From Pseudobdellovibrionaceae bacterium (GTDB taxonomy: Bacteria; Bdellovibrionota; Bdellovibrionia; Bdellovibrionales; JAMPXM01), in assembly GCA_947462815.1 (NCBI GenBank), contig CANHQR010000009.1, forward strand, positions 1 through 64,000: a stretch of 64,000 bases of DNA, written 5' to 3'. The notes under the pieces are model-generated. The model was not told the origin of the DNA. It did no database searches and worked only from the letters and a program-made list of their open reading frames with translations. Below are positions 1 through 64,000 of this stretch, piece after piece. The translations under genes were made by a program, and so were the position numbers. Each line of letters starts with the position of its first letter. Within the stretch, counting starts at the first letter, position 1.

Positions 1-1045
1 CGCCGAGATTGAGTCGAACGCGACCCGCTTCGACTCGCGTGACAAAGCCTCGGTAAGGGAAGAGGGCGACGAGGCGGTCTACCATCGGCTCACTTAACTT
101 TTGTATTTGAGATTCAGCGACGCCGCTCAGTTTTTCTTGCAATCCCAAAGTGCCACTCAACAGCACATGCCCGCGCGAGGAGAAGAGCGTCCAACGCAGC
201 GACAAATCCACCTCTTGGAGGAGCAAGAAAGCATCGACTCGATACTGCGAGCTCCAGGTCTTGAAGTTCCCCCGCTGTACGGGCGAACCGTCGGCGGCGT
301 CCAAGCGTGGGAAGTCGGCAATCTCAACCGTCTGCGCCAGGAGATAAGTTTTGGCACTGAGCTGTTTTGCCATTTCCGTAGCGAGACTTTGCCCCTGCGC
401 GACGGATCGGCCACGGAAGAGAACTCCCACGCGTCGAACGGAAAACTCCGCTTCCACAGAGACCGAACCCGGTAGATCCTCGGGTTGCGCCGCATTGAGA
501 TCTGCACGCTCCGCGAGAACTTCGCGACGATCTTGGGACTCTTCTAATAACACCGTCTCCTGATCAGCTTCGCTATTTTCCGTGGAGGCCACGGGCTCGG
601 CGTTGCTGTTGGTCTCTTCGACCACGGCTTCGACGGGCGCGACTTCAGAAGCGCGAGGGCGCTTGACCGCGGGCGGGGTCGCCTTCTTTCGCGACGCAGT
701 TTGACTGCGCTTGGTTTGAACCCGTCGAGATGCTGAGGACTTTTGTTGGGTGGCCTCGGTCTGCGACGGGCTCGGTCTCACCCAGCCTCCGTCTTCATCG
801 CGAAGGCCGCGAATTCGTCGGCGCTTAGGGGGAGGCGTTGCGCGCGCAGCATCTTCGCTCATCTCTTGATCGACTTCGACATCGATCTGCGCGTGGGCGG
901 TAGGTCGGCGCACTGGATGAAGGTCGAGTGCGAATGCGACGAGCGCCAGACACATCAAGTTGCTGATGCTCCTACGCCGCACGAGTCGTGCAAAGCTCGA
1001 GTCGAAATTTCTGAAGTTGATCTGCCAAGATCGGAGACTGCTCAT
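1..1045 (-). CDS. exported hypothetical protein, 3' end outside the window
   Basis: An open minus-strand frame starts at an ATG at 1045 and has no stop before the left edge, so at least 348 residues are visible. AAGG lies about 8 bases before the ATG. The N-terminus has a basic stretch, a hydrophobic segment (LMCLALVAFAL, about residues 30-40) and a likely signal cleavage after THA. A low-complexity linker rich in K, R, T, P and E follows (about residues 65-190), then a globular part with phrases such as VGVLFRGRSVAQGQ and VDAFLLLQEVDLSLRW. The alternating hydrophobic pattern there suggests a beta-rich periplasmic domain. I do not recognise the family. An envelope role is inferred only from the signal sequence. 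Confidence 0.75.
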   Translation of the reverse strand, partial: MSSLRSWQINFRNFDSSFARLVRRRSISNLMCLALVAFALDLHPVRRPTAHAQIDVEVDQEMSEDAARATPPPKRRRIRGLRDEDGGWVRPSPSQTEATQQKSSASRRVQTKRSQTASRKKATPPAVKRPRASEVAPVEAVVEETNSNAEPVASTENSEADQETVLLEESQDRREVLAERADLNAAQPEDLPGSVSVEAEFSVRRVGVLFRGRSVAQGQSLATEMAKQLSAKTYLLAQTVEIADFPRLDAADGSPVQRGNFKTWSSQYRVDAFLLLQEVDLSLRWTLFSSRGHVLLSGTLGLQEKLSGVAESQIQKLSEPMVDRLVALFPYRGFVTRVEAGRVRLNLG

Positions 1046-1449
1046 GGGGCCTTACTCATAGCGGATGGCTCATTTGAGTTTGGATCTGTTTCACGCTGAT
1101 GGCCTGCGCTCCGAGGTGATAAAGCGCATGATCTTCATGGTAGAGGGACTCGATCCTAGGGTCGACAAAAATTCGCCAAGGACCTGCATCCCGATCTTGG
1201 TTTCCCGTCGCTCAAAGTCTTGGCGTAGACTCGGCAGAATGTCTGCAGAGTCTCGACAAATAGCCGGTCCACACGACGGCCCACATGCCGGCCAACGTCC
1301 GATCTGACGGCCATGCTAATGGCCGAGATGACGGCGATGCTGAGTGCCAATCACGTGCCAGCAAGACTGCACCAACGTCATTGTGTCCTGAACACGGCCC
1401 AACTCGCTGCGAAGTTGACCAGCAAGCGCTGCACCCAGAAACTAAATTG
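1046..1449. other. divergent intergenic region with a doubtful minus-strand frame
   Basis: About 400 bases separate the leftmost minus-strand gene from the SH3-protein gene, so promoters for both should lie here. On the minus strand an open frame from 1314 to 1091 encodes a credible C-terminal stretch (ADILPSLRQDFERRETK and on) but has no good start codon, so it may be a gene remnant. I saw no clear promoter, terminator or RNA. Confidence 0.4.
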
Positions 1450-2226
1450 GTGACGAACTTCTCGACCAAGCTTTTTCGGTCCTTGCTGTTGGCCCTTGGC
1501 CTGGTGAGCTTTTGCTCGTGGACAACTCCAGCCCAAGCCGCTGTGACTCTCACCGTCTTGGAAGATGACGTCGTGGCCTATTCGGGGCCTGGGGAAAAGT
1601 ATCGACCTCTCGCTGTGCTCAAGGCCAACACGGAACTTCGCGCGAGCTCCAAAGTTTTTGAGTCCGCACAGGGACGGTTTTACAAAGTGATTGTCAGCAC
1701 AGGCGAAAAGCAGCGGGCCGTGGGGTTCATCTCTGTGAGCGCCGTTGTGAAAATGAGCGGTGCCGAAGATAACGTCGATCTGGAAAAGTTTGGCGTGGTC
1801 GCCCTCGTCGATTCCGCCGTGCAGTTTAGCTACGCCAGTCTTAAAGATCGGCAATCCATTTGGACCGTCGGCTACATGAGCTATCTGAGCCCGGGCTTTT
1901 ATGTAAAAGGCTTTGGCGGTCAGTGGCTGGCCCCATCAACGCAAGGCTCTTTGGCGGGCGGAGAAATCGGCAACGACGCTCTGTTATTTGGGGCGGTTTC
2001 GGGCTTTGTGCAGTATCAGGTCGCCGCACTCAGCACGGGTGCAAAAGACGGCTTCTTTGCGGGCAGCACACCGCTGAATGTGTTCATGGGTGCAGGCGCC
2101 GGTCTCCGCTACAACTTAGGTGGCGTGGCTTCCATCGCGATCGGCATCAATCAGGTTGCCATCTACAATGCAAACAACAGTCTGGTTTCCAACGGCCTGC
2201 TGATGAGCTTGGAGGCCGGCTTATGA
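1450..2226 (+). CDS. exported SH3-like / outer-membrane-type protein
   Basis: Read from GTG at 1450 (TTG at 1447 is also possible) the product has 258 residues. The longer frame from 1285 adds a polar, non-protein-like leader and was rejected. The N-terminus is a clear signal peptide (KLFRSLLLALGLVSFC, cleavage near AQA). It is followed by a bacterial SH3-like domain at about residues 30-90 (VAYSGPGEKYRPLAVLKANTELR), a fold that usually binds peptidoglycan or partner proteins. The C-terminal half is Gly-rich with alternating aromatic residues (YVKGFGGQW, FMGAGAGLRYNLGG), as in outer-membrane beta strands. Its stop overlaps the start of the DUF3570 gene, so the two are probably translationally coupled. 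The function is probably structural within the DUF3570 redox cluster, which is an inference. Confidence 0.7.
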   Translation: MTNFSTKLFRSLLLALGLVSFCSWTTPAQAAVTLTVLEDDVVAYSGPGEKYRPLAVLKANTELRASSKVFESAQGRFYKVIVSTGEKQRAVGFISVSAVVKMSGAEDNVDLEKFGVVALVDSAVQFSYASLKDRQSIWTVGYMSYLSPGFYVKGFGGQWLAPSTQGSLAGGEIGNDALLFGAVSGFVQYQVAALSTGAKDGFFAGSTPLNVFMGAGAGLRYNLGGVASIAIGINQVAIYNANNSLVSNGLLMSLEAGL

Positions 2227-3413
2227 GCACGCGTCATTTTTCTCGCTGCGCCTGGGCGTCTCGCTTCTGTTGGATGTCCTGCTTCGCCTGGGCGTCTCGA
2301 TCGCGCCTGATTCAAACGGCATGGCTCTGTCTCGTGATGGAAGTCCTGATGCTGGTGGCCCCGCGGGCCTATGCCGCGACAGAGGCCTCAACTGTTCTTC
2401 GCCGTTACGACGACAGCAAAACGCAGGTGCTCTCCCCTTCCGTCGAAGTCACATCGACTTTCAACGAAGATCGAATGACTCTTTCCTTCGAACACACACA
2501 AGATTTGCTCACCAGTGCATCCAGCGAAGTGAAAACCTACGCCTCACAAGGCAAAATTACGGATCACCGCAAGGAATTTGGCCTGAACTTTTCCTCGCTG
2601 ATTCCGGACGGGAATATCTCTTTTGGTGTAATCACTTCAGACGAAGAGGACTACAACTCGCGCATCGTTGTCGCAGGCGGCACGCGCGAATTCTTCCAAA
2701 AGAATACGACGGTGGGCTTTGGCTTCGCCACAGGTGCGGACGTGATCCGCGCCAACGGCAACCCGACCTTCATTGAGGGGATGAGCCATCAGATCTACTC
2801 AATTTCGTTGGCGCAGATCCTGAGCAAACAAGCGATCTTTCAAATACTCTACGATTTTCGCGTCGAGAACGGCTATATCGCCAGTGCCTATCGCCGCGCC
2901 AAGGTTATTTCTGGAAGCTCCATCGTTGCCCTTTCTGAGAATCATCCCCGAACCCGCAATCGGCATGCGGTCGGTTTCAAGTACAACTACTTTTCCAATG
3001 CTCTCAAGACGTCTTTCGCAACGGCGTATCGAATCTATCAAGATAGCTGGGGTGTAATGTCGCATACGCTTGAAGAGCGAATCTCTTACGAGTTCAGCCG
3101 AAAGTTCGAGATTGCCACCACGCTCCGCTTCTACACGCAGAACAAGGCGAAGTTTCATAAAGACTACTACGTGGGCGATCCCGGTCCTTTCTACACCGGC
3201 AACAACACGTTGGGGACCTACAACTCCATCAATCTCGGCGTGAGGCCCTCTTGGAACATCACCGATAAGTTCAACCTCTCGGCTAAGTTTGAAGCCTACC
3301 AGCAACGCTTTCAGGACGTGACCGCCGCCAACCGCCTGGAAACTCTCGACGATGACGAGCGCCTCAAGATCGATGCCTTCGTGGTCGGTTTAGGCATGTC
3401 GGCAAAGTTCTGA
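2223..3413 (+). CDS. DUF3570-family outer-membrane protein
   Basis: The ATG at 2223 overlaps the TGA of the upstream gene (ATGA). The upstream-extended frame is the shadow of that gene and was dropped. The 396-residue product has a signal sequence ending near PRAYA. It is then built of amphipathic strands in pairs: VEVTSTFNEDRMTLSFEH, KEFGLNFSSL, TTVGFGFATGADV, HAVGFKYNYFSNALKTSF, EISYEFSRKFEIATTLRFY. It ends in a phenylalanine (GMSAKF), the usual C-terminal signature of an outer-membrane beta barrel. DUF3570 genes are commonly found beside DUF4266 lipoproteins, TlpA-type thioredoxins and ApbE; the first two follow directly here and ApbE lies 9 kb away. The substrate is unknown. Confidence 0.85.
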   Translation: MSTRHFSRCAWASRFCWMSCFAWASRSRLIQTAWLCLVMEVLMLVAPRAYAATEASTVLRRYDDSKTQVLSPSVEVTSTFNEDRMTLSFEHTQDLLTSASSEVKTYASQGKITDHRKEFGLNFSSLIPDGNISFGVITSDEEDYNSRIVVAGGTREFFQKNTTVGFGFATGADVIRANGNPTFIEGMSHQIYSISLAQILSKQAIFQILYDFRVENGYIASAYRRAKVISGSSIVALSENHPRTRNRHAVGFKYNYFSNALKTSFATAYRIYQDSWGVMSHTLEERISYEFSRKFEIATTLRFYTQNKAKFHKDYYVGDPGPFYTGNNTLGTYNSINLGVRPSWNITDKFNLSAKFEAYQQRFQDVTAANRLETLDDDERLKIDAFVVGLGMSAKF

Positions 3414-3703
3414 ACTCCTCCACAATCCGCAGCGCCCGTATCAAAGCGAGACCACCTTGCCTCATTTCGAGAATCCCTCGAGTCCAAGATTGGGATGCCG
3501 ATAAAGATCAAGCAAGATGAAGAGGCCATCGGTGGGTTTCCTTGCGCGTCTCGCGGCAAGCGGCGGCGCCTGTGGAGACAAGTCGAGGAACTCTTTGGAA
3601 ACATCAACAAGTCGATTCGACCGCAAAATCTCAAAAGGTCTTCGGTTGACGACGAATGCGCGGGCAATCAATTTGCCACCGACAGAAACTGAGGAGCGTT
3701 GGA

Positions 3704-4303
3704 ATGTCTCTGCGAGTAAGCCGAAATGATCAAAGATCTCACCGCAACACGCATATCGAAAACGAAAATCGATCGTCGCATGGACTCCGCACCGTAGCCC
3801 GAGTTGGCTTCTTTGCGTCCCTCTTTGCGTTCACTTGCTGGCTCAGTCTCTATCCCATCTCCGCCGAAGCGAAAGCCAAAGCTGGGCAAAGCTTTCCGGC
3901 CCTCAAGGTAGCGCCTTTTCCAGGCAAAGCGCCTTTGAATGCAAAGTCGCTTCAGGGCAAAGTTGTGATCTATGACTTCTGGGCGGCTTGGTGTGAGCCC
4001 TGCAAAGTCGAGCTTCCCGCTCTCGAAAAGCTCTACCAAAAGTATAAAGGTCAGGGTCTTGTCGTGGTCGGCGTCAATGTCGATGATGACGCCAATGACG
4101 GCAAAGCCTTTCTCCAAGATCACCCCGTCAGCTTCCCCGTCGTGTACGACAAAAACAAAGGCATGGTGGAGGGCCTGGGTGTGGAGACAATGCCCACCTC
4201 CTTCATCGTGGATCGAAGCGGGAAAATTCATCGCGTCCATGCAGGATTCAAATCCGGCGACGAAAAGAAGCTCGAGAAAGAGATTGTTGAATTGCTGAAG
4301 TGA
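3704..4303 (+). CDS. TlpA/ResA-type thioredoxin-fold protein
   Basis: The start at 3704 is fixed by GAGGAG at 3691-3696, and the product has 199 residues. After a basic N-terminus and one hydrophobic anchor or signal segment (about residues 32-55, GFFASLFAFTCWLSLY) comes a thioredoxin fold. The redox motif WCEPC is at residues 96-100, a central GVNVDDDAND segment follows, and a cis-proline loop sits at TMPTS. The domain should face the periplasm and reduce disulfides, as TlpA/ResA proteins do for cytochrome c or copper-site maturation. It lies between the DUF3570 and DUF4266 genes, 31 bases before the latter. Nearby heme-c proteins (CXXCH) are plausible clients, since heme ligation needs reduced cysteines. 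The exact partner is inferred. Confidence 0.88.
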   Translation: MSLRVSRNDQRSHRNTHIENENRSSHGLRTVARVGFFASLFAFTCWLSLYPISAEAKAKAGQSFPALKVAPFPGKAPLNAKSLQGKVVIYDFWAAWCEPCKVELPALEKLYQKYKGQGLVVVGVNVDDDANDGKAFLQDHPVSFPVVYDKNKGMVEGLGVETMPTSFIVDRSGKIHRVHAGFKSGDEKKLEKEIVELLK

Positions 4304-4334
4304 TCAAGAGAGTGCGGTCTTTGAGGAGAACGAC

Positions 4335-4631
4335 ATGAGAGCCCAAGCCACACAGATCCTGCGACACACCTCTGGCCAGAGCTGGACCATGGATAGGACT
4401 TGGCATTTGCTCTCACGCGCACTGCTTTTAGCTCTCGTAGGTCTCGGCTTGAGTGGCTGCGGGATCTTAGGAAAGCGTGTGAGCGCCTTTGAGAAGGCGA
4501 ATCTGGCAAAGCCCGGAATGGCGCTCGTTGCGGCTCCCAAAGAACAGGCGCACATGAATCACATGTTCAACGCGCGCGAGGGCTCAGTCGGAGGCTTTGG
4601 CGGCGCAGGGGGCGGCTGTGGCTGCAACTGA
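4335..4631 (+). CDS. DUF4266-family lipoprotein
   Basis: The product has 98 residues, with GAGGAG before the ATG at 4335. A second ATG at 4389 would give a more typical short signal peptide. The lipobox LSGC puts the lipidated cysteine at residue 42. The mature part is short and has the DUF4266 hallmarks: a segment like FEKANLAKPGMAL, then a Gly-rich tail ending GGGGCGCN-style (here GGAGGGCGCN). The terminal CxC pair suggests metal or disulfide chemistry, but its role is not established. The family usually neighbours DUF3570 and ApbE genes. The next gene begins inside this one in another frame. Confidence 0.85.
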   Translation: MRAQATQILRHTSGQSWTMDRTWHLLSRALLLALVGLGLSGCGILGKRVSAFEKANLAKPGMALVAAPKEQAHMNHMFNAREGSVGGFGGAGGGCGCN

Positions 4632-5112
4632 TCTTTCAGCATCATCATCGACGACGACTCGTCGAGCATCGCGATCCTCGGGGCCAGGCTGGGGTTTGCG
4701 CTTGCTGGGAACTCTCGGCGCCATCTTGATGCTAGTGTCTTATCAGAACTGCAGCGTGGAGATGAGTCGCGAGACGCCAGGGGCATCGGTATCAGGCTTC
4801 TGTACAACTCTCTCCGCTGGCGACCTCGCGACACTCACGCCCGCACTCACCGCCATGAAGACTCACTGCGCGAGTTGTCACTCGACCGACGGGGGAAGCC
4901 CTTCAGCAGGATTCAAAGTTCCCGCCGCAGCTGATGACGTGAACTCCACAACGGTTCAAAATGAGGCGCACCTCAATATGTGCGCACGCGGTTACTCGAA
5001 GGTTCTTTCGACAATCGATCCAACTTCGGCCAAGCAACACGCGGGCGGCAAGTTCCTCCGCTCCACCTCAAGCGTGACGCCGATCTACTCGTGGCTGGAA
5101 ACCCAGCTCTAA
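4597..5112 (+). CDS. [FY]QNC lipoprotein with one heme-c motif
   Basis: The product has 171 residues if read from TTG at 4597; GTG at 4618 is an equally possible start. The gene overlaps the DUF4266 gene by 35 bases or less. The N-terminus is polar, then comes a hydrophobic segment (LLGTLGAILMLVS) running straight into YQNC, with the putative lipidated cysteine at residue 52. A single CASCH at residues 91-95 is a canonical covalent heme attachment site. Around it the sequence resembles small class I cytochromes or the PSD1 cytochrome c domains. No clear distal Met was identified. It is the first gene of a run of [FY]QNC and CXXCH proteins, presumably co-functioning at the cell surface or periplasmic face. 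Confidence 0.75.
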   Translation: MAAQGAAVAATDLSASSSTTTRRASRSSGPGWGLRLLGTLGAILMLVSYQNCSVEMSRETPGASVSGFCTTLSAGDLATLTPALTAMKTHCASCHSTDGGSPSAGFKVPAAADDVNSTTVQNEAHLNMCARGYSKVLSTIDPTSAKQHAGGKFLRSTSSVTPIYSWLETQL

Positions 5113-5423
5113 CATCAACGACTGTCATCGTCCTATGACCAACTCTTGATTCGGCTTTCGCAAGTGGCCGTGAGCCATTAGCCGCTTGAACTCGCACCAA
5201 GCTCAGCCCTGAGCTGCTCTCTCAGGAAGTGACTGATGTGTCGACACCTGTCTAAGCCCTGGTGGGTTGGACTGACATTTGACGTGGATAAACGAAGCTG
5301 ACACGGCATGGGTTCTGCTCCCTCTCTACTCGGTGACCGCGAATCGAGTGGCGACTTTCGCTAATCGACTAAGGTCGGGGTGAGACTTAGCCGACAAGGG
5401 GTTGTTGGCAGGGGGGTTCAGAG
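5113..5423. other. intergenic region before the cytochrome operon
   Basis: About 310 bases contain no credible gene. A short inverted repeat (GTCGG at 5374-5378 and CCGAC at 5391-5395) and a G-rich run just before 5424 are visible. A promoter for the 5424-9054 genes probably lies here, but I cannot place -35 and -10 boxes with confidence. Confidence 0.4.
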
Positions 5424-6731
5424 ATGACGTCTTATTTTGAGACGACTTCGGGGACGACGACGTTCATCCGCATCGGTGGCGGCGTTTTACTTGGTGTCGC
5501 AGCGTTGTGGAGTCGACCGGCGCAAGCCCAAGCTCCCGTCACCCCCATCGTGCAATCGGTTCCGGACCCCACGGCCCCGATCTCGGCTCAGCGAGCTCGT
5601 GCGCAGCGCTTATTTCAGGCCCTTACGGCCGTGCGTGTGCCGATCGATGATCCCCGGCTGGGCCAGATGGAACTTTTGTTGCGGGCGAACCGATTTCAAG
5701 ACGCGGCGGCCATCGCAACAGCCGATCCGCTTTTCTACGACGTTCGCGTTCGCGACATCGCCCGCGCGATGTCCACACGCGATGCCTCGGTTCGCGCCTC
5801 GCTCAATGATTTTGTAACGACCTTCGTCGGCGTGGTTCGCGACTCCGATACGACGAGCGCCAAGGAACTCCTCACAGGAAACTTCTTTTATCAGGTCGAT
5901 CCTACGATCGCGGGCACCGCGACACCGGCGATTCGCAGTACCGATAACGATATTTTTTCGGTAGCCGGCAACAATGCTGCTCCGAACCACTACTTGGATC
6001 TTGAGGCACGAGGCCTCTCCCTCCACAACGTACTTCGTCGGCGCTCACCTCAGCGAGCCTTCGTAAACGGCGCTTTGGCGGACCATCCCGATCCGGCGGG
6101 ACTGATCACTTCAACAGCCTTCATGCAAGCCCACGCCGTGGCCGGCACGAATCGCCGTTTAGTTGAATACACCTTCAAGATGTTTATGTGCGTGACGATG
6201 CCGGAGTGGGCCGACGGTTCGGCCTCAGATAACCGCGTTGGTCGCGACGTGGATCGTCAGCCTGGCGGCTCACTCAATACTTACCTGACAAGCTGTAAGA
6301 CCTGCCACGCGCAGATGGATGGATTCCGCGGTGCCTTTGCCCACGTCGACTTTGTCAACGGTCAATCTCGACTGACACCTGCGACAGTCAATGCGAAAAT
6401 GAATCGCAACGCGAACGAATTCCCAGCGGGGTTTCAAACTGCGAACAACTCGTGGGTAAACCACGCGACCAACGGCAAGAACGCTCAGCTCTTCGGGTGG
6501 CGCACGCCCCTGCAGGGCAACGGCGTGGCCCAGTTCGGCCGGGCCATCGCCGAAAGCCGCGGCTTCTCTCGTTGTATGGTGAAGCGCGTGTTTGAAGGCG
6601 TCTGCGGCCGTAGCCCAATGCCCACTGAAGAGGGCCGGATCCTTGATCATGCCAACCAATTTGAGGTCGACAACTACCACCTTCGCCGTCTGTTTGAGCG
6701 AGTCGCGCTCGACAACGCTTGTGTGCAGTAA
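5424..6731 (+). CDS. exported cytochrome-c-like protein (DUF1588/DUF1585-like)
   Basis: The product has 435 residues and an N-terminal signal peptide (GGGVLLGVAALWSRPAQAQA). The middle section carries a CKTCH heme motif at residues 291-295 followed by AQMDGFRGAF, which closely recalls the CHARMDPIG region of DUF1588. The last hundred residues (FGRAIAESRGFSRCMVKRVFEGVCGRSP, then NYHLRRLFERVAL) recall DUF1585. Both domains occur in the large multidomain cytochromes of Planctomycetes and myxobacteria, which are usually encoded beside DUF1501 or DUF1552 proteins. Here a DUF1501-like gene lies two genes downstream. Heme attachment implies a periplasmic or surface redox role, but the substrate is unknown. 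The family match is from memory of motifs. Confidence 0.75.
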   Translation: MTSYFETTSGTTTFIRIGGGVLLGVAALWSRPAQAQAPVTPIVQSVPDPTAPISAQRARAQRLFQALTAVRVPIDDPRLGQMELLLRANRFQDAAAIATADPLFYDVRVRDIARAMSTRDASVRASLNDFVTTFVGVVRDSDTTSAKELLTGNFFYQVDPTIAGTATPAIRSTDNDIFSVAGNNAAPNHYLDLEARGLSLHNVLRRRSPQRAFVNGALADHPDPAGLITSTAFMQAHAVAGTNRRLVEYTFKMFMCVTMPEWADGSASDNRVGRDVDRQPGGSLNTYLTSCKTCHAQMDGFRGAFAHVDFVNGQSRLTPATVNAKMNRNANEFPAGFQTANNSWVNHATNGKNAQLFGWRTPLQGNGVAQFGRAIAESRGFSRCMVKRVFEGVCGRSPMPTEEGRILDHANQFEVDNYHLRRLFERVALDNACVQ

Positions 6732-6745
6732 TGGAAGGAGGACAA

Positions 6746-7456
6746 ATGAAATTTTTAAAGAGCCTCCGCGAAATGTCCCTCTCGAAACGCCGAAAGATCA
6801 CCGCATCGATCAGTCTGCCCGCGATGGCGGCCGTGATGATCGTCGGCTTTCAAAACTGTAGTCCGGGAATGATGGAGACGAAGGGTTCAAGTGTGGCGGA
6901 TCCCAATGACAATCCCGCCCCACTCGACATCACTCAGGACACGAAACCCATCACCATCGTGTATTCGGAAAACCTGTTGATTTCGATGCAGCAAATGGCG
7001 GGTGTTACAAGCATTCCCGCAGCCAAAATCACGCGCTTTCAGTCAGCTAAGACCAAGATCACTGAGACGGGTAAGGTCGATAGCGTGAACGCTCCGATGA
7101 TGTCCGCGATCGCGAATACAGCGGCCGACGTCTGCGACGAATTGATCATGCGTGAGCGCACTCTCGCTGCGGGCGATCGACGCTTTTTTGGCCAGATCGA
7201 CTTCGCCAATATTCAGGGAAGTGCCGCAATTACCGAAGTCGCCAAAGATGATGTCATTCGTCGCATGGCTCGCTCCTTCTGGGGACGCAATGAATCCTCG
7301 GCCGAACGCATGCTGATCAAGCGTTTGCTCGATGAAGCGATGGCCGAAGGTCGACCCGCGAGCTTCACGGCCACAACGGCGGCGACGGACACGGCCAATG
7401 CGATGCTCTTTACCTGCACGTCGATGATGTCCTCACTGGATGCCATCAAGATGTGA
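6746..7456 (+). CDS. [FY]QNC lipoprotein, function unknown
   Basis: The ATG at 6746 follows a strong GGAAGGAGG site 5 bases away, giving 236 residues. The N-terminus is a basic segment (KSLREMSLSKRRKITAS), then a hydrophobic stretch (LPAMAAVMIVG) and FQNC with the cysteine at residue 38. The mature protein is mostly helical, with no heme motif; two cysteines occur near VCDELIM and FTCTSMM. It sits 15 bases after the cytochrome-like gene and its 3' end abuts the DUF1501-like gene, so it belongs to the same operon. It could be an accessory or anchoring subunit, which is inferred from position only. Confidence 0.7.
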   Translation: MKFLKSLREMSLSKRRKITASISLPAMAAVMIVGFQNCSPGMMETKGSSVADPNDNPAPLDITQDTKPITIVYSENLLISMQQMAGVTSIPAAKITRFQSAKTKITETGKVDSVNAPMMSAIANTAADVCDELIMRERTLAAGDRRFFGQIDFANIQGSAAITEVAKDDVIRRMARSFWGRNESSAERMLIKRLLDEAMAEGRPASFTATTAATDTANAMLFTCTSMMSSLDAIKM

Positions 7457-7512
7457 GGAACTTAGAGTCCGGGGCGATTGAGCAGCTAAGCTTCTTGGGC
7501 GTAGGGGGAAAA

Positions 7513-9054
7513 ATGGGACGCAATCAGAAGACCGAGATCATCGAAAAGCAGGTGCGTGACCGAGTCACCGGCGAAGTCCGCACGGCTCGCTTTCACGCCG
7601 ATCACGGTCGCCCGACCTCACGGCGGGACTTTCTGGCCAGCGGCGCACTCGGCTTTGTCGGCTACATGATGACACCCTCTGTGCTCAGCTTGCTCACGCG
7701 CTCGAAAGCCTATGCGCAGACCTCTGACACCTGCGTGGTCCCCGATGCCGGTCTGCCTCTCTTCTGCACGGTGAACTTGTCGGGTGGCGCTTCGCTCTCG
7801 AGCAACTACATTCCCCTCGGTGCCGCGGGCTCTTCAGGTCGAGATCCGATCTCGACCTACACGGCCTTGGGCCTTGGCGCCGGCAACGCCTTCTTTCAAG
7901 ACGCCACTCGATCGCAGAGCTTATTTCAAGGTGTGAGAATGGCGGGTGTTCTCAACGCTGCAGGTGGAACACCTGGCGCGACCGCAGGTTTCTTCTGGCG
8001 AGGCGTGATGGAGCGCGCGACAGCCGCAACGATCGATCGCACCTCGATGATCGCGATTTGCGTCACCACCAACGATGACACCAGCCAAAACCAACTCGAT
8101 GCCTCAGGCCTCGTCATTGCCGCGGGTCGTTCGGGCGAATTGCTCCCCAATTTGGGAACCAACGGAGGCACAGGTACGGGCGTGAACCAGCAAGCGGCAC
8201 GCATTGATCCACCTGCGCCTCTAATCGTAGGCGGCATCGCGGACATCGTGAACTCACTCCGCCCTGTGGGCGTGCTGGGAACGAATCTCTCGGAGCCTCG
8301 GCGCCGCAAACTCTTTGAGCTCGTCAACTCGCTGTCCGGCACACAGGCTCGCAGCATCGCCTCTCCGAATTCGGCAACAGGACAGGTTCTCTCTAAACTC
8401 GTCGAATGTGCCACGGGCAAAAACGTAGAGCTCGCATCGCGATCTCCCGTGGTCGACCCCAACGGCGATACGGTCAACGGTGGCTCCGGGGTGATGACGG
8501 CTTTCGCGGCAACCGCCAACAGCACAGCACACGCTCAAGCCGCGATGGTTTACAACGGCTTGCTGGGCAATGCCTCGACGATCGGTTACGACCTCGGCGG
8601 ATACGACTATCACGGTTCAGGTCGAGCCAATCAAAACAACCAAGACCAAGCCGCAGGCCGCATCGTGGGTTCCGTTTTGGAGTCGGCTCGAGTGATGAAT
8701 CGACCTGTCTTCATATATGTGACCACAGATGGCTCGGTCGGTTCGGCATCCGACACATTTGGCGCTGACTTCAACTCGGATCGCGGTCTAGGCGGTATGT
8801 CGTATTGCATCGCCTACGATCCCAATGCACGCCCCCGAGTGAAGAGCGACCGCTTCGGCTATCAGGTTGGCCACTACACCGCCGGCCAAGGCGCTTCGAC
8901 GGACTCCACCACACCCGTACCCAACGCGGAACGCGCATCGGCCGCCGCCTTTGCGAACTACCTTGCGTTTGCCAAACAGCGCACCATCTTGGATCGCGTC
9001 TTACCGGGCTATTTTGAGACACGCCAGCTCGATGAAGTGATCCGATTCGAGTAA
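7513..9054 (+). CDS. Tat-exported DUF1501-like protein
   Basis: The ATG at 7513 follows AGGGGGAA and gives 513 residues; the in-frame GTG at 7453 lacks a good site. A twin-arginine signal is plain: SRRDFLA at residues 36-42, a hydrophobic stretch (GALGFVGYMMTPSVLSLL), and AYA before the mature start. This means export in folded form. The body has features of the DUF1501/sulfatase-like superfamily, with long loops, GYDLGGYDYHG near the centre, and VFIYVTTDGSVGS, GADFNSDRG and YQVGHYT segments. DUF1501 proteins are regularly paired with DUF1588/DUF1585 cytochromes, as here. No catalytic function is proven for the family. Confidence 0.75.
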   Translation: MGRNQKTEIIEKQVRDRVTGEVRTARFHADHGRPTSRRDFLASGALGFVGYMMTPSVLSLLTRSKAYAQTSDTCVVPDAGLPLFCTVNLSGGASLSSNYIPLGAAGSSGRDPISTYTALGLGAGNAFFQDATRSQSLFQGVRMAGVLNAAGGTPGATAGFFWRGVMERATAATIDRTSMIAICVTTNDDTSQNQLDASGLVIAAGRSGELLPNLGTNGGTGTGVNQQAARIDPPAPLIVGGIADIVNSLRPVGVLGTNLSEPRRRKLFELVNSLSGTQARSIASPNSATGQVLSKLVECATGKNVELASRSPVVDPNGDTVNGGSGVMTAFAATANSTAHAQAAMVYNGLLGNASTIGYDLGGYDYHGSGRANQNNQDQAAGRIVGSVLESARVMNRPVFIYVTTDGSVGSASDTFGADFNSDRGLGGMSYCIAYDPNARPRVKSDRFGYQVGHYTAGQGASTDSTTPVPNAERASAAAFANYLAFAKQRTILDRVLPGYFETRQLDEVIRFE

Positions 9055-9112
9055 GTCGACTGATTTTGAGATAGACTGTTCGGAGAGGGACGTTGGATTC
9101 GATGGGGGATCG

Positions 9113-9970
9113 ATGAACGGCACTTGGGGCATAAAGCACCGTCGTAAAGGTTGGGCAACTCGCCTGACTCTCGGTCTCGCAGCCGCCTGCTGTATTATGC
9201 TCTACCAAAATTGCGGAGCCGATTTTGTGCCGATGAATCTCGACTCGGCTTCCGGAGCCTTCTTTGTTTGCAATAACGATCAGAGATCCAACTTCGAGCG
9301 CACTGCCTACAACCGCGTTCTCCGCACCCTCGCCTGCAAAGAATGTCATCGCACCGGTGGAATCGGAACCGGTGTGTTTGCCGATGCGGATCTGTCTCTC
9401 GCCTATGCGGACTTCACCACACGTGGCGCCGCAAAAATTCAACAGTATGCTACCACAGACCATCAAGGCGCTGGCTCGCCCGCCAACAAAACTTGGGTTG
9501 ATGCCGAGTTCAGCAAATTTACATCCTGCCAAGAAGGTGGCGGTGCGACTTTCCAAGCTTTGACTCGAGAGAAGCTCATCTCGGCCGGAACCACCGACGC
9601 CATTATGACGTTTGACTTGGACACGGAGCTCACTCAAGGCCCCAGCCCAACCGGAGCTCGATTGCACTTCCTCATCCGGCGCTCAACGGCGGCTGATGCC
9701 AGCACCATTTATCATCTCTCGCGACCTAGCCTGCAGACCACGTCGCGAGGCGTTCGAATTCGCTCGATTAAAATTCGCATCAATGGGCAGCTGGTCACGA
9801 CCTTCTCGACGTTTTCCAACGTGGATCGCAGCATCAACCCGAACACGAGCCATCTGACCGGCACCCAGCTCAACGGAAACCTCGAAACTGCAACAGGTCT
9901 CACACCGGCGTCGAGCACGGCCTCAGAGGACCGAATTCAGCTTGAGATCGGTACGCTCGAAACCTTCTAA
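9113..9970 (+). CDS. [FY]QNC lipoprotein with heme-c motif
   Basis: The product has 285 residues. Its leader (ATRLTLGLAAACCIML) runs into YQNC, with the cysteine at residue 34. A CKECH motif at residues 75-79, preceded by a helix-like segment (FERTAYNRVLRTLA), is a typical single heme-c site. The C-terminal half (about 150-285) is beta-rich with many Ser and Thr (VRIRSIKIRINGQLVTTFSTFSNVD) and looks like a separate binding domain. I know no name for it. It starts 58 bases after the DUF1501-like gene and closes the cytochrome group. It may donate or accept electrons for the 5424 protein. Confidence 0.72.
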   Translation: MNGTWGIKHRRKGWATRLTLGLAAACCIMLYQNCGADFVPMNLDSASGAFFVCNNDQRSNFERTAYNRVLRTLACKECHRTGGIGTGVFADADLSLAYADFTTRGAAKIQQYATTDHQGAGSPANKTWVDAEFSKFTSCQEGGGATFQALTREKLISAGTTDAIMTFDLDTELTQGPSPTGARLHFLIRRSTAADASTIYHLSRPSLQTTSRGVRIRSIKIRINGQLVTTFSTFSNVDRSINPNTSHLTGTQLNGNLETATGLTPASSTASEDRIQLEIGTLETF

Positions 9971-10079
9971 GCGCCATGGTCATTCTCAGAAGCTCGAGCC
10001 CCGCGCTCGATCGCCTCATGACGTCGATGCCCTAGAATTGGACTTGTGAGTCTGACACTCGCCTTCGCATAATCGAGGG

Positions 10080-11471
10080 ATGGCCCAACCCACACCCGCC
10101 CTGCAAGCGCTTTGGACAGATCCACTCTATCCTGACTCCGCATCTCTGGATCGCTCGGCGAAGACCATATGGAAATCGACAGTTCAGCCCGAGCGTCAGT
10201 TTCTCGTCCTCGATGGCGTGCCCTGGCTTTTTCCTGAGCCCACGCGCGCCTTGGTGGAATGGCGTGAGCGAAGTCTTCAGCTGCTTCAATTCCTAGAGTC
10301 CGAAGTCGCTGACCTCAAGATACAAGCGAACGAAACCTCATCAAAGCTGACGCGAATTCGCCTCAGCGAACTTCGCCGCCTCAAAATCCTGCATCTCGAA
10401 TACGTCCGCCGCACTCTCGAACCGCTCAAGGTCCATGACTGCAAGCGACTTATCCCCGGTCCTGAATTCTATCGCTTACCGCTGCGCCAAGGTCTGCTCG
10501 GCTACGCGCCCAACGCCGTTCGCGACTGGTCCCCAACAGCCTTTGCCGGTGAGAATGAACGTCTGCTCGAACTCGTGACGCAGCAAATGTCGCCCGAGTT
10601 TTCCGGCTCACAGCGAATCGCTGTGCTCGGTTGCGGCGCCGGTCGGCTCGCTTACGATCTCGCACAAATGGGCCACCGTGTGCTCGGCCTCGATCTCAAT
10701 CCCCTTTTGTTATTGGCCGCAAAGGAGTTCGCATTTGGTGGCGCCCCCCGCACCAGCGCGGACTTCCCTGTTCAGGCGATCGATCCGGATCGCCCGGGTC
10801 GTGAGGTCAAACTGGGCGGTTTCGCCCCCGCCTCTGAAGAAAAACTCAGCTTCGCCCTCGCTGACGTTTACCAAATCCCGCTGGCTCCAGCGAGCGTGGA
10901 TCTTGTGATCACTCCCTGGCTCATCGACATCCTTCCGCGCCGTTTCTCCGAGCTCGCAACGGAGATCGCTCGCGTGCTTCGCCCCGAAGGCGGCTGGATT
11001 AATGCAGGCTCTTGGCGTTTTGACTTTCGCTCAGAGAGCGAGAACCTCTCTTTGCCCGAGGCCGAAGAAGTCGCAGTGGGCTACTTTAGACCCCTTCGCA
11101 CGCAGCGCGCTTCAATGCCCTATTTGCAGTCTTCCCTCGATGCCCATCGTCGAGAAGAAGTGCTGACTTGTTTCAGCTGGCAACGCAATAGCAGTCCGTC
11201 ACCTCACACTCGACCGCGAGCCGATGATCGAATTGAGTGGCTTCGAGATCCACAAATGAGTATCCCCGCTCTCCCTGTTTTCTCGGCCGCTGCTGCCACT
11301 CACCGCGCGATGAGTGAGCTCCTCAAGGAAGTCGATGGCCGTCGCTCCATTCAAGATCTCGCGGCGACGTTGAGATCGCGCCACGGTATCGCCGAAGCCG
11401 AGGCCCTCGTGGCCGTATCCGCGTTTTTCGACCGATTCCTGCAGGATCGGCGGTTTAGGGACTTCTCGTAA
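10080..11471 (+). CDS. SAM-dependent methyltransferase, carnosine-N-methyltransferase-like
   Basis: The product has 463 residues with no signal peptide. A Rossmann-type SAM site is clear: IAVLGCGAGRLAYDLAQMGHRVLGLDLNPLLL, with GCGAGRL as motif I and the acidic LDLN after strand 2. The GAGRLAYDLA/N-P-L-L-L pattern resembles the N2227 (carnosine N-methyltransferase) family rather than ordinary UbiE types. Motif IV would be VDLVITPWLIDILP. The last 90 residues (MSELLKEVDGRRSIQDLAATLRSRHG) resemble a PqqD-like or winged-helix module, which could bind a peptide substrate. It follows the cytochrome cluster by 109 bases in the same direction. The substrate is unknown. Confidence 0.75.
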   Translation: MAQPTPALQALWTDPLYPDSASLDRSAKTIWKSTVQPERQFLVLDGVPWLFPEPTRALVEWRERSLQLLQFLESEVADLKIQANETSSKLTRIRLSELRRLKILHLEYVRRTLEPLKVHDCKRLIPGPEFYRLPLRQGLLGYAPNAVRDWSPTAFAGENERLLELVTQQMSPEFSGSQRIAVLGCGAGRLAYDLAQMGHRVLGLDLNPLLLLAAKEFAFGGAPRTSADFPVQAIDPDRPGREVKLGGFAPASEEKLSFALADVYQIPLAPASVDLVITPWLIDILPRRFSELATEIARVLRPEGGWINAGSWRFDFRSESENLSLPEAEEVAVGYFRPLRTQRASMPYLQSSLDAHRREEVLTCFSWQRNSSPSPHTRPRADDRIEWLRDPQMSIPALPVFSAAAATHRAMSELLKEVDGRRSIQDLAATLRSRHGIAEAEALVAVSAFFDRFLQDRRFRDFS

Positions 11472-11669
11472 CTGGCTCCGCTTATTGTTGAAATACGCAT
11501 TCATCTCATGATTTGAGCTAGGAGCTATCCGAACAGTCACGCGCAAGTCGATCTGAGCTCGAAATTATTCCGAGTTCTTGTAACACTTTTGGTCTCGAAC
11601 TGTAGTTTGAGCCTGGCCAATCTCATGTTTGAAACCTCGGGCGCCAGAAATCGATCAAGAGCAAATTTA

Positions 11670-12563
11670 TCAGCTCACTCGAATCAAATAACGATTGTGG
11701 TAGTACGCATACAGCGTAAGAACGTCGCGCAGGCCACCCATTTTCTTGGCCGTGCACCAGGTTTTTCGAGACAAAGACTTGACGTTGTCTCTAAGCATCG
11801 CTGCGGTGTGATTGATCGTGAACAAAGGGTCAAAGCCGCCTTGCCTCAATTCTCCGTAGTCACCGTAGCGAGGTCGCATAGCCTTAAACCGAAAGTGCTC
11901 GGCATGAGGGAAGTAAGCTTTCACGAGCTTGGGGTAAGCTCGATGTTCGTCTGTCTTCAAGATGCAAGTTGGCTCGACCAAGCCCTGCAGTCGCACAAAA
12001 AAGTTGCACCGCTCAGCCGGCCGACGATCCGGTCTCGGACCATATTTTTTTCGACCTTTCCTCCCGAGCTTTCCGACGGCAGGGAACTCAGCAAAATCAA
12101 ATGCGACAATCCGGCGACGATCGCTCACCGCGAGCATGATTGAAACTCGATTTGCACGCGCGTGAATGAAGGTTTCCATTTCATCAAAATAAACGCTCAC
12201 CTCAGGGGCACGCATCTGTCGCTCACTCAATTCGACGATCCTAATGAATTCCGCCACACGTCGAATTACGCGTGCCACCGTGTTGCGTGAAGCCTGATAT
12301 TGCAAGGCAATACGTCTTTGTGTCTTTGCGGAACTCACTTCGTGAACAACGACACTACACAAATCAAGACGTCGCATGCGCCAAATCGGTGTTCCTGTAC
12401 TTCGCGAATAGGTCCTACGACATCGCGTGCAGCGATACCTCTGTTGAACCGATCCATCATTAGCTCGGTTAAATCGACCAAAGCGATGAACTCGCGTTGG
12501 TCGATCACAAAAGGGACATTCAGCTTGAATCGCTCGAGTTGATGGCATCGAGACACCTCGCAA
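11670..12563 (-). mobile_element. IS1-like transposase (fused InsA/InsB type)
   Basis: This is a 297-residue single-frame transposase. The N-terminus is a zinc ribbon (C16, C19, C45, C48), then a helix-turn-helix like InsA (RRIALQYQASRNTVARVIRRV). The catalytic part lines up with InsB: YFDEMETFIHARAN, then TDEHRAYPKL, then NHTAAMLRDNVKSLSRKTW, ending in YYHNRY. IS1 itself needs a frameshift to join InsA and InsB, whereas this copy is already one frame. It looks intact. I could not find terminal inverted repeats or a target duplication by eye. It lies between the methyltransferase and apbE, so it probably separated apbE from the DUF3570 cluster. Family placement is moderately sure. Confidence 0.8.
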
Positions 12564-12646
12564 GCAAGTGTCTTGACCTTCTCAAATCGTCACTCTCGAT
12601 CGTCCAAAGAGATCACGGGCCGAGACGCGGACGGAGTCTTCAACAA

Positions 12647-13927
12647 TCACCGGGGCCATCTTGGGAGGTGGTGCGTCCCCCACTCCGTCTCGACTCTCTG
12701 CAACCCTTTGGTCAGCCAAACTCGGCCCTGATCATCAACGATCACCGCGTGCAAACCGCGTTTTTCTAAGATCGGAATCGCCTTCTCAGCTCCCATCACG
12801 AAGGCGGCCGTATCCCAAGCATCCGCATCGAAACCTCGACGGGCGATCACGGTGACTTGTCGAGACTTCGTCGCCGGGCGACCCGTGCGCGGATCGATAA
12901 TATGGTGAACTCGCTGTCCGTTTCGCCAGAAGAATTTTTCGTCGTCACCAGCCGTCGTGATCGCCAAATCGGTACCGTAAATTCGCAGAATGATTTTCGA
13001 GTGATCCCGCGGATCCCGAATGGCCGTCGTCCAAAGCGTTTTCTTGGGCGTCTGCCCCCAAAAAATCGTATCGCCACTTCCATCCACGTAGCCGCCCGGA
13101 TAGCCAAGCAGCCGAAGCTCATCCGCGACAATTTGCGCGGCGTAGCCTTGCCCAACGGCCCCAAGGCCGAGCTTCATTCCCTCACGCTTCAAATACACAC
13201 GCTGGGGCGAGCCCGGGCGCAGCTCGATATCCTGCCAACGAATGAGTGGCCGTCGTTGCGCGATTTCGGCGCTCGACGGTTCTCGCTCCTGGCCAGGCTT
13301 GAAGTTATAGAGTCCAAAAAAGACATTGAAGCTCGGGTCGAACGCACCTTGGCTCACTCGTGCCACCTCCAAGGTTTGCTTAAGCAGTTGCCAAAGTTCA
13401 GGCCGCACGGCGACCGCCTCCTGTCCGGCTCGCGCGTTCACTTGCGAGAGCTCGGATGAGGGCAACCAATCGCTCATCCAGAGATTCATCTGGGCGATTT
13501 TCGCAAAAGCCGCCTCGAGGTCGCGCGTCGCTCGCTGAACTCGCTCGGCCTGCTCTGCACCCAACAGCGGAACATTGAGGCAAATCTTGAAGGGCGTGCC
13601 CATCTCGACTTTTTGGCCACAAATCAGCTCTTGTCCCTCAGGCGGCGTCAGCGTCGGCGGCGGCTCAGCGCGGAGCGACCCAGCGAGCTTCGGCTGGGCG
13701 CCCTCACTCACCTGGCGACCGTCGGAGCCTTGACGAATCACTCCTTCCATTTCACGCGTGGTGTTCGTGCTCGAGCAGCCCAGCGAAGAGAGAAGCCAAA
13801 CCGCCCAGGATAGAACAACCCGCACGCGAACGCCCCACTGGCCATCGCGAATCCCTCTCCAGCATGAATTGAAGGGCAAAGACACCTGTCCGGACTTTGA
13901 GGCAAACAAACTCTTGATCTCTAACAC
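12647..13927 (-). CDS. apbE: ApbE-family FAD:protein FMN transferase (lipoprotein)
   Basis: The product has 426 residues, starting at GTG 13927 with AGGAG five bases before it. A hydrophobic leader ends in LSSLGCSS, a likely lipobox. ApbE signatures follow in order: SELSQVN, AFDPSFNVFF, KLGLGAVGQGYAAQIVADEL, YVDGSGDTIFWG, the AITTAGDDEKFF region, HHIIDPRTGRPA, and DADAWDTAAFVMG. These residues bind FAD and Mg2+. The enzyme transfers FMN from FAD to a threonine in a target protein on the outer side of the membrane. Such enzymes commonly sit with DUF3570, DUF4266 and TlpA genes, which lie 8 kb to the left here. No flavin-acceptor (FMN-binding) protein is obvious in the window. Confidence 0.92.
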   Translation of the reverse strand: MLEIKSLFASKSGQVSLPFNSCWRGIRDGQWGVRVRVVLSWAVWLLSSLGCSSTNTTREMEGVIRQGSDGRQVSEGAQPKLAGSLRAEPPPTLTPPEGQELICGQKVEMGTPFKICLNVPLLGAEQAERVQRATRDLEAAFAKIAQMNLWMSDWLPSSELSQVNARAGQEAVAVRPELWQLLKQTLEVARVSQGAFDPSFNVFFGLYNFKPGQEREPSSAEIAQRRPLIRWQDIELRPGSPQRVYLKREGMKLGLGAVGQGYAAQIVADELRLLGYPGGYVDGSGDTIFWGQTPKKTLWTTAIRDPRDHSKIILRIYGTDLAITTAGDDEKFFWRNGQRVHHIIDPRTGRPATKSRQVTVIARRGFDADAWDTAAFVMGAEKAIPILEKRGLHAVIVDDQGRVWLTKGLQRVETEWGTHHLPRWPR

Positions 13928-13965
13928 ACTAGCTCCTGCACTCGATCATCGAGTAAGATCCGGGC

Positions 13966-14985
13966 ATGGCCAAACTCACTGTCTCACTGAAAAAGAAATC
14001 GAAGCAAACGCTTGCTGACGTAAGTTTAGAATCGTTTGCGCACGGATCCCCTTCACCGACCAAAGAGAACCGAGTCATTTACGAAGTGCAGCTGTTGACG
14101 CCGACAAAGATTCAAGAGCCGTTCGAGGCTTGGCTGCGGCAACATCTCGAGGATATGTTACAAAGTCCGGGTTTTCTTTCGGCCGAGGCCAAGCGTCTTG
14201 AACTCTATCAGGACGAGGCGCATTCACTCTATCGCTGCACCTATTGGGTTTGCGACGAGGCCCACCTGCAGCGCTACTTTGCCGAGCGGGCGCCGAAAAT
14301 GCGGGTGGATGGCCCCTCGCGATTTGGACAAGACCTCAGAATTCTCTCACGTCGAAACTGGAGTCCTGGATCGACAATCGATTCAGCCACCAGCATCGCG
14401 ACTTTGACAAAGAGTCTATCGAACTCACTGAGTACTTCGAACAAAACGCAAGGCTCACTCTCGACCTCGATGCAAAAGTCTGTTAATCCAGCGCACGCAA
14501 GAGGTGGGTCGACAGCCTGGCCCACACACTCAGCGACGGCCTCGAACTTCAACCTCATTCCCCCTGGAGATGAAATGCCGAACGGAATTTCGACCCGACT
14601 CAAAAAAATTCGCACGGAACTGCAGCGTCTGACCGCTTCGGCCACGGCCTCAGCACAAATCGACAAGCTTCGGTCTGAGTTGCAGCGACTCACCAATGAG
14701 ATCGTGAAGCGCGGTGAAGTCGAAGTCGCCCATGTCGAAAAGACCGTGAAGCAAGTCAAACGACGCGTAACGAAGCTTCAGTCGCAAATCGAAGCCGAGG
14801 TCGGCAAGCTGAGCAAAATGGTCTCGCGTCTGCCTCGTCAAACGGGCTTCGCACCGGCCGCGCGCAAGTCGCGTCGCAATCCGAAGTCGGCCAGCAAGTC
14901 GGCGTCGAAGTCGGGCGTTCAGGCGACTCGCAAGTCGGTAAAGTCCTCACCGAAGCGCCGCGCCTCATCCACGCGATCAAAGTAA
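13966..14985 (+). CDS. DUF4286 domain joined to coiled coil and histone-H1-like tail
   Basis: The product has 339 residues with no signal peptide. Residues about 38-130 resemble DUF4286 (VIYEVQLLTPTKIQEPFEAWL, YWVCDEAHLQRYFAERAPKM, RFGQDLRILSRRNW), a small ferredoxin-like fold. A Ser/Thr-rich linker follows, then a heptad-patterned coiled coil (about 200-290: RLKKIRTELQRL, IDKLRSELQRLTNEI, VEKTVKQVKRRVTKLQSQI). The last 45 residues are almost only K, S, A, R and P (KSASKSASKSG, SSPKRRASSTRSK), like bacterial histone H1 homologues, so nucleic-acid binding is likely. It diverges from apbE. DUF4286 proteins usually end after the first domain; this fusion is unusual. The function is inferred. Confidence 0.72.
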   Translation: MAKLTVSLKKKSKQTLADVSLESFAHGSPSPTKENRVIYEVQLLTPTKIQEPFEAWLRQHLEDMLQSPGFLSAEAKRLELYQDEAHSLYRCTYWVCDEAHLQRYFAERAPKMRVDGPSRFGQDLRILSRRNWSPGSTIDSATSIATLTKSLSNSLSTSNKTQGSLSTSMQKSVNPAHARGGSTAWPTHSATASNFNLIPPGDEMPNGISTRLKKIRTELQRLTASATASAQIDKLRSELQRLTNEIVKRGEVEVAHVEKTVKQVKRRVTKLQSQIEAEVGKLSKMVSRLPRQTGFAPAARKSRRNPKSASKSASKSGVQATRKSVKSSPKRRASSTRSK

Positions 14986-15159
14986 ACTCCATTAATTTTG
15001 CGCCCGAAATGAAGATCGGCTCTAGGTCGGCTCTCTCGGCACATCGCCACGGCCAGAGTCGTTCAGATTTCCGTGTCCACTTTGACCTTGACCTTCCTAG
15101 GTCGAGGCCGGACGTGTTTGAACTGGTCGTGCCCCGCCGTGGCTCGGTAGAATCACCCC

Positions 15160-15690
15160 ATGGCAGACCAAAGTGGCGAGATCGGCACCGTGAGCTTTCG
15201 ACAGGGCGACATGCTGTTTGTCGAAAATGAAAGCAGTTTTCACTTTTACATCATCCAAGAGGGTGAAGTGGAAGTGTTCAAGAACGGACCCGATGGAAAT
15301 CCGCTCCATCTCGCAAAACTCGGCCCGGGAAATTCTCTCGGCGAGTTTGCCATGCTCGACCGTTTGCCTCGCTCGGCCTCCGCGCGCGCCATCACGACGG
15401 TCGTCGCCGCGCGCATTTCGGCAGAGGCCTATCAACAGCTCCTCAATGACCTTCCGGACTGGGCGATGGCCGTCATGAAGACCCTGGTTGAACGACTGCG
15501 TCACACCAATGAAATTCTGCGAAAAGCCAAGGGTGGCCGGGACTTGAGCAATGGGGCGGAATCGGCCGAGTTCTCTGACACCTCGACAATCAGCTATCAT
15601 CCGGGATTCTTTCGAGATGAGAACACCGGTTCTTTTTCCAAAGCCGTCGACCTCAACGAGCCCCCCCCCCGACCCGGTAAAAAAAGCTAA
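15160..15690 (+). CDS. cyclic-nucleotide-binding domain protein
   Basis: The product has 176 residues. Residues about 8-118 form a CRP-type cNMP-binding jelly roll: FRQGDMLFVENE, FYIIQEGEVEVFK, LGPGNSLGEFAMLDRLPRSASARA (the phosphate-binding cassette with the G-E and R pair), then two helices. No helix-turn-helix follows, so this is not a DNA-binding regulator; the tail is polar. It may sense cAMP or cGMP as a cytoplasmic adaptor. The gene ends just after a run of ten C at 15661-15670, and a one-base loss there would replace the last few residues with a Pro/Lys-rich tail of about 70 residues. A nucleotide cyclase gene lies at 46.2 kb. Confidence 0.85.
   Translation: MADQSGEIGTVSFRQGDMLFVENESSFHFYIIQEGEVEVFKNGPDGNPLHLAKLGPGNSLGEFAMLDRLPRSASARAITTVVAARISAEAYQQLLNDLPDWAMAVMKTLVERLRHTNEILRKAKGGRDLSNGAESAEFSDTSTISYHPGFFRDENTGSFSKAVDLNEPPPRPGKKS
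15661..15670. repeat. homopolymer C10 tract near a gene end
   Basis: Ten consecutive C bases lie inside the cyclic-nucleotide-binding gene, 20 bases before its stop. Loss of one C would move reading into an open frame running to 15880. Such tracts mutate fast by slippage and are also prone to sequencing error. Confidence 0.85.
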
Positions 15691-15989
15691 GCCGAGACCG
15701 CCAGCGCCCAGCCCGCAAAGGCCATCCGCAACACTCAGGAACGCGGCGACGCCAATTCAAACTCGCTCAGGAAAGATGTTTTGGGGGACATGGTTTGCGG
15801 CAACTTGGAATGCCGACTTCGCCGCTCTCTCAACTCGCCATCAAGCCTCGGCCGTGCTACTCCAAAGGGGTCCACTCTAGAACGTGACGGAAACACGCTC
15901 TCGAAGCTGGTCCTTGGCGCTCGCTCAAGGAACCGGCATGAGACGCTCGCTTCTGGCCCCCAATGAACGGACCTTACGCGGAGGATGGT

Positions 15990-18900
15990 ATGACGGCATA
16001 TCCAACTCAATTCGCTTCGCCAACAAAAGGAAATCGCTCGGCAGATCAAGCCCCGTCGGGCCCTCCATCTGCAGCTTCGTTGGCTGAACTCGAGAACTCG
16101 CAAGAGTTTATCGCTCGCCACATCGGACCTCGTCCCGCAGATCAACAAGCCATGCTCAAAGCGCTTGGTGCTCAGAGTCTCGAACAGCTCATCGAGCAGA
16201 CCGTACCGCGAGCTATTCGCAGCCCGAAGGCTCTCGATCTTCCCTCGGCAAGGGGCGAAGGCGAAACGCTCGCACGAGCATGGGAGATCGCTTCGAAGAA
16301 CCAAGTTTATCGCAGCTTCATCGGTCAGGGTTACCACGGCACCGTCACGCCTCCCGTTGTACTTCGAAACATTTTGGAAAACCCCGCTTGGTACACGGCT
16401 TACACACCCTATCAGGCGGAGATCTCTCAAGGCCGACTCGAGGCTATTTTGAATTTTCAAACCATGGTGATGGACCTCACGGCGATGCCGATCGCCAACG
16501 CGTCCTTGCTCGATGAAGGCACGGCGGCGGCTGAAGCCATGACCATGGCTCACAACGTCTCGGATCTCGTGAAGGCTGATGGTTCAGGAGCGCGCGTATT
16601 TTTAGTTTCGGACACTTGCCACCCGCAGACGATCGAGGTGGTCACTCGCCGGGCTGAGCCGCTCGGGCTCGAGGTGCGCGTCTTACCCGTCGATCAATTC
16701 GAGTTCTCTTCGGAAACCTTTGCCGCCCTCGTGCAAGATCCCGATACGCAAGGGCGAGTTCGCGACTTGCGGGCGTTGGCTGAGAAGGCCCACGCCGCAA
16801 AGAATCTGGTCATCTGCGCGACGGATTTGCTGGCGCTCACGCTTCTCACGCCACCTGGAGAGTGGGGAGCCGATATTGTCATCGGCAATTCACAGCGCTT
16901 TGGTGTGCCGATGGGCTACGGCGGTCCTCATGCGGCATTCCTCGCCACGCGTGACGAGTACAAACGCTCGATCCCCGGTCGGATCATCGGTGTGTCCATC
17001 GATTCAGCGGGGCAGCCCGCTCTGCGCCTCGCCCTGCAGACTCGCGAACAACACATTCGCCGCGAAAAGGCGACCTCGAACATTTGCACCGCGCAGGTGC
17101 TCTTGGCGGTCATGGCCTCGATGTACGCGGTCTATCATGGCCCGCAAGGTCTGCGCCGGATCGCTGAGCGCGTCCATCGCTTAGCTTGCGCTCTTCGCGA
17201 AGGGTTGCGTTCCGCTACGGCTGTCAAAGTCGTCCACGAGAATTTCTTTGATACTCTATGGGTCGATTGCGGTAGCCGAGATCAAGCACTTCGCGTTCTG
17301 CAAGCCGCCCGTGCGGAGCGAATCAATCTGCGCGACTCGGGCCAGACGTCGTTGGGCGTCAGCTTCGATGAGGTCAGCACACGTCAAGATGTCTTGAGCC
17401 TCATGAAAGTCTTCGGTGTCCCCACTGCAGGTGTGGAAGTCGCAGCACTCGATCAAAAGGCCTTGGCGCAGAATGCGACGGCGGGTTCGCCGGCTTGGCC
17501 GAAGGCACTTCGTCGAACTTCGGGCTTTTTGCAGCAGCGGGTTTTCAACTCCTATCACTCTGAAACCGAAATGCTCCGCTATATGATGCGCCTGCAGCAA
17601 AAAGATCTCTCGCTGGCACACGCGATGATTCCGCTTGGCTCTTGCACGATGAAGTTGAACGCCACAGCGGAAATGATTCCCGTGACTTGGCCTGAGATGG
17701 GTCAAATTCATCCCTTCGCCCCCATCGAGCAGGCCCAAGGCTACCAGCAGTTCATCCGCGAGCTCGACGGCTGGCTCTGTGAAATCACCGGTTTTGCAGG
17801 CGTGAGCTTGCAGCCCAACGCGGGCTCCGCCGGCGAATACGCTGGCCTACTTTGCATTCGCGACTTCCATCGGGCACGAGGCCACTCACATCGCAATGTA
17901 TGCCTCATCCCATCCAGTGCCCACGGTACGAATCCCGCTTCGGCGGTGATGGCGGGCATGAAGGTCGTCGTCGTGGCCTGCGACCGCGAAGGCAACGTGG
18001 ATCTTGCCGACTTACGGGTGAAAGCCGAGCAGCACAAAGACAATCTCGCAGCCCTGATGGTCACTTACCCCTCGACCCACGGTGTGTTCGAAGAAGCGAT
18101 TCAAGAGATCTGTAAAGTCATTCACGATCGTGGCGGGCAGGTTTACATGGACGGCGCCAACTTCACCGCGATGGTCGGACTCTGCCGGCCCGGCGAGTTC
18201 GGCCCCGATGTCATGCATATGAATTTGCACAAGACCTTCTGCATTCCTCACGGCGGCGGTGGCCCTGGTGTGGGCCCCATTGGGGTTCGCGAACATCTCA
18301 AGGCCTTCCTACCCGGACACAATCTCGCCGACACAACGACAGGACTTCGGCGCGACAACTCCGCCGTCGCCTCGGCGCCCTTTGGAAGCGCGTCGATTCT
18401 GCCGATCTCATGGGCCTACATTCACATGATGGGTGAGGCAGGCCTCAAGCAAGCCACTGAGGTCGCAATTCTCAATGCGAACTACATGGCACAACGGCTC
18501 GAACCTCACTTCCCCGTGCTTTACAAAGGCAAAAACGGACGTGTGGCTCATGAGTGCATCTTGGATCTACGAGGCTTCAAGTCGGTCACAGTCGAAGATG
18601 TCGCCAAACGACTGATCGACTACGGCTTTCATGCACCGACGATGTCGTGGCCAGTTGTCGGGACATTGATGGTCGAACCTACAGAGTCGGAGTCGAAGGA
18701 AGAACTCGATCGCTTTTGCGACGCGATGATTGCGATCCGCAAAGAAATCGACAAAGTGGAAAGCGGTGCGTGGCCCAAAGAGGACAATCCGCTGAAGAAC
18801 GCGCCCCATACTTTGCGCGCCGTCACGGCGAGCGAGTGGTCGCACGCCTACTCTCGCGAGGAAGCCGCTTATCCGTTGCCGATTGTACGCGAGAGAAAGT

Positions 18901-18992
18901 TTTGGCCAGCGGTGGGACGCGTGAATAACGCTCACGGCGATAAAAACCTTGTCTGCTCGTGCGCGCCTTTGGAGTCCTACGCTCAGAATTAA
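15990..18992 (+). CDS. gcvP: glycine dehydrogenase (decarboxylating), P-protein
   Basis: The product has 1000 residues, the normal length for the single-chain P-protein. ATG 15990 follows GGAGG at a 5-base spacing, while the ATG at 15963 has no site. Diagnostic stretches include [49 protein letters not shown] and, in the second half, the PLP-binding [18 protein letters not shown] with Lys748. The enzyme decarboxylates glycine and passes the aminomethyl group to the lipoyl arm of GcvH. gcvT and gcvH are encoded together at 56-58 kb, not here. I found no glycine-riboswitch consensus in the 300 bases upstream. It is cytoplasmic. Confidence 0.98.
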
Positions 18993-19158
18993 GGCGGCCG
19001 AGGGTCGCCTGAGCTGGCTCAAGGTGATGTAGCTTAATCCCATCGAGGTCATCGCCCGCTGAGGCTACTCGCCACAGAGCGAGCTGACCCGCTCCATCCG
19101 CGATGCCGTCGGCCCGCTCGGGCCGCGGCGTTGTCGGCTCACTCGGGCCGCACCGTCG

Positions 19159-19812
19159 TTATAAATCGCCGCGCAAGTCATCCTTGAGGTGATCGATGTG
19201 ACCATCTTGATCGATCGTCCAAATATCGAGTTGGGCGTCGTCGTCGAGATTCGCGGCCGCGATAACTTTGTAACCCGTCTCCGTCGCTGTGCAGTTCGGG
19301 CAAACAAGAGCGAGATCTGCCCAGGAGATCTCGCGCACCTTAGTCATCGGCGAGTAACCGAAGTCCAACTTCAGCGCCTCACCCAGCTTCACCACATTGT
19401 CGATCTGCGGCTCAGCGCCGGCGCGCGCCAGTTCCTTAGGAAAGTCCGCCGGCTTGGTAAAGCCGAACGCGAACATGACTTTCTTGGGAAACACGCGTAA
19501 CGCCTTCATGTCCGTCGTGTAATGACCATGTTGATTGAAGAATTGGCGCTCAGCTTCGTACATTAAAAGCAAATCTGCGCGCGCCACTCTTTGAATCGCG
19601 AAGACCTGACGATTCGCCAACCACGTCGAGCCGCCTGAGAGCAAAAACAGCAAGCCCCCAACAAACAAGAGCCCGATCCCGGCCATCACGACATGAATCA
19701 CACGCCGCCAGCGGGCTTCGGACTCCGTCTCAAACTGCGAGCCACCCGCTGGAGTGCCGGAACCAGGACCAGACGATAACTTCGATTCATCGGAATTATG
19801 AGATGAAGACAT
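19159..19812 (-). CDS. pilin-like membrane-anchored protein
   Basis: The product has 217 residues. A polar N-terminus of about 40 residues precedes one transmembrane helix (VIHVVMAGIGLLFVGGLLFLL). After it comes a segment typical of type IV pilin-like domains: AIQRVARADLLLMYEAERQFFNQHGHYTTDMKAL. It lacks a prepilin peptidase cleavage motif, so it is a pilin-fold relative rather than a pilin. A cysteine pair (VCPNCTATETGYKV) and an acidic C-terminus (NLDDDAQLDIWTIDQDG), reminiscent of calcium-binding ends of pseudopilins, are visible. It is divergent from the patatin gene. The function is unknown. Confidence 0.65.
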   Translation of the reverse strand: MSSSHNSDESKLSSGPGSGTPAGGSQFETESEARWRRVIHVVMAGIGLLFVGGLLFLLSGGSTWLANRQVFAIQRVARADLLLMYEAERQFFNQHGHYTTDMKALRVFPKKVMFAFGFTKPADFPKELARAGAEPQIDNVVKLGEALKLDFGYSPMTKVREISWADLALVCPNCTATETGYKVIAAANLDDDAQLDIWTIDQDGHIDHLKDDLRGDL

Positions 19813-19896
19813 GTCACAGCTTTATCAGGCTTCGCCTCCTCGACCAAGGCCAAGTCGCGACTTGGTCGAGGCAAGCTGAACACTTAAGCTATTGGA

Positions 19897-21051
19897 ATGA
19901 CCACGCAGAGCCCGTCCTCCGGACGACCTCCAAGCAAGCTGGGCCTCGTTCTCTCAGGTGGCGGAGCCCGTGGCGCCTATCAGGCGGGAGTGCTGCGCGG
20001 CATTGCCGAAATCGCCGGCGAGCTCGGCATCGATCGCCCGTTTCGTGTGGTCGCAGGAGTCAGCGCGGGTGCGGTGAATGCCGGGTACATCGCAGCAGCA
20101 GCTGACAATTTTCAGGCCGCCACCGATCAGCTCACTAAGAATTGGCAAGAGATTGAGGCCGATCGCGTGTTTAAGACGGATGCTCTCACCGCGGGCCGCT
20201 TGGGCGTCAAGTTCGCCCTCGATGCGGCGATCGGCGCACTCTATCAAAAGAAGCTCGCGCGCTCCTTGCTCGACACTTCCCCCCTGTGGGACTACCTCAC
20301 CGAGAAAATCGACTTTGGAAAAATCTCGCGCCATCTCCATGATGGGCATCTCGACGCCGTGGCCCTTACGGCGATGAACTACACGAGTTCGCACTCGATC
20401 ACCTTTGTCGAGAGCGCTCATCCATTCACCGCTTGGGATCGCAGTCGCCGACGGAGCGAGTCCACCAAGCTTGGGGTCGAACACATCATGGCCTCCAGTG
20501 CGATCCCGTTGTTTTTCCCTCCGGTCCGCGTCGGCGAGGATCACTTTGGCGACGGTTCGCTTCGTAACACCGCCCCCCTTTCGCCTGCCATTCATCTGGG
20601 CGCTGAGCGCCTCGTCGTCATCAGCGTTCGTCGCCCCGATCCCATTGCACCGATCAGTACAGTGGGCATCGAGCCCTCTCTCGCACGCGTACTCGGCGTG
20701 ATTCTCAACGCGCTCCTCATGGATGCGATTGAGTTCGACATGGAACGCCTCAGTCGCATCAATCAGACGGTCGACGTTCTACCCGCAGAGACCAAACAAC
20801 GTCTTGCCCTTCGCAAGGTGGACTATCTCTGGATCCGCCCCAGCGTGGACATTGGTGCGATTGCGACAGGGCACTACGAGCATCTGCCACGTGTGATTCG
20901 CTACCTGGTCAGTGGCTTAGGTTCGGCGCGCGAGGCCTCTGAACTGACGTCCTACCTATTGTTTAATTCGCAATTTTGCAGCGAGCTCGTTCGCATTGGA
21001 CGCGACGATGCCCTCGCACAACGCGAGCATCTCGTCCGTTTTCTGACTTAA
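19897..21051 (+). CDS. patatin-like phospholipase
   Basis: The product has 384 residues with no signal peptide. The three patatin signatures are present: the oxyanion loop GGGARGAYQAG (residues 21-31), the nucleophile elbow GVSAG with Ser56, and the catalytic Asp219 in GDGS (DGS in place of the usual DGG/DGA). The body follows the RssA/YchK type (MNYTSSHSITFVES, MASSAIPLFFPPV). It should hydrolyse acyl esters of phospholipids as a Ser-Asp dyad enzyme. The C-terminal third (MDAIEFDMERLSRIN onward) is a helical extension. In predatory bacteria such enzymes may act on prey lipid, but the lack of an export signal argues for a cytoplasmic role. Confidence 0.92.
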   Translation: MTTQSPSSGRPPSKLGLVLSGGGARGAYQAGVLRGIAEIAGELGIDRPFRVVAGVSAGAVNAGYIAAAADNFQAATDQLTKNWQEIEADRVFKTDALTAGRLGVKFALDAAIGALYQKKLARSLLDTSPLWDYLTEKIDFGKISRHLHDGHLDAVALTAMNYTSSHSITFVESAHPFTAWDRSRRRSESTKLGVEHIMASSAIPLFFPPVRVGEDHFGDGSLRNTAPLSPAIHLGAERLVVISVRRPDPIAPISTVGIEPSLARVLGVILNALLMDAIEFDMERLSRINQTVDVLPAETKQRLALRKVDYLWIRPSVDIGAIATGHYEHLPRVIRYLVSGLGSAREASELTSYLLFNSQFCSELVRIGRDDALAQREHLVRFLT

Positions 21052-21126
21052 GACCCGCAAGCTTTCGCACATCGATGCCGATAGCGCTTCGACAAATTCC
21101 AAAATGGGCCAACAAGGAGGTTGAAG

Positions 21127-21897
21127 ATGGTCGCCATTCCTAAGCCACCTGCATCGAAGGCAATGACCTCGATCACTCAGCTCGGTGTTTATCTGCTGAT
21201 CGGACTTCACGTATTTCTAACCGGCTGTGCACCCCAAGGTCCTGCCACGCCGACTGAAGTTGTTGCCGATGACACGGACGTCGAATCATTTTTTGATGAA
21301 AGTCTCAGTGAACAGGCCTCGCGACAAATCTGGCCGGAAGCTCCCTACGACGAAGCTTCGCGCCGAAGAATTCTCGCCGCCTATCAGCACCTCGATCCGC
21401 AACAACAAATTCGCGACGATCTCCTCGAGCGGGCCGTGCTCTTTCACTTCACCTTTCGAGATCACTTGCGGACCGATATGCTCTCCATCATCGATTTCAG
21501 CAAGCCTTCTTGGGAGGCTCGCTTTTATTTGGTCAATTTGAAGACCGGTACCGTGCAGGCGATGCACGTATCGCACGGTACGGGCTCCGACGCCAATCGC
21601 GATGGCATTGCGGAGAGCTTCTCCAATCGTTCGGGGTCCAACGCCTCGTCTCTGGGATTCTATGTGGGAGCCGAAACCTACCAAGGTAAAAATGGTTTAT
21701 CACTTCGACTCGACGGCCGCAGTGATACGAACTCAAATGCCCGAGCTCGAGCTGTGGTCATTCATGGCGCCGACTATGTTCAAGACCGAAGCGTGATTCA
21801 GGGCCGAAGCTGGGGATGTCCGGCGGTCAGCTGGAAGAATCTGCAATCTACAATTCAAGGCATCAAGCAGGGCGGCTTGCTGTTCATCGGCCGTTGA
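21127..21897 (+). CDS. murein L,D-transpeptidase catalytic-domain lipoprotein
   Basis: ATG 21127 is six bases after AAGGAGG, giving 256 residues. The signal peptide ends in a lipobox FLTGC. The catalytic part is the YkuD_2 type (PF13645 kind): an N-terminal helical section, strands ARFYLVNLKTGTVQAMHVSHG and SSLGFYVGAETYQGKNGLSLRLDG, then VIHGADYV and the nucleophile box GRSWGCPAVS. The cysteine forms the acyl-enzyme in L,D-transpeptidation or carboxypeptidation of peptidoglycan peptides. Lipidation places it on a membrane facing the cell wall. It is a stand-alone gene downstream of the patatin gene with its own ribosome-binding site. Confidence 0.9.
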   Translation: MVAIPKPPASKAMTSITQLGVYLLIGLHVFLTGCAPQGPATPTEVVADDTDVESFFDESLSEQASRQIWPEAPYDEASRRRILAAYQHLDPQQQIRDDLLERAVLFHFTFRDHLRTDMLSIIDFSKPSWEARFYLVNLKTGTVQAMHVSHGTGSDANRDGIAESFSNRSGSNASSLGFYVGAETYQGKNGLSLRLDGRSDTNSNARARAVVIHGADYVQDRSVIQGRSWGCPAVSWKNLQSTIQGIKQGGLLFIGR

Positions 21898-21914
21898 GTT
21901 CCCAATCACTCGAA

Positions 21915-22919
21915 TCAGATTTGCGCGGGGTTGTTCGCCAACTCCGCTAAGGACGCGAGCGGCTCACACGCGAACTTACGGCCTTGAAAATGTCCGCCCT
22001 CATTCACCCGATCAATCACACCTTGCCAAGATTTCATTTTGTGACGAACCCAATCCGGCGCGATCAACTCATCCCATCTCGACGAAAGCGCCGCTAAGCG
22101 ATGCACGGCAATGCGGGGATCTAAATGATCTAAGAAGACGCCCACACGATGCGAATATTGATCGAGGTCCACCGGTTGAAATTCGCCCCGCGCGTAGAGA
22201 TCCGCTAACGGCGTTCCCTTTAAAACGTGCAAATTGTGAAGCTTCACATTGCTGATCGGAAGCGAGTTACACAGCCGTGCGGTTTCGATGATTTGTTTGT
22301 CGGTCTCGGTTGGCCAACCGAAAATCAGGTGCACGCCGACATCGACCTGAGCCTCCCGCGCCACACGCTCGATGCCGCGAATCGCTTGCGCACCCGTGTG
22401 CCCCCGGCGCATCCACACAAGTTGCTCATCGTCGAAACTCTGCACGCCAATTTCGATGCCGACCCATTTGCGTTGATTCATCTCGCGCCAAGTCCGCAAG
22501 ACAGCCTCCGACAAACAGTCAGGCCGAGTCCCCACCACCATGCCGACCACGTCATCGAGCCGCCACGCGAGCTCCATGCCGTCACGCAGTTTACCGAGCG
22601 CCGTGAACGTCGTCGTGTAGGCCTGAAAGTAAATGAGAAATTTATCGGCGTTGAACCGCGAAGCCACTTTGGCTCGATGCTCGTCCACTTGCCGCTCGAG
22701 ATCGAGTCCTTGTGACTCGGCGTAAGCGAAGCTGCCGTGCTCATCGCAGAAAATGCAGGTCTGCATCCCCCGCAAGCCCTCGCGATTCGGACAAGTGTCG
22801 GCGATGGAGACGGGAATCTTGACGACCTTGCCGCCAAAGCGCTCTCGATAATCGAGACTGATCGGGTGATAAGGTTTGCCTTCCCAAGCTTCAGGAGGCG
22901 ATCCGGAGAGCGTTTGCAT
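21915..22919 (-). CDS. TIGR01212-family radical SAM protein (YhcC-like)
   Basis: The product has 334 residues from ATG 22919; the extension to 23051 is unlike protein and was dropped. The iron-sulfur motif is spread as in this family: DTCPNREGLRGMQTCIFC. Further landmarks are SFAYAESQG, FLIYFQAYTTTF, VVGTRPDCL, WVGIEIGVQSFDDEQLVWMRRGHT, VGVHLIFGWPTE, and LHNLHVLKGTPLA. It binds a 4Fe-4S cluster and SAM in the cytoplasm and resembles E. coli YhcC, whose exact reaction I do not know. It converges with the L,D-transpeptidase gene (18 bases apart). It has no obvious operon partner. Confidence 0.9.
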   Translation of the reverse strand: MQTLSGSPPEAWEGKPYHPISLDYRERFGGKVVKIPVSIADTCPNREGLRGMQTCIFCDEHGSFAYAESQGLDLERQVDEHRAKVASRFNADKFLIYFQAYTTTFTALGKLRDGMELAWRLDDVVGMVVGTRPDCLSEAVLRTWREMNQRKWVGIEIGVQSFDDEQLVWMRRGHTGAQAIRGIERVAREAQVDVGVHLIFGWPTETDKQIIETARLCNSLPISNVKLHNLHVLKGTPLADLYARGEFQPVDLDQYSHRVGVFLDHLDPRIAVHRLAALSSRWDELIAPDWVRHKMKSWQGVIDRVNEGGHFQGRKFACEPLASLAELANNPAQI

Positions 22920-23177
22920 CCGCTTGGTGTGCGGGAGGTGGGCTCGGCTGTCAACTCCTGAACTGGCTTCGCTGACTGTTGAAGGCCGATGATTGATCGA
23001 CCTAAATATTTGAAATTTATAGTGAATTTGCGTGTTTTCGAATGCCAACATAGAGTGCAGACGGAGTCGGACAAACGAAGAATTGTATTCCCTTGATCGC
23101 TTTCATGATTTTCAAAATTGGAACTTGCCCTCACTGGCCCCGCCGCCGCACTTTCAACAGTCAAAGGAGCCAGCTGA

Positions 23178-23903
23178 GTGGGACTCAATTTCTACCGCAC
23201 CGACGACACATCTTGGACAGCCCGCCACGTTCTCGACGATGCCGAGGAGGGCGAAAGCATGCATTCACTCCGCGGAGCCTTCAGCGAAACCGTTTACATC
23301 TACGGCGATGCTAATCTCTGGGCTCGGCAACACATCTCGAGTTCTGAGATCAAAGTTTTCTCGCTCGGACTCGGACTGGGGTATGTGGAAATCCTCAGTG
23401 CGGCATATGCGCTCGCCGCCCAATCTCCGATTTCCGGCGTGAGCTTTGAGGCCGACGCGGAGCTTATTCACGCGTTTCAGGCCTGGCTGCTCGCGAACTC
23501 GAAGCCCGGCGTGGTGCCCTTTGAAATTTACGAAGACATTTTGCAGCGAGCGGCCCAACAAGCGAGCGTCGAGCCGGTGCGCCTCCGTCAGGAGCTGGCC
23601 TCCGCGTTGCTGAGCAAGGCTTGGATCCTCAACGCAGCCCTTACGCCTGACTCCTCGTTCGTTGAGGCCCGCGCCTGTCATGTGATCGCGTTTGATGCCT
23701 TTAGCCGAAAGACCACACCCGAGCTGTGGACACGTGAGTTCCTGGATCGCTTTTTGTCCGAGGTCCCCGCATCAAAATGCGTCTTATCAACCTACGCTTG
23801 CACAGGTGATCTGAAGCGCGCTCTTTTGCATGCAGGCTTCAATTTGCAGATCCGCCCGGGCTTTGCGGCCAAGAGGGATTCGACCTTTGCGACTCGCGCT
23901 TAG
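23178..23903 (+). CDS. MnmC-like methyltransferase domain protein
   Basis: The product has 241 residues from GTG 23178, with AGGAG upstream. The layout follows the MnmC methyltransferase domain (Methyltransf_30): MHSLRGAFSETVYIYGDANLW at the start, KVFSLGLGLGYVEIL as the SAM-binding loop, and VIAFDAFSRKTTPELWTREFLDRF. It ends with STYACTGDLKRALLHAGFNLQI and an AAKRDSTFATR tail. MnmC completes the mnm5s2U modification of tRNA wobble uridine. E. coli MnmC also has a FAD oxidoreductase domain, which is absent here; single-domain versions are known. The stop overlaps the end of the convergent pfk gene by 4 bases. Confidence 0.85.
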   Translation: MGLNFYRTDDTSWTARHVLDDAEEGESMHSLRGAFSETVYIYGDANLWARQHISSSEIKVFSLGLGLGYVEILSAAYALAAQSPISGVSFEADAELIHAFQAWLLANSKPGVVPFEIYEDILQRAAQQASVEPVRLRQELASALLSKAWILNAALTPDSSFVEARACHVIAFDAFSRKTTPELWTREFLDRFLSEVPASKCVLSTYACTGDLKRALLHAGFNLQIRPGFAAKRDSTFATRA

Positions 23904-24961
23904 ATGAATAAGCCAAGTGCTTGCGCCAGTTTCACCCATCGATGCTCGCGATCGACGAGTCGCGCCGGTTTCATGAGATCTGTAAGAGGCGCGCGCGTGA
24001 CGCGGCCATCGCGAACCACCACGGCCTGGCCCCACTGGTTTTCGCTCACCATGCGCGCCACTTCGACCCCCATGGCGGCTGTGATGAATCTGTCCGTCGT
24101 CGTCGGATGCCGCGAACGCTGCAAGTGTCCCAGAACAACATGCCGCGCCTCCCACTGCGTTTCGCGCTCTACCCACCGCGCGAGTTCCTCGGCGACGCCG
24201 CCCAATCTTTCACTCTGCGGAGATCCGGGGACATGAAAGGCCACACGGGGCTGACCACCCTGAGCGTGAGCGCCCTCGCCAATCACCACCATCGCACCTC
24301 GACGGCCTGAAGACTTGAGCGTCAGCAAATGTTGTTTAAGAGCCATCGGATCGTAGGGACGCTCGGGAATTAAAATGATGTCCGCATAACTTGCCAAGCC
24401 TCCACCGAGAGCGATCCATCCCGCCGTACGCCCCATGGTCTCGACGACGATCACGCGCCGATGCGCCTCGGCCGTGGCGCGCAAGGCATCGACACTCTCG
24501 GCAACCACGGCACACGCCGTATCGAAGCCAAACGTCACATCCGTACCTTGCAAATCATTATCTATGGTTTTCGGGACTCCGATGAGCCGAAGACTCTGCC
24601 CCCCATTGAGAACGCGCGACAAGCCCTCGAAGGTCCCGTCGCCACCGGCTGCAATCAAACCTTCCAAGCGCAAATTCGAGAGAGCTTTTGCAAACTCGGC
24701 TTCGCGTCCCTTTGTCCCCGACTTGTTCGACGTGCCGAGGAGGGTTCCGGCGAAGTTATGCGCCCCGCGAACTCGCTCGGCATCGAGAGGAATACACCGA
24801 CCCTCGTAGATCCCCTCAAAACCATCGCAGATCCCGACGATCTCAAGGTTCAACGGTGCTAAGGCGCGGACCGTCGCTTCGATGATTCCGTTCAAACCTG
24901 GGGCGTCACCGCCGCCTGTGAGTAGGCCGATCCGCTTTCGAGTCGTGCTGCTGTTGGACAT
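23900..24961 (-). CDS. pfkA: 6-phosphofructokinase
   Basis: The product has 353 residues. PFK signatures are GLLTGGGDAPGLNG at the N-terminus, AAGGDGTFEGL, GVPKTIDNDLQGTD, VETMGRTAGWIAL and HVVLGHLQRSRHP. Two positions set the phosphoryl donor: Gly in GGDGT is the ATP-type residue, while Lys in PKTIDND is typical of PPi-dependent and group III enzymes. The Gly/Lys pair occurs in group III ATP-PFKs of actinobacteria, so ATP is the likelier donor. The enzyme makes fructose 1,6-bisphosphate in glycolysis. It is transcribed alone, divergent from the GNAT gene. Confidence 0.95.
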   Translation of the reverse strand: MSNSSTTRKRIGLLTGGGDAPGLNGIIEATVRALAPLNLEIVGICDGFEGIYEGRCIPLDAERVRGAHNFAGTLLGTSNKSGTKGREAEFAKALSNLRLEGLIAAGGDGTFEGLSRVLNGGQSLRLIGVPKTIDNDLQGTDVTFGFDTACAVVAESVDALRATAEAHRRVIVVETMGRTAGWIALGGGLASYADIILIPERPYDPMALKQHLLTLKSSGRRGAMVVIGEGAHAQGGQPRVAFHVPGSPQSERLGGVAEELARWVERETQWEARHVVLGHLQRSRHPTTTDRFITAAMGVEVARMVSENQWGQAVVVRDGRVTRAPLTDLMKPARLVDREHRWVKLAQALGLFI

Positions 24962-25010
24962 CTGTGAACTCCCCTTCCCAAAAGTTTACCGAGCCGCTAG
25001 TCGTTTGTTG

Positions 25011-25952
25011 ATGAGCTTTTCGCGACCGCCAAGACACGGGGCCAAAGTCCCGCTCGATGCTCGACTCTACGCTCGCTTTGAGGAGTGGAAGCATGCACTC
25101 TTGCAGGCGAGCTCTCGGGCGATCGAGTTGCGCGAGCCCGCGCTGAGACAAGCTTGGCTCGCACGGCACCACCAGATCCTGACCTTGGCCTCGCCTCGCG
25201 CTCTGGGCGGTGGGGCCGAGACCGAGAATCTCCTCGGGTGGTCGACCTCCCCAAATCCTGAGTCGTCGCCTGATCAATTCGGCGTTCTACTTCCTCACGC
25301 ACAGATCGCCGTCATTCGCTTTGGCGATCGACCCTTGCCTTTGATGGAATGGATGAAAATGACTTCCGCGCGCCAGTTCTGGCGAGGAGACTCGGATCTT
25401 TCTGTCGAAGATGCGAGCCTTCAAGTGCATCAATGGGCATGGCTCAAAGAGCTCACCGCATCTTCTCCTTTCGCCCCAGATGAATCTCAAAACACACCCT
25501 TCAGCCTTCGACGTGCGACGGCCGCGGATCTTTGGAATATTCAGGAGATGGCCTCAACTCTGGCTCAAGACATTCGCGAGTCCCCGATGGCCACGCGGGC
25601 GGAAGCCCTACACTGGATGAGAGCCGGTCGACTCTTTTTATTGATGCGGAAATCGGATTCTGCTTTCAGTGCTTTGCCGCTCGCCATGGGGGCCCTCTCG
25701 GGTGAGTTTCACGACCCCTTCGCCGGAAGAACCTCGGAGAGACTCTCACTCTTGTTTGTGCGTCGTGAATTTCGAGGTCAGGGGATTGGGCAAGAATTCA
25801 TCGCGCAAATCGAGGCTCAACTTCGCAGTGAGTCTATTCAAGATTTGGTGCTGTTTTCAGATCTACGGCAGGAAGCGACGAATCGCTTCTACGCCAAATT
25901 GGGATTCCAACATCGAGGCTCCTGGTCACTCTTGAGCATCTCGAACTCGTGA
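25011..25952 (+). CDS. GNAT-family N-acetyltransferase
   Basis: The product has 313 residues from ATG 25011; the longer frame overlaps pfkA and lacks a site. The GNAT fold sits in the C-terminal half: FSLRRATAADLWNIQEMAS opens the domain, and motif A is LFVRREFRGQGIGQEFIAQIEAQL with the R-G-Q-G-I-G acetyl-CoA loop. TNRFYAKLGFQHRGSW is the closing motif B. The N-terminal half resembles the helical domain found ahead of GNAT in DUF4081-type proteins (RLYARFEEWKHALL, GVLLPHAQIAVIRFG). The acceptor is unknown. A loose inverted repeat follows the stop. Confidence 0.85.
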   Translation: MSFSRPPRHGAKVPLDARLYARFEEWKHALLQASSRAIELREPALRQAWLARHHQILTLASPRALGGGAETENLLGWSTSPNPESSPDQFGVLLPHAQIAVIRFGDRPLPLMEWMKMTSARQFWRGDSDLSVEDASLQVHQWAWLKELTASSPFAPDESQNTPFSLRRATAADLWNIQEMASTLAQDIRESPMATRAEALHWMRAGRLFLLMRKSDSAFSALPLAMGALSGEFHDPFAGRTSERLSLLFVRREFRGQGIGQEFIAQIEAQLRSESIQDLVLFSDLRQEATNRFYAKLGFQHRGSWSLLSISNS

Positions 25953-25964
25953 AATGAAGACTTG

Positions 25965-25999
25965 AACTCCCGCCCCCGCTGAGCAAAAGAGGGAGTTCT
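25965..25999. terminator. inverted repeat between convergent genes
   Basis: GAACTCCC at 25965-25972 pairs with GGGAGTTC at 25992-25999, an 8-base stem with a 19-base loop between the GNAT gene and the convergent Cys-rich gene. There is no T-run, so termination is only possible, not sure. Confidence 0.4.
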
Positions 26000-26013
26000 A
26001 TCTCGAACAATTC

Positions 26014-26646
26014 TCAGCGACGGTTCGGGCCCATACTCGACATTGCCGATTTGCAGCCCTCAGACAGCTGCGCTTCTTTTTCTTTCATACACTTCATCAG
26101 CTTGCCGTCACCCGGCTTCATTCCCGGGCAATGCTTTTCCACATCACTGCTGCAGGCGGCACGCATTTCTTGACGACGATCTTTGCGCTCGTCTTTCATC
26201 TTGTCCCAGCTCGCCTTGCACTCTGCGGAGACCTGCGACTCTTTTTCTTTCAAACACTTGATCAATCGACCCTCGCCAGGTTGCACACCCGCGCAGAGTT
26301 TCTCAAGATCCGCTTTGCACGCCGGGCCCATCATCGCCCCGCCACCGTGGGGTCCATGGCCCTTCTTCATTCCCATACCCATGTCTTTGGCATTCACCTT
26401 GGCATCTTGGACTTGCGCCGAAGCGGCGGGTGGTGGTGCAGCCGGAGCGGCAGGCGCGGCCGCCGGTGCTGCTGCGGGTACGGCAGCTGTTCCAACTGAA
26501 GCCGAAGATTGAGCGAAGCTTGTCGAGCTCACGACCAGGTTAAGCCCCGTCGCGATCACCGCCGCACAGAGCAGCGAAGTTGAACGGGAAAATTTGCAGG
26601 CCTTTACAGAGAACAATCGATCCAACCTAGCCGGTGTGCTTTTCAT
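26014..26646 (-). CDS. exported cysteine-rich-repeat protein
   Basis: The product has 210 residues, with GGAGGA seven bases before the ATG. A signal peptide ends at SFAQ. An Ala/Pro-rich linker (AAVPAAAPAAAPAAPAAPPP) and a Met/Gly/His-rich segment (MGMGMKKGHGPHGGG) lead to two copies of a four-cysteine repeat. Copy one spans CKADLEKLCAGVQPGEGRLIKC and the following SAECKASW. Copy two spans CSSDVEKHCPGMKPGDGKLMKC and SEGCKSAM. This is the bacterial form of the GLG1/Cys_rich_FGFR repeat (PF00839). It should lie in the periplasm. The Met/His segment could bind metal, but that is my inference; the role is unknown. Confidence 0.8.
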   Translation of the reverse strand: MKSTPARLDRLFSVKACKFSRSTSLLCAAVIATGLNLVVSSTSFAQSSASVGTAAVPAAAPAAAPAAPAAPPPAASAQVQDAKVNAKDMGMGMKKGHGPHGGGAMMGPACKADLEKLCAGVQPGEGRLIKCLKEKESQVSAECKASWDKMKDERKDRRQEMRAACSSDVEKHCPGMKPGDGKLMKCMKEKEAQLSEGCKSAMSSMGPNRR

Positions 26647-26658
26647 GATTCCTCCAGT

Positions 26659-27750
26659 TCATTTCCGAACCAGAGTTAGGATGACCGGGTAGTGATCTGA
26701 TGGCAAACCCCGCTTGTGGTCGATGTGCGTGGGAATCATTCTGGTGCGCCCCGTAACATCCTTATAACGATAGACCCAAGTCTCATCTGACTTCAGTCGT
26801 GGCCGCCAGCTCGGCGGCACCAAAATGTAGTCAATTTGCCGATAGAAACCGGGACGGCGGCGGTGGAGACGGGCCCAGGTAAAGCGCTCTTCCGGGCTCG
26901 CGCCAATGGCCTCGAGAATGTCCAACCACTCATCGCGGTTCTCACGCCAAGCGCGGAACTCCTCATCCGTCCAGAGATCACCATTGAAGTCGCCCGCAAC
27001 TAAAACGAGATCTCCGAATTCGGCGCGTCGCTCTCGATAGATTTGCAGGAGCGTTTCCGCTTCGGCTCGCCTTCGATCTCGACCACCGGGATCCAAACCG
27101 TGCCGATCCAGATGGGATTTCAAATGTGCGAGAAGACAAACCAGGACCACTTGACCCGTTTGAGGATGCAAGAGCCGTAACTCCGCCGCGTCTCGAGAAA
27201 AGCGATGCGACTCACGTTGGGCGTGTCGGAGATGATCGTAGCCTGACTCGCGCGAAAGAGCTTCGTGTGGATACAAAAATCCGAGCTCGCGATCGCGATG
27301 CGAATTCAATTCGACGACAAATCCGAGATCCCGGCGAACCAAATAGCCCACATCAATGCCGCGATCAGAGTTTCCTTCGATAAGCTGAGGCTTCCATTCG
27401 CCATTCAAAAAAAGCTCAGCAAAATTCGCCAAACTCTCTGCCCCACCGACCTCCGACAGCATCAAAATATCCGGATTCAGTTCGCGAATGATCGCGGCGA
27501 TCTGTCGACAATGCTCCAAAGACTTATTCTTTGTCGTGGATCTTGAAAATCGTTGCCATTCGCTTTCCGAGAGCTGGCGCGGTCCGAGGTTTCCGCCAAG
27601 ATTCTTGGGGCTAACTTCTTCCTGGAATCGAATGCGCTCGTCCTCTTCGAGTCGGGCACGCACATCCGCCAAAGGCTCGTCGAGCAAGACGAAAAGATTC
27701 TCGACGTTCCAAGCAACGAGTCGCCAATCTCTCTCTTCAAAGCTCGACAC
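26659..27750 (-). CDS. endonuclease/exonuclease/phosphatase family protein
   Basis: The product has 363 residues with no signal peptide. The DNase I-like (EEP) catalytic points appear in order: WRLVAWNVENLF (Asn), DILMLSEVGG (catalytic Glu), LLAHLKSH, LVAGDFNGD (Asp/Asn pair), RQIDYILVP and SDHYPVIL (general base His). This fold covers exonuclease III, DNase I and inositol or sphingomyelin phosphatases, so the substrate cannot be named. It ends 12 bases before the Cys-rich gene and may be co-transcribed with it, although that gene has its own ribosome-binding site. The gene is divergent from the APC transporter. Confidence 0.88.
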   Translation of the reverse strand: MSSFEERDWRLVAWNVENLFVLLDEPLADVRARLEEDERIRFQEEVSPKNLGGNLGPRQLSESEWQRFSRSTTKNKSLEHCRQIAAIIRELNPDILMLSEVGGAESLANFAELFLNGEWKPQLIEGNSDRGIDVGYLVRRDLGFVVELNSHRDRELGFLYPHEALSRESGYDHLRHAQRESHRFSRDAAELRLLHPQTGQVVLVCLLAHLKSHLDRHGLDPGGRDRRRAEAETLLQIYRERRAEFGDLVLVAGDFNGDLWTDEEFRAWRENRDEWLDILEAIGASPEERFTWARLHRRRPGFYRQIDYILVPPSWRPRLKSDETWVYRYKDVTGRTRMIPTHIDHKRGLPSDHYPVILTLVRK

Positions 27751-27858
27751 AGTAAGGGCTCCAAAACTTCACACACCAAACTCGCGCCTCGGATGTGAAG
27801 CGCTGCATTTTATTCTCTCTCGCTTGTCGGGGCTCTGCCAACTTCCTATTCTTTCGGG

Positions 27859-29223
27859 ATGGAAATCGACAGCCATGTTCCTCAGCCTCGCCCCGATTCG
27901 AACTCGTCCTCCAATCCCGGACATCTCAGTCGTCGAATTGGCCTCTTGTCGCTCACGCTTTACGGCATGGGGGATATCCTTGGCGCAGGAATTTATGGCC
28001 TCGTCGGCAAGGCCGCCGGGCAAATGGGTAATGCCGTTTGGCTCGCGTTTTTGGCGAGCATGATCGCGGCAGGCCTGACGGGTCTCTCTTATGCTGCGGT
28101 CGGCAGTCGATACCCGCGAGCCGCGGGTGCCGCTTACGTGACACTGAAAGCCTTTCGACGTTCTTGGCTTTCCTATGTCGTGGGCCTGGCCGCTCTAGCT
28201 TCAGGCCTGACGTCCATGGCAACGGCCAGTCGCGTCTTTTCGGAATATCTGCAGGCGAGTCTCCCACAGCTCCCATTAAGTTTTTTGATCATCGGGTTTT
28301 TGTGTGTCCTCGGCGGCATTGTCTATCGAGGCATTCGAGAGTCCATGTGGATGAACGCCGTCTGCACCATCATTGAAATCAGCGGGCTTGTTTTGATCAT
28401 TCTCGTCGGGGCGAGCTACCTCGGCGAAGTGAACTATCTCGATGCGCGCAGCGAATTCAATCCAAGTGGAGAACTCACCACTTCTTTGGTTCTAAGTGGC
28501 GCGGTCCTGACTTTCTATTCCTTCATTGGCTTTGAGGACATTCTCAACGTCAGTGAGGAGGTTAAAGACCCGCAACGCAATGTCCCCCGCGGCCTCCTGT
28601 TTGCGGTTGCGGGCGCCAGCCTCATCTATATCACCATCAGTCTCATTGCCGTGAGCGTTGTGCCGGCTGGGGAGCTCGCCAAGAGCTCGCGGCCACTCGT
28701 CGACGTGATGGCCGTCGCCGCGCCTTGGTTCCCCTCAAGTGTTTACTCGCTGATTGCCATGTTCGCGGTCGCCAACACGGCTCTCCTCAACTATGTCATG
28801 GGCTCGCGATTGCTGTACGGCATGGCCCATCAAGGTCTTCTCCCCTCGGCTCTCGGCCGTGTGGATGCTCGCACCCGAACACCTCATATCGCCATCGCCA
28901 CCATCCTCGGCATTGTGCTGCTGCTTGGACTTTCTGGAAATATCTCGGCGCTCGCGAAAGCAACCAGCGTACTTTTACTCGTGTGCTTCATCCTCGTGAA
29001 CCTATCACTAATCAAATTGAAGATGGACGGCCCCACGCCACCGGGTACATTCGATGTTCCGCTCGTGATCCCAATTTTGGGAAGCCTCGCCTGTTTGGCC
29101 ATGCTGGTGAACGCAAAACTACCCGAGTATCTGGTCGCGGGCGGCATTCTCCTCTTGATCGGCGTACTGTATTTCATCAAAAGGCCCGTCGAGTCGGCCA
29201 TCGAACGTATGGATCAAGAATAG
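27859..29223 (+). CDS. APC-superfamily amino acid permease
   Basis: The product has 454 residues and about twelve hydrophobic helices. The first helix carries the APC substrate loop (YGMGDILGAGIYGLVGKAAG), helix 3 follows (LTGLSYAAVGSRYPRAAGAAYVTL), and the central part has SFIGFEDILNVSEEVKDPQRNVPRG, a consensus APC signature. It imports amino acids or related cations in the inner membrane with a proton or sodium ion. The specificity is not readable. It resembles the YfnA-like or basic amino acid branch. It is flanked by minus-strand genes on both sides, so it is monocistronic. Confidence 0.92.
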   Translation: MEIDSHVPQPRPDSNSSSNPGHLSRRIGLLSLTLYGMGDILGAGIYGLVGKAAGQMGNAVWLAFLASMIAAGLTGLSYAAVGSRYPRAAGAAYVTLKAFRRSWLSYVVGLAALASGLTSMATASRVFSEYLQASLPQLPLSFLIIGFLCVLGGIVYRGIRESMWMNAVCTIIEISGLVLIILVGASYLGEVNYLDARSEFNPSGELTTSLVLSGAVLTFYSFIGFEDILNVSEEVKDPQRNVPRGLLFAVAGASLIYITISLIAVSVVPAGELAKSSRPLVDVMAVAAPWFPSSVYSLIAMFAVANTALLNYVMGSRLLYGMAHQGLLPSALGRVDARTRTPHIAIATILGIVLLLGLSGNISALAKATSVLLLVCFILVNLSLIKLKMDGPTPPGTFDVPLVIPILGSLACLAMLVNAKLPEYLVAGGILLLIGVLYFIKRPVESAIERMDQE

Positions 29224-29301
29224 GTCGATGAATTGTCCTAGATGCTTGTGGGGGCGAGGCCCTTGTCGCGTCTTAGCATCTGGAAACGCTGGACATTATT
29301 T

Positions 29302-29343
29302 GCTGGTCATATGGTGCTGGTCATCTGGTTCTCGTCATCTGGG
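29302..29343. repeat. 14-base imperfect tandem repeat
   Basis: Three imperfect units of about 14 bases (GCTGGTCATMTGGT and a diverged third copy) cover the stop region of the downstream minus-strand gene. Copy number change would alter its last residues. Confidence 0.55.
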
Positions 29344-30334
29344 CGGTCTGCAGGTTGCCCTGCAAGTTGCCCAGATCATCTCGCAAATCAGCTCGCTCAT
29401 CGGCCGTCGTCACTTCGACCAAGCGATTGACCTCTATCATCAGACGCCCGAGCTCAATCATTTCCGGCGAGCCAACACTCACACTCAGCGCCTGCATGAT
29501 CTCCAGTTGCTGACGCAACTCTACATCCATCCACATCGCGCGCCAAGACAGGAAGGTCTCTTCACGTCGGCGGTCAAATGCGTCGCTCATTTCGGAGCTC
29601 GACACAACCAACAAAAGGGCGTCTACATTCTTTGAAATCTCAAAGATTCGTCCATTCAGGACAGCATAGAGGTCCATCTGTTGATTCAACATTTGCGAAA
29701 GTAAACGGAGATGTTCACGGTCTTCCACCGACAAGGCCGCAGATTTGGACCACACGATGCTCGATGAAGACAGTCGTGAGAGTCTCACCACCACATCTTG
29801 AGCGTAAGCCTCGGTATCCAAGGCTCGAGCTCGCGGCCACGACGACGTCCAAATTGGTGAAACCTTGACCTCGGCTCGCAACAAGCCCTGCTGAGCCAGA
29901 TGTTTTGCCGTCGACTCACTCATCTGGCAAGGCGAGATGACCTCATGAGCTGATCGCTGCAGGACCGCGACAGCACCGGGTGAGAGACGAACAGCAACTT
30001 GGCAATACCGAGTCGCAAAGCTCATCATATGACGTTCGAGCTGAGCCACCATGTGGTCCCAGCGATGGCCACGCAGGATCTCGCTTCGCTGTGCAGAAAG
30101 TTTAAACTCGCGCAAAACGCTCGCGGGCTTCGCGTAAGCCAATGGATCTTGATCGAGTTTGGTCCAAGAATGAGGGATTTGTGATCCCGCGGCCGAAGCA
30201 GCGGCTGAAGCGCCAGGTGAAGCATAAGTCGAGTGCGGAGGTCGCACAAACCCCACAAGTCCACCGGCCAACACCAGCAAGAGAGCTGCAGATGCCGTCG
30301 AGAGCGTGCTGGAGGAAGACTTCGCGCGCTTCAC
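29321..30334 (-). CDS. exported hypothetical protein
   Basis: The product has 337 residues. A basic N-terminus and hydrophobic segment (TASAALLLVLAGGLVGFV) act as signal or anchor. The remainder is largely helical, with a pair of cysteines (RYCQVAVRL and ISPCQMS) and segments such as VVVRLSRLSSSSIVW and HLRLLSQMLNQQMDLYAVLN. I know no family. Its start lies 3 bases after the stop of the upstream lipoprotein gene, so the two form an operon and likely act together in the envelope. The C-terminus falls in a small tandem repeat. Confidence 0.68.
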   Translation of the reverse strand: MKRAKSSSSTLSTASAALLLVLAGGLVGFVRPPHSTYASPGASAAASAAGSQIPHSWTKLDQDPLAYAKPASVLREFKLSAQRSEILRGHRWDHMVAQLERHMMSFATRYCQVAVRLSPGAVAVLQRSAHEVISPCQMSESTAKHLAQQGLLRAEVKVSPIWTSSWPRARALDTEAYAQDVVVRLSRLSSSSIVWSKSAALSVEDREHLRLLSQMLNQQMDLYAVLNGRIFEISKNVDALLLVVSSSEMSDAFDRRREETFLSWRAMWMDVELRQQLEIMQALSVSVGSPEMIELGRLMIEVNRLVEVTTADERADLRDDLGNLQGNLQTAQMTRTR

Positions 30335-30337
30335 GGT

Positions 30338-30727
30338 TCACTCCGTCTCAGAAGATTCAGTGCCGACCGAAGCGAGCTCTGTCGCGAGGAGCATCAGCTC
30401 TTCATCAGAAAGCGTCGACAAGTAGTCCTCAACCGTCGGCTCACTCACCGAATAAAAGCCATAGGTCGGTCCGTAGTTGTCATTGTAGGAGTCGCGCCAT
30501 TGATCATAGCTCGGCATGTTGCCCCCGCCTGATGCGAGGTCACAGCTGGTACCTCGATCGATGGGGTACTGCCGGTTCATGCAGTTCTCATAGCTGTTGA
30601 GCGTTCGTTCGTAGACATGCCCATCCGCGTATTCGGGCGCTTGGGGCGTCGAGCAGGCACTGGATAAGGAAGCCACAGCGAGCATTCCCAAGAGTCGCCA
30701 GCTTCGGATCCATTTTGTTCCCACCAT
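30338..30727 (-). CDS. small lipoprotein
   Basis: The product has 129 residues with a clean lipoprotein signal (LLGMLAVASLSSAC, Cys at about 25). The mature part is acidic and rich in Tyr and Asn (YDQWRDSYNDNYGPTYGFYS), with a second Cys pair (ENCMNRQ and TSCDLAS) that could form a disulfide. It ends SEPTVEDYLSTLSDEELMLLATELAS. No family is recognised. It is the first gene of a two-gene operon with the 29321-30334 gene. Upstream lies a 306-base gap holding the terminator of the FKBP gene. Confidence 0.7.
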   Translation of the reverse strand: MVGTKWIRSWRLLGMLAVASLSSACSTPQAPEYADGHVYERTLNSYENCMNRQYPIDRGTSCDLASGGGNMPSYDQWRDSYNDNYGPTYGFYSVSEPTVEDYLSTLSDEELMLLATELASVGTESSETE

Positions 30728-30919
30728 TCGGCACCACCTTTCGCGAGAGCGACTTGTTCAACCCAAGTTGCAGCCCTCTCCTTTTGAGATAGCAAGCCTC
30801 GCGACCAACCCCCGCCCTCCCAAAGCATTCTCGTTCGATCCTGTGACCGATTTATATAGACGTGCCTGGACTGCGCCGGGCTACGTCCGACACCTGTCAA
30901 AGCTTTAGACAGTTCAAAA

Positions 30920-30963
30920 CCCCAAAAACACAACCCCCCATCGCAGATGGCGATGAGGGGTTG
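30920..30963 (-). terminator. Rho-independent terminator of the FKBP gene
   Basis: A long hairpin spans 30931-30963: CAACCCC(C)CATCGC, loop AGAT, then the complement. Read on the minus strand it is followed by TGTTTTTGGGGTTTT. It lies about 70 bases after the stop of the FKBP gene in the 30728-31033 gap, which has no other gene. Confidence 0.85.
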
Positions 30964-31033
30964 TCGTGGGCCGGCGATTCGAAGGTCGACGCTGGGGCTT
31001 CTGTTCTTGCGAGCCCTCAGAGTCGCCACTCGA

Positions 31034-31819
31034 TCATTTGTTCTTTTTCGGCCGTTGGGCCGGAGGTGGGGAGCTCACGGACAAGAGCTCCACTTCAAAG
31101 AGCAGAGCCGAGTTGGGCTCGATCGCTTGACCAGCACCCTGCTCGCCATAAGCCAATTGAGAAGGAATCGCGAAGCGATACTTCGAGCCAACCTTCATCA
31201 GCTTCAAACCCTCTGTCCAACCTGGAATCACCTGACCAACGGCGAACTCTGCAGGGCCGCCGTGCTTGGCTGAGGCATCGAATTCTTTGCCATCAATCAA
31301 TGTTCCTACATAGTTCACTTTGACCAAATCGCCATCTTTAGGCGTCGCTCCATCGCCCTCTTTGACGACCTCATACTGCAAGCCCGACTCGGTCACTTTC
31401 CATCCCGGCTTGGCTTTGTTTTTCTCGAGATAGGCATCACCCTCTTTTTTATTCTTCTCAAACTTCGCGCGAATCTTTTCGACCGCACCTGTTTCAATTC
31501 GCTGAAAAGCAGATCGCATTTCATCCTGATTGAGTTGAGACTCTGTGCCTTTTTGAGCGTCGCGCAGGCCCGCCAAAAAGGCCGCCTCGGTCACTTCGAC
31601 ACCTTGGCGTTTCAAATTCATGCCCATGTTATAGCCGACAGCGTAGCTATCTTTGTCGCCATCTGAACTCAACTTAGCCGCACCCGTACCCAAGCAGCCA
31701 ACAAGACCGCCTACGACAACGAAAGACAAGGTCAAGCTCGCCGCAAGTCGGTGAGCGCCCGGCAACATACCTTTGAGCTGAAACTGATTCTTAAAATTCG
31801 CCTTCACGGAAGTGTTCAT
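31034..31819 (-). CDS. FKBP-type peptidyl-prolyl isomerase lipoprotein (Mip/FkpA-like)
   Basis: The product has 261 residues from ATG 31819, with GGGAGA upstream. The signal ends in VVGGLVGC, a lipobox. The N-terminal part is the FKBP_N dimerisation helix set (DSYAVGYNMGMNLKRQGVEVTEAAFLAGLRDA). The FKBP catalytic domain follows (YEVVKEGDGATPKDGDLVKVNYVGTLIDGKEFDAS, VIPGWTEGLKLMKVGSKYRFAIPSQLAYGEQG, NSALLFEVELLSV). It speeds proline isomerisation in periplasmic or outer-membrane proteins, like FkpA or Mip. It has its own terminator and is transcribed alone. Confidence 0.93.
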   Translation of the reverse strand: MNTSVKANFKNQFQLKGMLPGAHRLAASLTLSFVVVGGLVGCLGTGAAKLSSDGDKDSYAVGYNMGMNLKRQGVEVTEAAFLAGLRDAQKGTESQLNQDEMRSAFQRIETGAVEKIRAKFEKNKKEGDAYLEKNKAKPGWKVTESGLQYEVVKEGDGATPKDGDLVKVNYVGTLIDGKEFDASAKHGGPAEFAVGQVIPGWTEGLKLMKVGSKYRFAIPSQLAYGEQGAGQAIEPNSALLFEVELLSVSSPPPAQRPKKNK

Positions 31820-32198
31820 GTCGAGATCTCCCATTTGAGTTTTAAACTGATACTTCTGCCCCATAACGTTCTGCCCTCAAACTCCGCGCCGATCCGACCT
31901 GCGCTCAGCAAGCTTCAGATACTCTGCGGCGGTAAGCTTCGGGCTGAGCGATGCTGACTTCGCGACACTTCCCGTTCTCACCTTCAGGTCCTTGATTGCA
32001 CATCGAAGCCGTGCTCTCGACAAGTAGCAATTTCATGTGCTGATGAAAAAAGCACAGCAATCGGCCGAGCGCTCCTGCGGCCCAGGCCATTGAGTTGCAA
32101 GCCACTCCGCGGATCCTGACGAAACTTCGGGCATAAGCGTTGCTCTTCACGTCGTCGCAATCTCAGACGGTCGATGATCTCGAGAAGGGAAGATTCTT
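31820..32198. other. divergent intergenic region
   Basis: The gap separates the FKBP gene from the cysteine-peptidase-like gene and should hold both promoters. A possible 81-codon minus-strand frame (31905-32150, listed separately) is the only coding-like content. No repeat or RNA structure was seen. Confidence 0.4.
31905..32150 (-). CDS. possible small Cys-containing peptide
   Basis: A 81-codon frame starts with GTG at 32150, without a clear ribosome-binding site. An internal ATG (MKLLLVESTASMCN) is another possible start. Codons in the second half look used (GC-rich third positions), and the end CNQGPEGENGKC with a final Cys is protein-like. I am not convinced it is real. Confidence 0.3.
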   Translation of the reverse strand: MKSNAYARSFVRIRGVACNSMAWAAGALGRLLCFFHQHMKLLLVESTASMCNQGPEGENGKCREVSIAQPEAYRRRVSEAC

Positions 32199-33560
32199 AT
32201 GAAGTCCTTACAGAATAACTCCAACGGCCTTCCGGTGCGCCAAGGCCGTCGCCACACTTCATCAAGTCTTTGGCGAACCTCAACGCCCGTTTCCGCAATC
32301 GCCCTCACCGCCGTCACGGCCTTATCACTTTTGATCACCACTCCATCGGAAGCTCAGGTCTGGACCGAAACCCAGTCGTGGAACCAAGAGTGGGAAGATC
32401 GTTATGCGGCCTGGGTTGAGAACGATGTGAACGAGGACATTTTCACGAAGGGGCGTTGGGCCGGACTTTCCCATGACTGCGCCGACGCAGCTTACTACGC
32501 GAGGGCCATCTTCGCTTACGAAAACAAATTGCCCTTTGCGATGCGCGACCCTTCAGGCGGCTCGCAGATGATCACCAATCGTATGACGCGCTTCAATGGC
32601 CAAGCGGAAGACCGCCGCGTCCGCAGTTTCTTATCGCTCCTCGGCGATCTCTCTTCGACCAAAACCATAGGCCAAGACACTTATCCCGTTCGCGTTGATC
32701 GCGAGTTCGTTCGTCCGGGAGGCGTGTGGGCTCGTCCCACGCTGATGGATCGTTCATTCTGGCACATTCTCAGTGGCTCAGCGGGGACCGAGCTCCCTGG
32801 ACATGCCGAGATCATCAAACAAGTCACAGCCGAAGGTGTGATTTGGAAGCTCGAATCCACAGTACCGCGTGCGGTTCGCGATTTGAACCTGACTTCGAAT
32901 ATGTGGTTTCTGCCTGAGAATCACCAAACAGGTCTGCGCAAATGGCTGACTCCCGAGCAGTACAGCCGCCCCTTCTCTACTCTTCCCGGCTACAGCCTCG
33001 AACAGTTTAGAGAGTTGGGCACAACACAGACTCAACAAACAAATGGCGACTCCGGTCCGTCGACCAGCAGTGGTCAGCGAACTTTGGATCAATTCAAAGC
33101 CGATCTCGCATCGCGCTTGTCTCACAATGGTCGCCAAGAAAGTGCCGATGGCTTCTATCGACGAAATGCGAAGAGCTTGTGCGGCAGCTTGCGCGTTCGC
33201 GCTGAAGCCGTGTCTCGCGCACTCGCGTTCAAACAAAGGATCGGTGGGCGCTGCCTCAATGCCAGCGAGTACGACCAGCACTCGACACCCTCGCGCGACC
33301 GACGCGCTCGCGAACTCCTTGCGGAGACCGCGAAACGCGCTTCGACCTTTGGTTTCTTCACCGATGGGGCGCTTCGCGAAATTCTCCCTTATCTCGACGC
33401 CGAGTGCCCGGGCATCGAAATCGCTCCCGGCCGAAGTCTACGTCTTTCGGATTGGGCAATCGCCGCAAAGAACAATCAGCTGAGTTCGGATCCCAATCAA
33501 TCGCTGGAAGCGCGATGGGGCCAGGCTCCAGCCGCCGAAGGCACATGCCCGACGTACTGA
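32199..33560 (+). CDS. exported protein with cysteine-peptidase-like motif
   Basis: The product has 453 residues, with AAGGGAAG before the ATG and a signal ending at SEAQ. Near residue 90 the stretch GLSHDCADAAYYARAIFAYENKLPF has a Cys at the start of a hydrophobic helix, as in NlpC/P60 and transglutaminase-type peptidases. A later ELPGHAEIIKQV (His) and EGVIWKLESTVP fit the order Cys-His. No third residue could be fixed. The C-terminal 150 residues are helical with three Cys. It may cut peptidoglycan peptides, but this rests on a motif alone. Genes of similar exported type follow in the same direction. Confidence 0.6.
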   Translation: MKSLQNNSNGLPVRQGRRHTSSSLWRTSTPVSAIALTAVTALSLLITTPSEAQVWTETQSWNQEWEDRYAAWVENDVNEDIFTKGRWAGLSHDCADAAYYARAIFAYENKLPFAMRDPSGGSQMITNRMTRFNGQAEDRRVRSFLSLLGDLSSTKTIGQDTYPVRVDREFVRPGGVWARPTLMDRSFWHILSGSAGTELPGHAEIIKQVTAEGVIWKLESTVPRAVRDLNLTSNMWFLPENHQTGLRKWLTPEQYSRPFSTLPGYSLEQFRELGTTQTQQTNGDSGPSTSSGQRTLDQFKADLASRLSHNGRQESADGFYRRNAKSLCGSLRVRAEAVSRALAFKQRIGGRCLNASEYDQHSTPSRDRRARELLAETAKRASTFGFFTDGALREILPYLDAECPGIEIAPGRSLRLSDWAIAAKNNQLSSDPNQSLEARWGQAPAAEGTCPTY

Positions 33561-33679
33561 CGCTCGCGGCAGGCTGAATGCGCTGACAAAAGAAATATCC
33601 TGGTCTGAGAACTGAAAGCTCCGAGCCGAGTTCACCTGAAACGTGACTCGGCCACTCGACAATGCGAGGCTAACTCAAG

Positions 33680-34495
33680 ATGCGAGGCGGAGAGCTCTAT
33701 CTACCACCAGATCCCAACGAAGGCCGCACCAAAGGTGAGGCCGCGTGGCGCACGTGGATTGTACCCGGGATCTGTCTGCTGATCGCTGCAGGCCTCATCG
33801 GGCGAGCCATCCAAAAACGCTCGCGAGCTCGCGATGTCTCGACGCCGCCCGCAGCGAGCGATTCTTCTCACCTCGCTCATGACTCGCGTACGGTCTTGCC
33901 TAAAGACTCTCGCCCTGGCGATCTCCCATCGGCCAACTCACTCCCTCATCACTTCCCCACGTCCGCGGACTCTCAGCCTCTGCAACCCGATGCTTGGGTT
34001 GAGTTGAGATCGGCCATTCGTTCTTGTTTTCCAGACGAGGCTCAACAGGCGGATCGAGCTGGAGGCTTACCGGCTCAACTGAGCTCGGCCACGCTCGAGG
34101 CGGTCTTCGGTCCACTTCGTAAGAAGGAAAGCCTCACACACATCGAGCATCTACGATTTGCCAACGGCGGCGAGCGACGGCTACGCGTCTCACTCGAAGC
34201 CCAAGCCGATGAAGGCGTTCAACCCATCCTGCGTGTCTACGACGTGGACCCCGAGGGTTTGCCCATTCCCCTGAAGATCCCCGACGCCCACACGCGAATG
34301 CCCAGCGAAACACTTCTTGCCGCTTATCGACAAAGCGCGGAGATCTCGTTTCGACAAGTCGAATGGGGCGTGGCTTACGGTAGCGGCGCGGTCGGGCAGA
34401 TGATGGAAACCAACGGTGAGATCAGCGGCGTACAGATTCGCCTGCGAGGCAAACTGCTACATTGCCTCTCCTCCAGCCAGTGCGAGTGCCTCTAA
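33680..34495 (+). CDS. membrane-anchored hypothetical protein
   Basis: The product has 271 residues. A single transmembrane helix (WIVPGICLLIAAGLIGRAI, about residues 25-43) is followed by a Ser/Pro-rich spacer and a C-terminal domain of about 160 residues (VELRSAIRSCFP, EHLRFANGGERRLRVSLEAQ, VEWGVAYGSG). The last residues are Cys-rich (LHCLSSSQCECL). I do not recognise the family. The position after the cysteine-peptidase-like gene (118 bases) and a similar pattern of export suggest an envelope job. Confidence 0.62.
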   Translation: MRGGELYLPPDPNEGRTKGEAAWRTWIVPGICLLIAAGLIGRAIQKRSRARDVSTPPAASDSSHLAHDSRTVLPKDSRPGDLPSANSLPHHFPTSADSQPLQPDAWVELRSAIRSCFPDEAQQADRAGGLPAQLSSATLEAVFGPLRKKESLTHIEHLRFANGGERRLRVSLEAQADEGVQPILRVYDVDPEGLPIPLKIPDAHTRMPSETLLAAYRQSAEISFRQVEWGVAYGSGAVGQMMETNGEISGVQIRLRGKLLHCLSSSQCECL

Positions 34496-34583
34496 GATTC
34501 CATGACTCAGTGAATTCGGGTTGTCGATCCCTTGTCGACTTCGCTTAAATGTCGAGGTCTGCATAGCTTGACGAGGAGGTCGA

Positions 34584-35090
34584 ATGTCGAGTCACTTCAC
34601 TATTCCCAAAAATGCCTTCATCTGCAGATCGCTCAGCGCTTTGCCCGCCCTGCTGATGGGCACAAGCCTGTTGATTTCGCCTCAAGCCGAAGCGAACTTC
34701 CAACCCACGACACTTCCGGTCCTCGCCAAACGAACCAGCACGCAGCTGGCAAGTGGCCAAGCTCGCGAGGCCGACTGCGTGGTTCACTCAGACGGCGTCG
34801 TCATCACGCGACGAATGGGCCCGATCCAGTGGACTGAAACTCGCTCACTGAGTTTCCAATCCCATCCCGCCTCGAGCATTGACGAGCTCAGTGCTGCACC
34901 TCTCAAAACTCAGAACGGAAATCCAGCGGACATCTCTTTTCATTTTGTGGCTTACCGCCTCAGCCCCCAGGGCATTCTCGATGAAGTGGTGATCTCACGC
35001 TTCGATGGAAAGACGGGAACGAGTTACGACCGCGAGGGTGCGACGGCCAGCACGCTGAAGGCCGTGTTGAATTCGATTTGTCCCTTCTGA
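34584..35090 (+). CDS. exported hypothetical protein
   Basis: The product has 168 residues with GAGGAGGTCG before the ATG. The signal peptide ends SPQAEAN. The mature part has a Cys at each end (ADCVVHSDGVVITRR and LNSICPF), and strands such as ISFHFVAYRLSPQGILDEVVISRFDGKTG suggest a small beta sandwich. The final part (TASTLKAVLNSIC) is helical. No known family was recognised. It follows the previous membrane-anchored gene in the same direction. Confidence 0.65.
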   Translation: MSSHFTIPKNAFICRSLSALPALLMGTSLLISPQAEANFQPTTLPVLAKRTSTQLASGQAREADCVVHSDGVVITRRMGPIQWTETRSLSFQSHPASSIDELSAAPLKTQNGNPADISFHFVAYRLSPQGILDEVVISRFDGKTGTSYDREGATASTLKAVLNSICPF

Positions 35091-35293
35091 GCGGCATCGC
35101 TTGAGTGTGTGAGTACCAAGCCTGAGCCAGGTCAACTCAGGCCAACATGAGTCAATTGTGAAGCCCGGATCCGCGCGGCGACGATGACGTGCGGAGAGGT
35201 TCAAATTCTGAGTGATTTCCATGGCTTTGACGTCTCGCCACACAATAAATCGTGGCCGTCAAGTTGGCCCCCCATCGCTCCGAAAAGAGACTT

Positions 35294-36313
35294 ATGCCGC
35301 ACCTCCATCGACCTGATAGATCGTCGCGCATCTCTGTCCGATCCGCAGCTCTGGGGCTATGCTGGGCGATTCTCGCCGCGACGGTGAGCACCCTGTCGGC
35401 AGCCGAAACGACTCGGCCAGGCCGCCAAACCCCTCCGACATCCGCAGCCTCGAGCGGAGGATCAGGCCACGACAATATGGTTCAGCGACTGCGCCAACTT
35501 TCCTTCAACTGCAGCTCCACGCGAGGTCAAGCTTCGCTCTGTATCGGCCGAGTTCCCAACTATCCACAGCCCGTGCGGATCTATGTACCGGAAAACTATG
35601 TGCGGACGGGTCAAGAGCCTCTGGCTCTCCACTTTCATGGTCATAACATCGCGGGGTCAGCGGAGAGCTCGCACTTCGTCAATGGCTACGGAGATTTTGA
35701 GAAGTGGCTGGCGAACTCAGGCTCGGGGCAACTTCTGGTGATCCCCACGAGCACCGGGGCCTCGGCCACCTACAACGCTCTATTTCGACCCGAGTCGCCG
35801 CGCGAGGCGGGTGAGAATTTCAATCGACTGATCAGCTCACTCGAAGATGTGACAGGTACGGCATTCAATGATCTCGCTGTATCAGGCCACAGTGGCGCCT
35901 ACGCCGCAATCGGCGCGCTTGGTCTGGTGTCGCAAGATCGGCCCGAGGGTGCGCGTGTTCGACAAATTTCGGGTATTGGTTTGTTCGATGCCGTCTATGG
36001 TCGTTCGAACCAAATCATGAATTGGGCGAATCGTCTCAATACTCAGCGCACTTTGCTTTACAACCTTTACGCCGAGCCCGGCTCGACCACTGCTGTCGTG
36101 CCAGGGACGGGCGCGCGCCGCTACCCTTCAGGTCAACTCCAATTCAATGAGATGGTCTCGCAAATCACACAGCCTCGAGCTCGCCGTGCGGACGAGACTG
36201 TGGCGGGCGTGCAGGTTCGCACGGAAAGAATGGAACACATGCAGGCGATGATGAACGGTCGCTACACGGAGTTTCTACGGAACTGGTCCCGATTACGCAG
36301 TTCAGCGCCGTAA
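35294..36313 (+). CDS. exported alpha/beta-hydrolase-like protein
   Basis: The product has 339 residues from ATG 35294 with AAGAGA upstream. The signal segment is SAALGLCWAILAATVSTLSA. The hydrolase fold shows LALHFHGHNIAG (oxyanion HGH), LLVIPTSTGAS and the nucleophile elbow VSGHSGAYAA with Ser in GHSG. The acid and final His could be in GLFDAVYG and a later segment; I could not fix them with certainty. The substrate is unknown. As an exported esterase or peptidase relative it belongs to the secretome-rich block 32-36 kb. It converges with the DinB-like gene 19 bases away. Confidence 0.75.
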   Translation: MPHLHRPDRSSRISVRSAALGLCWAILAATVSTLSAAETTRPGRQTPPTSAASSGGSGHDNMVQRLRQLSFNCSSTRGQASLCIGRVPNYPQPVRIYVPENYVRTGQEPLALHFHGHNIAGSAESSHFVNGYGDFEKWLANSGSGQLLVIPTSTGASATYNALFRPESPREAGENFNRLISSLEDVTGTAFNDLAVSGHSGAYAAIGALGLVSQDRPEGARVRQISGIGLFDAVYGRSNQIMNWANRLNTQRTLLYNLYAEPGSTTAVVPGTGARRYPSGQLQFNEMVSQITQPRARRADETVAGVQVRTERMEHMQAMMNGRYTEFLRNWSRLRSSAP

Positions 36314-36332
36314 GACGAACGACCGATTCGAC

Positions 36333-36947
36333 TTACTTGAGGCCCTTGCGAATTTCTCGCAGCTGTCGCAAGTGAATCCCATGATGTGCACCGAGAAGCC
36401 AAATCCACTGCGAAGCACGAAACTCACCAAACCAAGGATGCCGGAGAGTGGTCTTCGATCGACGCGCCTTCGCATCGACTTGACGTAGATTCAGATCCGC
36501 CGACTGCGCCCATTCATCCAAGCGCCGCATCCAATCGATGGGACCTTCGGCCTCTTGCCCTTTGGGCTTCACTTTCGCGGTATCAACTTCACCGGGCGGC
36601 ACACGCCCCTGACTCAACTCGATCGCTCCGAACTCGATTCTGGATCCGACCATCCAGAGATGCTCCAACACCATTTCAGCCGACCAAAAGCGCGAGCTAT
36701 CCTCGAGGCCCGGCTGCGGCGGCACGAGCACGCGCTGAGTTCGCAGCTCCAGCGGGATTGACGCCCATACTTCGGCCAGCTTGGCGTGGCGACGCCGCAG
36801 TTGATCCAACGACTCGTCCCAATCGGCGCGAGTCGAGACGAAGGGGCCGAGCACATACCGCAGCAAGAGGCGCTGAGGCCAGGGCAGGCCCGCTCCAGGT
36901 GGTGCGAGTTGCGGTGTCACAGCCGAATGCGTCTGACTTGATTTCAT
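36333..36947 (-). CDS. DinB-like / DUF1569-type metal-binding protein
   Basis: The product has 204 residues with no signal. DinB-type helices are seen: FWSAEMVLEHLWMVGSRIEFG (first metal His) and QWIWLLGAHHGIHLRQLREI (H-H-x-x-H, the second and third ligands). These proteins form a four-helix bundle binding a divalent metal and often act as thiol-dependent transferases (bacillithiol or mycothiol type). The exact thiol here is unknown. Its start codon lies inside a near-perfect palindrome (36945-36964) shared with the divergent esterase, so a common regulator is likely. Confidence 0.7.
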   Translation of the reverse strand: MKSSQTHSAVTPQLAPPGAGLPWPQRLLLRYVLGPFVSTRADWDESLDQLRRRHAKLAEVWASIPLELRTQRVLVPPQPGLEDSSRFWSAEMVLEHLWMVGSRIEFGAIELSQGRVPPGEVDTAKVKPKGQEAEGPIDWMRRLDEWAQSADLNLRQVDAKARRSKTTLRHPWFGEFRASQWIWLLGAHHGIHLRQLREIRKGLK

Positions 36948-36964
36948 ATGACGATCGTAATATG
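36945..36964. promoter_or_regulatory. 20-base near-perfect palindrome, probable TetR operator
   Basis: The site reads CATATGACGA then TCGTAATATG, identical to its complement apart from one base pair in each arm. It overlaps the ATG of the DinB-like gene and lies 8 bases before the ATG of the esterase gene. The TetR gene two genes on is the natural candidate to bind it. No experiment is implied. Confidence 0.6.
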
Positions 36965-36972
36965 ATTGATAA

Positions 36973-37704
36973 ATGAAGTCACCTGATTCCTCTCCCGCGA
37001 TTGTCGCGTCCTCGAGCCCGCCTCCCCTGCGCTCGGTTCAAATTCAAACCGACATTCCGTTTAACTGGCGCTCAGGAAAGCCCAGTTCGGGAAAACCGAC
37101 GGGCTTGGTCGTCATGCTGCACGGCTATCAAGATCATGGCGGCTACCTTTTTCGAAAGCTGTTCCCTCAGGGCTGGCCGGCCGACGAATTGGCCTGGCTG
37201 GCGCCGAACGGCCCCTTCCCGACGCCAGTGAAAACCGAAAAGGGTTGGAAAGAAGCCTACGCGTGGTACTTTTTCGATCCTGATCTCAATCGACTCATTT
37301 TGCCTCCGGACACGGCTCTCCGTGGCATCCAGGCTGCGATCGATCATGAGGGCTTTGCGCATTTACCCAAACTGGTCTTCGGCTTTTCTCAGGGCGGCTG
37401 GCTCGCTCCTTTCGTAGCCCAAAACCTCACAGATGTGCGCGGCCTCATGGCGCTCGGAGCGGGTATCCGCGAAGAGTACTATCCACAACCTCCGGCGGCA
37501 TGGCCTGTGGACTTCATGCATGGCACCGAGGACCACATCGTCGATCGGCAACAGGCACAAAAGTCACACGCGCAACTCATCGCACGCGGATACCAGGGAC
37601 ATTACGAATTGATTCCGGGACTCGATCATCGCGGCCGCGAAGACGTCGGTCTGAAGCTCATTTCGAGGGCGCGCGAGTTATTCCGATCAACTCCGCAATT
37701 TTGA
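36973..37704 (+). CDS. carboxylesterase/phospholipase-type hydrolase
   Basis: The product has 243 residues with no signal. The alpha/beta hydrolase is of the YpfH/carboxylesterase 2 type: GLVVMLHGYQDHGGYLF (oxyanion loop), LAWLAPNGPFP, VFGFSQGGWLAPF (nucleophile Ser in GFSQGG), VDFMHGTEDHIVDRQQA (acid) and IPGLDHRG (His). It should hydrolyse short acyl esters or lysophospholipids in the cytoplasm. The start is 25 bases from the divergent DinB-like gene, across a palindrome. It is followed by the TetR regulator 30 bases on, so the pair may be a detoxification operon. Confidence 0.88.
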   Translation: MKSPDSSPAIVASSSPPPLRSVQIQTDIPFNWRSGKPSSGKPTGLVVMLHGYQDHGGYLFRKLFPQGWPADELAWLAPNGPFPTPVKTEKGWKEAYAWYFFDPDLNRLILPPDTALRGIQAAIDHEGFAHLPKLVFGFSQGGWLAPFVAQNLTDVRGLMALGAGIREEYYPQPPAAWPVDFMHGTEDHIVDRQQAQKSHAQLIARGYQGHYELIPGLDHRGREDVGLKLISRARELFRSTPQF

Positions 37705-37734
37705 AGTTCAACTCAGCCATGAGAAGAGAGTCTT

Positions 37735-38349
37735 GTGCGACAACGAACTCCGCAGACCCGACGCCCCTCACCTTCACGCCGAGCCGCGGCCCCGAAAACA
37801 CGCGCCGAGCAAAAAGCTGAGTCGCGCACTCGCATTCTCGCCGCGGCCGCAGAGCTTTTTCGACGACAAGGTATCGCCGCCACAGGCATCGACCAGGTCA
37901 CAAAGAGCGCAGGACTCACCTCGGGAGGATTCTACGCGCATTTTAAGAGCAAATCTCATCTCGTGCGCGAAGCCTTGCAACATGCGGCTTTGTCCACAGC
38001 TTGGATTCGCAGCCAAGAGAATCTCCGCGACATACTCCGTCTCTACTTGAGCGAGCAACATCGCGATCATCCCGAGCAAGGTTGTGTGCTGGCCGCACTT
38101 GCCAGCGAACTCGACCAAGCTGCCGGCGCCAGGCCGTTGCGCTCGAGCTTGCTCCCACATCTTGAAGAATGGCTCGAGCTTTTGGCCGCTCGCGGCCTCG
38201 ATCGCGAAAACGCCCTGCGAGGACTCGCCAACGCCGTTGGCTCGCTGATTCTCGCTCGAGTCACACGCGGCCACGCGCTGAGTGACGAGTTTCTGCGCGC
38301 AGGAAAAAACTGGCGTCCCGACGAGCCAAAGACCACTTCGCTCAAGTGA
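37735..38349 (+). CDS. TetR-family transcriptional regulator
   Basis: The product has 204 residues from GTG 37735, with GAGAAGAGAG upstream. The DNA-binding domain is textbook: TRILAAAAELFRRQGIAATGIDQVTKSAGLTSGGFYAHFKSKSHLVREAL (helix-turn-helix at about residues 45-85). The ligand domain has the GCVLAALASEL motif typical of one TetR_C subgroup. A long basic N-terminal extension (TPQTRRPSPSRRAAAPKTRAEQ) precedes it. The gene follows the esterase gene and the palindrome at 36945-36964, so it probably represses itself and its neighbours. The inducer is unknown. Confidence 0.9.
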   Translation: MRQRTPQTRRPSPSRRAAAPKTRAEQKAESRTRILAAAAELFRRQGIAATGIDQVTKSAGLTSGGFYAHFKSKSHLVREALQHAALSTAWIRSQENLRDILRLYLSEQHRDHPEQGCVLAALASELDQAAGARPLRSSLLPHLEEWLELLAARGLDRENALRGLANAVGSLILARVTRGHALSDEFLRAGKNWRPDEPKTTSLK

Positions 38350-38374
38350 ACAGGATTTCGTGGTTCAAATCTGC

Positions 38375-38406
38375 CGATGGCTAACGCAGCCGATGGCTAA
38401 CGCAGC
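38375..38406. repeat. 16-base tandem duplication
   Basis: CGATGGCTAACGCAGC occurs twice in a row (38375-38390 and 38391-38406), perfect or nearly so. It overlaps the stop codon region of the DUF4269 gene. Confidence 0.75.
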
Positions 38407-39014
38407 TGAGCTGCAAAACGCAGCGCGAGCTCGCGATCACTCAGCTCGTCGAGAGCGAGGAGCTCTTCGTAGGGTTGGTTCAATCCCAGCACAACTCCAA
38501 AGGCCTCTTCAGTCTTTAAACCTTCGCGTCGCGCCTGGATGAGCCGTTGATTGAATTCGGACTCGGTGGGAGCAAGCCCCATGAGCCGCGCTTCGATCAA
38601 AAGATGCACAACAGCCGCTTGCAACGGCAAAGCTTGCGTCTGCGCGAAGATCTCGATGCGTTCGGTCTCGTCTTCTTGATTCTTCACAACGAAACTCGCC
38701 AAAACACAACGACCGCCACGCCCAACGCCCAAACCTGCGGAAAACTCGGCCTCTTGACCGAACACCTCACGCAACTGCTGCAGGAAGACCTTGAGGTCCG
38801 CCACGCTCACAATGATATCGAGGTCACTTTGCTCTGTCGCGAGATCCAGCGGCAGACTCCCCGCCAAGGCAAAATCGATCTCAGGAATTTCGCGCAATCG
38901 GTCCCAGACGCGGGAGGCCTGCAGAACTCGCGAGGCTCGTCGCTGCCTCGCCGAGCCATTGGCCAAGTAGTCGATGGAATAAAGATCAAAACGTGGAGCT
39001 GTCACTGACTTCAA
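38397..39014 (-). CDS. DUF4269-family protein (nucleotidyltransferase-like)
   Basis: The product has 205 residues with no signal. Near the N-terminus ALAGSLPLDLATEQSDLDIIVSV matches the G-S-x9-D-x-D nucleotidyltransferase box as found in DUF4269. The rest (QLREVFGQEAEFSAGLG, VVHLLIEARLMGL, IQARREGLKTEEAFGVVLG) agrees with that family. The activity is unproven; relatives are sometimes antitoxin- or kanamycin-transferase-like. Its stop lies inside the 16-base duplication. It is in the same direction as the lysozyme-like gene 12 bases upstream. Confidence 0.75.
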   Translation of the reverse strand: MKSVTAPRFDLYSIDYLANGSARQRRASRVLQASRVWDRLREIPEIDFALAGSLPLDLATEQSDLDIIVSVADLKVFLQQLREVFGQEAEFSAGLGVGRGGRCVLASFVVKNQEDETERIEIFAQTQALPLQAAVVHLLIEARLMGLAPTESEFNQRLIQARREGLKTEEAFGVVLGLNQPYEELLALDELSDRELALRFAAQLR

Positions 39015-39026
39015 GACTATGCGAAA

Positions 39027-40040
39027 TCATCGAGTGCCGCAAATCGACAGCTCACCTAAGGCGCGAATGATGACGCGTGCTTTGTAGATTCGACGACCCC
39101 CACCAGGTCGAGGCTCACCCTGCGGGCGCAACACACCCCAGTACGAATCCCGCGAAAAGAGCGCATCGGCACGAGCCATCTGCCCATCCAACATCCGCGC
39201 CGCACATGCAGCATTGCGAGCCGCTGTCGTCGAATCGCCCCGACGGCATCCTGCGGCATAACGATGCTCGAATCCGTCGTGAAGCTGCCATAGACCACGC
39301 AGACGTCCATTCGGCCCTTGCGCCGTCCGCACATTGTTGCAGCTCGATTCTAAGTGCGCCATCGCTGTAAACACTGTGACCCATACAATCTGTTTCTGTT
39401 CGAGATTCATATCGGCGTAGCGGGGGCAAGCGCGGCGGAGATCTGCCGATCCCGCCAAGAGATTCGGCAAATCTCCGTTAGCCAGCATTCTCGCCAACGT
39501 CTGTCCTGTCAGACCAAAGCCTTGCGGATTACCCAGTTGAGAACAGCTTCGAGCAAAGTTCATTTCCGCGATCACTTCAGCGATTTCAGCAGCCCCTCTG
39601 GGGGCTCGAACTTCCGCATCTTCTTTAGCAAACTCAGCAACGCTCTCGGGTCGAGCGGGCGGCAAGGGCACTCGACGAGCTGTCCTCGCGTCACGTTTCG
39701 TTTTGGGCTGTGTGCCTTCAGCTAGCCCCAATCGTTCCGCATTTTGTTCAATCCAAGTGGTGAGCTCACTCGACTCCGCCACATCGGCCGTGGAGGCCGG
39801 CTGAAAGAACTCGGTTTCGATCTGTAGAGGACTATTTAGAATTTCGCGATCGGGAGCCCCCTCGGCACCCCCACCTTCCTGGGCGAGGGCGTAAGGTGTC
39901 GCGAAAAGGCATAAGCTCGCGGCGACCACAAGCCACGCGCTGGATCGCTTCAGTCCATCGCCCACGCTGGCTAAGGACTTAGTCTTCGGCGTCTGCGACG
40001 ACTCCTCTGAATTTCGGCTGGGGTTAGGTCCAAGTCGCAT
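39027..40040 (-). CDS. exported lysozyme/transglycosylase-fold protein
   Basis: The product has 337 residues from ATG 40040 with GGAGG upstream; the open frame to 40310 reaches into a minisatellite and is rejected. The signal ends PYALAQ. The C-terminal 130 residues resemble a lysozyme-like domain: VFTAMAHLESSCNNVRTAQGPNGRLRGLWQLHDG, where Glu in HLESS is the probable catalytic acid and GLWQL matches the SLT GLMQ box. Later Cys pairs (AGCRRGD, AACAARM) probably form disulfides. The middle is a Pro/Glu-rich spacer. It would cut peptidoglycan glycan strands outside the inner membrane. It likely shares a promoter region with the divergent CBS gene. Confidence 0.78.
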   Translation of the reverse strand: MRLGPNPSRNSEESSQTPKTKSLASVGDGLKRSSAWLVVAASLCLFATPYALAQEGGGAEGAPDREILNSPLQIETEFFQPASTADVAESSELTTWIEQNAERLGLAEGTQPKTKRDARTARRVPLPPARPESVAEFAKEDAEVRAPRGAAEIAEVIAEMNFARSCSQLGNPQGFGLTGQTLARMLANGDLPNLLAGSADLRRACPRYADMNLEQKQIVWVTVFTAMAHLESSCNNVRTAQGPNGRLRGLWQLHDGFEHRYAAGCRRGDSTTAARNAACAARMLDGQMARADALFSRDSYWGVLRPQGEPRPGGGRRIYKARVIIRALGELSICGTR

Positions 40041-40180
40041 CTGGGTACCTCCGCATTGCGTTGGGAGCAAATAAAGCAAGGCCGAGCCCTCGGTCAGCGC
40101 CAATCTGGAGGGCTTCACAAAGCTCAGCGTGTAAGCCTGACCAAGCCGTGCCCCGAACTGTCTCTCGGCCTTAGGCCTGG

Positions 40181-40232
40181 CCCGAACTCTGGGCCCGAAC
40201 TCTGGGCCCGAACTCTGGGCCCGAACTCTGGG
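40181..40232. repeat. 13-base minisatellite, four perfect copies
   Basis: CCCGAACTCTGGG is repeated four times without a break between 40181 and 40232, with diverged part-copies on both sides. It lies in the 400-base divergent region (40041-40440) between the lysozyme-like and CBS genes. Copy changes could alter promoter spacing. Confidence 0.9.
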
Positions 40233-40440
40233 CCGGACTGTGTGCTCGCTCCTCCCCCTGAGCCAGATTGTCACATGCTCCGGTGGCGCAGGCGGGCTAG
40301 GTCGCCCCAATAACTCGCTGTGAACTCTCCAAGTCTTCTATATGAGTCATTCGTTGTGGCACAGCCCTCGCTCTCTTCTTCGGGCGTGGGCCACAAAGGC
40401 TACAGAAAAGTTAACTGGTTGCAACGAGGGGAAGATCCAT

Positions 40441-40848
40441 ATGAAGAGCATTCCAACAGTTCAGAAGTACATGACAGTTTTGCCGCACACGATCGGAGCC
40501 GACCAAAGTCTATCGAAAGCAGACCAGATGATGTCTGAACTTCGCGTTCGCCACTTGCCCGTTCTCGATGGCGGTAAACTCGTCGGCATCTTGACCGATC
40601 GAGATGTGCGCCTGGTCGAGAGCTTTCGCGACGTCGATCCGGAGAAAGTATCCGTGCAAGAGGCCTACACACCCGATCCTTTTGTCACAACTCCCAACAC
40701 GCCCCTCAATCAAGTGTGTTCGGAAATGGCCGCGCACAAATTTGGCTGCGCGCTCGTTGTGGATAATCACAAACTCGTGGGCATCTTCACATGGGTCGAC
40801 GCCTTAAAAGCGATGGATCATCTCATGGAAACACGCCTCAAGCATTGA
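40441..40848 (+). CDS. tandem CBS-domain protein
   Basis: The product has 135 residues from ATG 40441, with GAGGGGA upstream; earlier in-frame ATGs lack support. Two CBS modules fill it: VQKYMTVLPHTIGADQSLSKADQMMSELRVRHLPVLDGGKLVGILTDRDVRL, then VQEAYTPDPFVTTPNTPLNQVCSEMAAHKFGCALVVDNHKLVGIFTWVDALKAM. Such pairs bind adenosine nucleotides such as AMP, ATP or SAM and report cell energy state. No effector domain is attached. A second CBS protein follows 121 bases on, so they may form heteromers. Confidence 0.9.
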   Translation: MKSIPTVQKYMTVLPHTIGADQSLSKADQMMSELRVRHLPVLDGGKLVGILTDRDVRLVESFRDVDPEKVSVQEAYTPDPFVTTPNTPLNQVCSEMAAHKFGCALVVDNHKLVGIFTWVDALKAMDHLMETRLKH

Positions 40849-40969
40849 TCGGACTGTGATTCATGAAATCATGTGAGTTCAAGGCCGCGCCATGAACTCT
40901 CCTGTCGACGACGGCCTTTGTTGAGGCCCACGTTCACACCCTAGCGCGGAAGCCTGAGGGAGGCACATC

Positions 40970-41503
40970 ATGACACAACGACCGGAATCACCGCACACGG
41001 CCGCCCAATTTATGTCAAAGAAGCTGATCACTGTCTCACCCAAAGAATCCTTGGTGGTGGCTTGGAAAATCATGCGGGAAAAACGCATCCGCCATCTCCC
41101 GGTCGTCGATGCCGATCAGAGCATCATCGGCATCTTAACAGATCGTGATTTGCAGAGAGCCATTCACACAGAGTTCGATCAGTCTGGCGATGTTCGCTAC
41201 ACCATTGAGCGATTCGCTCCTCAAGAGACGGTGCAAGACTACATGAGTTCTCCAGTTCGCTTTGTATCCGCCGACACACCTCTCATCACGGTGGCGACAC
41301 AAATGGTGGAGCAGAAAATTTCATCGCTGATCGTCACGGACAGCGACGAGGCCGCCGGGATCATCACCACGGATGATCTGCTGTGGGCCTTGATCCGGAT
41401 GCTCGATAGCGAAAAAGAACCCAATATGAGAAAGTTGGTCTCGAGTTTGATGGTCAGTCCGGTCGGTGAGATCGCACATCGACTCTCCAACGTCGGGATT
41501 TAA
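40970..41503 (+). CDS. tandem CBS-domain protein
   Basis: The product has 177 residues with GAGGGAGG before the ATG. Two CBS modules are clear: AAQFMSKKLITVSPKESLVVAWKIMREKRIRHLPVVDADQSIIGILTDRDLQRAI and VQDYMSSPVRFVSADTPLITVATQMVEQKISSLIVTDSDEAAGIITTDDLLWALIRML. A C-terminal helical tail of about 30 residues extends past them. The linker (HTEFDQSGDVRYTIERFAPQE) is longer than in the first copy. The two genes look like an old duplication that has diverged. A hairpin terminator lies 100 bases after the stop. Confidence 0.9.
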   Translation: MTQRPESPHTAAQFMSKKLITVSPKESLVVAWKIMREKRIRHLPVVDADQSIIGILTDRDLQRAIHTEFDQSGDVRYTIERFAPQETVQDYMSSPVRFVSADTPLITVATQMVEQKISSLIVTDSDEAAGIITTDDLLWALIRMLDSEKEPNMRKLVSSLMVSPVGEIAHRLSNVGI

Positions 41504-41604
41504 GGTTGGGGTTGATCTGGGGAATGTGGAGACACTCACCCCCCCTTGGGGGTTTCGCTGCCTGAGCCTGTTTGCACCAAGCTCGGCGCAATCCCGTCAC
41601 TCAC

Positions 41605-41632
41605 GGCGACCGAAGAGGTCGCCGATTTTTTT
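41605..41632 (+). terminator. Rho-independent terminator
   Basis: GGCGACC (41605-41611), loop GAAGA, then GGTCGCC (41617-41623) followed by GATTTTTTT. It is a compact perfect 7-base stem with a T-run. It ends the CBS transcript. A weaker ACCCCC/GGGGGT hairpin lies at about 41538-41553. The rest of the 41504-41869 gap is empty. Confidence 0.88.
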
Positions 41633-41869
41633 CACGCTCATCGCCACGGTCGTACGGGAATTGTCATTTCGCTCTGACGAGTCCACTTAAGTCCGCGACT
41701 CCTCGTCACGTCGCCAGTAGGCTGAGCGGCGACATCCGCTTGCCTCAGACTTGCACCACATGGCCGTGTGGTCGTCGATCTGATCTTCTCGATCAGGTCT
41801 CAAAACCCCATTTCATTTTGTGGTCATACTCCTCCGCTCTACGTATTTCCGCCACAAGGAGTCCGGGTC

Positions 41870-42700
41870 GTGAATCGAATTCTGTTTGCATTGATCGGTT
41901 TGGTCGCCGCCATTTGTTTGAGCCTCGCGAATGTCGGATGCGCGAGCCCCAAGGACCAAGCGCCCGCCCCTCACACGGCAGGCCTCCTGCCTGCTCCCGC
42001 GCTTCAAGCGGCGACACCCAACTCGGTGGCGACAGGTTCATGGTGCGAGGCCTCCGCCCGCCGAGTCTATGAATTCAACTGCCAAGGCACGCTGAATGGC
42101 TCAGGCTGGGTGGCTCAGCCGGATCGATGTTTTCATCGCGTGACCTTGACCAACTGCGCTTGCGAGGTCGGGGTGGACTGGCTTCGTCGCAGCGCTCGCA
42201 GCTGCAGCGGCGCAACTTTGGTGATCCGCGACTCCTGTGGCTTCTTGAAAAACGTCACCAACCACGTTGACTGCGGCGGCACAGGCGGCGCCCCCATCCC
42301 AACTCCACCGCCCTCCATCCCCGGCTGCGGAAAGATGGACACGTTGAGCTGCGAGATTTTCAATCTCACCAATGCCGAGCGAGCCAAAGCCGGCCTGCCG
42401 AGCTTGAACCATTGCGATGCCTGCACCGACATGGCTCATGAACAGGTCGTGCACATGGTGACAAACAACTACTTCTCGCATGATCGCCCCGGGGCTGAGA
42501 GCTTCGTCCAGCGCGCGGCACGCTTTGGCCTCAACTGGGGCGTGGGAGAAAACCTCGCTCGCGGCGGCGGCTCGGCCTCAGGCTATGTTTCGATGTGGAT
42601 GAACTCACCTGGCCACCGCGCCAACATCCTCAATCCCAATTTCACCCGCATGGGCGCGGGACATTTTCAAGGTGACGCCGCACAGGTCTTCGCTCGCTAA
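41870..42700 (+). CDS. CAP/SCP-domain lipoprotein
   Basis: The product has 276 residues from GTG 41870, with AAGGAG nine bases before; the longer frame has no signal. The leader (ILFALIGLVAAICLSLANVGC) ends in a lipobox. The first half of the mature chain has many Cys (WCEASARR, NCACEVG, DSCGF, VDCGG), probably in disulfides. The C-terminal CAP domain is plain: FNLTNAERAKAGLPSLNHCDACTDMAHEQVVHMVTNNYFSHDRPGAESFVQRAARFGLNWGVGENLA and MWMNSPGHRANILNPNFTRMGAG. The conserved His and Glu (SHDRP, GENLA, SPGHR) are all present. Bacterial CAP proteins act at the surface; the function is unproven. Confidence 0.9.
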   Translation: MNRILFALIGLVAAICLSLANVGCASPKDQAPAPHTAGLLPAPALQAATPNSVATGSWCEASARRVYEFNCQGTLNGSGWVAQPDRCFHRVTLTNCACEVGVDWLRRSARSCSGATLVIRDSCGFLKNVTNHVDCGGTGGAPIPTPPPSIPGCGKMDTLSCEIFNLTNAERAKAGLPSLNHCDACTDMAHEQVVHMVTNNYFSHDRPGAESFVQRAARFGLNWGVGENLARGGGSASGYVSMWMNSPGHRANILNPNFTRMGAGHFQGDAAQVFAR

Positions 42701-42864
42701 AAGTGACAAGCGCGGGCATCGGCTCCCCCTCATCTCGCCTATATGCAGGCCCTCCTGCGCCCCGATCTTGCTCCCCCTCGAGCGGCTTCACATTTCGAGT
42801 TCCCCGATCCCACAACGGATCTCACATCGCGAATCCGAACGGCACGTTTTCACTCGGAGTTGTT

Positions 42865-43683
42865 ATGTTACGCCTGCGGTACGTTGGCTTGCGAGCTTCT
42901 CTCATGTTGGCGTCACTCTTAACGAGCGTCCTTTTGAGTGTCGCGATGCCCTTGTCAGAGGCCCACGCCAACATCATCGGTACCGACGATCGCACACTTC
43001 CACCTCGTGTTGAGGGGACTCTGCTCGAGAGCGTTGGCATCTTGAAGTCGGTTCCGGACGACGGCGGCTGGGGCACAGCCTTCGTGATCGGCAACGGTTG
43101 TTACATTATGACGGCGTATCATGCGGCCTTCCCGCTTCGAAACGGTGTGCGCCCGCAGCCCTCTCCAAACGTAGTTTCGGAGTTTCACGTCATGCAGAAC
43201 GAGCGACAGTTCAGTTTTAAGCGCAAGTACACCGCTCGGCCCTATCGGTGGGGGCACGTTGATTTAGACTGGGCCATTTTGAAGTTGGATAACTGCAACC
43301 CAGGGGATTTGCATCCCACAATCGTGCAGTCGATGGGAGAAGGCCAAACAATCCAGGAGCCGCTGCTTCCGGTGGGCTATCCCCAAGATCGCGCGAACGA
43401 AGCCGGCATGTTGGTGCAAAAGCACTGTGCCTCGCGACTTGCTGGCGAAACCTTCACCTACGCCTACACCGACTGCGACTCAGCAGGCGGTATGAGCGGT
43501 GCCCCCGTCTTTGTCCGCAGGAGAATCCAGGGAAGCGGCCCACAGCTCGTCAATGTCGTGGTCGGGATGATCCTCGGCTCACACGAGGCAGCGCCTAACG
43601 GTCGCGCCTCGCAATTCTCAAAAGACGTCGGCACCATCATTCTCCACATGGAACCCGTGATGCCATGGGCGAACTTACTGTAG
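42865..43683 (+). CDS. exported trypsin-like serine protease
   Basis: The product has 272 residues from ATG 42865, with GGAG nearby. The signal ends at EAHAN. The chymotrypsin-type triad is visible: His in IMTAYHAAF, Asp in HVDLDWAILKLDN and Ser in SAGGMSGAPVF. The oxyanion turn GGMSGAP and the early VIGNGCYIMTAYH fit the S1 fold, a short V8/Glu-specific-like version. It also has several Cys (GNGCYI, DNCNPGD, KHCASRL, DCDS) for disulfides. It should act outside the cytoplasm, perhaps degrading prey or envelope protein. It follows the CAP gene by 164 bases in the same direction. Confidence 0.88.
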   Translation: MLRLRYVGLRASLMLASLLTSVLLSVAMPLSEAHANIIGTDDRTLPPRVEGTLLESVGILKSVPDDGGWGTAFVIGNGCYIMTAYHAAFPLRNGVRPQPSPNVVSEFHVMQNERQFSFKRKYTARPYRWGHVDLDWAILKLDNCNPGDLHPTIVQSMGEGQTIQEPLLPVGYPQDRANEAGMLVQKHCASRLAGETFTYAYTDCDSAGGMSGAPVFVRRRIQGSGPQLVNVVVGMILGSHEAAPNGRASQFSKDVGTIILHMEPVMPWANLL

Positions 43684-43750
43684 AGGCAGCCGCCGGATTC
43701 GCCGATTGTGCTCGCGGCACTGAGGGAATGTTGAGATCCCTCTGCGAATT

Positions 43751-43767
43751 TGTCTCATTCTGAGACA
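43751..43767. promoter_or_regulatory. 17-base perfect inverted repeat before the HExxH operon
   Basis: TGTCTCA, spacer TTC, then TGAGACA. Perfect arms, 59 bases upstream of the 43827 start. It resembles an operator for a dimeric regulator; no regulator is identified. No T-run follows, so termination of the protease gene is less likely. Confidence 0.55.
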
Positions 43768-43826
43768 GTCAATAAAAACTCGACTTCCGCCTCAATCCGA
43801 GACTCAAGCTGTCCGATACGTCAATT

Positions 43827-46247
43827 ATGAAGCGACTTGGCCTGATCCATCTCGCCAGTTCCCTAATTCTTTTCGGTGCGGCTTTTTTGATTTCAGAAAG
43901 TCATGCCGGAGATCATGCGCATTTCTTTGTGACACCCGATGCCCTCATCATCACCTCTTCACCCGACCAATACGGTGTCCCGCAAAAAATTCGCATCCGC
44001 GGCCAAGGCAAATTGATTGAATTGAGTGAGCCAAGAAACAACGCCTACCAGCGCATGGAAGGCATCGAGTTTCGAGGTTTAATGAACTATAATTTCCAAG
44101 CAGTTTGGGACGCTCGAAATAAGAAGTATCGCACACTTTGGGTCCAACAAACCGATGCCATCGAGTGGGGACGGACCGCCACGCAGATCTGTGAAGATCC
44201 CAACTTTTTTGAACAGCTCATTCAAGACGCTCGCCGGATTCAGGCCCTCGCTCAAGGAGACGAAGCACCTCAATCACAATTGACCCAAGAGGCTTGGCGT
44301 CGTCTGCTTGACGAGTCTTGTGAGCCACCCCGCATCTCACAGGCTCAGCGCCAACGTTTGGAAAGAGTCCTCACCGAGATTCTCTCATCCTACAGCCGCG
44401 ACAGTCGTCCAGATCGCCTTCTTCAGTGCTACCATCGAAGAGGTCTTCCCGAAGTGGCCGAAGACACAGCCGGCATTCTGGCGTCGACTTTTAATCCCGC
44501 TGCGGGATCACGAACACGCGCTCGCATTTCTTGTGACCTGAGCTCTGACCAACTTTCTGGACGAACCAAACATGGTCAGAATGAGCAAATTCAGTTGAAC
44601 TTAAATCGAATTGCCAATGACGCCCAGATGACTCGGACCTTGCTGCACGAGTTCAGTCATGTCGCTCGACCCTTTGTTCCGCCTAATATCGACTTGCCAA
44701 CTCATTCCGACGAGGCCGAGACTCGTGAACTCAACGAACGCCAGCGAGTCGCGCTGGTGCAAAGAAACCAAAGGCTTCAAGCTGACCACCATCGGATCAT
44801 TGAGCTGGGAGAAGATTGCTGCGCTAACGGTAGCAACTGCGAACGCTTTGAGACCCTGACCCGAGCGCACAAAGATGAGCTTGAAGCCATTCGTGTACTC
44901 AACGCTTCAGGGAGATTGGCTCAAACTGACCTCGTCTCGTTATCACGACAGCTCGGCGAGCGCGCACATGAAGCCAACCGCATCACCCTGGAACTCCATC
45001 GCAAGATTCAAGACCGACTGTCCTCGCTGCGCCAAGGGGGCTGCCTGCAGGTGACGTCACCTCAACACGCGCAATGTCTCGAGACTGCATTACGTGATCT
45101 CAACATCAATCAATACGGCGACAGTCCGCAAACTCGCGACCTAGTTCGTAACATTGCGCTTCGATTGATCTGTTCAAACCCGCCCGATACAGTGACTGGC
45201 TCACGCCGTAACACCGATGAACTCGCGAGCTTACTGAAACTCGTCACGCCTGCTGGAGCCTCTACGTCTCCGGCGAGTGGGCAGGCCTCCTGCAATACCG
45301 AGTACCTTGACGGAGTAAGCATCCAGCATGCCCAGCGCACACACCCCGGGCTTTTCCGCGAAGCCTCGCGCGAACTGCGCGAACGCCAGATTATGCGCGG
45401 TGGCTCGCGTGACCCGAACCGCGACGAAGACCGCATGCTCCTCGGCCGAAGCGCCACACCGGTACCCACGCCAGCCCCTGGCTCGACGACTGGGGCCGTC
45501 GTCGCCGCCGCGACCTCTCTGCCGGATCTCTCGCCTTCGCAATGGTGGCGAGACAACTCCTCGCCGAGTTCTCTCAACCGTCAGCGGGCGGCCAACCGCT
45601 ATCGACGAGAAATTGATGATGCCCGTACCGACGCCCGCATTGGCAACCCGCTCGGCGATTATCGTCCCTCGGATGTTCGCGTTGGCCTTGGGCCCAATGC
45701 ACAGCCGCAGGAAAGTGTACGGATCGGCAAAATGCAGGGTCTCATTCTCGGCCAGGCCTCGGGCTTCAGCTCGGCCGATCCCGAAGCCGTGATCATCGAT
45801 CCTCGACGTCGAAATGCGCCGGAAGATCCCAACGCGACACCTGCGCCAGGTGCAAGTACTCCTGATACGCAGATTTTAGCGGAGGGCTCTTTACCTATTC
45901 CGCGAGGTCGAAGTCTGGCCGCCGCAGCGACGGCGCGTGGCGTGGGAGGACTCGGTCGCACGGGCACCCCCTCGGAGCGCGAGCAAAATGAAGAGCCCCC
46001 ACCGGCCCTTGATGATGCATGGCCTCGGGCGCGTTTGATGGACACCTTGGTTTCCGAGTATCGCTTCGTCGAACCGCTGTTGCGTGATCGCTCATTCCTT
46101 CGACGCTTGAATCAAGAGCGAATCGCCGTTGAAGATCGCAACGGCCGCCGCCACGGCGCTCGACAGCCGTCGATCTGGTACATCTACGATTCGAACCTAC
46201 AACGCCTGAAGCGCGGCGCTGGACCGCAATCCACTCCACGCCCATGA
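43827..46247 (+). CDS. large exported protein with an HExxH zinc-peptidase motif
   Basis: The product has 806 residues with a signal ending SHAGD. Near residue 270 the sequence MTRTLLHEFSHVARPF contains HEFSH, the zinc-binding HExxH of metallopeptidases, in a fitting amphipathic helix. A third ligand was not identified; a Glu or His in the following section is possible. Upstream, about 30-260 is a mixed domain with a Cys-rich patch (RLLQCYHRRG, ISCDLSSD). The section after about 320 is a long helical, coiled-coil-like region (RQRVALVQRNQRLQADHHRI), and the last 250 residues are disordered with Pro/Ala (TPVPTPAPGST). It overlaps the nucleotide cyclase gene (ATGA), so the two are translationally coupled. 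The function is not known. Confidence 0.72.
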   Translation: MKRLGLIHLASSLILFGAAFLISESHAGDHAHFFVTPDALIITSSPDQYGVPQKIRIRGQGKLIELSEPRNNAYQRMEGIEFRGLMNYNFQAVWDARNKKYRTLWVQQTDAIEWGRTATQICEDPNFFEQLIQDARRIQALAQGDEAPQSQLTQEAWRRLLDESCEPPRISQAQRQRLERVLTEILSSYSRDSRPDRLLQCYHRRGLPEVAEDTAGILASTFNPAAGSRTRARISCDLSSDQLSGRTKHGQNEQIQLNLNRIANDAQMTRTLLHEFSHVARPFVPPNIDLPTHSDEAETRELNERQRVALVQRNQRLQADHHRIIELGEDCCANGSNCERFETLTRAHKDELEAIRVLNASGRLAQTDLVSLSRQLGERAHEANRITLELHRKIQDRLSSLRQGGCLQVTSPQHAQCLETALRDLNINQYGDSPQTRDLVRNIALRLICSNPPDTVTGSRRNTDELASLLKLVTPAGASTSPASGQASCNTEYLDGVSIQHAQRTHPGLFREASRELRERQIMRGGSRDPNRDEDRMLLGRSATPVPTPAPGSTTGAVVAAATSLPDLSPSQWWRDNSSPSSLNRQRAANRYRREIDDARTDARIGNPLGDYRPSDVRVGLGPNAQPQESVRIGKMQGLILGQASGFSSADPEAVIIDPRRRNAPEDPNATPAPGASTPDTQILAEGSLPIPRGRSLAAAATARGVGGLGRTGTPSEREQNEEPPPALDDAWPRARLMDTLVSEYRFVEPLLRDRSFLRRLNQERIAVEDRNGRRHGARQPSIWYIYDSNLQRLKRGAGPQSTPRP

Positions 46248-48424
46248 AATTCAAGCGACGCGGCCTTCTGAGCCTTTGCATCTTTTTTCTGAGCGCCAGC
46301 TATTCGCTTTTCAGTCTGCTGGAGTTCTACGCTCAAGCCCGAATTCACGAGGCCACCGAACTGCGCTTTGCCGGGGAACGCCTACCGCAAAGCGCGCAGA
46401 TCGCACACACGCTCTACCAAGCCGGTATGGAAGAAGAGCTGATCAACTTCCTGGAAGACCTTCGCAGCATCGAGCGCATCCACTCCTATAGCATCTACCG
46501 CGGCCGAGGCCTCGCCTCGGCACTCGAGCGCAGCCGAGGCCCTCGTTTGGACGCGACCGTCCTCGCGAAGCTCCCTGACTTACAAAGCATTCAAGTCCTG
46601 GCCTACGCGCCCCGCGAGGAATCACCCTTACCCTTTGGCGAACTTTTTCCCATGGGCGGCCCTCACGAGAGCGATGCCAGTATCGAGTACAACTTGCGAC
46701 TCGCTGAAGACACCGTGCTCAGCATGGCTCTTCGTAAATCTGGACAACAGTCCCTGTTTCTCTATGCGCTTGATAAAAGCAAAGAGCGCCTCGCACTCAA
46801 TTTTCTGGCGATCGTCGGCATCGCCGCGCTCTTGATCTGGTGGAACGTTCGCGATATCCGACGTCTGGTCGACCGACTCCACAATCGTCACCGCTTTGAA
46901 GACACACCGATCGAGGCGAAGACTCGGGAGGCCGAGATTCTCATTCGCGGTATCGAAACCTACGAGTGGCGCTCGCGCATCCTGCAAGAGCGAACAAGAA
47001 AACTTGAAGGCGAGATTTTGCCGGCCCTTCGCGGCGAATTGGATTCAGGCCGCAAGGCGCCCTATAACTTTGAATGCACTCTCGTGCGCACGGACATCAA
47101 TGGCTTCTCCAACATCTTCAACTCTCCCCTGCAAGAACACCTGATCGAGCACATCAATGCCTTCTTCACCGAGGCCTGCGAGTGCATTTCTCGGTATGGT
47201 GGCTTGGTGTACGAGTTCATCGGCGACGAAGTCATTTTCTACATCAAAGACGAGCACCCCCAGATTCTCGAACCGGGCAACGCCTTCTCAATGACAAGTG
47301 TCGCCAAAGCCGCCGCCTGCGTTGCCGACCTGAACACGATCGCCGAGCGCTATGATGAAAAATGTCGAGCGGAGAAAAACTATCGCTTTACGATCAAGTC
47401 CGCCCTGGCGCATGGCTCTCTTCGCTACGGCCAGCTCGTCAACGGCCATAGCCTCTCTGGCCCTCCCCTCATAGAAAGCGTGCGGATTCTTTCCAACGTT
47501 CACGAAAAAGACGTCAATGTCCTCTACTTCGATGAACGACATCGCACCGCTCTCGAGCCTTGGTTTGGCTTAGAATGGACGGGCGAATACGAACTCAAAG
47601 GTGTCAATCCGCGGTCGCAACTGCATCGGCTCACGACTCGCCCACCTGTCACGCGTTGGCTGGAACGATTCTTTAATCACGGTGAGCTCGACAAGCTCGC
47701 CGCGATCGGACTCTATCGCAGCGATCACGACCTTGCGCGAATCTGCTTGCACCTTCGCGAGCGCTGCGCCCAAGTGAGCGATGATAAGACCGAACTGCTG
47801 GATCGCGCCGTCTTCCAGCTTCGCGAGTCGCTCGCTCCGCGCGGCGGCCCTGCACTCGCCGAGGCCCTTGTCGATCTCATTGATGCAGCACTTCAGCGCG
47901 CTCAGAAGCAGTCGACGACTTGGAACTGGCGCCTGACGGCCTCATCGGTGATGCTCATTCTGCGCTTCATTCCCCCACAATTGCTGACCTCGCGATTACT
48001 CGGACTCTTCGAACAGCTCTTGGCGTCGCCCGACTCCCGCACTGTTGCCAATTCTGTCGAAGCCTTCTCGCGCTTTGACTCCAATCTTCTGGACAACATT
48101 CTCGATCCTTTGCAGCGCGATCAAAGAAACCGTGTGGCCGCCAACGCGATTCTTCGCTCTGCACTCAAAGGGCTCGACGACGAAGTCGAAGAACGCCTGC
48201 GCGCCATGCTCTCGAGCCCTGATTCGGGGCGCCAAGCCAGCGGCTTGTGGGCTCTTGGAGAAATCGTCTACCACTACGACCGCCACGAACCGGTCACACT
48301 GGCCACGCGTCCTGAGCTCCTGGCTCTCGTCGAACACGCGTTGGGCCTGATGGACTCCGACAATGAAATGATTCGCCGCCAAGCCCGACGCCTGCTCAAT
48401 CGCAAAACGGCAATCGCCGGATAA
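46244..48424 (+). CDS. membrane-bound class III nucleotide cyclase with C-terminal repeats
   Basis: The product has 726 residues. Two hydrophobic helices (LLSLCIFFLSASYSLFSLL at about 8-26 and LALNFLAIVGIAALLIWW near 185) enclose a periplasmic sensor part. The cyclase domain follows: VRTDINGFSNIFN with metal Asp284, GGLVYEFIGDEVIFYI with metal Asp328, then ALAHGSLRYGQLVNGHSLSGPPLIESVRI. The base-selecting positions look like Glu324 and a Ser near SLSG, closer to guanylate than adenylate cyclases; the usual transition-state Asn seems to be Ile. The last 250 residues are HEAT-like helices. The start overlaps the HExxH gene, so it may sense that protein's work. Confidence 0.82.
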   Translation: MKFKRRGLLSLCIFFLSASYSLFSLLEFYAQARIHEATELRFAGERLPQSAQIAHTLYQAGMEEELINFLEDLRSIERIHSYSIYRGRGLASALERSRGPRLDATVLAKLPDLQSIQVLAYAPREESPLPFGELFPMGGPHESDASIEYNLRLAEDTVLSMALRKSGQQSLFLYALDKSKERLALNFLAIVGIAALLIWWNVRDIRRLVDRLHNRHRFEDTPIEAKTREAEILIRGIETYEWRSRILQERTRKLEGEILPALRGELDSGRKAPYNFECTLVRTDINGFSNIFNSPLQEHLIEHINAFFTEACECISRYGGLVYEFIGDEVIFYIKDEHPQILEPGNAFSMTSVAKAAACVADLNTIAERYDEKCRAEKNYRFTIKSALAHGSLRYGQLVNGHSLSGPPLIESVRILSNVHEKDVNVLYFDERHRTALEPWFGLEWTGEYELKGVNPRSQLHRLTTRPPVTRWLERFFNHGELDKLAAIGLYRSDHDLARICLHLRERCAQVSDDKTELLDRAVFQLRESLAPRGGPALAEALVDLIDAALQRAQKQSTTWNWRLTASSVMLILRFIPPQLLTSRLLGLFEQLLASPDSRTVANSVEAFSRFDSNLLDNILDPLQRDQRNRVAANAILRSALKGLDDEVEERLRAMLSSPDSGRQASGLWALGEIVYHYDRHEPVTLATRPELLALVEHALGLMDSDNEMIRRQARRLLNRKTAIAG

Positions 48425-48616
48425 CCGATCTCGCTTCTCACGAGCCTAGGGTCAATTGTTGAGTTTTGGTTGGGCGTGAACCAGGCCTCGGTCGATTCCG
48501 TAGCGTATCTGCACAAGGCCGTTTACCCTAGACCAACTCAACCGACGAAATTCCATCGCGCGAAGTCCGCCATCAGCAACCGAGAGACTTCATCTCAATC
48601 CAAGCCGGAGGATCAA

Positions 48617-49204
48617 ATGAGCACCACATCCACCCCATCTGCCCACATCGAAGTTCCGCAGGGCTTTCCTGGAATCACGGGCCCCATGCGCGCCTACCCC
48701 GAGACAGCACAAGCTCTCAACGAACTCGCGGAGGTTTTGCTTGTTCACGAGACGCCCTCTCTCAGCAAAGCGGATCGTGAAATCATCGCGAGTTACGTGT
48801 CTTACCTCAACCATTGCGTGTTTTGCTCCGAGAGCCACGGCGCCGTCGCCGACGTGCACAGCAAGTCCAGCGGACTCGCGCGAAAGGTTTGGGAGTCCCC
48901 GGATCTCGCGCCCATTTCCGATCGCCTCCGAGCCCTTCTTCGCATCGCTGAGAAGGTTCAAAAGGCCACATTTCCAGGCCGTGAAAATGTGAGCAAGAAA
49001 GATGTCCAAGATGCTCGTCGAATCGGCGCGAATGATCGGGATATCCATGACACCGTTCTCATCGCCGCGGCGTTTTGCATGTTCAATCGTTACGTCGATG
49101 GTCTCGCCACCTTAGCTCCTCCACGCGGTGATGCCGGATATCAAAAGATGGGACAAATGCTGGCCACGGTCGGTTACCGAAACTCGATGAAGGCCATAGG
49201 GTGA
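48617..49204 (+). CDS. AhpD-like peroxidase-related protein
   Basis: The product has 195 residues from ATG 48617, with GGAGGA upstream. The carboxymuconolactone decarboxylase/AhpD fold is marked by SKADREIIASYVSYLNHCVFCSESHGAVA, in which Cys-x-x-Cys-x3-His is the redox centre. DRLRALLRIAEKVQKA and DIHDTVLIAAAFCMFNRYVDGLA complete the domain. It belongs to the peroxidase-related group near TIGR01926. It should use a thiol relay to remove peroxides, or act as another thiol oxidoreductase. It is monocistronic. Confidence 0.87.
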   Translation: MSTTSTPSAHIEVPQGFPGITGPMRAYPETAQALNELAEVLLVHETPSLSKADREIIASYVSYLNHCVFCSESHGAVADVHSKSSGLARKVWESPDLAPISDRLRALLRIAEKVQKATFPGRENVSKKDVQDARRIGANDRDIHDTVLIAAAFCMFNRYVDGLATLAPPRGDAGYQKMGQMLATVGYRNSMKAIG

Positions 49205-49386
49205 GAGTCCCCGAAGATCTGATGATGAAATCTCAGCCCCACGACATGCAGCTGTGATCAGGGAACCGCGGCCCTGAGTCAGGTAAATGCCTGAAATTAC
49301 GAAAGCATTGTGACGAGTTTCCGCCTGATCGAAGCGCCTCTTGCCGCGGCCCCCGCCTTCCTCTACAAGTGTGCGGCGAGGCCTCA

Positions 49387-50352
49387 ATGCTTGATACTCT
49401 TTTGGCTCACTTTTTATCGATCGATCTCAGCTTGCTATTTTTCTTTCTGGGCATGCTGGCGGCGGCCTTGCGCTCGGATTTGAGCATTCCAGCGGACGTC
49501 AGCAAATTTCTGTCGATTTTCATGCTGCTCGCTCTAGGTCTCAAAGGCGGCCACGAAGTGCGCGTCTCCTCTTCGCTCGACGGCCTGCTACCCACGCTGA
49601 GCATCGGCTTTCTCTTCTGTGCCATCATTCCCACCGTTTATTTTTTCGCCTTTCGTCGATGGCTGGGCTTGGGCAACGCGACCGGCGTCGCTGCGGCCTA
49701 TGGCAGCGTGAGCGCGATCACTTTCATCACCGCAGTGGAGTACCTCGAAAACGAAGGCATCAGTTCTGCGGGTTACATGGTGGCTGCCATGGCCATGATG
49801 GAAATTCCCGCGATCATTCTGGCGCTTTACCTCTATGGCCGATGGCGAGCGAGCGCACCGAGTACGCAAGCTTCTTGGCGCGGCATTCTCGCCGGCAAAT
49901 CTGTGGTGCTGCTGCTCGGTGGCTTCACCATTGGCCTCGCTCTGAACGACAAGTCTTGGAACTCACTGTCCCCTGTCGTCGTCGGAAGCTTTAAGGGCGT
50001 GTTGGCGTTCTTTCTTCTCGACTTAGGCTTACTGGCGCAAAACCAAATTCGACAAGCCCTGCAACTCAAGTGGCGGGCTCTGGTGCTCGCCATCGCCATT
50101 CCGTTGACGATGGGCACCTTGGCCGCGCTGCTACTTTGGGTTTCGGGAATCGAGCGCGGCAATCTCGTACTGATGTCCGCTTTGGTGGGCAGCGCCTCTT
50201 ACATCGCGGCCCCTGCGGCAATTCGGGCCTCTGTTCCCGATGCGAGCCCCGCCTTTTACGTGGCTTTACCTTTGGCGATCACCTTTCCGATGAACGTCTT
50301 GATCGGAATTCCGTATTACATCAGTTTGAGTGCGTGGCTCTTGGGCTCTTGA
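49387..50352 (+). CDS. SbtA-like sodium-dependent bicarbonate transporter family
   Basis: The product has 321 residues and about ten transmembrane helices. Family features are LLALGLKGGHEV at the first re-entrant part, VAAAYGSVSAITFITAVEYLENEG (the G-S-x-S binding site), MAMMEIPAIILALYLYG and GSASYIAAPAAIRASVPDASPAFYVALPLAITFPMNVLIGIPYY. SbtA imports bicarbonate with Na+ in cyanobacteria; many heterotrophs carry homologues of unknown substrate. No PII-like SbtB gene is beside it. ATG 49387 was chosen although no strong site precedes it. Confidence 0.88.
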   Translation: MLDTLLAHFLSIDLSLLFFFLGMLAAALRSDLSIPADVSKFLSIFMLLALGLKGGHEVRVSSSLDGLLPTLSIGFLFCAIIPTVYFFAFRRWLGLGNATGVAAAYGSVSAITFITAVEYLENEGISSAGYMVAAMAMMEIPAIILALYLYGRWRASAPSTQASWRGILAGKSVVLLLGGFTIGLALNDKSWNSLSPVVVGSFKGVLAFFLLDLGLLAQNQIRQALQLKWRALVLAIAIPLTMGTLAALLLWVSGIERGNLVLMSALVGSASYIAAPAAIRASVPDASPAFYVALPLAITFPMNVLIGIPYYISLSAWLLGS

Positions 50353-50760
50353 ATCCAGAGGACAACACTAACTCACAATAATCTCCACGTCGCCTCGCCG
50401 CCACTCCCTCTTAGGAACAAGCCGGTATGACCCCGTACACATAGATCCCTGCAACCGTCGAAGCCTTGACATTCAAGGATGGAAACTCACTTTCGCTCTA
50501 GACATACAAAACACTGAAGCTCGTCGCATATGCAGCAAATTCACCCAAGTTTTCTAAGGCTGAGCCGTCGTATCATGTGATGAGATCGAATCGTCATCAC
50601 CTCCGGGAGACACTTCCAGTGAAATCTGACACGCGCTGAAACTCGCAGTGGGAGCTTCCAAGAGGGTGTGAGGTCCGCCGAGGACAGGGCTGCGACGGGA
50701 CAAAAAGAGAGCTCAACAATCCAGTCTACACGGCGAGGAGGCTCCTCGGTTGATTGAGGC
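50353..50760. other. intergenic region at the edge of an AT-richer island
   Basis: A 400-base gap with no credible gene. Near its right end a short palindrome (CGAGGAG G CTCCTCG, about 50735-50749) could end the minus-strand gene. From about here until 53.2 kb the base composition becomes visibly more AT-rich, so this may be an island border. No RNA or repeat was seen. Confidence 0.4.
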
Positions 50761-51114
50761 CTACTGATTGTGCCAATACTTCTGCAAGACGGCTCGATGC
50801 TTCATAGCCGACTGGCACGAAAAATAGGCGGCGAAAGGTCCGAAAAGAAGTAGTATGCAAATCGAAAGAACGACTAACTCAAGCGGAATTGCCGAAAAAA
50901 AAGAAATCTGCAGGAAGCCCCTCAGAATCAATTCAATCGAGCCGAGATACATTACTGTAAAGAGAACTGAAAACCAAAGTGCTCGGACCGGATAATTCAG
51001 CAAGCCAACAGGACTCGTGATCAATCCCAGCCGCATCAGTAAACGCTCCGCAGGCGTTGCGAGTTCGCCAATCGGAATACCGTGTTCAGAGAGGAAGCTC
51101 TCAAACTTGCTCAT
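50761..51114 (-). CDS. small membrane protein, DUF6404-like
   Basis: The product has 117 residues. A short cytoplasmic N-terminus (LATPAERLLMRLGLITSPVGLL) leads to two transmembrane helices (ALWFSVLFTVMYLGSIELIL and ELVVLSICILLLFGPFAAYF). The pattern of a P-x-x-R-L-L-x-R-L-G motif before two helices resembles DUF6404. The function is unknown. It lies in the AT-richer stretch between an IS remnant and the SbtA-like gene. Confidence 0.55.
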   Translation of the reverse strand: MSKFESFLSEHGIPIGELATPAERLLMRLGLITSPVGLLNYPVRALWFSVLFTVMYLGSIELILRGFLQISFFSAIPLELVVLSICILLLFGPFAAYFSCQSAMKHRAVLQKYWHNQ

Positions 51115-51387
51115 CGAGTCCCTCCCGAGTGCTTGGCGTCGCTCGTGATTAAGTGGTCATACATGCATCGAAGAGAATAACCGATCTGTGATTAACCGTT
51201 AAGTGAGGAGATCCGAGATTGGATCCCGTAGAACAATACGGTCAGAAATGACGCACCAAAGCGTCCTTAACACTACTTTTTTCATCCGCTTGAAAAGCAA
51301 AATGATTTCAAGAGGTAATTATTCTTTCTGCTTTTTTTAGGAATGTCCTCCTTCTATCTCAGCGGCTCAATAATCACAGATCCGACT
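51115..51387. other. AT-rich intergenic stretch
   Basis: Contains runs such as TTTTTT and polypurine tracts, no ORF of note. Its right part probably belongs to the dead insertion sequence that follows. Confidence 0.4.
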
Positions 51388-52060
51388 TATGGTTACCGCC
51401 GAATCACAGCCCTTTCGCGAGGGAAAACAGTCGAGAGAATCAACCCAAAGCGCGTCTATCGGATCATGCGTAAAAACCACCTCTGTCTTCAAAGATACAC
51501 TGGTCGACCAGTACGATGATCTCATGATGGAAAAGTTGAGACGATCAGATCCGATATCAGATGACATACGGATGCCTTCGGGATGGAGTTCTGGTCCGGC
51601 GAACAACTTCAGGTCGCTTTCAGCTTAGACTGCAACGATCGAGAGCTCATTACATACCTCACGAGTTCCAGAGGCATTGATGGAGAACTTGTAAGGGATC
51701 TAATGACTGAGACGATCGAACAGCGGTTAGGCAAAGTTGATCGTGTCCCTCACATCGTGCAATGGCTATCAGATAACGGCCCCGGTTCAGCTCACGAAAC
51801 CGTTTGGTACCGGTCACTCTCGCGGGCTCTATGTAAGAAACACGCCGAGCTACAGCCCGTAGTCGAACGGCATGGATGAGGCGTTCGTGAAAACCTTTAA
51901 ACGTGATTATGTTTGGCTTGGTGATTTATCGAAGGTCGAGCGTGTGAGAGAGCAACTTGTAGGTTGGTTCGAAGATTACAACGAAAACGCACTACACAAA
52001 GCCTTGAAGTTGAAAAGTCCGAGGCAGTACAGACGAGAGCTACAAATCCGAGCCGGCTGA
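51388..52060 (+). pseudogene. IS3-family (IS2-type) transposase OrfB remnant
   Basis: Three broken pieces match one transposase. Frame one: DPTYGYRRITALSRGKTVERINPKRVYRIMRKNHLCLQR, ending at a stop. Frame two has an in-frame stop where consensus has Trp (SDIR-stop-HTDAFGMEFW against RWCSDGFEFW), then LDCNDRELITYL and VQWLSDNGPGSAHE, ending in a frameshift. Frame three: MDEAFVKTFKRDYVWL, then WFEDYNENALHKALKLKSPRQYRREL, ending at 52060. The order is that of the IS2/IS3 integrase core with its D, D and E regions. OrfA is absent, and no terminal repeats were found. It is not functional. Confidence 0.85.
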
Positions 52061-52123
52061 TCTGTCCGGTTTTAGACGCTTGCCGCTCCAAGTGAATCGG
52101 CACTTGTAGTCGCCGCTCTATTA

Positions 52124-53128
52124 TTAGTAAGCCCAGTGAGCGTCGACAGGAATATCTCTTCGTAAAACTACATTGACCAACTCTACAATTTGGGGCTCAC
52201 GCGCTAGTTTCCTGATTCGAGGCATACTCCACTGGAAAACCATCAAGCTCTCACGCCCTCGAACAATGACCCATCCCGACCAGAAACTTTCTTTGATGGC
52301 GCCGATTTCGTATTCACCCTCAAAATATACCCCGTCTGTGCCTCTATTATCCTGGATTTCCAGTATGGTGGTATCCGGCGGAAGCTGATGTCCTTTTATA
52401 AACTCTTGAGCCAAAATCTCAGGAGTCTTAGAATTCTTCGAATCCATTTTATCTACGGATCTAACCGACAAAGTTTCTTCCGATGCGGGGTGGCTTTCGA
52501 AGTGAGCAATCTTCTTCGCATACCCATAGGAGCCGAGCACCTCAGCCCGCGAACTCTCTGTCTCAATGAAATAGGTATCCATAACGAAACCAGATCCATT
52601 GACTTCCTTACGTAAAAATGAACCTCCCAGTACATTCAAACGAATGCGTTCCAATAGTTCTTCACGTTGCTTATCGAAAGTCGAGCTTCGGCTTTGATAT
52701 GTAATGACGCCCGACACTCCGACAGAAAATGCCATCAGCATCAATACGGTGAGAAGCTTCCAACCTGCCCAAGGTGGGTTCGGGATGCTGATGAAAAAGG
52801 TAATGAGATAAAAGAAAAGCATTAATAAAAAAGCGGGCATGAGGTCATCGGCACCTCCACCTGGGCCTTTTGGGAGTAAGTGCAAGAACGCTGCGGCCAT
52901 CATCGAAAGCACGACCACGATCACACCAATAATGGGAAACTTCAGCCGCAGGAGGTTGGCCCCGATCCCGAGCGGCAGACCCACCAGCGGAATGCTGGCC
53001 AAGGCACCCATGGCGTAAATCCAAGACACAGCATGCGATTGGCGAGTTGCATAGAGGGCGCCGATCAGCGGCGGCAGAATCAACGCCAGTACGGATGGAA
53101 TTCGTTCTTTCATAGCTGTTGCTTTCAT
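52124..53128 (-). CDS. multi-pass membrane protein, function unknown
   Basis: The product has 334 residues (ATG 53113 is an alternative start). Four or five transmembrane helices lie in the first half (VLALILPPLIGALYA, IYAMGALASIPLVGLPLGIGANLL, FPIIGVIVVVLSMMAAAFLHLL, MPAFLLMLFFYLITFFISI, LLTVLMLMAFSVGVSGVIT). The second half is a soluble domain of about 180 residues (SFLRKEVNGSGFVMDTYFIE, TTILEIQDNRGTDGVYFEGEYEIGAIKESFWSGW). I know no family. It lies in the AT-richer island beside the tRNA gene, so it may have come by transfer. Confidence 0.68.
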   Translation of the reverse strand: MKATAMKERIPSVLALILPPLIGALYATRQSHAVSWIYAMGALASIPLVGLPLGIGANLLRLKFPIIGVIVVVLSMMAAAFLHLLPKGPGGGADDLMPAFLLMLFFYLITFFISIPNPPWAGWKLLTVLMLMAFSVGVSGVITYQSRSSTFDKQREELLERIRLNVLGGSFLRKEVNGSGFVMDTYFIETESSRAEVLGSYGYAKKIAHFESHPASEETLSVRSVDKMDSKNSKTPEILAQEFIKGHQLPPDTTILEIQDNRGTDGVYFEGEYEIGAIKESFWSGWVIVRGRESLMVFQWSMPRIRKLAREPQIVELVNVVLRRDIPVDAHWAY

Positions 53129-53292
53129 CTTGGAAGCGGATCAGGGGACAATCAACGAAGAAACGTTCCAAGTACAACAGCCACTTGGTTTATTGAATGC
53201 GGAGGATCTCGGATCTCGGAGGATCTCCCCGATTAGGGGCGTTCAGCCTCAGTCAGATTTTTCTAGAGCTTTTGGTTCGAATGCTTCGACAT

Positions 53293-53377
53293 TGGTGCCC
53301 AGAATAGGACTTGAACCTACACGCCTTACGGCACGGGCTTCTAAGACCCGCGTGTCTACCAATTTCACCATCTGGGC
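53293..53377 (-). tRNA. tRNA-Leu, anticodon TAG
   Basis: Class II cloverleaf on the minus strand: acceptor GCCCAGA pairs with TCTGGGC, anticodon loop CTTAGAA gives TAG, long variable arm GCCGTAAGGC, T arm GTTCAAGTC, encoded CCA end. It borders the AT-richer island, a common integration site, but no duplicated 3' end was seen. Confidence 0.95.
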
Positions 53378-53481
53378 AAATTCAAAACTGACCAACCGTC
53401 GGAACGAAGCCTCAAAAAACAAAGCCCGAGACCCGTCGGTTTCGCCAAGTCATCTGCGAAACAATTTAGGTGGCCCAGCCT

Positions 53482-53524
53482 CAGTTGTAAAGTCTCGGTT
53501 GTAAAGTCTCGGTTGCAAAACTCT
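53482..53524. repeat. 14-base imperfect tandem repeat
   Basis: Three units like CGGTTGTAAAGTCT follow one another (53482-53495, 53496-53509, 53510-53524, the last diverged). They lie in the gap between tRNA-Leu and the next minus-strand gene, downstream of that gene's stop. Confidence 0.7.
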
Positions 53525-53606
53525 GGGTATCGAAGCCCTGAACACTTCTGGTCATAAGCCTGCTGGCGCCGACTGACGACCCACCCGTCACTTCATTCCC
53601 GCAAGA

Positions 53607-54224
53607 TCAGCGTGCAATCGTCAGATTACCGATTTTATCGCTCAAAAGAAAGTTATAGCTGCCAAACGGCACCAAACTGCGATCCATGACTTCGCCGGTT
53701 CGCGCATCACCCAGATCGGCCTGGCCTCGCAAGAAGCCCATCAAAACGGCGCGGGACTCGCCATTAGCCTGCGAGTTCCGCGATAGCAATCCCGGGACTT
53801 TGGACGCCGGAATTGTAACCAGCATCGAAGTCGACGACTGGCCCAAGCTCACCGTCACCACGTTCACCGACTGGAAGTCCGGCGTGTAGATGACGAACTC
53901 TAGATTTTTGAACTCGATGAATCCACCGAGCAGATTCACGTTGCGACCACTTAGAGATTGCGGCGAGAAAGTCAGCTGACCTGCCGAATTCTCTACGCAC
54001 TTCAAAGTCTCAACATCAACTGTGACTTCCAGGTTGTTCGCCTTGAGCACGCCCTGCGTGCCCACAATACGGTATCCGATGCGACCCTGATCACCGCGGT
54101 TTTCACAGCGTATGACCTGTCCATCGAAGGTTTTCAGCGCCTTCAAACCCACGGTGGCCTCAGCCGCTCCCAAGCTCAGCATCGCGGTGCTCATCACGAT
54201 CAGTTTTCCAATGACGTTCTTCAT
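53607..54224 (-). CDS. exported hypothetical protein
   Basis: The product has 205 residues with a signal ending GAAEATV. The mature chain is mostly beta strands (DGQVIRCENRG, GRIGYRIVG, VTVDVETLKCVENS, IEFKNLEFVIYTPD, VVTVSLGQSSTSMLV) with a Cys pair, and ends SYNFLLSDKIGNLTIAR. It looks like a small periplasmic or outer-membrane-facing beta protein of a type common in this lineage. No family is recognised. It lies 74 bases downstream of the Bax-like gene in the same direction. Confidence 0.65.
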   Translation of the reverse strand: MKNVIGKLIVMSTAMLSLGAAEATVGLKALKTFDGQVIRCENRGDQGRIGYRIVGTQGVLKANNLEVTVDVETLKCVENSAGQLTFSPQSLSGRNVNLLGGFIEFKNLEFVIYTPDFQSVNVVTVSLGQSSTSMLVTIPASKVPGLLSRNSQANGESRAVLMGFLRGQADLGDARTGEVMDRSLVPFGSYNFLLSDKIGNLTIAR

Positions 54225-54298
54225 ACGACCTTATTCCTCACGACAAGTTGTGGACCAAACACATTTTCAATCACTTCGCGTCGACCTCGGCCGAGCCC

Positions 54299-56014
54299 TC
54301 AGGGCTGCGGATCTTCACGTCGCGTCGGCTGCATGCGCGCCGGCGGCGTCGAAGTCTCACGGAACTCATATTTCACGAGCTGATTCCACTCGCTCATGAT
54401 CTTTCGCAAATCAACAACATAGGCTCGTCCCTGTTGGGAATATCCATCCAGCGTCTCCGCAAGCTCCACGGCATTCAGCGCTGTGCCTTCGCGCCGCATA
54501 CGAGCGCGCAAGTCGCGGTAGCGGCGCAGATAAGCCTGATCGCCAGTGTTCAAGTGGAAGATTTGATCCGCGAGCGACTCGACAATCGAAGCGTATCGCT
54601 TCAAGCACGGTCCATTCGCCACGACGCTCACACAGGCCTCGCCTTGAGCCCCACGGCGCCCATACAAATTATTCGTCTGCTCCATGGATCGGCTTGTTCC
54701 CCATGCTGTCTCTTTCGCCGCCTGAGCCAAAAGCAGGGAGACAGGTACGACATCGACGCGCGCCAAAATCTCAGTGAAGCTCGCTGAAGCACTGAGACCG
54801 TAGCTCTGTCGGAGCGAGGTCAACCAAGCGGTTTCCTCGGTCGTCACTTCATTTCGCTCACTCGCGGCCTGAAGGCGTAGGACTTCAATTCGCTGCCGAT
54901 AGACTTGAGCATTCATACGGATCGCGATCGGCAACATCACACAAACGAAGTGATTTTTCTGCAGCAATATTGGATTCACACTGAGACCGCGCTCACGCAC
55001 CAGTCGTGTCACATCCCGCAAGTGCGCACTTGGCATCTGCCGCGAAAGACTGGTCGTCTGCAGTGCAGCCTGCTGTTCGGCGGTCAGCTCCATTTGTGCG
55101 GTCGAGACATCGATGCGATTGCAGAGCGGGTTATCAAAGAGCGATGCACCTGGTCCCTGTAGCCACTCGGACGGAATATGCCGAGGGTCACTCGTCGCCA
55201 ACTGCGCACGTTGCACAGCCGTCGGGAGAAGATCCTCAACTCGCTGAGACGGAGGCAGAGCGCGATCCGCGGCACGAGGTGTGGCGACCGGAGTCGCGAC
55301 TGGAGTCGCCACAGGCGTTGCGACTGGAGTCGCTACAGGCGTCGCCACAGGAGTCACCACAGGAGTCACCACAGGCGTTGCTACAGGAGTCGCTACAGGA
55401 GTCGCCACAGGAGTCGCCACAGGCGTTGCTACAGGCGTCGCCGAGGCTCGTACGACAGGAGTCGCGACGGGAGTCGCCACAGGAGTTGCGACTGGCGTCG
55501 AAACTGGAGTCGCGGCCGGAGTCGCCACAGGAGTTGCGACTGGCGTCGCTACGGGAGTTGCGACGGGTGTCGCCACAGGAGTTGCGACGGGCGTCGCCAC
55601 AGGAGTTGCGACTGGCGTCGCCACCGGCGCCATTCGAGGAGCTTCCTCAAATACATCGGCGAAGAGGGCACGTCGCTCCTCCTCTGTAAGAGCCGGCGGC
55701 GCGCCCGGAGTTGCCGTTGGAGCAGGAGATTCAGTTGCGCCACCCGGTGCGGTCGCAACGGGCATCGCGCTCGGTGTCGCCTCCGGCTGGCCTGGCACTG
55801 GCCCGGGCAACAAAGTGTTGCGTGTGGCGGCCTCGCGCTCGGCCTCGAACGGATTCGCAGAGGTCGGAGGCAGCGGATCACCCGCCCCACGCGACTGAAA
55901 GCGACCACAAGCGGATAGGCCCGCCATCAAAAACAAGATGGCCAGCACGCTGGCAATCTGCACAGTCCAACGCTGCGAACGAACAGCTGTCTTCTTAAAT
56001 TCAAAGAAGCGCAT
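54299..56014 (-). CDS. Bax-like glucosaminidase lipoprotein with VATP repeat linker
   Basis: The product has 571 residues. The leader (VLAILFLMAGLSAC) is a lipobox signal. Residues about 40-130 are Ala/Pro-rich and are followed by about 27 copies of the tetrapeptide VATP (some AATP, VSTP, VVTP) in two blocks split by VVRASATP. The C-terminal part matches Bax/glucosaminidase (N-acetylglucosaminidase) enzymes: ARVDVVPVSLLLAQAAKETAWGTSRSMEQTNNLYG, with Glu in AAKETAWGTS as catalytic acid, and then YASIVESLADQIFHLNTG. It should cut peptidoglycan glycan strands from a lipid anchor, with the repeat as an extended spacer. Copy-number change of the 12-base unit keeps the frame. Confidence 0.88.
   Translation of the reverse strand: MRFFEFKKTAVRSQRWTVQIASVLAILFLMAGLSACGRFQSRGAGDPLPPTSANPFEAEREAATRNTLLPGPVPGQPEATPSAMPVATAPGGATESPAPTATPGAPPALTEEERRALFADVFEEAPRMAPVATPVATPVATPVATPVATPVATPVATPVATPVATPAATPVSTPVATPVATPVATPVVRASATPVATPVATPVATPVATPVATPVVTPVVTPVATPVATPVATPVATPVATPVATPRAADRALPPSQRVEDLLPTAVQRAQLATSDPRHIPSEWLQGPGASLFDNPLCNRIDVSTAQMELTAEQQAALQTTSLSRQMPSAHLRDVTRLVRERGLSVNPILLQKNHFVCVMLPIAIRMNAQVYRQRIEVLRLQAASERNEVTTEETAWLTSLRQSYGLSASASFTEILARVDVVPVSLLLAQAAKETAWGTSRSMEQTNNLYGRRGAQGEACVSVVANGPCLKRYASIVESLADQIFHLNTGDQAYLRRYRDLRARMRREGTALNAVELAETLDGYSQQGRAYVVDLRKIMSEWNQLVKYEFRETSTPPARMQPTRREDPQP
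55279..55630. repeat. 12-base tandem repeat encoding VATP
   Basis: Degenerate 12-base units (GGAGTCGCCACA and variants) run for about 350 bases inside the Bax-like gene. The units differ at third positions, so the array is old but still repetitive. The antisense frame is also open (GVAT repeats). Confidence 0.9.
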
Positions 56015-56181
56015 ATGGAGCCCTCCACGAACGGTTCACAGCGAACCGCCCGTGGCCGAAACAGCAAGACCGGGCCCACCTCCAGCTCCCATTAATGTGA
56101 AGGATTTCGACAAGTGTAGAGACGTTTCACGGCCTCCGCCCACTCCCGGAACCCGCAAATCGTCACCGCCAAGGAACCAAA

Positions 56182-56211
56182 TAAAAAGGCCGAGCCCCAC
56201 GGGCCCGGCCT
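56182..56211 (-). terminator. Rho-independent terminator of gcvTH
   Basis: On the minus strand AGGCCGGGCCC, loop GTG, GGGCTCGGCCT (56187-56211) is followed by TTTTTAT. Strong GC stem with T-run, about 70 bases after the gcvH stop. It separates gcvTH from the Bax-like gene. Confidence 0.93.
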
Positions 56212-56283
56212 CATCTTCGACCTACTCGCAGTCGTCGCCGTTTCAACGACTTCGCCCAGCTCAGACTCAAAACTTGTCGAAGC

Positions 56284-56679
56284 TCATTTCTTATCGCTGA
56301 TGAGCTTGCGGTACTCGGGAGCGCGAATCAAATTCGCCAATTCCTTCTCCGTTTCCATTTCAATCCGAATCAACCACCCGGTGTTCATCGGATCATCATT
56401 GATTTGCGACATATCTTCGAGAAGTCCGGTGTTCACCTCAATCACCGTTCCTGAAACCGGCGAATACAAATCGCTGGCGGCTTTCACAGACTCGATGACG
56501 CCGAAGGTTTCGCCCTGCGAGTACTTCGAACCCTCTTCCGGCAAGTCCAGGTACACGATTTCACCGAGCTGCTCTTGGGCAAACTGCGTGATGCCGACAG
56601 TGACGATGTTCTCATCCACCTGTGCCCATTCATGCTCTTTCGTGTAGTAAAAATCGTCGGGGATAATATACGTCGACAT
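56284..56679 (-). CDS. gcvH: glycine cleavage system H protein
   Basis: The product has 131 residues, the normal length. AGAGGAG lies 7 bases before the ATG. The lipoyl attachment site is GVIESVKAASDLYSPVSG with Lys in ESVKA. It carries the aminomethyl group from GcvP to GcvT and needs lipoylation, for which no lipoate gene is in the window. The gene follows gcvT by 73 bases and shares its promoter. A strong terminator follows. Confidence 0.98.
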   Translation of the reverse strand: MSTYIIPDDFYYTKEHEWAQVDENIVTVGITQFAQEQLGEIVYLDLPEEGSKYSQGETFGVIESVKAASDLYSPVSGTVIEVNTGLLEDMSQINDDPMNTGWLIRIEMETEKELANLIRAPEYRKLISDKK

Positions 56680-56752
56680 TCAATACTCCTCTCGGTTCCA
56701 CTCGGTCAGTCCAGCCGAAGCTGATCATCGATTACGTTTCGTTTCAATTCCG

Positions 56753-57898
56753 TCAATTCGTGCCACGCTTTGAGCCTGGCACAACAAAGGGTGTCGGCCG
56801 AACTTTGGCTCGCACCGCTTTGCCGCGAATGTCCACCGCGATCTCCGTCCCGTCGGTCGCAAACTCTGGCGTCACATACGCGATCGCAATCGAGGCTCCC
56901 GAGGATGGGGACATCGTGCCGCTGGTGCAAACACCGATCTCCCGACCATCTGACGACAAGACTTTGTAGCCCTGGCGCGGAATTCCACGCTCCACGAGCT
57001 CCAGACCGATCAGTTTGCGCTTCAGTCCCGCCTCTTTCACGGCGAGCATGGGCGCACGGCCCAAAAAATCTTTGGACGTCGGTTTCACCACCCAGCCCAA
57101 GCCCGCCTCGTAGGGGTTTGTGCTGTCATCGATCTCATGCCCGTAGAGGGAAAACTTCATTTCCGTGCGAAGCGTATCGCGCGCCCCCAAACCAATCGGT
57201 GCGACACCCAAGTCCTGACCGACTCGCATGAGCTCACGCCAGAGAGCAACGGTATGCGCCGCGGGCACAAAGACTTCAGCGCCATCTTCGCCCGTGTAGC
57301 CGGTCGTCGCAACGCGGACTTGAGCGCCTGCAAAACTGAATTCACGATGCGTGTTCTTCGCCATTGCGCCAAAGCCGGGAAACAGGCGTTCGAGGAGAGT
57401 CGGGGCCTTCGGTCCTTGCACGGCGATCTGACCCCAGTCCGCAGACTCATTGACCCAATTTCCCCCGCGAGCATTCTTCAAAATATGCGCAAAATCCTTG
57501 TCGACGTTGGCCGCATTCACACACAGCAAATATTCTTCGCCGGGCTGGATACAGTAGACGTAGAGATCGTCGACCAAGCCACCTTCCGCATTCGGCAAAA
57601 GCGAATACTGCGCCTGACCAGCCGAAAGCTTCGACACGTCATTGGTCGTCAGCCATTGCAGCGAGGCCAAAGCCTCCGGACCCTTCACACGGAACTCGCC
57701 CATGTGCGAAACATCAAATAGCCCGACACTCGAGCGACACGCCAAGTGCTCTTCCTTGAGACCCAGATATTGTACCGGCATCCACCAGCCGGCAAAATCC
57801 ACCATCCGTGCTCCCAAAGCCTCATGCTCGAGTGCCAAGGGTGTCCGTTTCGGATTTGGGGCCGCCGATGTGCTCTTCGATTCACTTGATTCATTCAT
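56753..57898 (-). CDS. gcvT: aminomethyltransferase (glycine cleavage T protein)
   Basis: The product has 381 residues, the normal length. Signatures: MVDFAGWWMPVQYLGLKEEHLACRSSVGLFDVSHMGEFRVKGP at the start, TTGYTGEDGAEVFVP in the centre, and GLGARDTLRTEMKFSLYGHEID near residue 230. GAGGAG precedes the ATG. It takes the methylene carbon from GcvH-bound glycine to tetrahydrofolate, giving 5,10-methylene-THF, which FolD (59999-60853) can use. It is the first gene of the gcvTH operon. gcvP is encoded 38 kb away. Confidence 0.98.
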   Translation of the reverse strand: MNESSESKSTSAAPNPKRTPLALEHEALGARMVDFAGWWMPVQYLGLKEEHLACRSSVGLFDVSHMGEFRVKGPEALASLQWLTTNDVSKLSAGQAQYSLLPNAEGGLVDDLYVYCIQPGEEYLLCVNAANVDKDFAHILKNARGGNWVNESADWGQIAVQGPKAPTLLERLFPGFGAMAKNTHREFSFAGAQVRVATTGYTGEDGAEVFVPAAHTVALWRELMRVGQDLGVAPIGLGARDTLRTEMKFSLYGHEIDDSTNPYEAGLGWVVKPTSKDFLGRAPMLAVKEAGLKRKLIGLELVERGIPRQGYKVLSSDGREIGVCTSGTMSPSSGASIAIAYVTPEFATDGTEIAVDIRGKAVRAKVRPTPFVVPGSKRGTN

Positions 57899-58018
57899 GA
57901 GGCTCCTCTTTTACCGCTTGGAAACAGAGGGTCAACCCGCCCCATTCACCTGTGCCGCTTTTCGTCCCTCGGTGCCGCTTCGCGCAAGCTCCCTCGGCCC
58001 AAGTCCAATCCACCCCTC

Positions 58019-59998
58019 ATGATTTTGCCCAAATTGTCGCACTCGCATGGACCCAAGCTTGCTCTCTCTCACCCTCGAGTCGCCCCCCGCGGCTCAAGAA
58101 AGGGCCTTGTGTCACTCTCGGCGCTTAAAGCTGTACGTCTCCCGCTCGCAGCTGTTGGAATCACGGGCCTTCTCGCGGCCTGCGCTCCCGGTTTTCAGCC
58201 CTTGGCTCCCAAGGTTGCGCCCCAAAGTCCTCAACTGACCGGTGGCAAAACCGAAGATGGGCGCGCCCACACCGGCATCGACGACGATCACGAGCTCACG
58301 CAAGTTCAACAAAGTTTGGACCCGCAGAGCGAGCCCACGCGCCAACTCTCTCGCTCCATCCTGACCGCCCGCCTCGATCGGCGTGATGACGAAAAGCTTC
58401 GCCTGCAAATTTCTCTGCGCTCCGAGGGCCGCCTCCAGTTCGAGTTCTCCGACACAGGTCGCGTCGTCGACCGTCGACTCACGCCCGCAAGCGAAAGCAA
58501 CTCACGTCCCTTCGAGGCTGCGATCCAATGTCGCGATGCCGACTGCTTGGTCGCCGTCGTCGCCCTTCGTCGAACGGATTCCTCAGGCTCTCAAAATCCA
58601 CAAGCACGCGCTGGCCTTGTGCTTCGCAAGGCTCGTTATCAGCTGGTCGCGCGGTCCACAGAAACCACGAGCATTCGCGATGCGCGACTCAAAGCCGTGC
58701 TCGAAAAGTTCCGCACTCCCCAAGATCAAATCGTACACAGCTTTGAAGTGGCTTACGGAGCCTCGGGCTTTGAACTTGACCTCGGCACCCAGGAGCTCTG
58801 CCTCGCTGGCCGACTCGTCGAAACGAATGAGGCGGACGAGCCCCTTCGCCTGCATTGCCAAGGCAGTATGGAGCCCCGCGACCTCGTCGGCCGCATGATT
58901 GGTAACACCACCCGCGGTGAATTCTTCTTCGAACTCGCCTTCCAACAACGCTACGGCCTGATCGACTATCGCGAATCCGCTTATCTCTATCTGCGACGCG
59001 ATCGTCCCACACCCCCCGCCGCTGTTCCCGGAGCCTCGCCCGCACCGGGAGTTTCGCCGGCACCGGGTATCTCGCCCACGCCGACGCCTATCGAATCTGA
59101 AGACGAGGAGCCTGAATTCGATTTGTTCGCCGATCCCGAAACACGCCCTTCGCCGCGCCCAAGAGCGAGCGTGGCTCCGGCGCCACAAGCCACACCCCGC
59201 CCGGGAAGCGGGTGGATTTTCCCGGTCGATCACGACAACGCTGTGACCAAGAAATTCGCCAGTGACCGTCGAAACTCCATCATCGATGCGGGCGTCAAAG
59301 TCTCAACGGACGCTCGATCGGCCGACGGTCGCCGTCTCATCAACTTCGGTCACCGCTTTCGAGCCAATGCCACCAAGGTCTTGCCTGCTCTGCGCGCGCA
59401 CGGCGTTCCCAATGAATTTGCCTTCGTCGCCCTGATCGAGTCGCGCTTCTTCACCGCGGATGGCTATCCCGTCGAAGTTTCAGGCGTGGGCGCCGTTGGC
59501 CCTTGGCAGTTCATGCCGCGCACAGCGACTTGGAATCTTCTCGGACTCAACATCAAACCGCTGATCGTCAATCGAAACGAGCGCGGCCAAGAAGTGCGCA
59601 GTGCGGATCCCTGTGATGAGCGAGGCGATCTCGAAAAGTCTTCGGTCGCTGCCGCCAAATACTTCAAATTTTTGCTCAACATGTTTCCGCGCGACCCCAA
59701 GCTGGCACTCATGTCTTACAACTGGGGCCAGGATCGAGTGGGCAATGCGATCGGGTGTTTGCAGAACGAACAGTGCATGCGTCGACGCCTCACTAACGAA
59801 GGCAATCTCGGTCAGCGCCTCGAGGAAATTCGGAATATTGGCTTGAACTACTGGGCGGTTCGCCGATTCAACATGGCTCCCCAAGAGAGTATCCAGTATG
59901 TTGAGAAATTCTTAGTGGCGCACCACGCGCACCTCGAGATGCCAACGCCGACGCCCGTCGCTCACGAGCCTTGGCGCTCCACCTGTCCGGCTCGATGA
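58019..59998 (+). CDS. lytic transglycosylase lipoprotein (MltD/SLT-type)
   Basis: The product has 659 residues from ATG 58019. GTG 58109 would give a more typical lipoprotein signal (LPLAAVGITGLLAAC, Cys near residue 55). A large N-terminal domain (about 90-330) of unknown type, with Cys pairs (AIQCRDADCL, LCLAGRLVET), is followed by a Pro-rich linker (PGASPAPGVSPAPG). The SLT domain comes next: AFVALIESRF with Glu474 as catalytic acid, GVGAVGPWQFMPRTATWNLLGL, then KSSVAAAKYFKFLLNMFPRDPKLALMSYNWG. It cuts the beta-1,4 bond of murein to make anhydro-muropeptides. No LysM repeats are seen. Confidence 0.88.
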   Translation: MILPKLSHSHGPKLALSHPRVAPRGSRKGLVSLSALKAVRLPLAAVGITGLLAACAPGFQPLAPKVAPQSPQLTGGKTEDGRAHTGIDDDHELTQVQQSLDPQSEPTRQLSRSILTARLDRRDDEKLRLQISLRSEGRLQFEFSDTGRVVDRRLTPASESNSRPFEAAIQCRDADCLVAVVALRRTDSSGSQNPQARAGLVLRKARYQLVARSTETTSIRDARLKAVLEKFRTPQDQIVHSFEVAYGASGFELDLGTQELCLAGRLVETNEADEPLRLHCQGSMEPRDLVGRMIGNTTRGEFFFELAFQQRYGLIDYRESAYLYLRRDRPTPPAAVPGASPAPGVSPAPGISPTPTPIESEDEEPEFDLFADPETRPSPRPRASVAPAPQATPRPGSGWIFPVDHDNAVTKKFASDRRNSIIDAGVKVSTDARSADGRRLINFGHRFRANATKVLPALRAHGVPNEFAFVALIESRFFTADGYPVEVSGVGAVGPWQFMPRTATWNLLGLNIKPLIVNRNERGQEVRSADPCDERGDLEKSSVAAAKYFKFLLNMFPRDPKLALMSYNWGQDRVGNAIGCLQNEQCMRRRLTNEGNLGQRLEEIRNIGLNYWAVRRFNMAPQESIQYVEKFLVAHHAHLEMPTPTPVAHEPWRSTCPAR

Positions 59999-60853
59999 TT
60001 AGGCCTCGCGCAAGCGCGCGAGCACCAGCGTGTTTTCGAGCAACATCTGAATGGTCATCGGCCCGACACCTCCGGGCACGGGTGTGGCGGCACGGACCTT
60101 CAGCTCTTCGAATCGCACATCTCCACAAAGCTTGGCCTTGCCGTCCTCGCTCGCTAAACGATGAATTCCCACATCAATGACTACGGCGTCTGGAGAAAAG
60201 TCCTCACCTCCGACAAAGCGAGGCTGACCGGCCGCGATGACCGCGATCTCCGCACGACGAAGCTCCGCGCGCAAATCTTGAGTGCGCGAATGCACGATGG
60301 TCACCGTCGCATTGGCCTCGAGCAGAAGCTGCGCCATGGGCTTACCGACAATGTTGCTACGTCCAACGACGACCGCACGTCGTCCCGACGTCTCAATGCC
60401 ATAGTGCTCAAGAATCTTCATCACACCCCAAGGTGTGCAGGGGGCCACTCGCCGCCTTCCCGCAAACAAAAGCCCCAGATTGCCGCTGGTCAATCCATCC
60501 GGGTCTTTGCGAGGGTCGATTCGCTCAAGTGCCGCGGTCTCATCTAAACCTTTCGGCAAAGGCAACTGCACGAGGATGCCATCGACCTTTGGATCGACAT
60601 TCAAGCGATCGATTTCGGCATGCAGCTCGGCCTGACTCAACGTCGCGGGTCGCTCAAGATGCCAAGACTCAATCCCCACCTCGGCGCAGGATTTGACCTT
60701 GTTGCGCACGTACACCTGACTGGCCGGGTTTTCACCGACAATCAGGACAGCGAGGCCTGGAGCACGCCCTCTTCGGCTCTTGAATTCCGCAATCTGGTGA
60801 CGCAGCTCTCGCCTTCGAGTTTCGGCCACCAATTTTCCGTCGAGTACCTGCAT
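59999..60853 (-). CDS. folD: methylenetetrahydrofolate dehydrogenase/cyclohydrolase
   Basis: The product has 284 residues from ATG 60853, with GGGAGG upstream; the longer frame has no support. FolD hallmarks: VLIVGENPASQVYVRNKVKSCAEVGI (catalytic Lys and Tyr), DGILVQLPLPKGLD, APCTPWGVMKILEHYGI, VVVGRSNIVGKPMAQLLL and ATPVPGGVGPMTIQMLLENT. It oxidises 5,10-methylene-THF to formyl-THF via methenyl-THF with NADP+. Close to gcvTH, it fits glycine-derived one-carbon flow. It abuts the transglycosylase gene tail to tail, ends touching. Confidence 0.98.
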   Translation of the reverse strand: MQVLDGKLVAETRRRELRHQIAEFKSRRGRAPGLAVLIVGENPASQVYVRNKVKSCAEVGIESWHLERPATLSQAELHAEIDRLNVDPKVDGILVQLPLPKGLDETAALERIDPRKDPDGLTSGNLGLLFAGRRRVAPCTPWGVMKILEHYGIETSGRRAVVVGRSNIVGKPMAQLLLEANATVTIVHSRTQDLRAELRRAEIAVIAAGQPRFVGGEDFSPDAVVIDVGIHRLASEDGKAKLCGDVRFEELKVRAATPVPGGVGPMTIQMLLENTLVLARLREA

Positions 60854-60987
60854 GCTCGCCTCCCGCGCCTCGGCAAGAGAATAGGCGAGCCCCCGGGCCA
60901 GGCCAAGCCTAGGCTCACACCGCGAAAACTTGACGGGGCGCAAGGCATCGGCCTAAGTTGCAGCTTTCATGTCGAACGAGGTGACGT

Positions 60988-61251
60988 ATGGCGGCCCGCG
61001 CAAAAAAATCCGAAAAGGTTCAGCTCTCCAAAGACGGAAGCTCGATCAGCTTCGTCCAATCGGACAGCCTACCCACCTCGACCAAAAAGTTTCGCCAGTC
61101 CCCTGAAATCGAAGGCTTTTATCGCTTCGTCTACGAAAACGATCTTCGTGTCGAAGCCTACCAAATTCTCAGCCGCATCCTCATCCGCCGAAAGTTCGAG
61201 CGCGAAGAGGCCGCTCGAGCGGCACGCGCGGCGAAGCGACGCCAGTCGTAA
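60988..61251 (+). CDS. small basic protein, unknown
   Basis: The product has 87 residues with no signal. It is basic at both ends (MAARAKKSEKVQL, and RREEAARAARAAKRRQS-like tail), with a central part (IEGFYRFVYENDLRVEAYQILSRILIRRK) that looks helical. GAGG lies upstream of the ATG. It could bind nucleic acid, but this is only suggested by charge. It precedes the pilus-like cluster by 107 bases, probably unrelated. Confidence 0.6.
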   Translation: MAARAKKSEKVQLSKDGSSISFVQSDSLPTSTKKFRQSPEIEGFYRFVYENDLRVEAYQILSRILIRRKFEREEAARAARAAKRRQS

Positions 61252-61358
61252 ATCGGCCCGTCGTCCGAACCTCGGACGGCGCGAGCCCTACCGGGGCACC
61301 AGGTTTCTCAGCAAGCTGGTCGAGCCGTTGCTGAGGCCTCCGTTCTACGGAGGTGCCC

Positions 61359-61649
61359 ATGTTACCAACCCCTTGCTTTCCCCTGCGTCCCACAAAGAAT
61401 CTGCACGCTCGCCCCGTTCGTTCCCGACGCGGCCAAAGTCTGATTGAATACATCATCCTCGTCGCCCTCGTCGGCGTCGCCACCATCGGAGTGGTGCGAG
61501 TCCTCGGTCAAGCCGTGAGCTCACGCTACGCCACCATCACCTATGCCTTGCAGGGAAAAAAGTCCGAGCCCGCTGTCGACAACATCGAAGACTCGCAACT
61601 TCGCAAAAAAGACCTTGGCAACTTCAATGAAGGTGTGGGCTCGCGATGA
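61359..61649 (+). CDS. Flp/Fap-type pilin-like protein
   Basis: The product has 96 residues from ATG 61359, with GGAGG upstream. A basic leader of about 24 residues ends in RRGQSLIEYIILVALVGVATIGVV, the Flp prepilin motif: Gly before the cleavage, then a Glu and Tyr in the hydrophobic helix (xxGQSLIEY). A short mature part follows (QGKKSEPAVDNIEDSQLRKKDLGNF). It is likely the major Tad-type pilin, processed by a TadV-like peptidase, although the tail is longer than in classic Flp. The next gene overlaps its stop (ATGA), so a pilus operon starts here. Confidence 0.82.
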   Translation: MLPTPCFPLRPTKNLHARPVRSRRGQSLIEYIILVALVGVATIGVVRVLGQAVSSRYATITYALQGKKSEPAVDNIEDSQLRKKDLGNFNEGVGSR

Positions 61650-62086
61650 GAAGTCAGCGCGGTTCCTCCAGCATCGAGAGCTTGGTCTCGCTCGCTCTCC
61701 TATTTGGCGTGACCGCGTCGGGCGGCGGTCTCGCGTATGCCAGCTTCACACGTCTTTGGTGTGAACGCGTGCTGCGCGAGGCCGCCGTCTGCCTGCAAGC
61801 CTTTGAAGTTGTTCAGCGTTGCGAGACTCAAGCCCGGCTTCAACTCGAGTCGGTCTTGCCCGCGAGTTGGAACGTTCACAAGGTACTGCGTCTGACCCGA
61901 ACCTCGGCCTTCGTTCGCGCTGAGCTCCGGATCCAGCCCCAATGGATCAGCGCCAGTTCCTCCATCGGCGATCAACCTCATACATCCGTCGCGGCCCATC
62001 GTCCGGCCCCGTCCATCTGGTATTTCCAAATCGAACTCCCCCGCTCCTGGCCGGAATCCCGTCGAACTCATCGGAGGTCATCGTGA
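61646..62086 (+). CDS. TadE-like pseudopilin
   Basis: The product has 146 residues. The start RSQRGSSSIESLVSLALLFGVTASGGGLAY has the pseudopilin shape: Gly, Glu five residues on, then a hydrophobic helix. Cys residues (RLWCERVLREAAVCLQ, VVQRCETQ) follow, then a loosely conserved tail. It resembles TadE/TadF-type minor pseudopilins of the Tad system, but the match is weak. It overlaps the Flp-like gene upstream and the next gene downstream (stop and start share bases), so expression is coupled. Confidence 0.65.
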   Translation: MRSQRGSSSIESLVSLALLFGVTASGGGLAYASFTRLWCERVLREAAVCLQAFEVVQRCETQARLQLESVLPASWNVHKVLRLTRTSAFVRAELRIQPQWISASSSIGDQPHTSVAAHRPAPSIWYFQIELPRSWPESRRTHRRSS

Positions 62087-63039
62087 TGAGCCAAGTATCG
62101 ATTCTCTCCAAATCTCAATCTGTGGACTTTGACTCGGACTTTGACTCGGACTTTGACTCGGACTTTGACTCGGACTTTGCAACAGAAGCCAGCCAGCACG
62201 AAGCCAGCCAGCACGATGGCAGCAAGCCCCAAAAACACCTGACCCGAAAAAACCTGAGCAGAACTCCAAATCGGACTTCAAAGCGCGGGAGCACGATGCT
62301 GAGTCTGTTGCTCTTGATGCCTCTGGTGCTTCTCATCGCCTTCGCATGTGGGTTTTTGAGTTTGATCTTGAAGCTTGAGTCGGACGTACTCGCTGCTTGT
62401 CGAATCGCCCAAGCCGATCAACAACATCAAGCCTCGCGGGCCGCGGAAAATATTCTTCGCCTCAACCCGCGTGCATGGCGTCTCTCCCAGCAAAGACGCC
62501 GAGCTCTCACTCTCATGTCAAATCCTAAGACCCTCGCCGCCGGCGCGAGCCTGCTCGCTCGCACTGAAGTCGCGCAAAAAAAGCTCGCTGTGCTCCAGCA
62601 GAGTCATCTGCAAGCGGGTCGCCTCGCCTCACAAACTGCACCGGATCTCGCTCGACAAAAGATGCTTCAAGTCTTGCCTAAGTCCCCGAGATTTCCCCTG
62701 CAATCACGACTTTTACGCTGGCGGCCTGGAGAGTTTGCGGTGGAAGCTGTGGATCCAACCCTCACGGCACCCGTTTACCGTCTGGCAGAGAACTTTGAGC
62801 GGCGGCAACGCAGCGAAGTTCAGCTTGAAGTTCAACTCCCCTCAATGAGGCTCGAGTTGCCGGGCGGTCTCAAGCTCGAGCTTCCGCCATTACAGCTCGG
62901 ATGCTCGATGACAGCTGAGCGCTACGGGCTCAAGAGGCGATCCGAAGAATCTCTCCACTCGCCCAATTCACTCATCGATCGAGGAGGTCAAAAATGGCGC
63001 ATTCGTCCTGCCGAGGCCAAGCTCTCATCGAGCTTCTGA
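62086..63039 (+). CDS. membrane protein with Asp-rich repeat, Tad-cluster-associated
   Basis: The product has 317 residues (GTG 62083 is an alternative start; GGAGG lies nearby). The N-terminus carries about five DFDS repeats (residues 14-32) encoded by a 12-base tandem repeat. A basic part and one transmembrane helix follow (MLSLLLLMPLVLLIAFACGFL, about residues 70-92). The rest is a soluble, helical-then-strand region (ILRLNPRAWRLSQQRRRALTL, VQLEVQLPSMRLELPGGLKLEL). TadG-like proteins share one N-terminal helix near a pilin cluster; the match is inferred. It overlaps the next small gene by 46 bases. Confidence 0.6.
   Translation: MSQVSILSKSQSVDFDSDFDSDFDSDFDSDFATEASQHEASQHDGSKPQKHLTRKNLSRTPNRTSKRGSTMLSLLLLMPLVLLIAFACGFLSLILKLESDVLAACRIAQADQQHQASRAAENILRLNPRAWRLSQQRRRALTLMSNPKTLAAGASLLARTEVAQKKLAVLQQSHLQAGRLASQTAPDLARQKMLQVLPKSPRFPLQSRLLRWRPGEFAVEAVDPTLTAPVYRLAENFERRQRSEVQLEVQLPSMRLELPGGLKLELPPLQLGCSMTAERYGLKRRSEESLHSPNSLIDRGGQKWRIRPAEAKLSSSF
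62122..62178. repeat. 12-base tandem repeat encoding DFDS
   Basis: GACTTTGACTCG is repeated about four to five times with no change at the DNA level. The identical units suggest a young expansion that can add or lose four residues at a time without breaking the frame. Confidence 0.88.
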
Positions 63040-63152
63040 TTGTCCTCGCGCTCCTTATATTCTGCATATTTGTAACTTTGGAGCGCGTGACCAGCTTACG
63101 CCAACACATTCAAAAAAGTGGTAGCGAGCGGCCAACGACTTCAATCCCCTAG
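62994..63152 (+). CDS. 52-residue prepilin-like peptide gene
   Basis: ATG 62994 follows GAGGAGG at a 7-base spacing, and the frame ends at TAG 63150-63152. It overlaps the previous gene by 46 bases. The sequence starts MAHSSCRGQALIELLIVLALLIFC: Gly then QALIELL (Glu five residues after the Gly), the hallmark of a prepilin/pseudopilin helix. The rest (RVTSLRQHIQKSGSERP) is a short polar tail. It fits the minor pilin size of Tad clusters. Confidence 0.7.
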   Translation: MAHSSCRGQALIELLIVLALLIFCIFVTLERVTSLRQHIQKSGSERPTTSIP

Positions 63153-63222
63153 CAACACAAGTTCTTTACTCAAAGTCGCCCCCGGGCCCCCATGCACAAA
63201 AGTATCAAGGTAAGGACATTGA

Positions 63223-64000
63223 ATGTCGAAAGTCGACCTCCACAGTCAGCAGATAAAGCTTCCATTCCTGACACAATTCTCAGTTCGAGCCATTCCATCG
63301 CGCTGGCAAATCTGGCGCGATGCTTGGGACAAACGACGCCGAAGTTGGCAGCGTCTGCCGATCGAAGAGCAGCAGCGTCGCGAGGTTCGCCTTTGGATGT
63401 GGGGTGCGGGAGGTCTACTGACGCTGATGACCGCCCTTTCTGTCGTGGAGGCTCGACAGTCTCGCCACGAAGAAAATTTTAAGATTCCCGAAGGGCTCCG
63501 CATGGTCCGCATAAATTTGATTGGCCCAGATCATGAAGCTGCTCTCGAGTGGCCTGATGATGTGAACCGCGTTGATCTCTACTCCAGTCAGCACTCTCGA
63601 GCGATTCTACGCGGTGTTGATTTGTGGCGCTCTCCTCGTGGGAGCTTCTCGGTTCTCGTTCCGGAATCTCTCCTCCAAGAGTCGGGCCTGCCACGCGATC
63701 TTCAACTCCCTGTACGGGCGATCCGACGAGGTGAATACGAGAATCGAGAGCTCCCCGCTGCGCCTGAATCTAATGCCGAAGCCGAAGCGATTCGCTTGCG
63801 GAGCAATTCGAGCGCGCTTCATCGAGAGCGATCATCGGGTACATCCAAAAGCAGGCGTCGTACCTCAACTGTTGTGATTCATACCGAATTGGGTCTCGAT
63901 CCAGATCCTGACGCCACAGCGCGCGAAGAGTGGAGAGGCACAAATCCTAACGATGCCAAGGAGGACCTCTCGGAGTCCTCGCCTTTGACCGTCGATGATG
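63223..64000 (+). CDS. CpaB/RcpC-like pilus assembly protein, 3' end outside the window
   Basis: An ATG at 63223 opens a frame with no stop before the right edge, at least 259 residues. One transmembrane helix (WMWGAGGLLTLMTALSVV) follows a basic N-terminus of about 55 residues. Then come FKIPEGLRMVRINLIGPDHEAALEWPDDVNRVDLYSSQHSRAILRGVDLW and FSVLVPESLLQESGLPRDLQLPVRAIRRGEYENR. The order of an early conserved VRINL strand, a VDLY strand and a leucine-rich VPESLLQ segment recalls CpaB/RcpC. The Ser/Arg-rich later part is poorly conserved. It lies in the Tad-like cluster, which supports the call. Moderate confidence only. Confidence 0.55.
   Translation, partial: MSKVDLHSQQIKLPFLTQFSVRAIPSRWQIWRDAWDKRRRSWQRLPIEEQQRREVRLWMWGAGGLLTLMTALSVVEARQSRHEENFKIPEGLRMVRINLIGPDHEAALEWPDDVNRVDLYSSQHSRAILRGVDLWRSPRGSFSVLVPESLLQESGLPRDLQLPVRAIRRGEYENRELPAAPESNAEAEAIRLRSNSSALHRERSSGTSKSRRRTSTVVIHTELGLDPDPDATAREEWRGTNPNDAKEDLSESSPLTVDD

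Follow-up and report, generated by a model that had tools for sequence, protein, structure and literature searches.

Five consecutive genes of a Pseudobdellovibrionaceae bacterium, three of them with a heme-binding motif, raise the question of what kind of system they form and what this system does. We have analysed them within the window, i.e., the whole stretch of 64,000 nucleotides from which they come. Overall, judged from the protein sequences, the operon is a split form of the DUF1592-type "planctomycete cytochrome" system, whose parent kind is known though uncharacterised.

Gene layout and conservation of the operon

The ORF listing of the window contains five ORFs (g1 to g5) at the positions 4597-9970 reported in the earlier note, all on the plus strand. 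The three CXXCH proteins, the Tat protein and the [FY]QNC lipoproteins which that note had described have all been located, the lipoproteins numbering three. The CXXCH sites are CASCH in g1, CKTCH in g2 and CKECH in g5, and the lipoboxes are YQNC in g1, FQNC in g3 and YQNC in g5. The operon is preceded by genes for TlpA, DUF4266 and DUF3570, and an ApbE-like gene lies nearby.

Related loci have been gathered by a search with a 15-member alignment. The g2-g3-g4-g5 block is kept in ~40 sampled Bdellovibrionales loci; the order of these core four genes is retained in ~37 of 41 loci from various genera. A rearranged block is also present in Gammaproteobacteria, Myxococcota and Bacteriovoracia, and g2 is found near g4 in 75 of 86 loci, sharing its strand every time. 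The CXXCH motif, whose conservation among orthologues had been left to be checked, is kept in 48 of 48 g2 relatives and 30 of 30 g5 relatives. In the window genome the system exists as a single, small, split copy: matches to PF07631, PF07586 and PF07394 are absent from this genome, as are canonical paralogues. NCBIfam and PDB sequence searches with g2 and g4 returned nothing usable.

The next gene (10080-11471, plus strand) encodes, according to Pfam, a SAM methyltransferase with a CARME/Methyltransf_11 domain. As its family adjoins g4, always on the same strand, in 37 of the 86 loci, which come from several phyla and include Gammaproteobacteria, the operon border should be extended to this gene. 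Its catalytic domain is like that of CARME (carnosine N-methyltransferase, 5yf0), whereas it is set apart by additional sequence at the N-terminus and by a PqqD-like stretch at the C-terminus, the latter with a Pfam score below the cut-off. The idea that the PqqD-like end serves as an RRE for a long g4 N-terminus has been rejected, since loci that have the methyltransferase and loci that lack it do not clearly differ in how long the extension ahead of the twin arginines is.

g2 and g3 as halves of a DUF1592-type cytochrome

The gene g2 (5424-6731, plus strand) encodes a predicted exported heme protein with one CKTCH, which corresponds to the C-terminal half (DUF1592/DUF1588/DUF1585) of a DUF1592-type cytochrome, while g3 (6746-7456, plus strand, start at ATG 6746) encodes a predicted heme-free FQNC lipoprotein corresponding to the N-terminal half (DUF1595 region). 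Against an alignment of 16 DUF1592 proteins, hhalign gives P 1e-6 for g3 at columns 62-266 and P 3.5e-13 for g2 at columns 282-607, with reversed controls at 0.32 and 0.59. At the level of Pfam, g2 of the window stays below the cut-off for PSD2/DUF1585 (E 2.9e-4, 20.9 bits versus 25.8), its relatives match both DUF1585 (E 2.2e-7) and DUF1588 (E 4.9e-4), and PSD5/DUF1595 is weakly matched by three g3 relatives. It is thus the profile-profile comparison that settles the likeness to DUF1588/DUF1585 systems proposed earlier; the DUF1501 part of that proposal is not supported (see below). The heme site of g2 (C291, C294 and H295) is invariant and lies in the DUF1588 region, and the lipobox Cys of g3 is invariant among relatives.

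In Gammaproteobacteria, g5 and g3 are fused into one protein, which indicates that the window holds the split form. These alignments and fusions show g3 and g2 to be successive parts of one DUF1592-type protein (PSCyt1/DUF1587/DUF1595/DUF1592/DUF1588/DUF1585), with the architecture divided over g3, g2 and g5. The operon and the canonical proteins share the CXXCH in the DUF1588 part and a Tat partner gene alongside, and canonical DUF1592-type proteins of Bdellovibrionota are also often [FY]QNC lipoproteins. On the other hand, the operon differs from them in its separate polypeptides, its gene order, the Pfam scores of its window proteins, which lie below the cut-off, and a Tat partner that is not DUF1552. 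The description of the set as smaller and lipoprotein-anchored thus stands, given the split pieces and the lipoboxes of g1, g3 and g5. The AlphaFold model of g2 has a pLDDT of 90.4, and no similar fold has been found for it among solved structures.

The predicted cytochrome lipoproteins g1 and g5

The gene g5 (9113-9970, plus strand) encodes a predicted YQNC c-type cytochrome lipoprotein with a CKECH site, according to the Pfam matches of its relatives. Of these relatives, 14 of 30 match PSCyt1 (best E 3.9e-9), and Cytochrome_CBB3 is matched too; C34, C75, C78 and H79 are invariant columns. Domain comparison reveals that g5 of the window lacks a C-terminal class I cytochrome domain present in longer relatives, where this domain matches the bc1 cytochrome c subunit (E 3e-7) and CBB3 (E 1.2e-7, locus L042).

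The gene g1 (4597-5112, plus strand) encodes a predicted small c-type cytochrome lipoprotein with YQNC and one CASCH, which matches Cytochrom_C below the Pfam cut-off (E 0.0093). Position 4597 falls within the upstream DUF4266 gene, and the true start may instead be TTG 4696 (MRLLGTLGAILMLVSYQNC). Relatives of g1 occur at the same position in four close loci. We infer that g1 replaces the C-terminal cytochrome domain that is missing from g5.

The Tat protein g4

The long ORF of g4 opens at GTG 7453. This is probably not the start, since a GGGGGA stretch precedes ATG 7513, whose Met (M21 of the long ORF) is nearly invariant, and we therefore place g4 at 7513-9054 (plus strand). Its twin arginine motif, TSRRDFLAS, has the RR before a hydrophobic stretch and invariant in 67 sequences, often preceded by an HxxHx[KR]P-like motif; these features show a predicted Tat export signal. 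GGYDYH, SDGSV and another Asp are conserved as well, and D189, D365, H367, D406 and D423 (A6 numbering, from ATG 7513) are invariant in the 67 sequences, which come from several phyla. The conserved GGYDYH, SDGSV and Asp likely form a candidate metal site.

The earlier note had called g4 DUF1501-like, and membership in DUF1501 (PF07394) or DUF1552 (PF07586) is not supported by our results. None of 39 family members matches either family or any other in Pfam, the window protein is without NCBIfam match, and nearly full-length hhalign comparison gives weak P values of 0.0026 for DUF1501 and 0.0061 for DUF1552 (reversed controls 0.35-0.69), compared with 1.6e-7 between DUF1552 and DUF1501 themselves. 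Shared by g4 and these two families are the Tat signal, the PSCyt neighbour and a probable alkaline-phosphatase superfamily fold, and the motif order D-x-H ... D/E ... D is common to g4 and DUF1501. At most, g4 is a distant relative of DUF1501/DUF1552.

In the fold search, which reaches the superfamily level only, the AlphaFold model of g4 (pLDDT 81.7) finds mostly sulfatases, alkaline phosphatases, iPGM and MCR-type phosphoethanolamine transferases among its top Foldseek matches, such as STS (1p49), TAB5 alkaline phosphatase (2iuc), choline sulfatase (6fny) and MCR-1 (5ylc). These matches are weak, with only one at E ≤ 0.001 (best 7e-4), a TM of about 0.2 and ~10% identity. By its modelled fold, g4 likely belongs to the alkaline-phosphatase/sulfatase superfamily. 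An invariant GG replaces what we take to be the first metal ligand/nucleophile region of this superfamily, so g4 may be non-catalytic.

Lipoboxes and a paralogue of signal peptidase II

The lipoboxes of g1, g3 and g5 do not fit the canonical L[AST][GAS]C, as -1 is Asn and -2 is Gln, and their Cys is invariant in g3 and g5 relatives. These positions show predicted lipoprotein signals of a non-canonical type, with Asn, or His/Gln, before the Cys. In genome-wide pattern searches, [FY]QNC occurs 23 times in the window genome, compared with 11 occurrences of the reversed pattern; in 15 of these 23 the motif closes a hydrophobic signal segment.

In Bacteriovoracia, where the operon lipoboxes are aberrant, a signal-peptidase-II paralogue is encoded within the operon. 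The window genome also has such a paralogue (LspA2), located away from the operon; both catalytic Asp are kept, the signature motifs differ, and there is a C-terminal extension of ~130 residues, in which a HAMP domain was considered and rejected for want of a Pfam match. It is possible, if somewhat doubtful, that [FY]QNC and the Bacteriovoracia form [FY][NT][HQN]C constitute a separate lipoprotein signal read by a dedicated LspA2. The in-operon LspA2 would then serve two operon lipoproteins in Bacteriovoracia, while in Bdellovibrionales the signal would act genome-wide, perhaps sorting proteins to the cell surface. A strict co-occurrence of LspA2 with QNC lipoboxes has been rejected: one 98% complete genome (G033) has FQNC, HNC and SNC, and no long LspA2 was found in it. 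LspA2 matches are also absent in G005 and G009. Either the two need not always occur together, or LspA2 has diverged or was missed in these three genomes. In the collection of papers searched, none on "FQNC" in Bdellovibrio was found.

Proposed function

We propose, with a probability of about 0.4, that the operon products assemble in the cell envelope into a heme-redox complex, in which one subunit binds metal and which perhaps acts on a glycan. In such a complex, which gene fusions and gene order suggest, g3 would be the lipid-anchored heme-free half and g2 the soluble heme half of the DUF1592-type cytochrome, with g5 and g1 adding further c-type hemes on lipid anchors. g4 would fold in the cytoplasm, probably around metal, be exported by Tat, and dock as an alkaline-phosphatase-fold partner in the place that DUF1552/DUF1501 take in planctomycete systems. 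The product would most likely be a periplasmic or outer-membrane redox enzyme. We infer an electron route from the hemes of g2, g5 and g1 to the periplasmic cytochrome pool. More at the level of a guess are the substrate held by g4/g2, plausibly a glycan or glycan ester, the direction of the reaction, and the target of the cytoplasmic methyltransferase, which would probably modify a component before export. To our knowledge, no enzyme activity is known for DUF1592/DUF1552 systems. LamG domains occur in relatives of the operon proteins, though none is present in the window's own proteins, and neither a glycoside hydrolase nor a sulfatase was seen adjoining the operon. He et al. (2017, PMC5615132) describe PSCyt3 genes as adjoining unknown families, and they report carbohydrate-binding domains in some of the PSCyt genes, whose function is not known.

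If the GG in g4 marks a degenerate alkaline-phosphatase fold, the hemes could be structural or sensory and the products a non-enzymatic surface or outer-membrane assembly. Domains typical of surface proteins, namely FG-GAP propeller, LamG, Big or cadherin-like ones, are indeed found in larger versions of the operon. Since the five Asp/His positions of g4 are nevertheless invariant across several phyla, and Tat export fits a folded cofactor-bearing protein, we consider such a scaffold unlikely.

Electron export or redox defence, with the cytochromes feeding an outside acceptor or reducing peroxide and g4 as an accessory, would agree with the several heme lipoproteins, with the class I cytochrome domain of the longer g5 proteins, and with the CXXCH protein that comes next in Halobacteriovorax loci and has a weak beta-barrel match (L108:12871-14034, E 0.05). 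It is a quite improbable reading, as each protein has one to two hemes only, and neither a porin-multiheme pair nor a peroxidase signature has been found. Very little weight can be given to envelope biogenesis through thiol or flavin chemistry, as the upstream genes and the ApbE-like gene might imply: TlpA and DUF4266 do lie upstream of g1 in close relatives, but this neighbourhood is essentially limited to the window's family, and the other sampled lineages have the core block without it. Finally, chance neighbourhood of unrelated cytochromes and a Tat protein, to which the weak Pfam scores of the window proteins might point, is refuted by gene order and strand kept across phyla, the fusions, the fully conserved CXXCH sites with their invariant heme Cys/His, and the [FY]QNC excess.

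Implications

Beyond the earlier note, the analyses add that g3 and g2 (and g5) form one split protein, that a methyltransferase belongs with them, that the system spreads outside Bdellovibrionota, and that its lipoboxes may be linked to LspA2. Because the window genome has a single small copy without canonical paralogues, and divergent copies occur in a genus that we take to be Bdellovibrio, a clean deletion would be possible. Since none of the solved structures resembles the g2 model (pLDDT 90), an experimental structure of g2 would be new. If the link between the lipobox and LspA2 is true, predatory bacteria would have a lipoprotein route specific to their lineage.

Gene content and conservation of the operon

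All five plus-strand ORFs proposed in the earlier note are present, together with their three CXXCH motifs, three signal peptides ending in [FY]QNC and one twin-arginine signal. The first gene, g1 (4597–5112), carries one CXXCH and an [FY]QNC signal peptide, and possibly starts at TTG 4696 rather than at the start of the longest ORF. One CXXCH is found in g2 (5424–6731), an [FY]QNC signal peptide in g3 (6746–7456), and both features in g5 (9113–9970). The Tat signal belongs to g4 (longest ORF 7453–9054), which probably starts later, at ATG 7513.

The system is widespread yet patchy. Of 148 related genomes, 78 carry a g4 relative (58/108 among those of good quality), and nearly all loci from these genomes repeat the order g2-g3-g4-g5. 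Scanning of public genomes added relatives from Bacteriovoracia, Oligoflexia, Myxococcota, Woeseiaceae and other Gammaproteobacteria. The Bacteriovoracia have separate pieces like the window, while in Woeseiaceae and other Gammaproteobacteria g2 stands ahead of a fused g5+g3 lipoprotein (often with LamG), after which come g4 and a methyltransferase. Among 86 g4-bearing loci, g2 lies near g4 in 75 and a methyltransferase in 37, always on the same strand. Since this methyltransferase recurs, we count that of the window (10080–11471), which lay outside the earlier reading, into the module. The heme motif is invariant in relatives of g2 (48/48) and g5 (30/30), so the loss of CXXCH sites among orthologues that would have refuted the earlier note is not seen. 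Overall, the operon is real and conserved.

Several neighbours were also observed. Upstream (2178–4631) lie DUF3570, a TlpA/ResA-like redoxin and DUF4266 (C-terminus GGGCGCN), and the TlpA-DUF4266 pair is tied to the operon essentially only within the window's family. Beyond the operon, on the minus strand, a 297-aa ORF (11670–12563) resembles by eye an IS transposase with a zinc-ribbon start, and lies between the methyltransferase and an ORF (12647–13927) that resembles, again by eye, an ApbE flavin transferase. In Gammaproteobacteria, a gene beside the operon, transcribed divergently from it, encodes a ~928-aa protein with two CXXCH motifs and, in its middle part, a hydrazine-synthase-alpha domain (L128:1624-4413; likewise in 22 further loci). 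FG-GAP propeller lipoproteins with [FY]QNC are located upstream of longer operon versions (L048:12694-14484, L056:11983-13860, L105:3831-5909 and others).

A split DUF1592-type cytochrome

For the window proteins, Pfam gave DUF1585 in g2 and Cytochrom_C in g1, both below threshold, and no match for g4 or g5; NCBIfam gave nothing useful. With whole alignments, 23 of 38 g2 proteins matched DUF1585 and 10 matched DUF1588. Three of 36 g3 proteins had a weak match to DUF1595, and of 30 g5 proteins 14 matched PSCyt1 and 26 matched CBB3. We further compared profiles with 16 canonical DUF1592 proteins from relatives. The g3 profile aligns to columns 62–266 (P 1e-6; reversed profile 0.32) and g2 to columns 282–607 (P 3.5e-13; reversed 0.59), while g4 gave P 0.27. 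By these alignments, g3 and g2 are consecutive parts of a DUF1592-type protein, encoded in swapped order in the window (g2 before g3). The confident g2 model (pLDDT 90.4) found no solved counterpart (best E 4.9).

At the C-terminus of long g5 relatives stands a second cytochrome c domain, of class I; the window g5 lacks it, and g1 may stand in for it. Canonical DUF1592, DUF1552 and DUF1501 have no match in the window genome; among the genomes searched they were matched in 41/146, 43/146 and 28/60, respectively. The suggested kinship to planctomycete DUF1588/DUF1585 systems is thus borne out by both the domain matches and the alignments, and so, at sequence level, is the smaller, lipoprotein-anchored design, with g3, g2 and g5 split and [FY]QNC on g1, g3 and g5.

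The Tat partner

An alignment of 67 g4 relatives keeps RR, GG, D189, D365-Y-H367, D406-G, D423 and Q451 (numbered from ATG 7513). The AlphaFold model (pLDDT 81.7) retrieved from the PDB with Foldseek mostly sulfatases, alkaline phosphatases, iPGM and MCR-type enzymes, with one hit only below 0.001 and TM near 0.2. The model suggests that g4 likely belongs to the alkaline phosphatase/sulfatase superfamily, though this membership is weak.

The Tat signal of the proposed DUF1501-like protein stands, but the DUF1501 assignment is unproven: none of 39 g4 proteins has a Pfam match to DUF1501 or DUF1552, and nearly full-length hhalign alignments to both reach P 0.003–0.006 (reversed profiles 0.35–0.69). 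DUF1501 and g4 share a motif order in which D-x-H is followed by an acidic residue and this by D. In our reading, g4 is a diverged branch, the third, within this class of Tat partners rather than a DUF1501 protein.

In the N-terminus of g4 (window 7513–7635) and of its relatives, an HxxHx[KR]Pxx-like motif directly before the twin arginines is conserved across phyla; it sits in a long n-region, where two strands are predicted in the window's g4. A 784-aa FQNC lipoprotein (L067:7502-9856) has a g4-like body and can be read as a form of the Tat protein that uses Sec and a lipid anchor.

The lipobox and a second signal peptidase II

The lipobox leads to a further candidate partner, also outside the earlier reading. 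Of the 23 [FY]QNC matches in the window genome, 15 close a hydrophobic signal segment. For [FY]QNC against its reversed pattern, the summed counts are 438 to 157 in the window's family and 131 to 110 in the five genomes outside the order. Among 107 lipoprotein-like N-termini of Bdellovibrionales loci, 61 have Asn before Cys, although many of these belong to the operon's own families; among 41 unrelated N-termini the count is 10. In Bacteriovoracia-type loci, g3 and g5 have [FY][NT][HQN]C, with neighbours mostly SSC or SGC.

A signal peptidase II paralogue follows g5 in 7/7 Bacteriovoracia-type loci with sequence past g5, although these are mutually related and not seven independent events; L106 and L109, with canonical operon lipoboxes, have none after the operon. 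The paralogue carries a C-terminal extension, and almost all Bdellovibrionales genomes searched have a second LspA (LspA2) that it matches, the window's own among them (G000:C98:4819-5679, L247:4783-5814; 38% identity, E 8e-56). LspA2 has GNVxDR and FNxADxxQW where ordinary LspA has GNYIDR and FNxADxAIV, and keeps both catalytic Asp. Its extension has no family assignment. LspA2 itself is close to universal in the order, and in Bacteriovoracia it is linked to the operon (for example L108:11833-12699). We hypothesise that the lipobox type is linked to LspA2; yet one genome using such lipoboxes (G033) has no detectable LspA2, and two others (G005, G009) gave no match.

Possible function

Export-route signals, heme motifs, split homology and fusions can be read from the sequence. 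The products may form one envelope complex, in which a metal-bearing g4 would be joined to a short heme relay. As a guess, it would oxidise or otherwise process a glycan-like substrate, because larger relatives carry LamG and other surface domains and some PSCyt proteins have carbohydrate-binding domains, the function of these proteins being described as wholly unknown (He et al. 2017, PMC5615132). Overall, the outline drawn in the earlier note was right, and the operon appears to be a split, lipid-anchored variant of a known, functionally dark cytochrome system.
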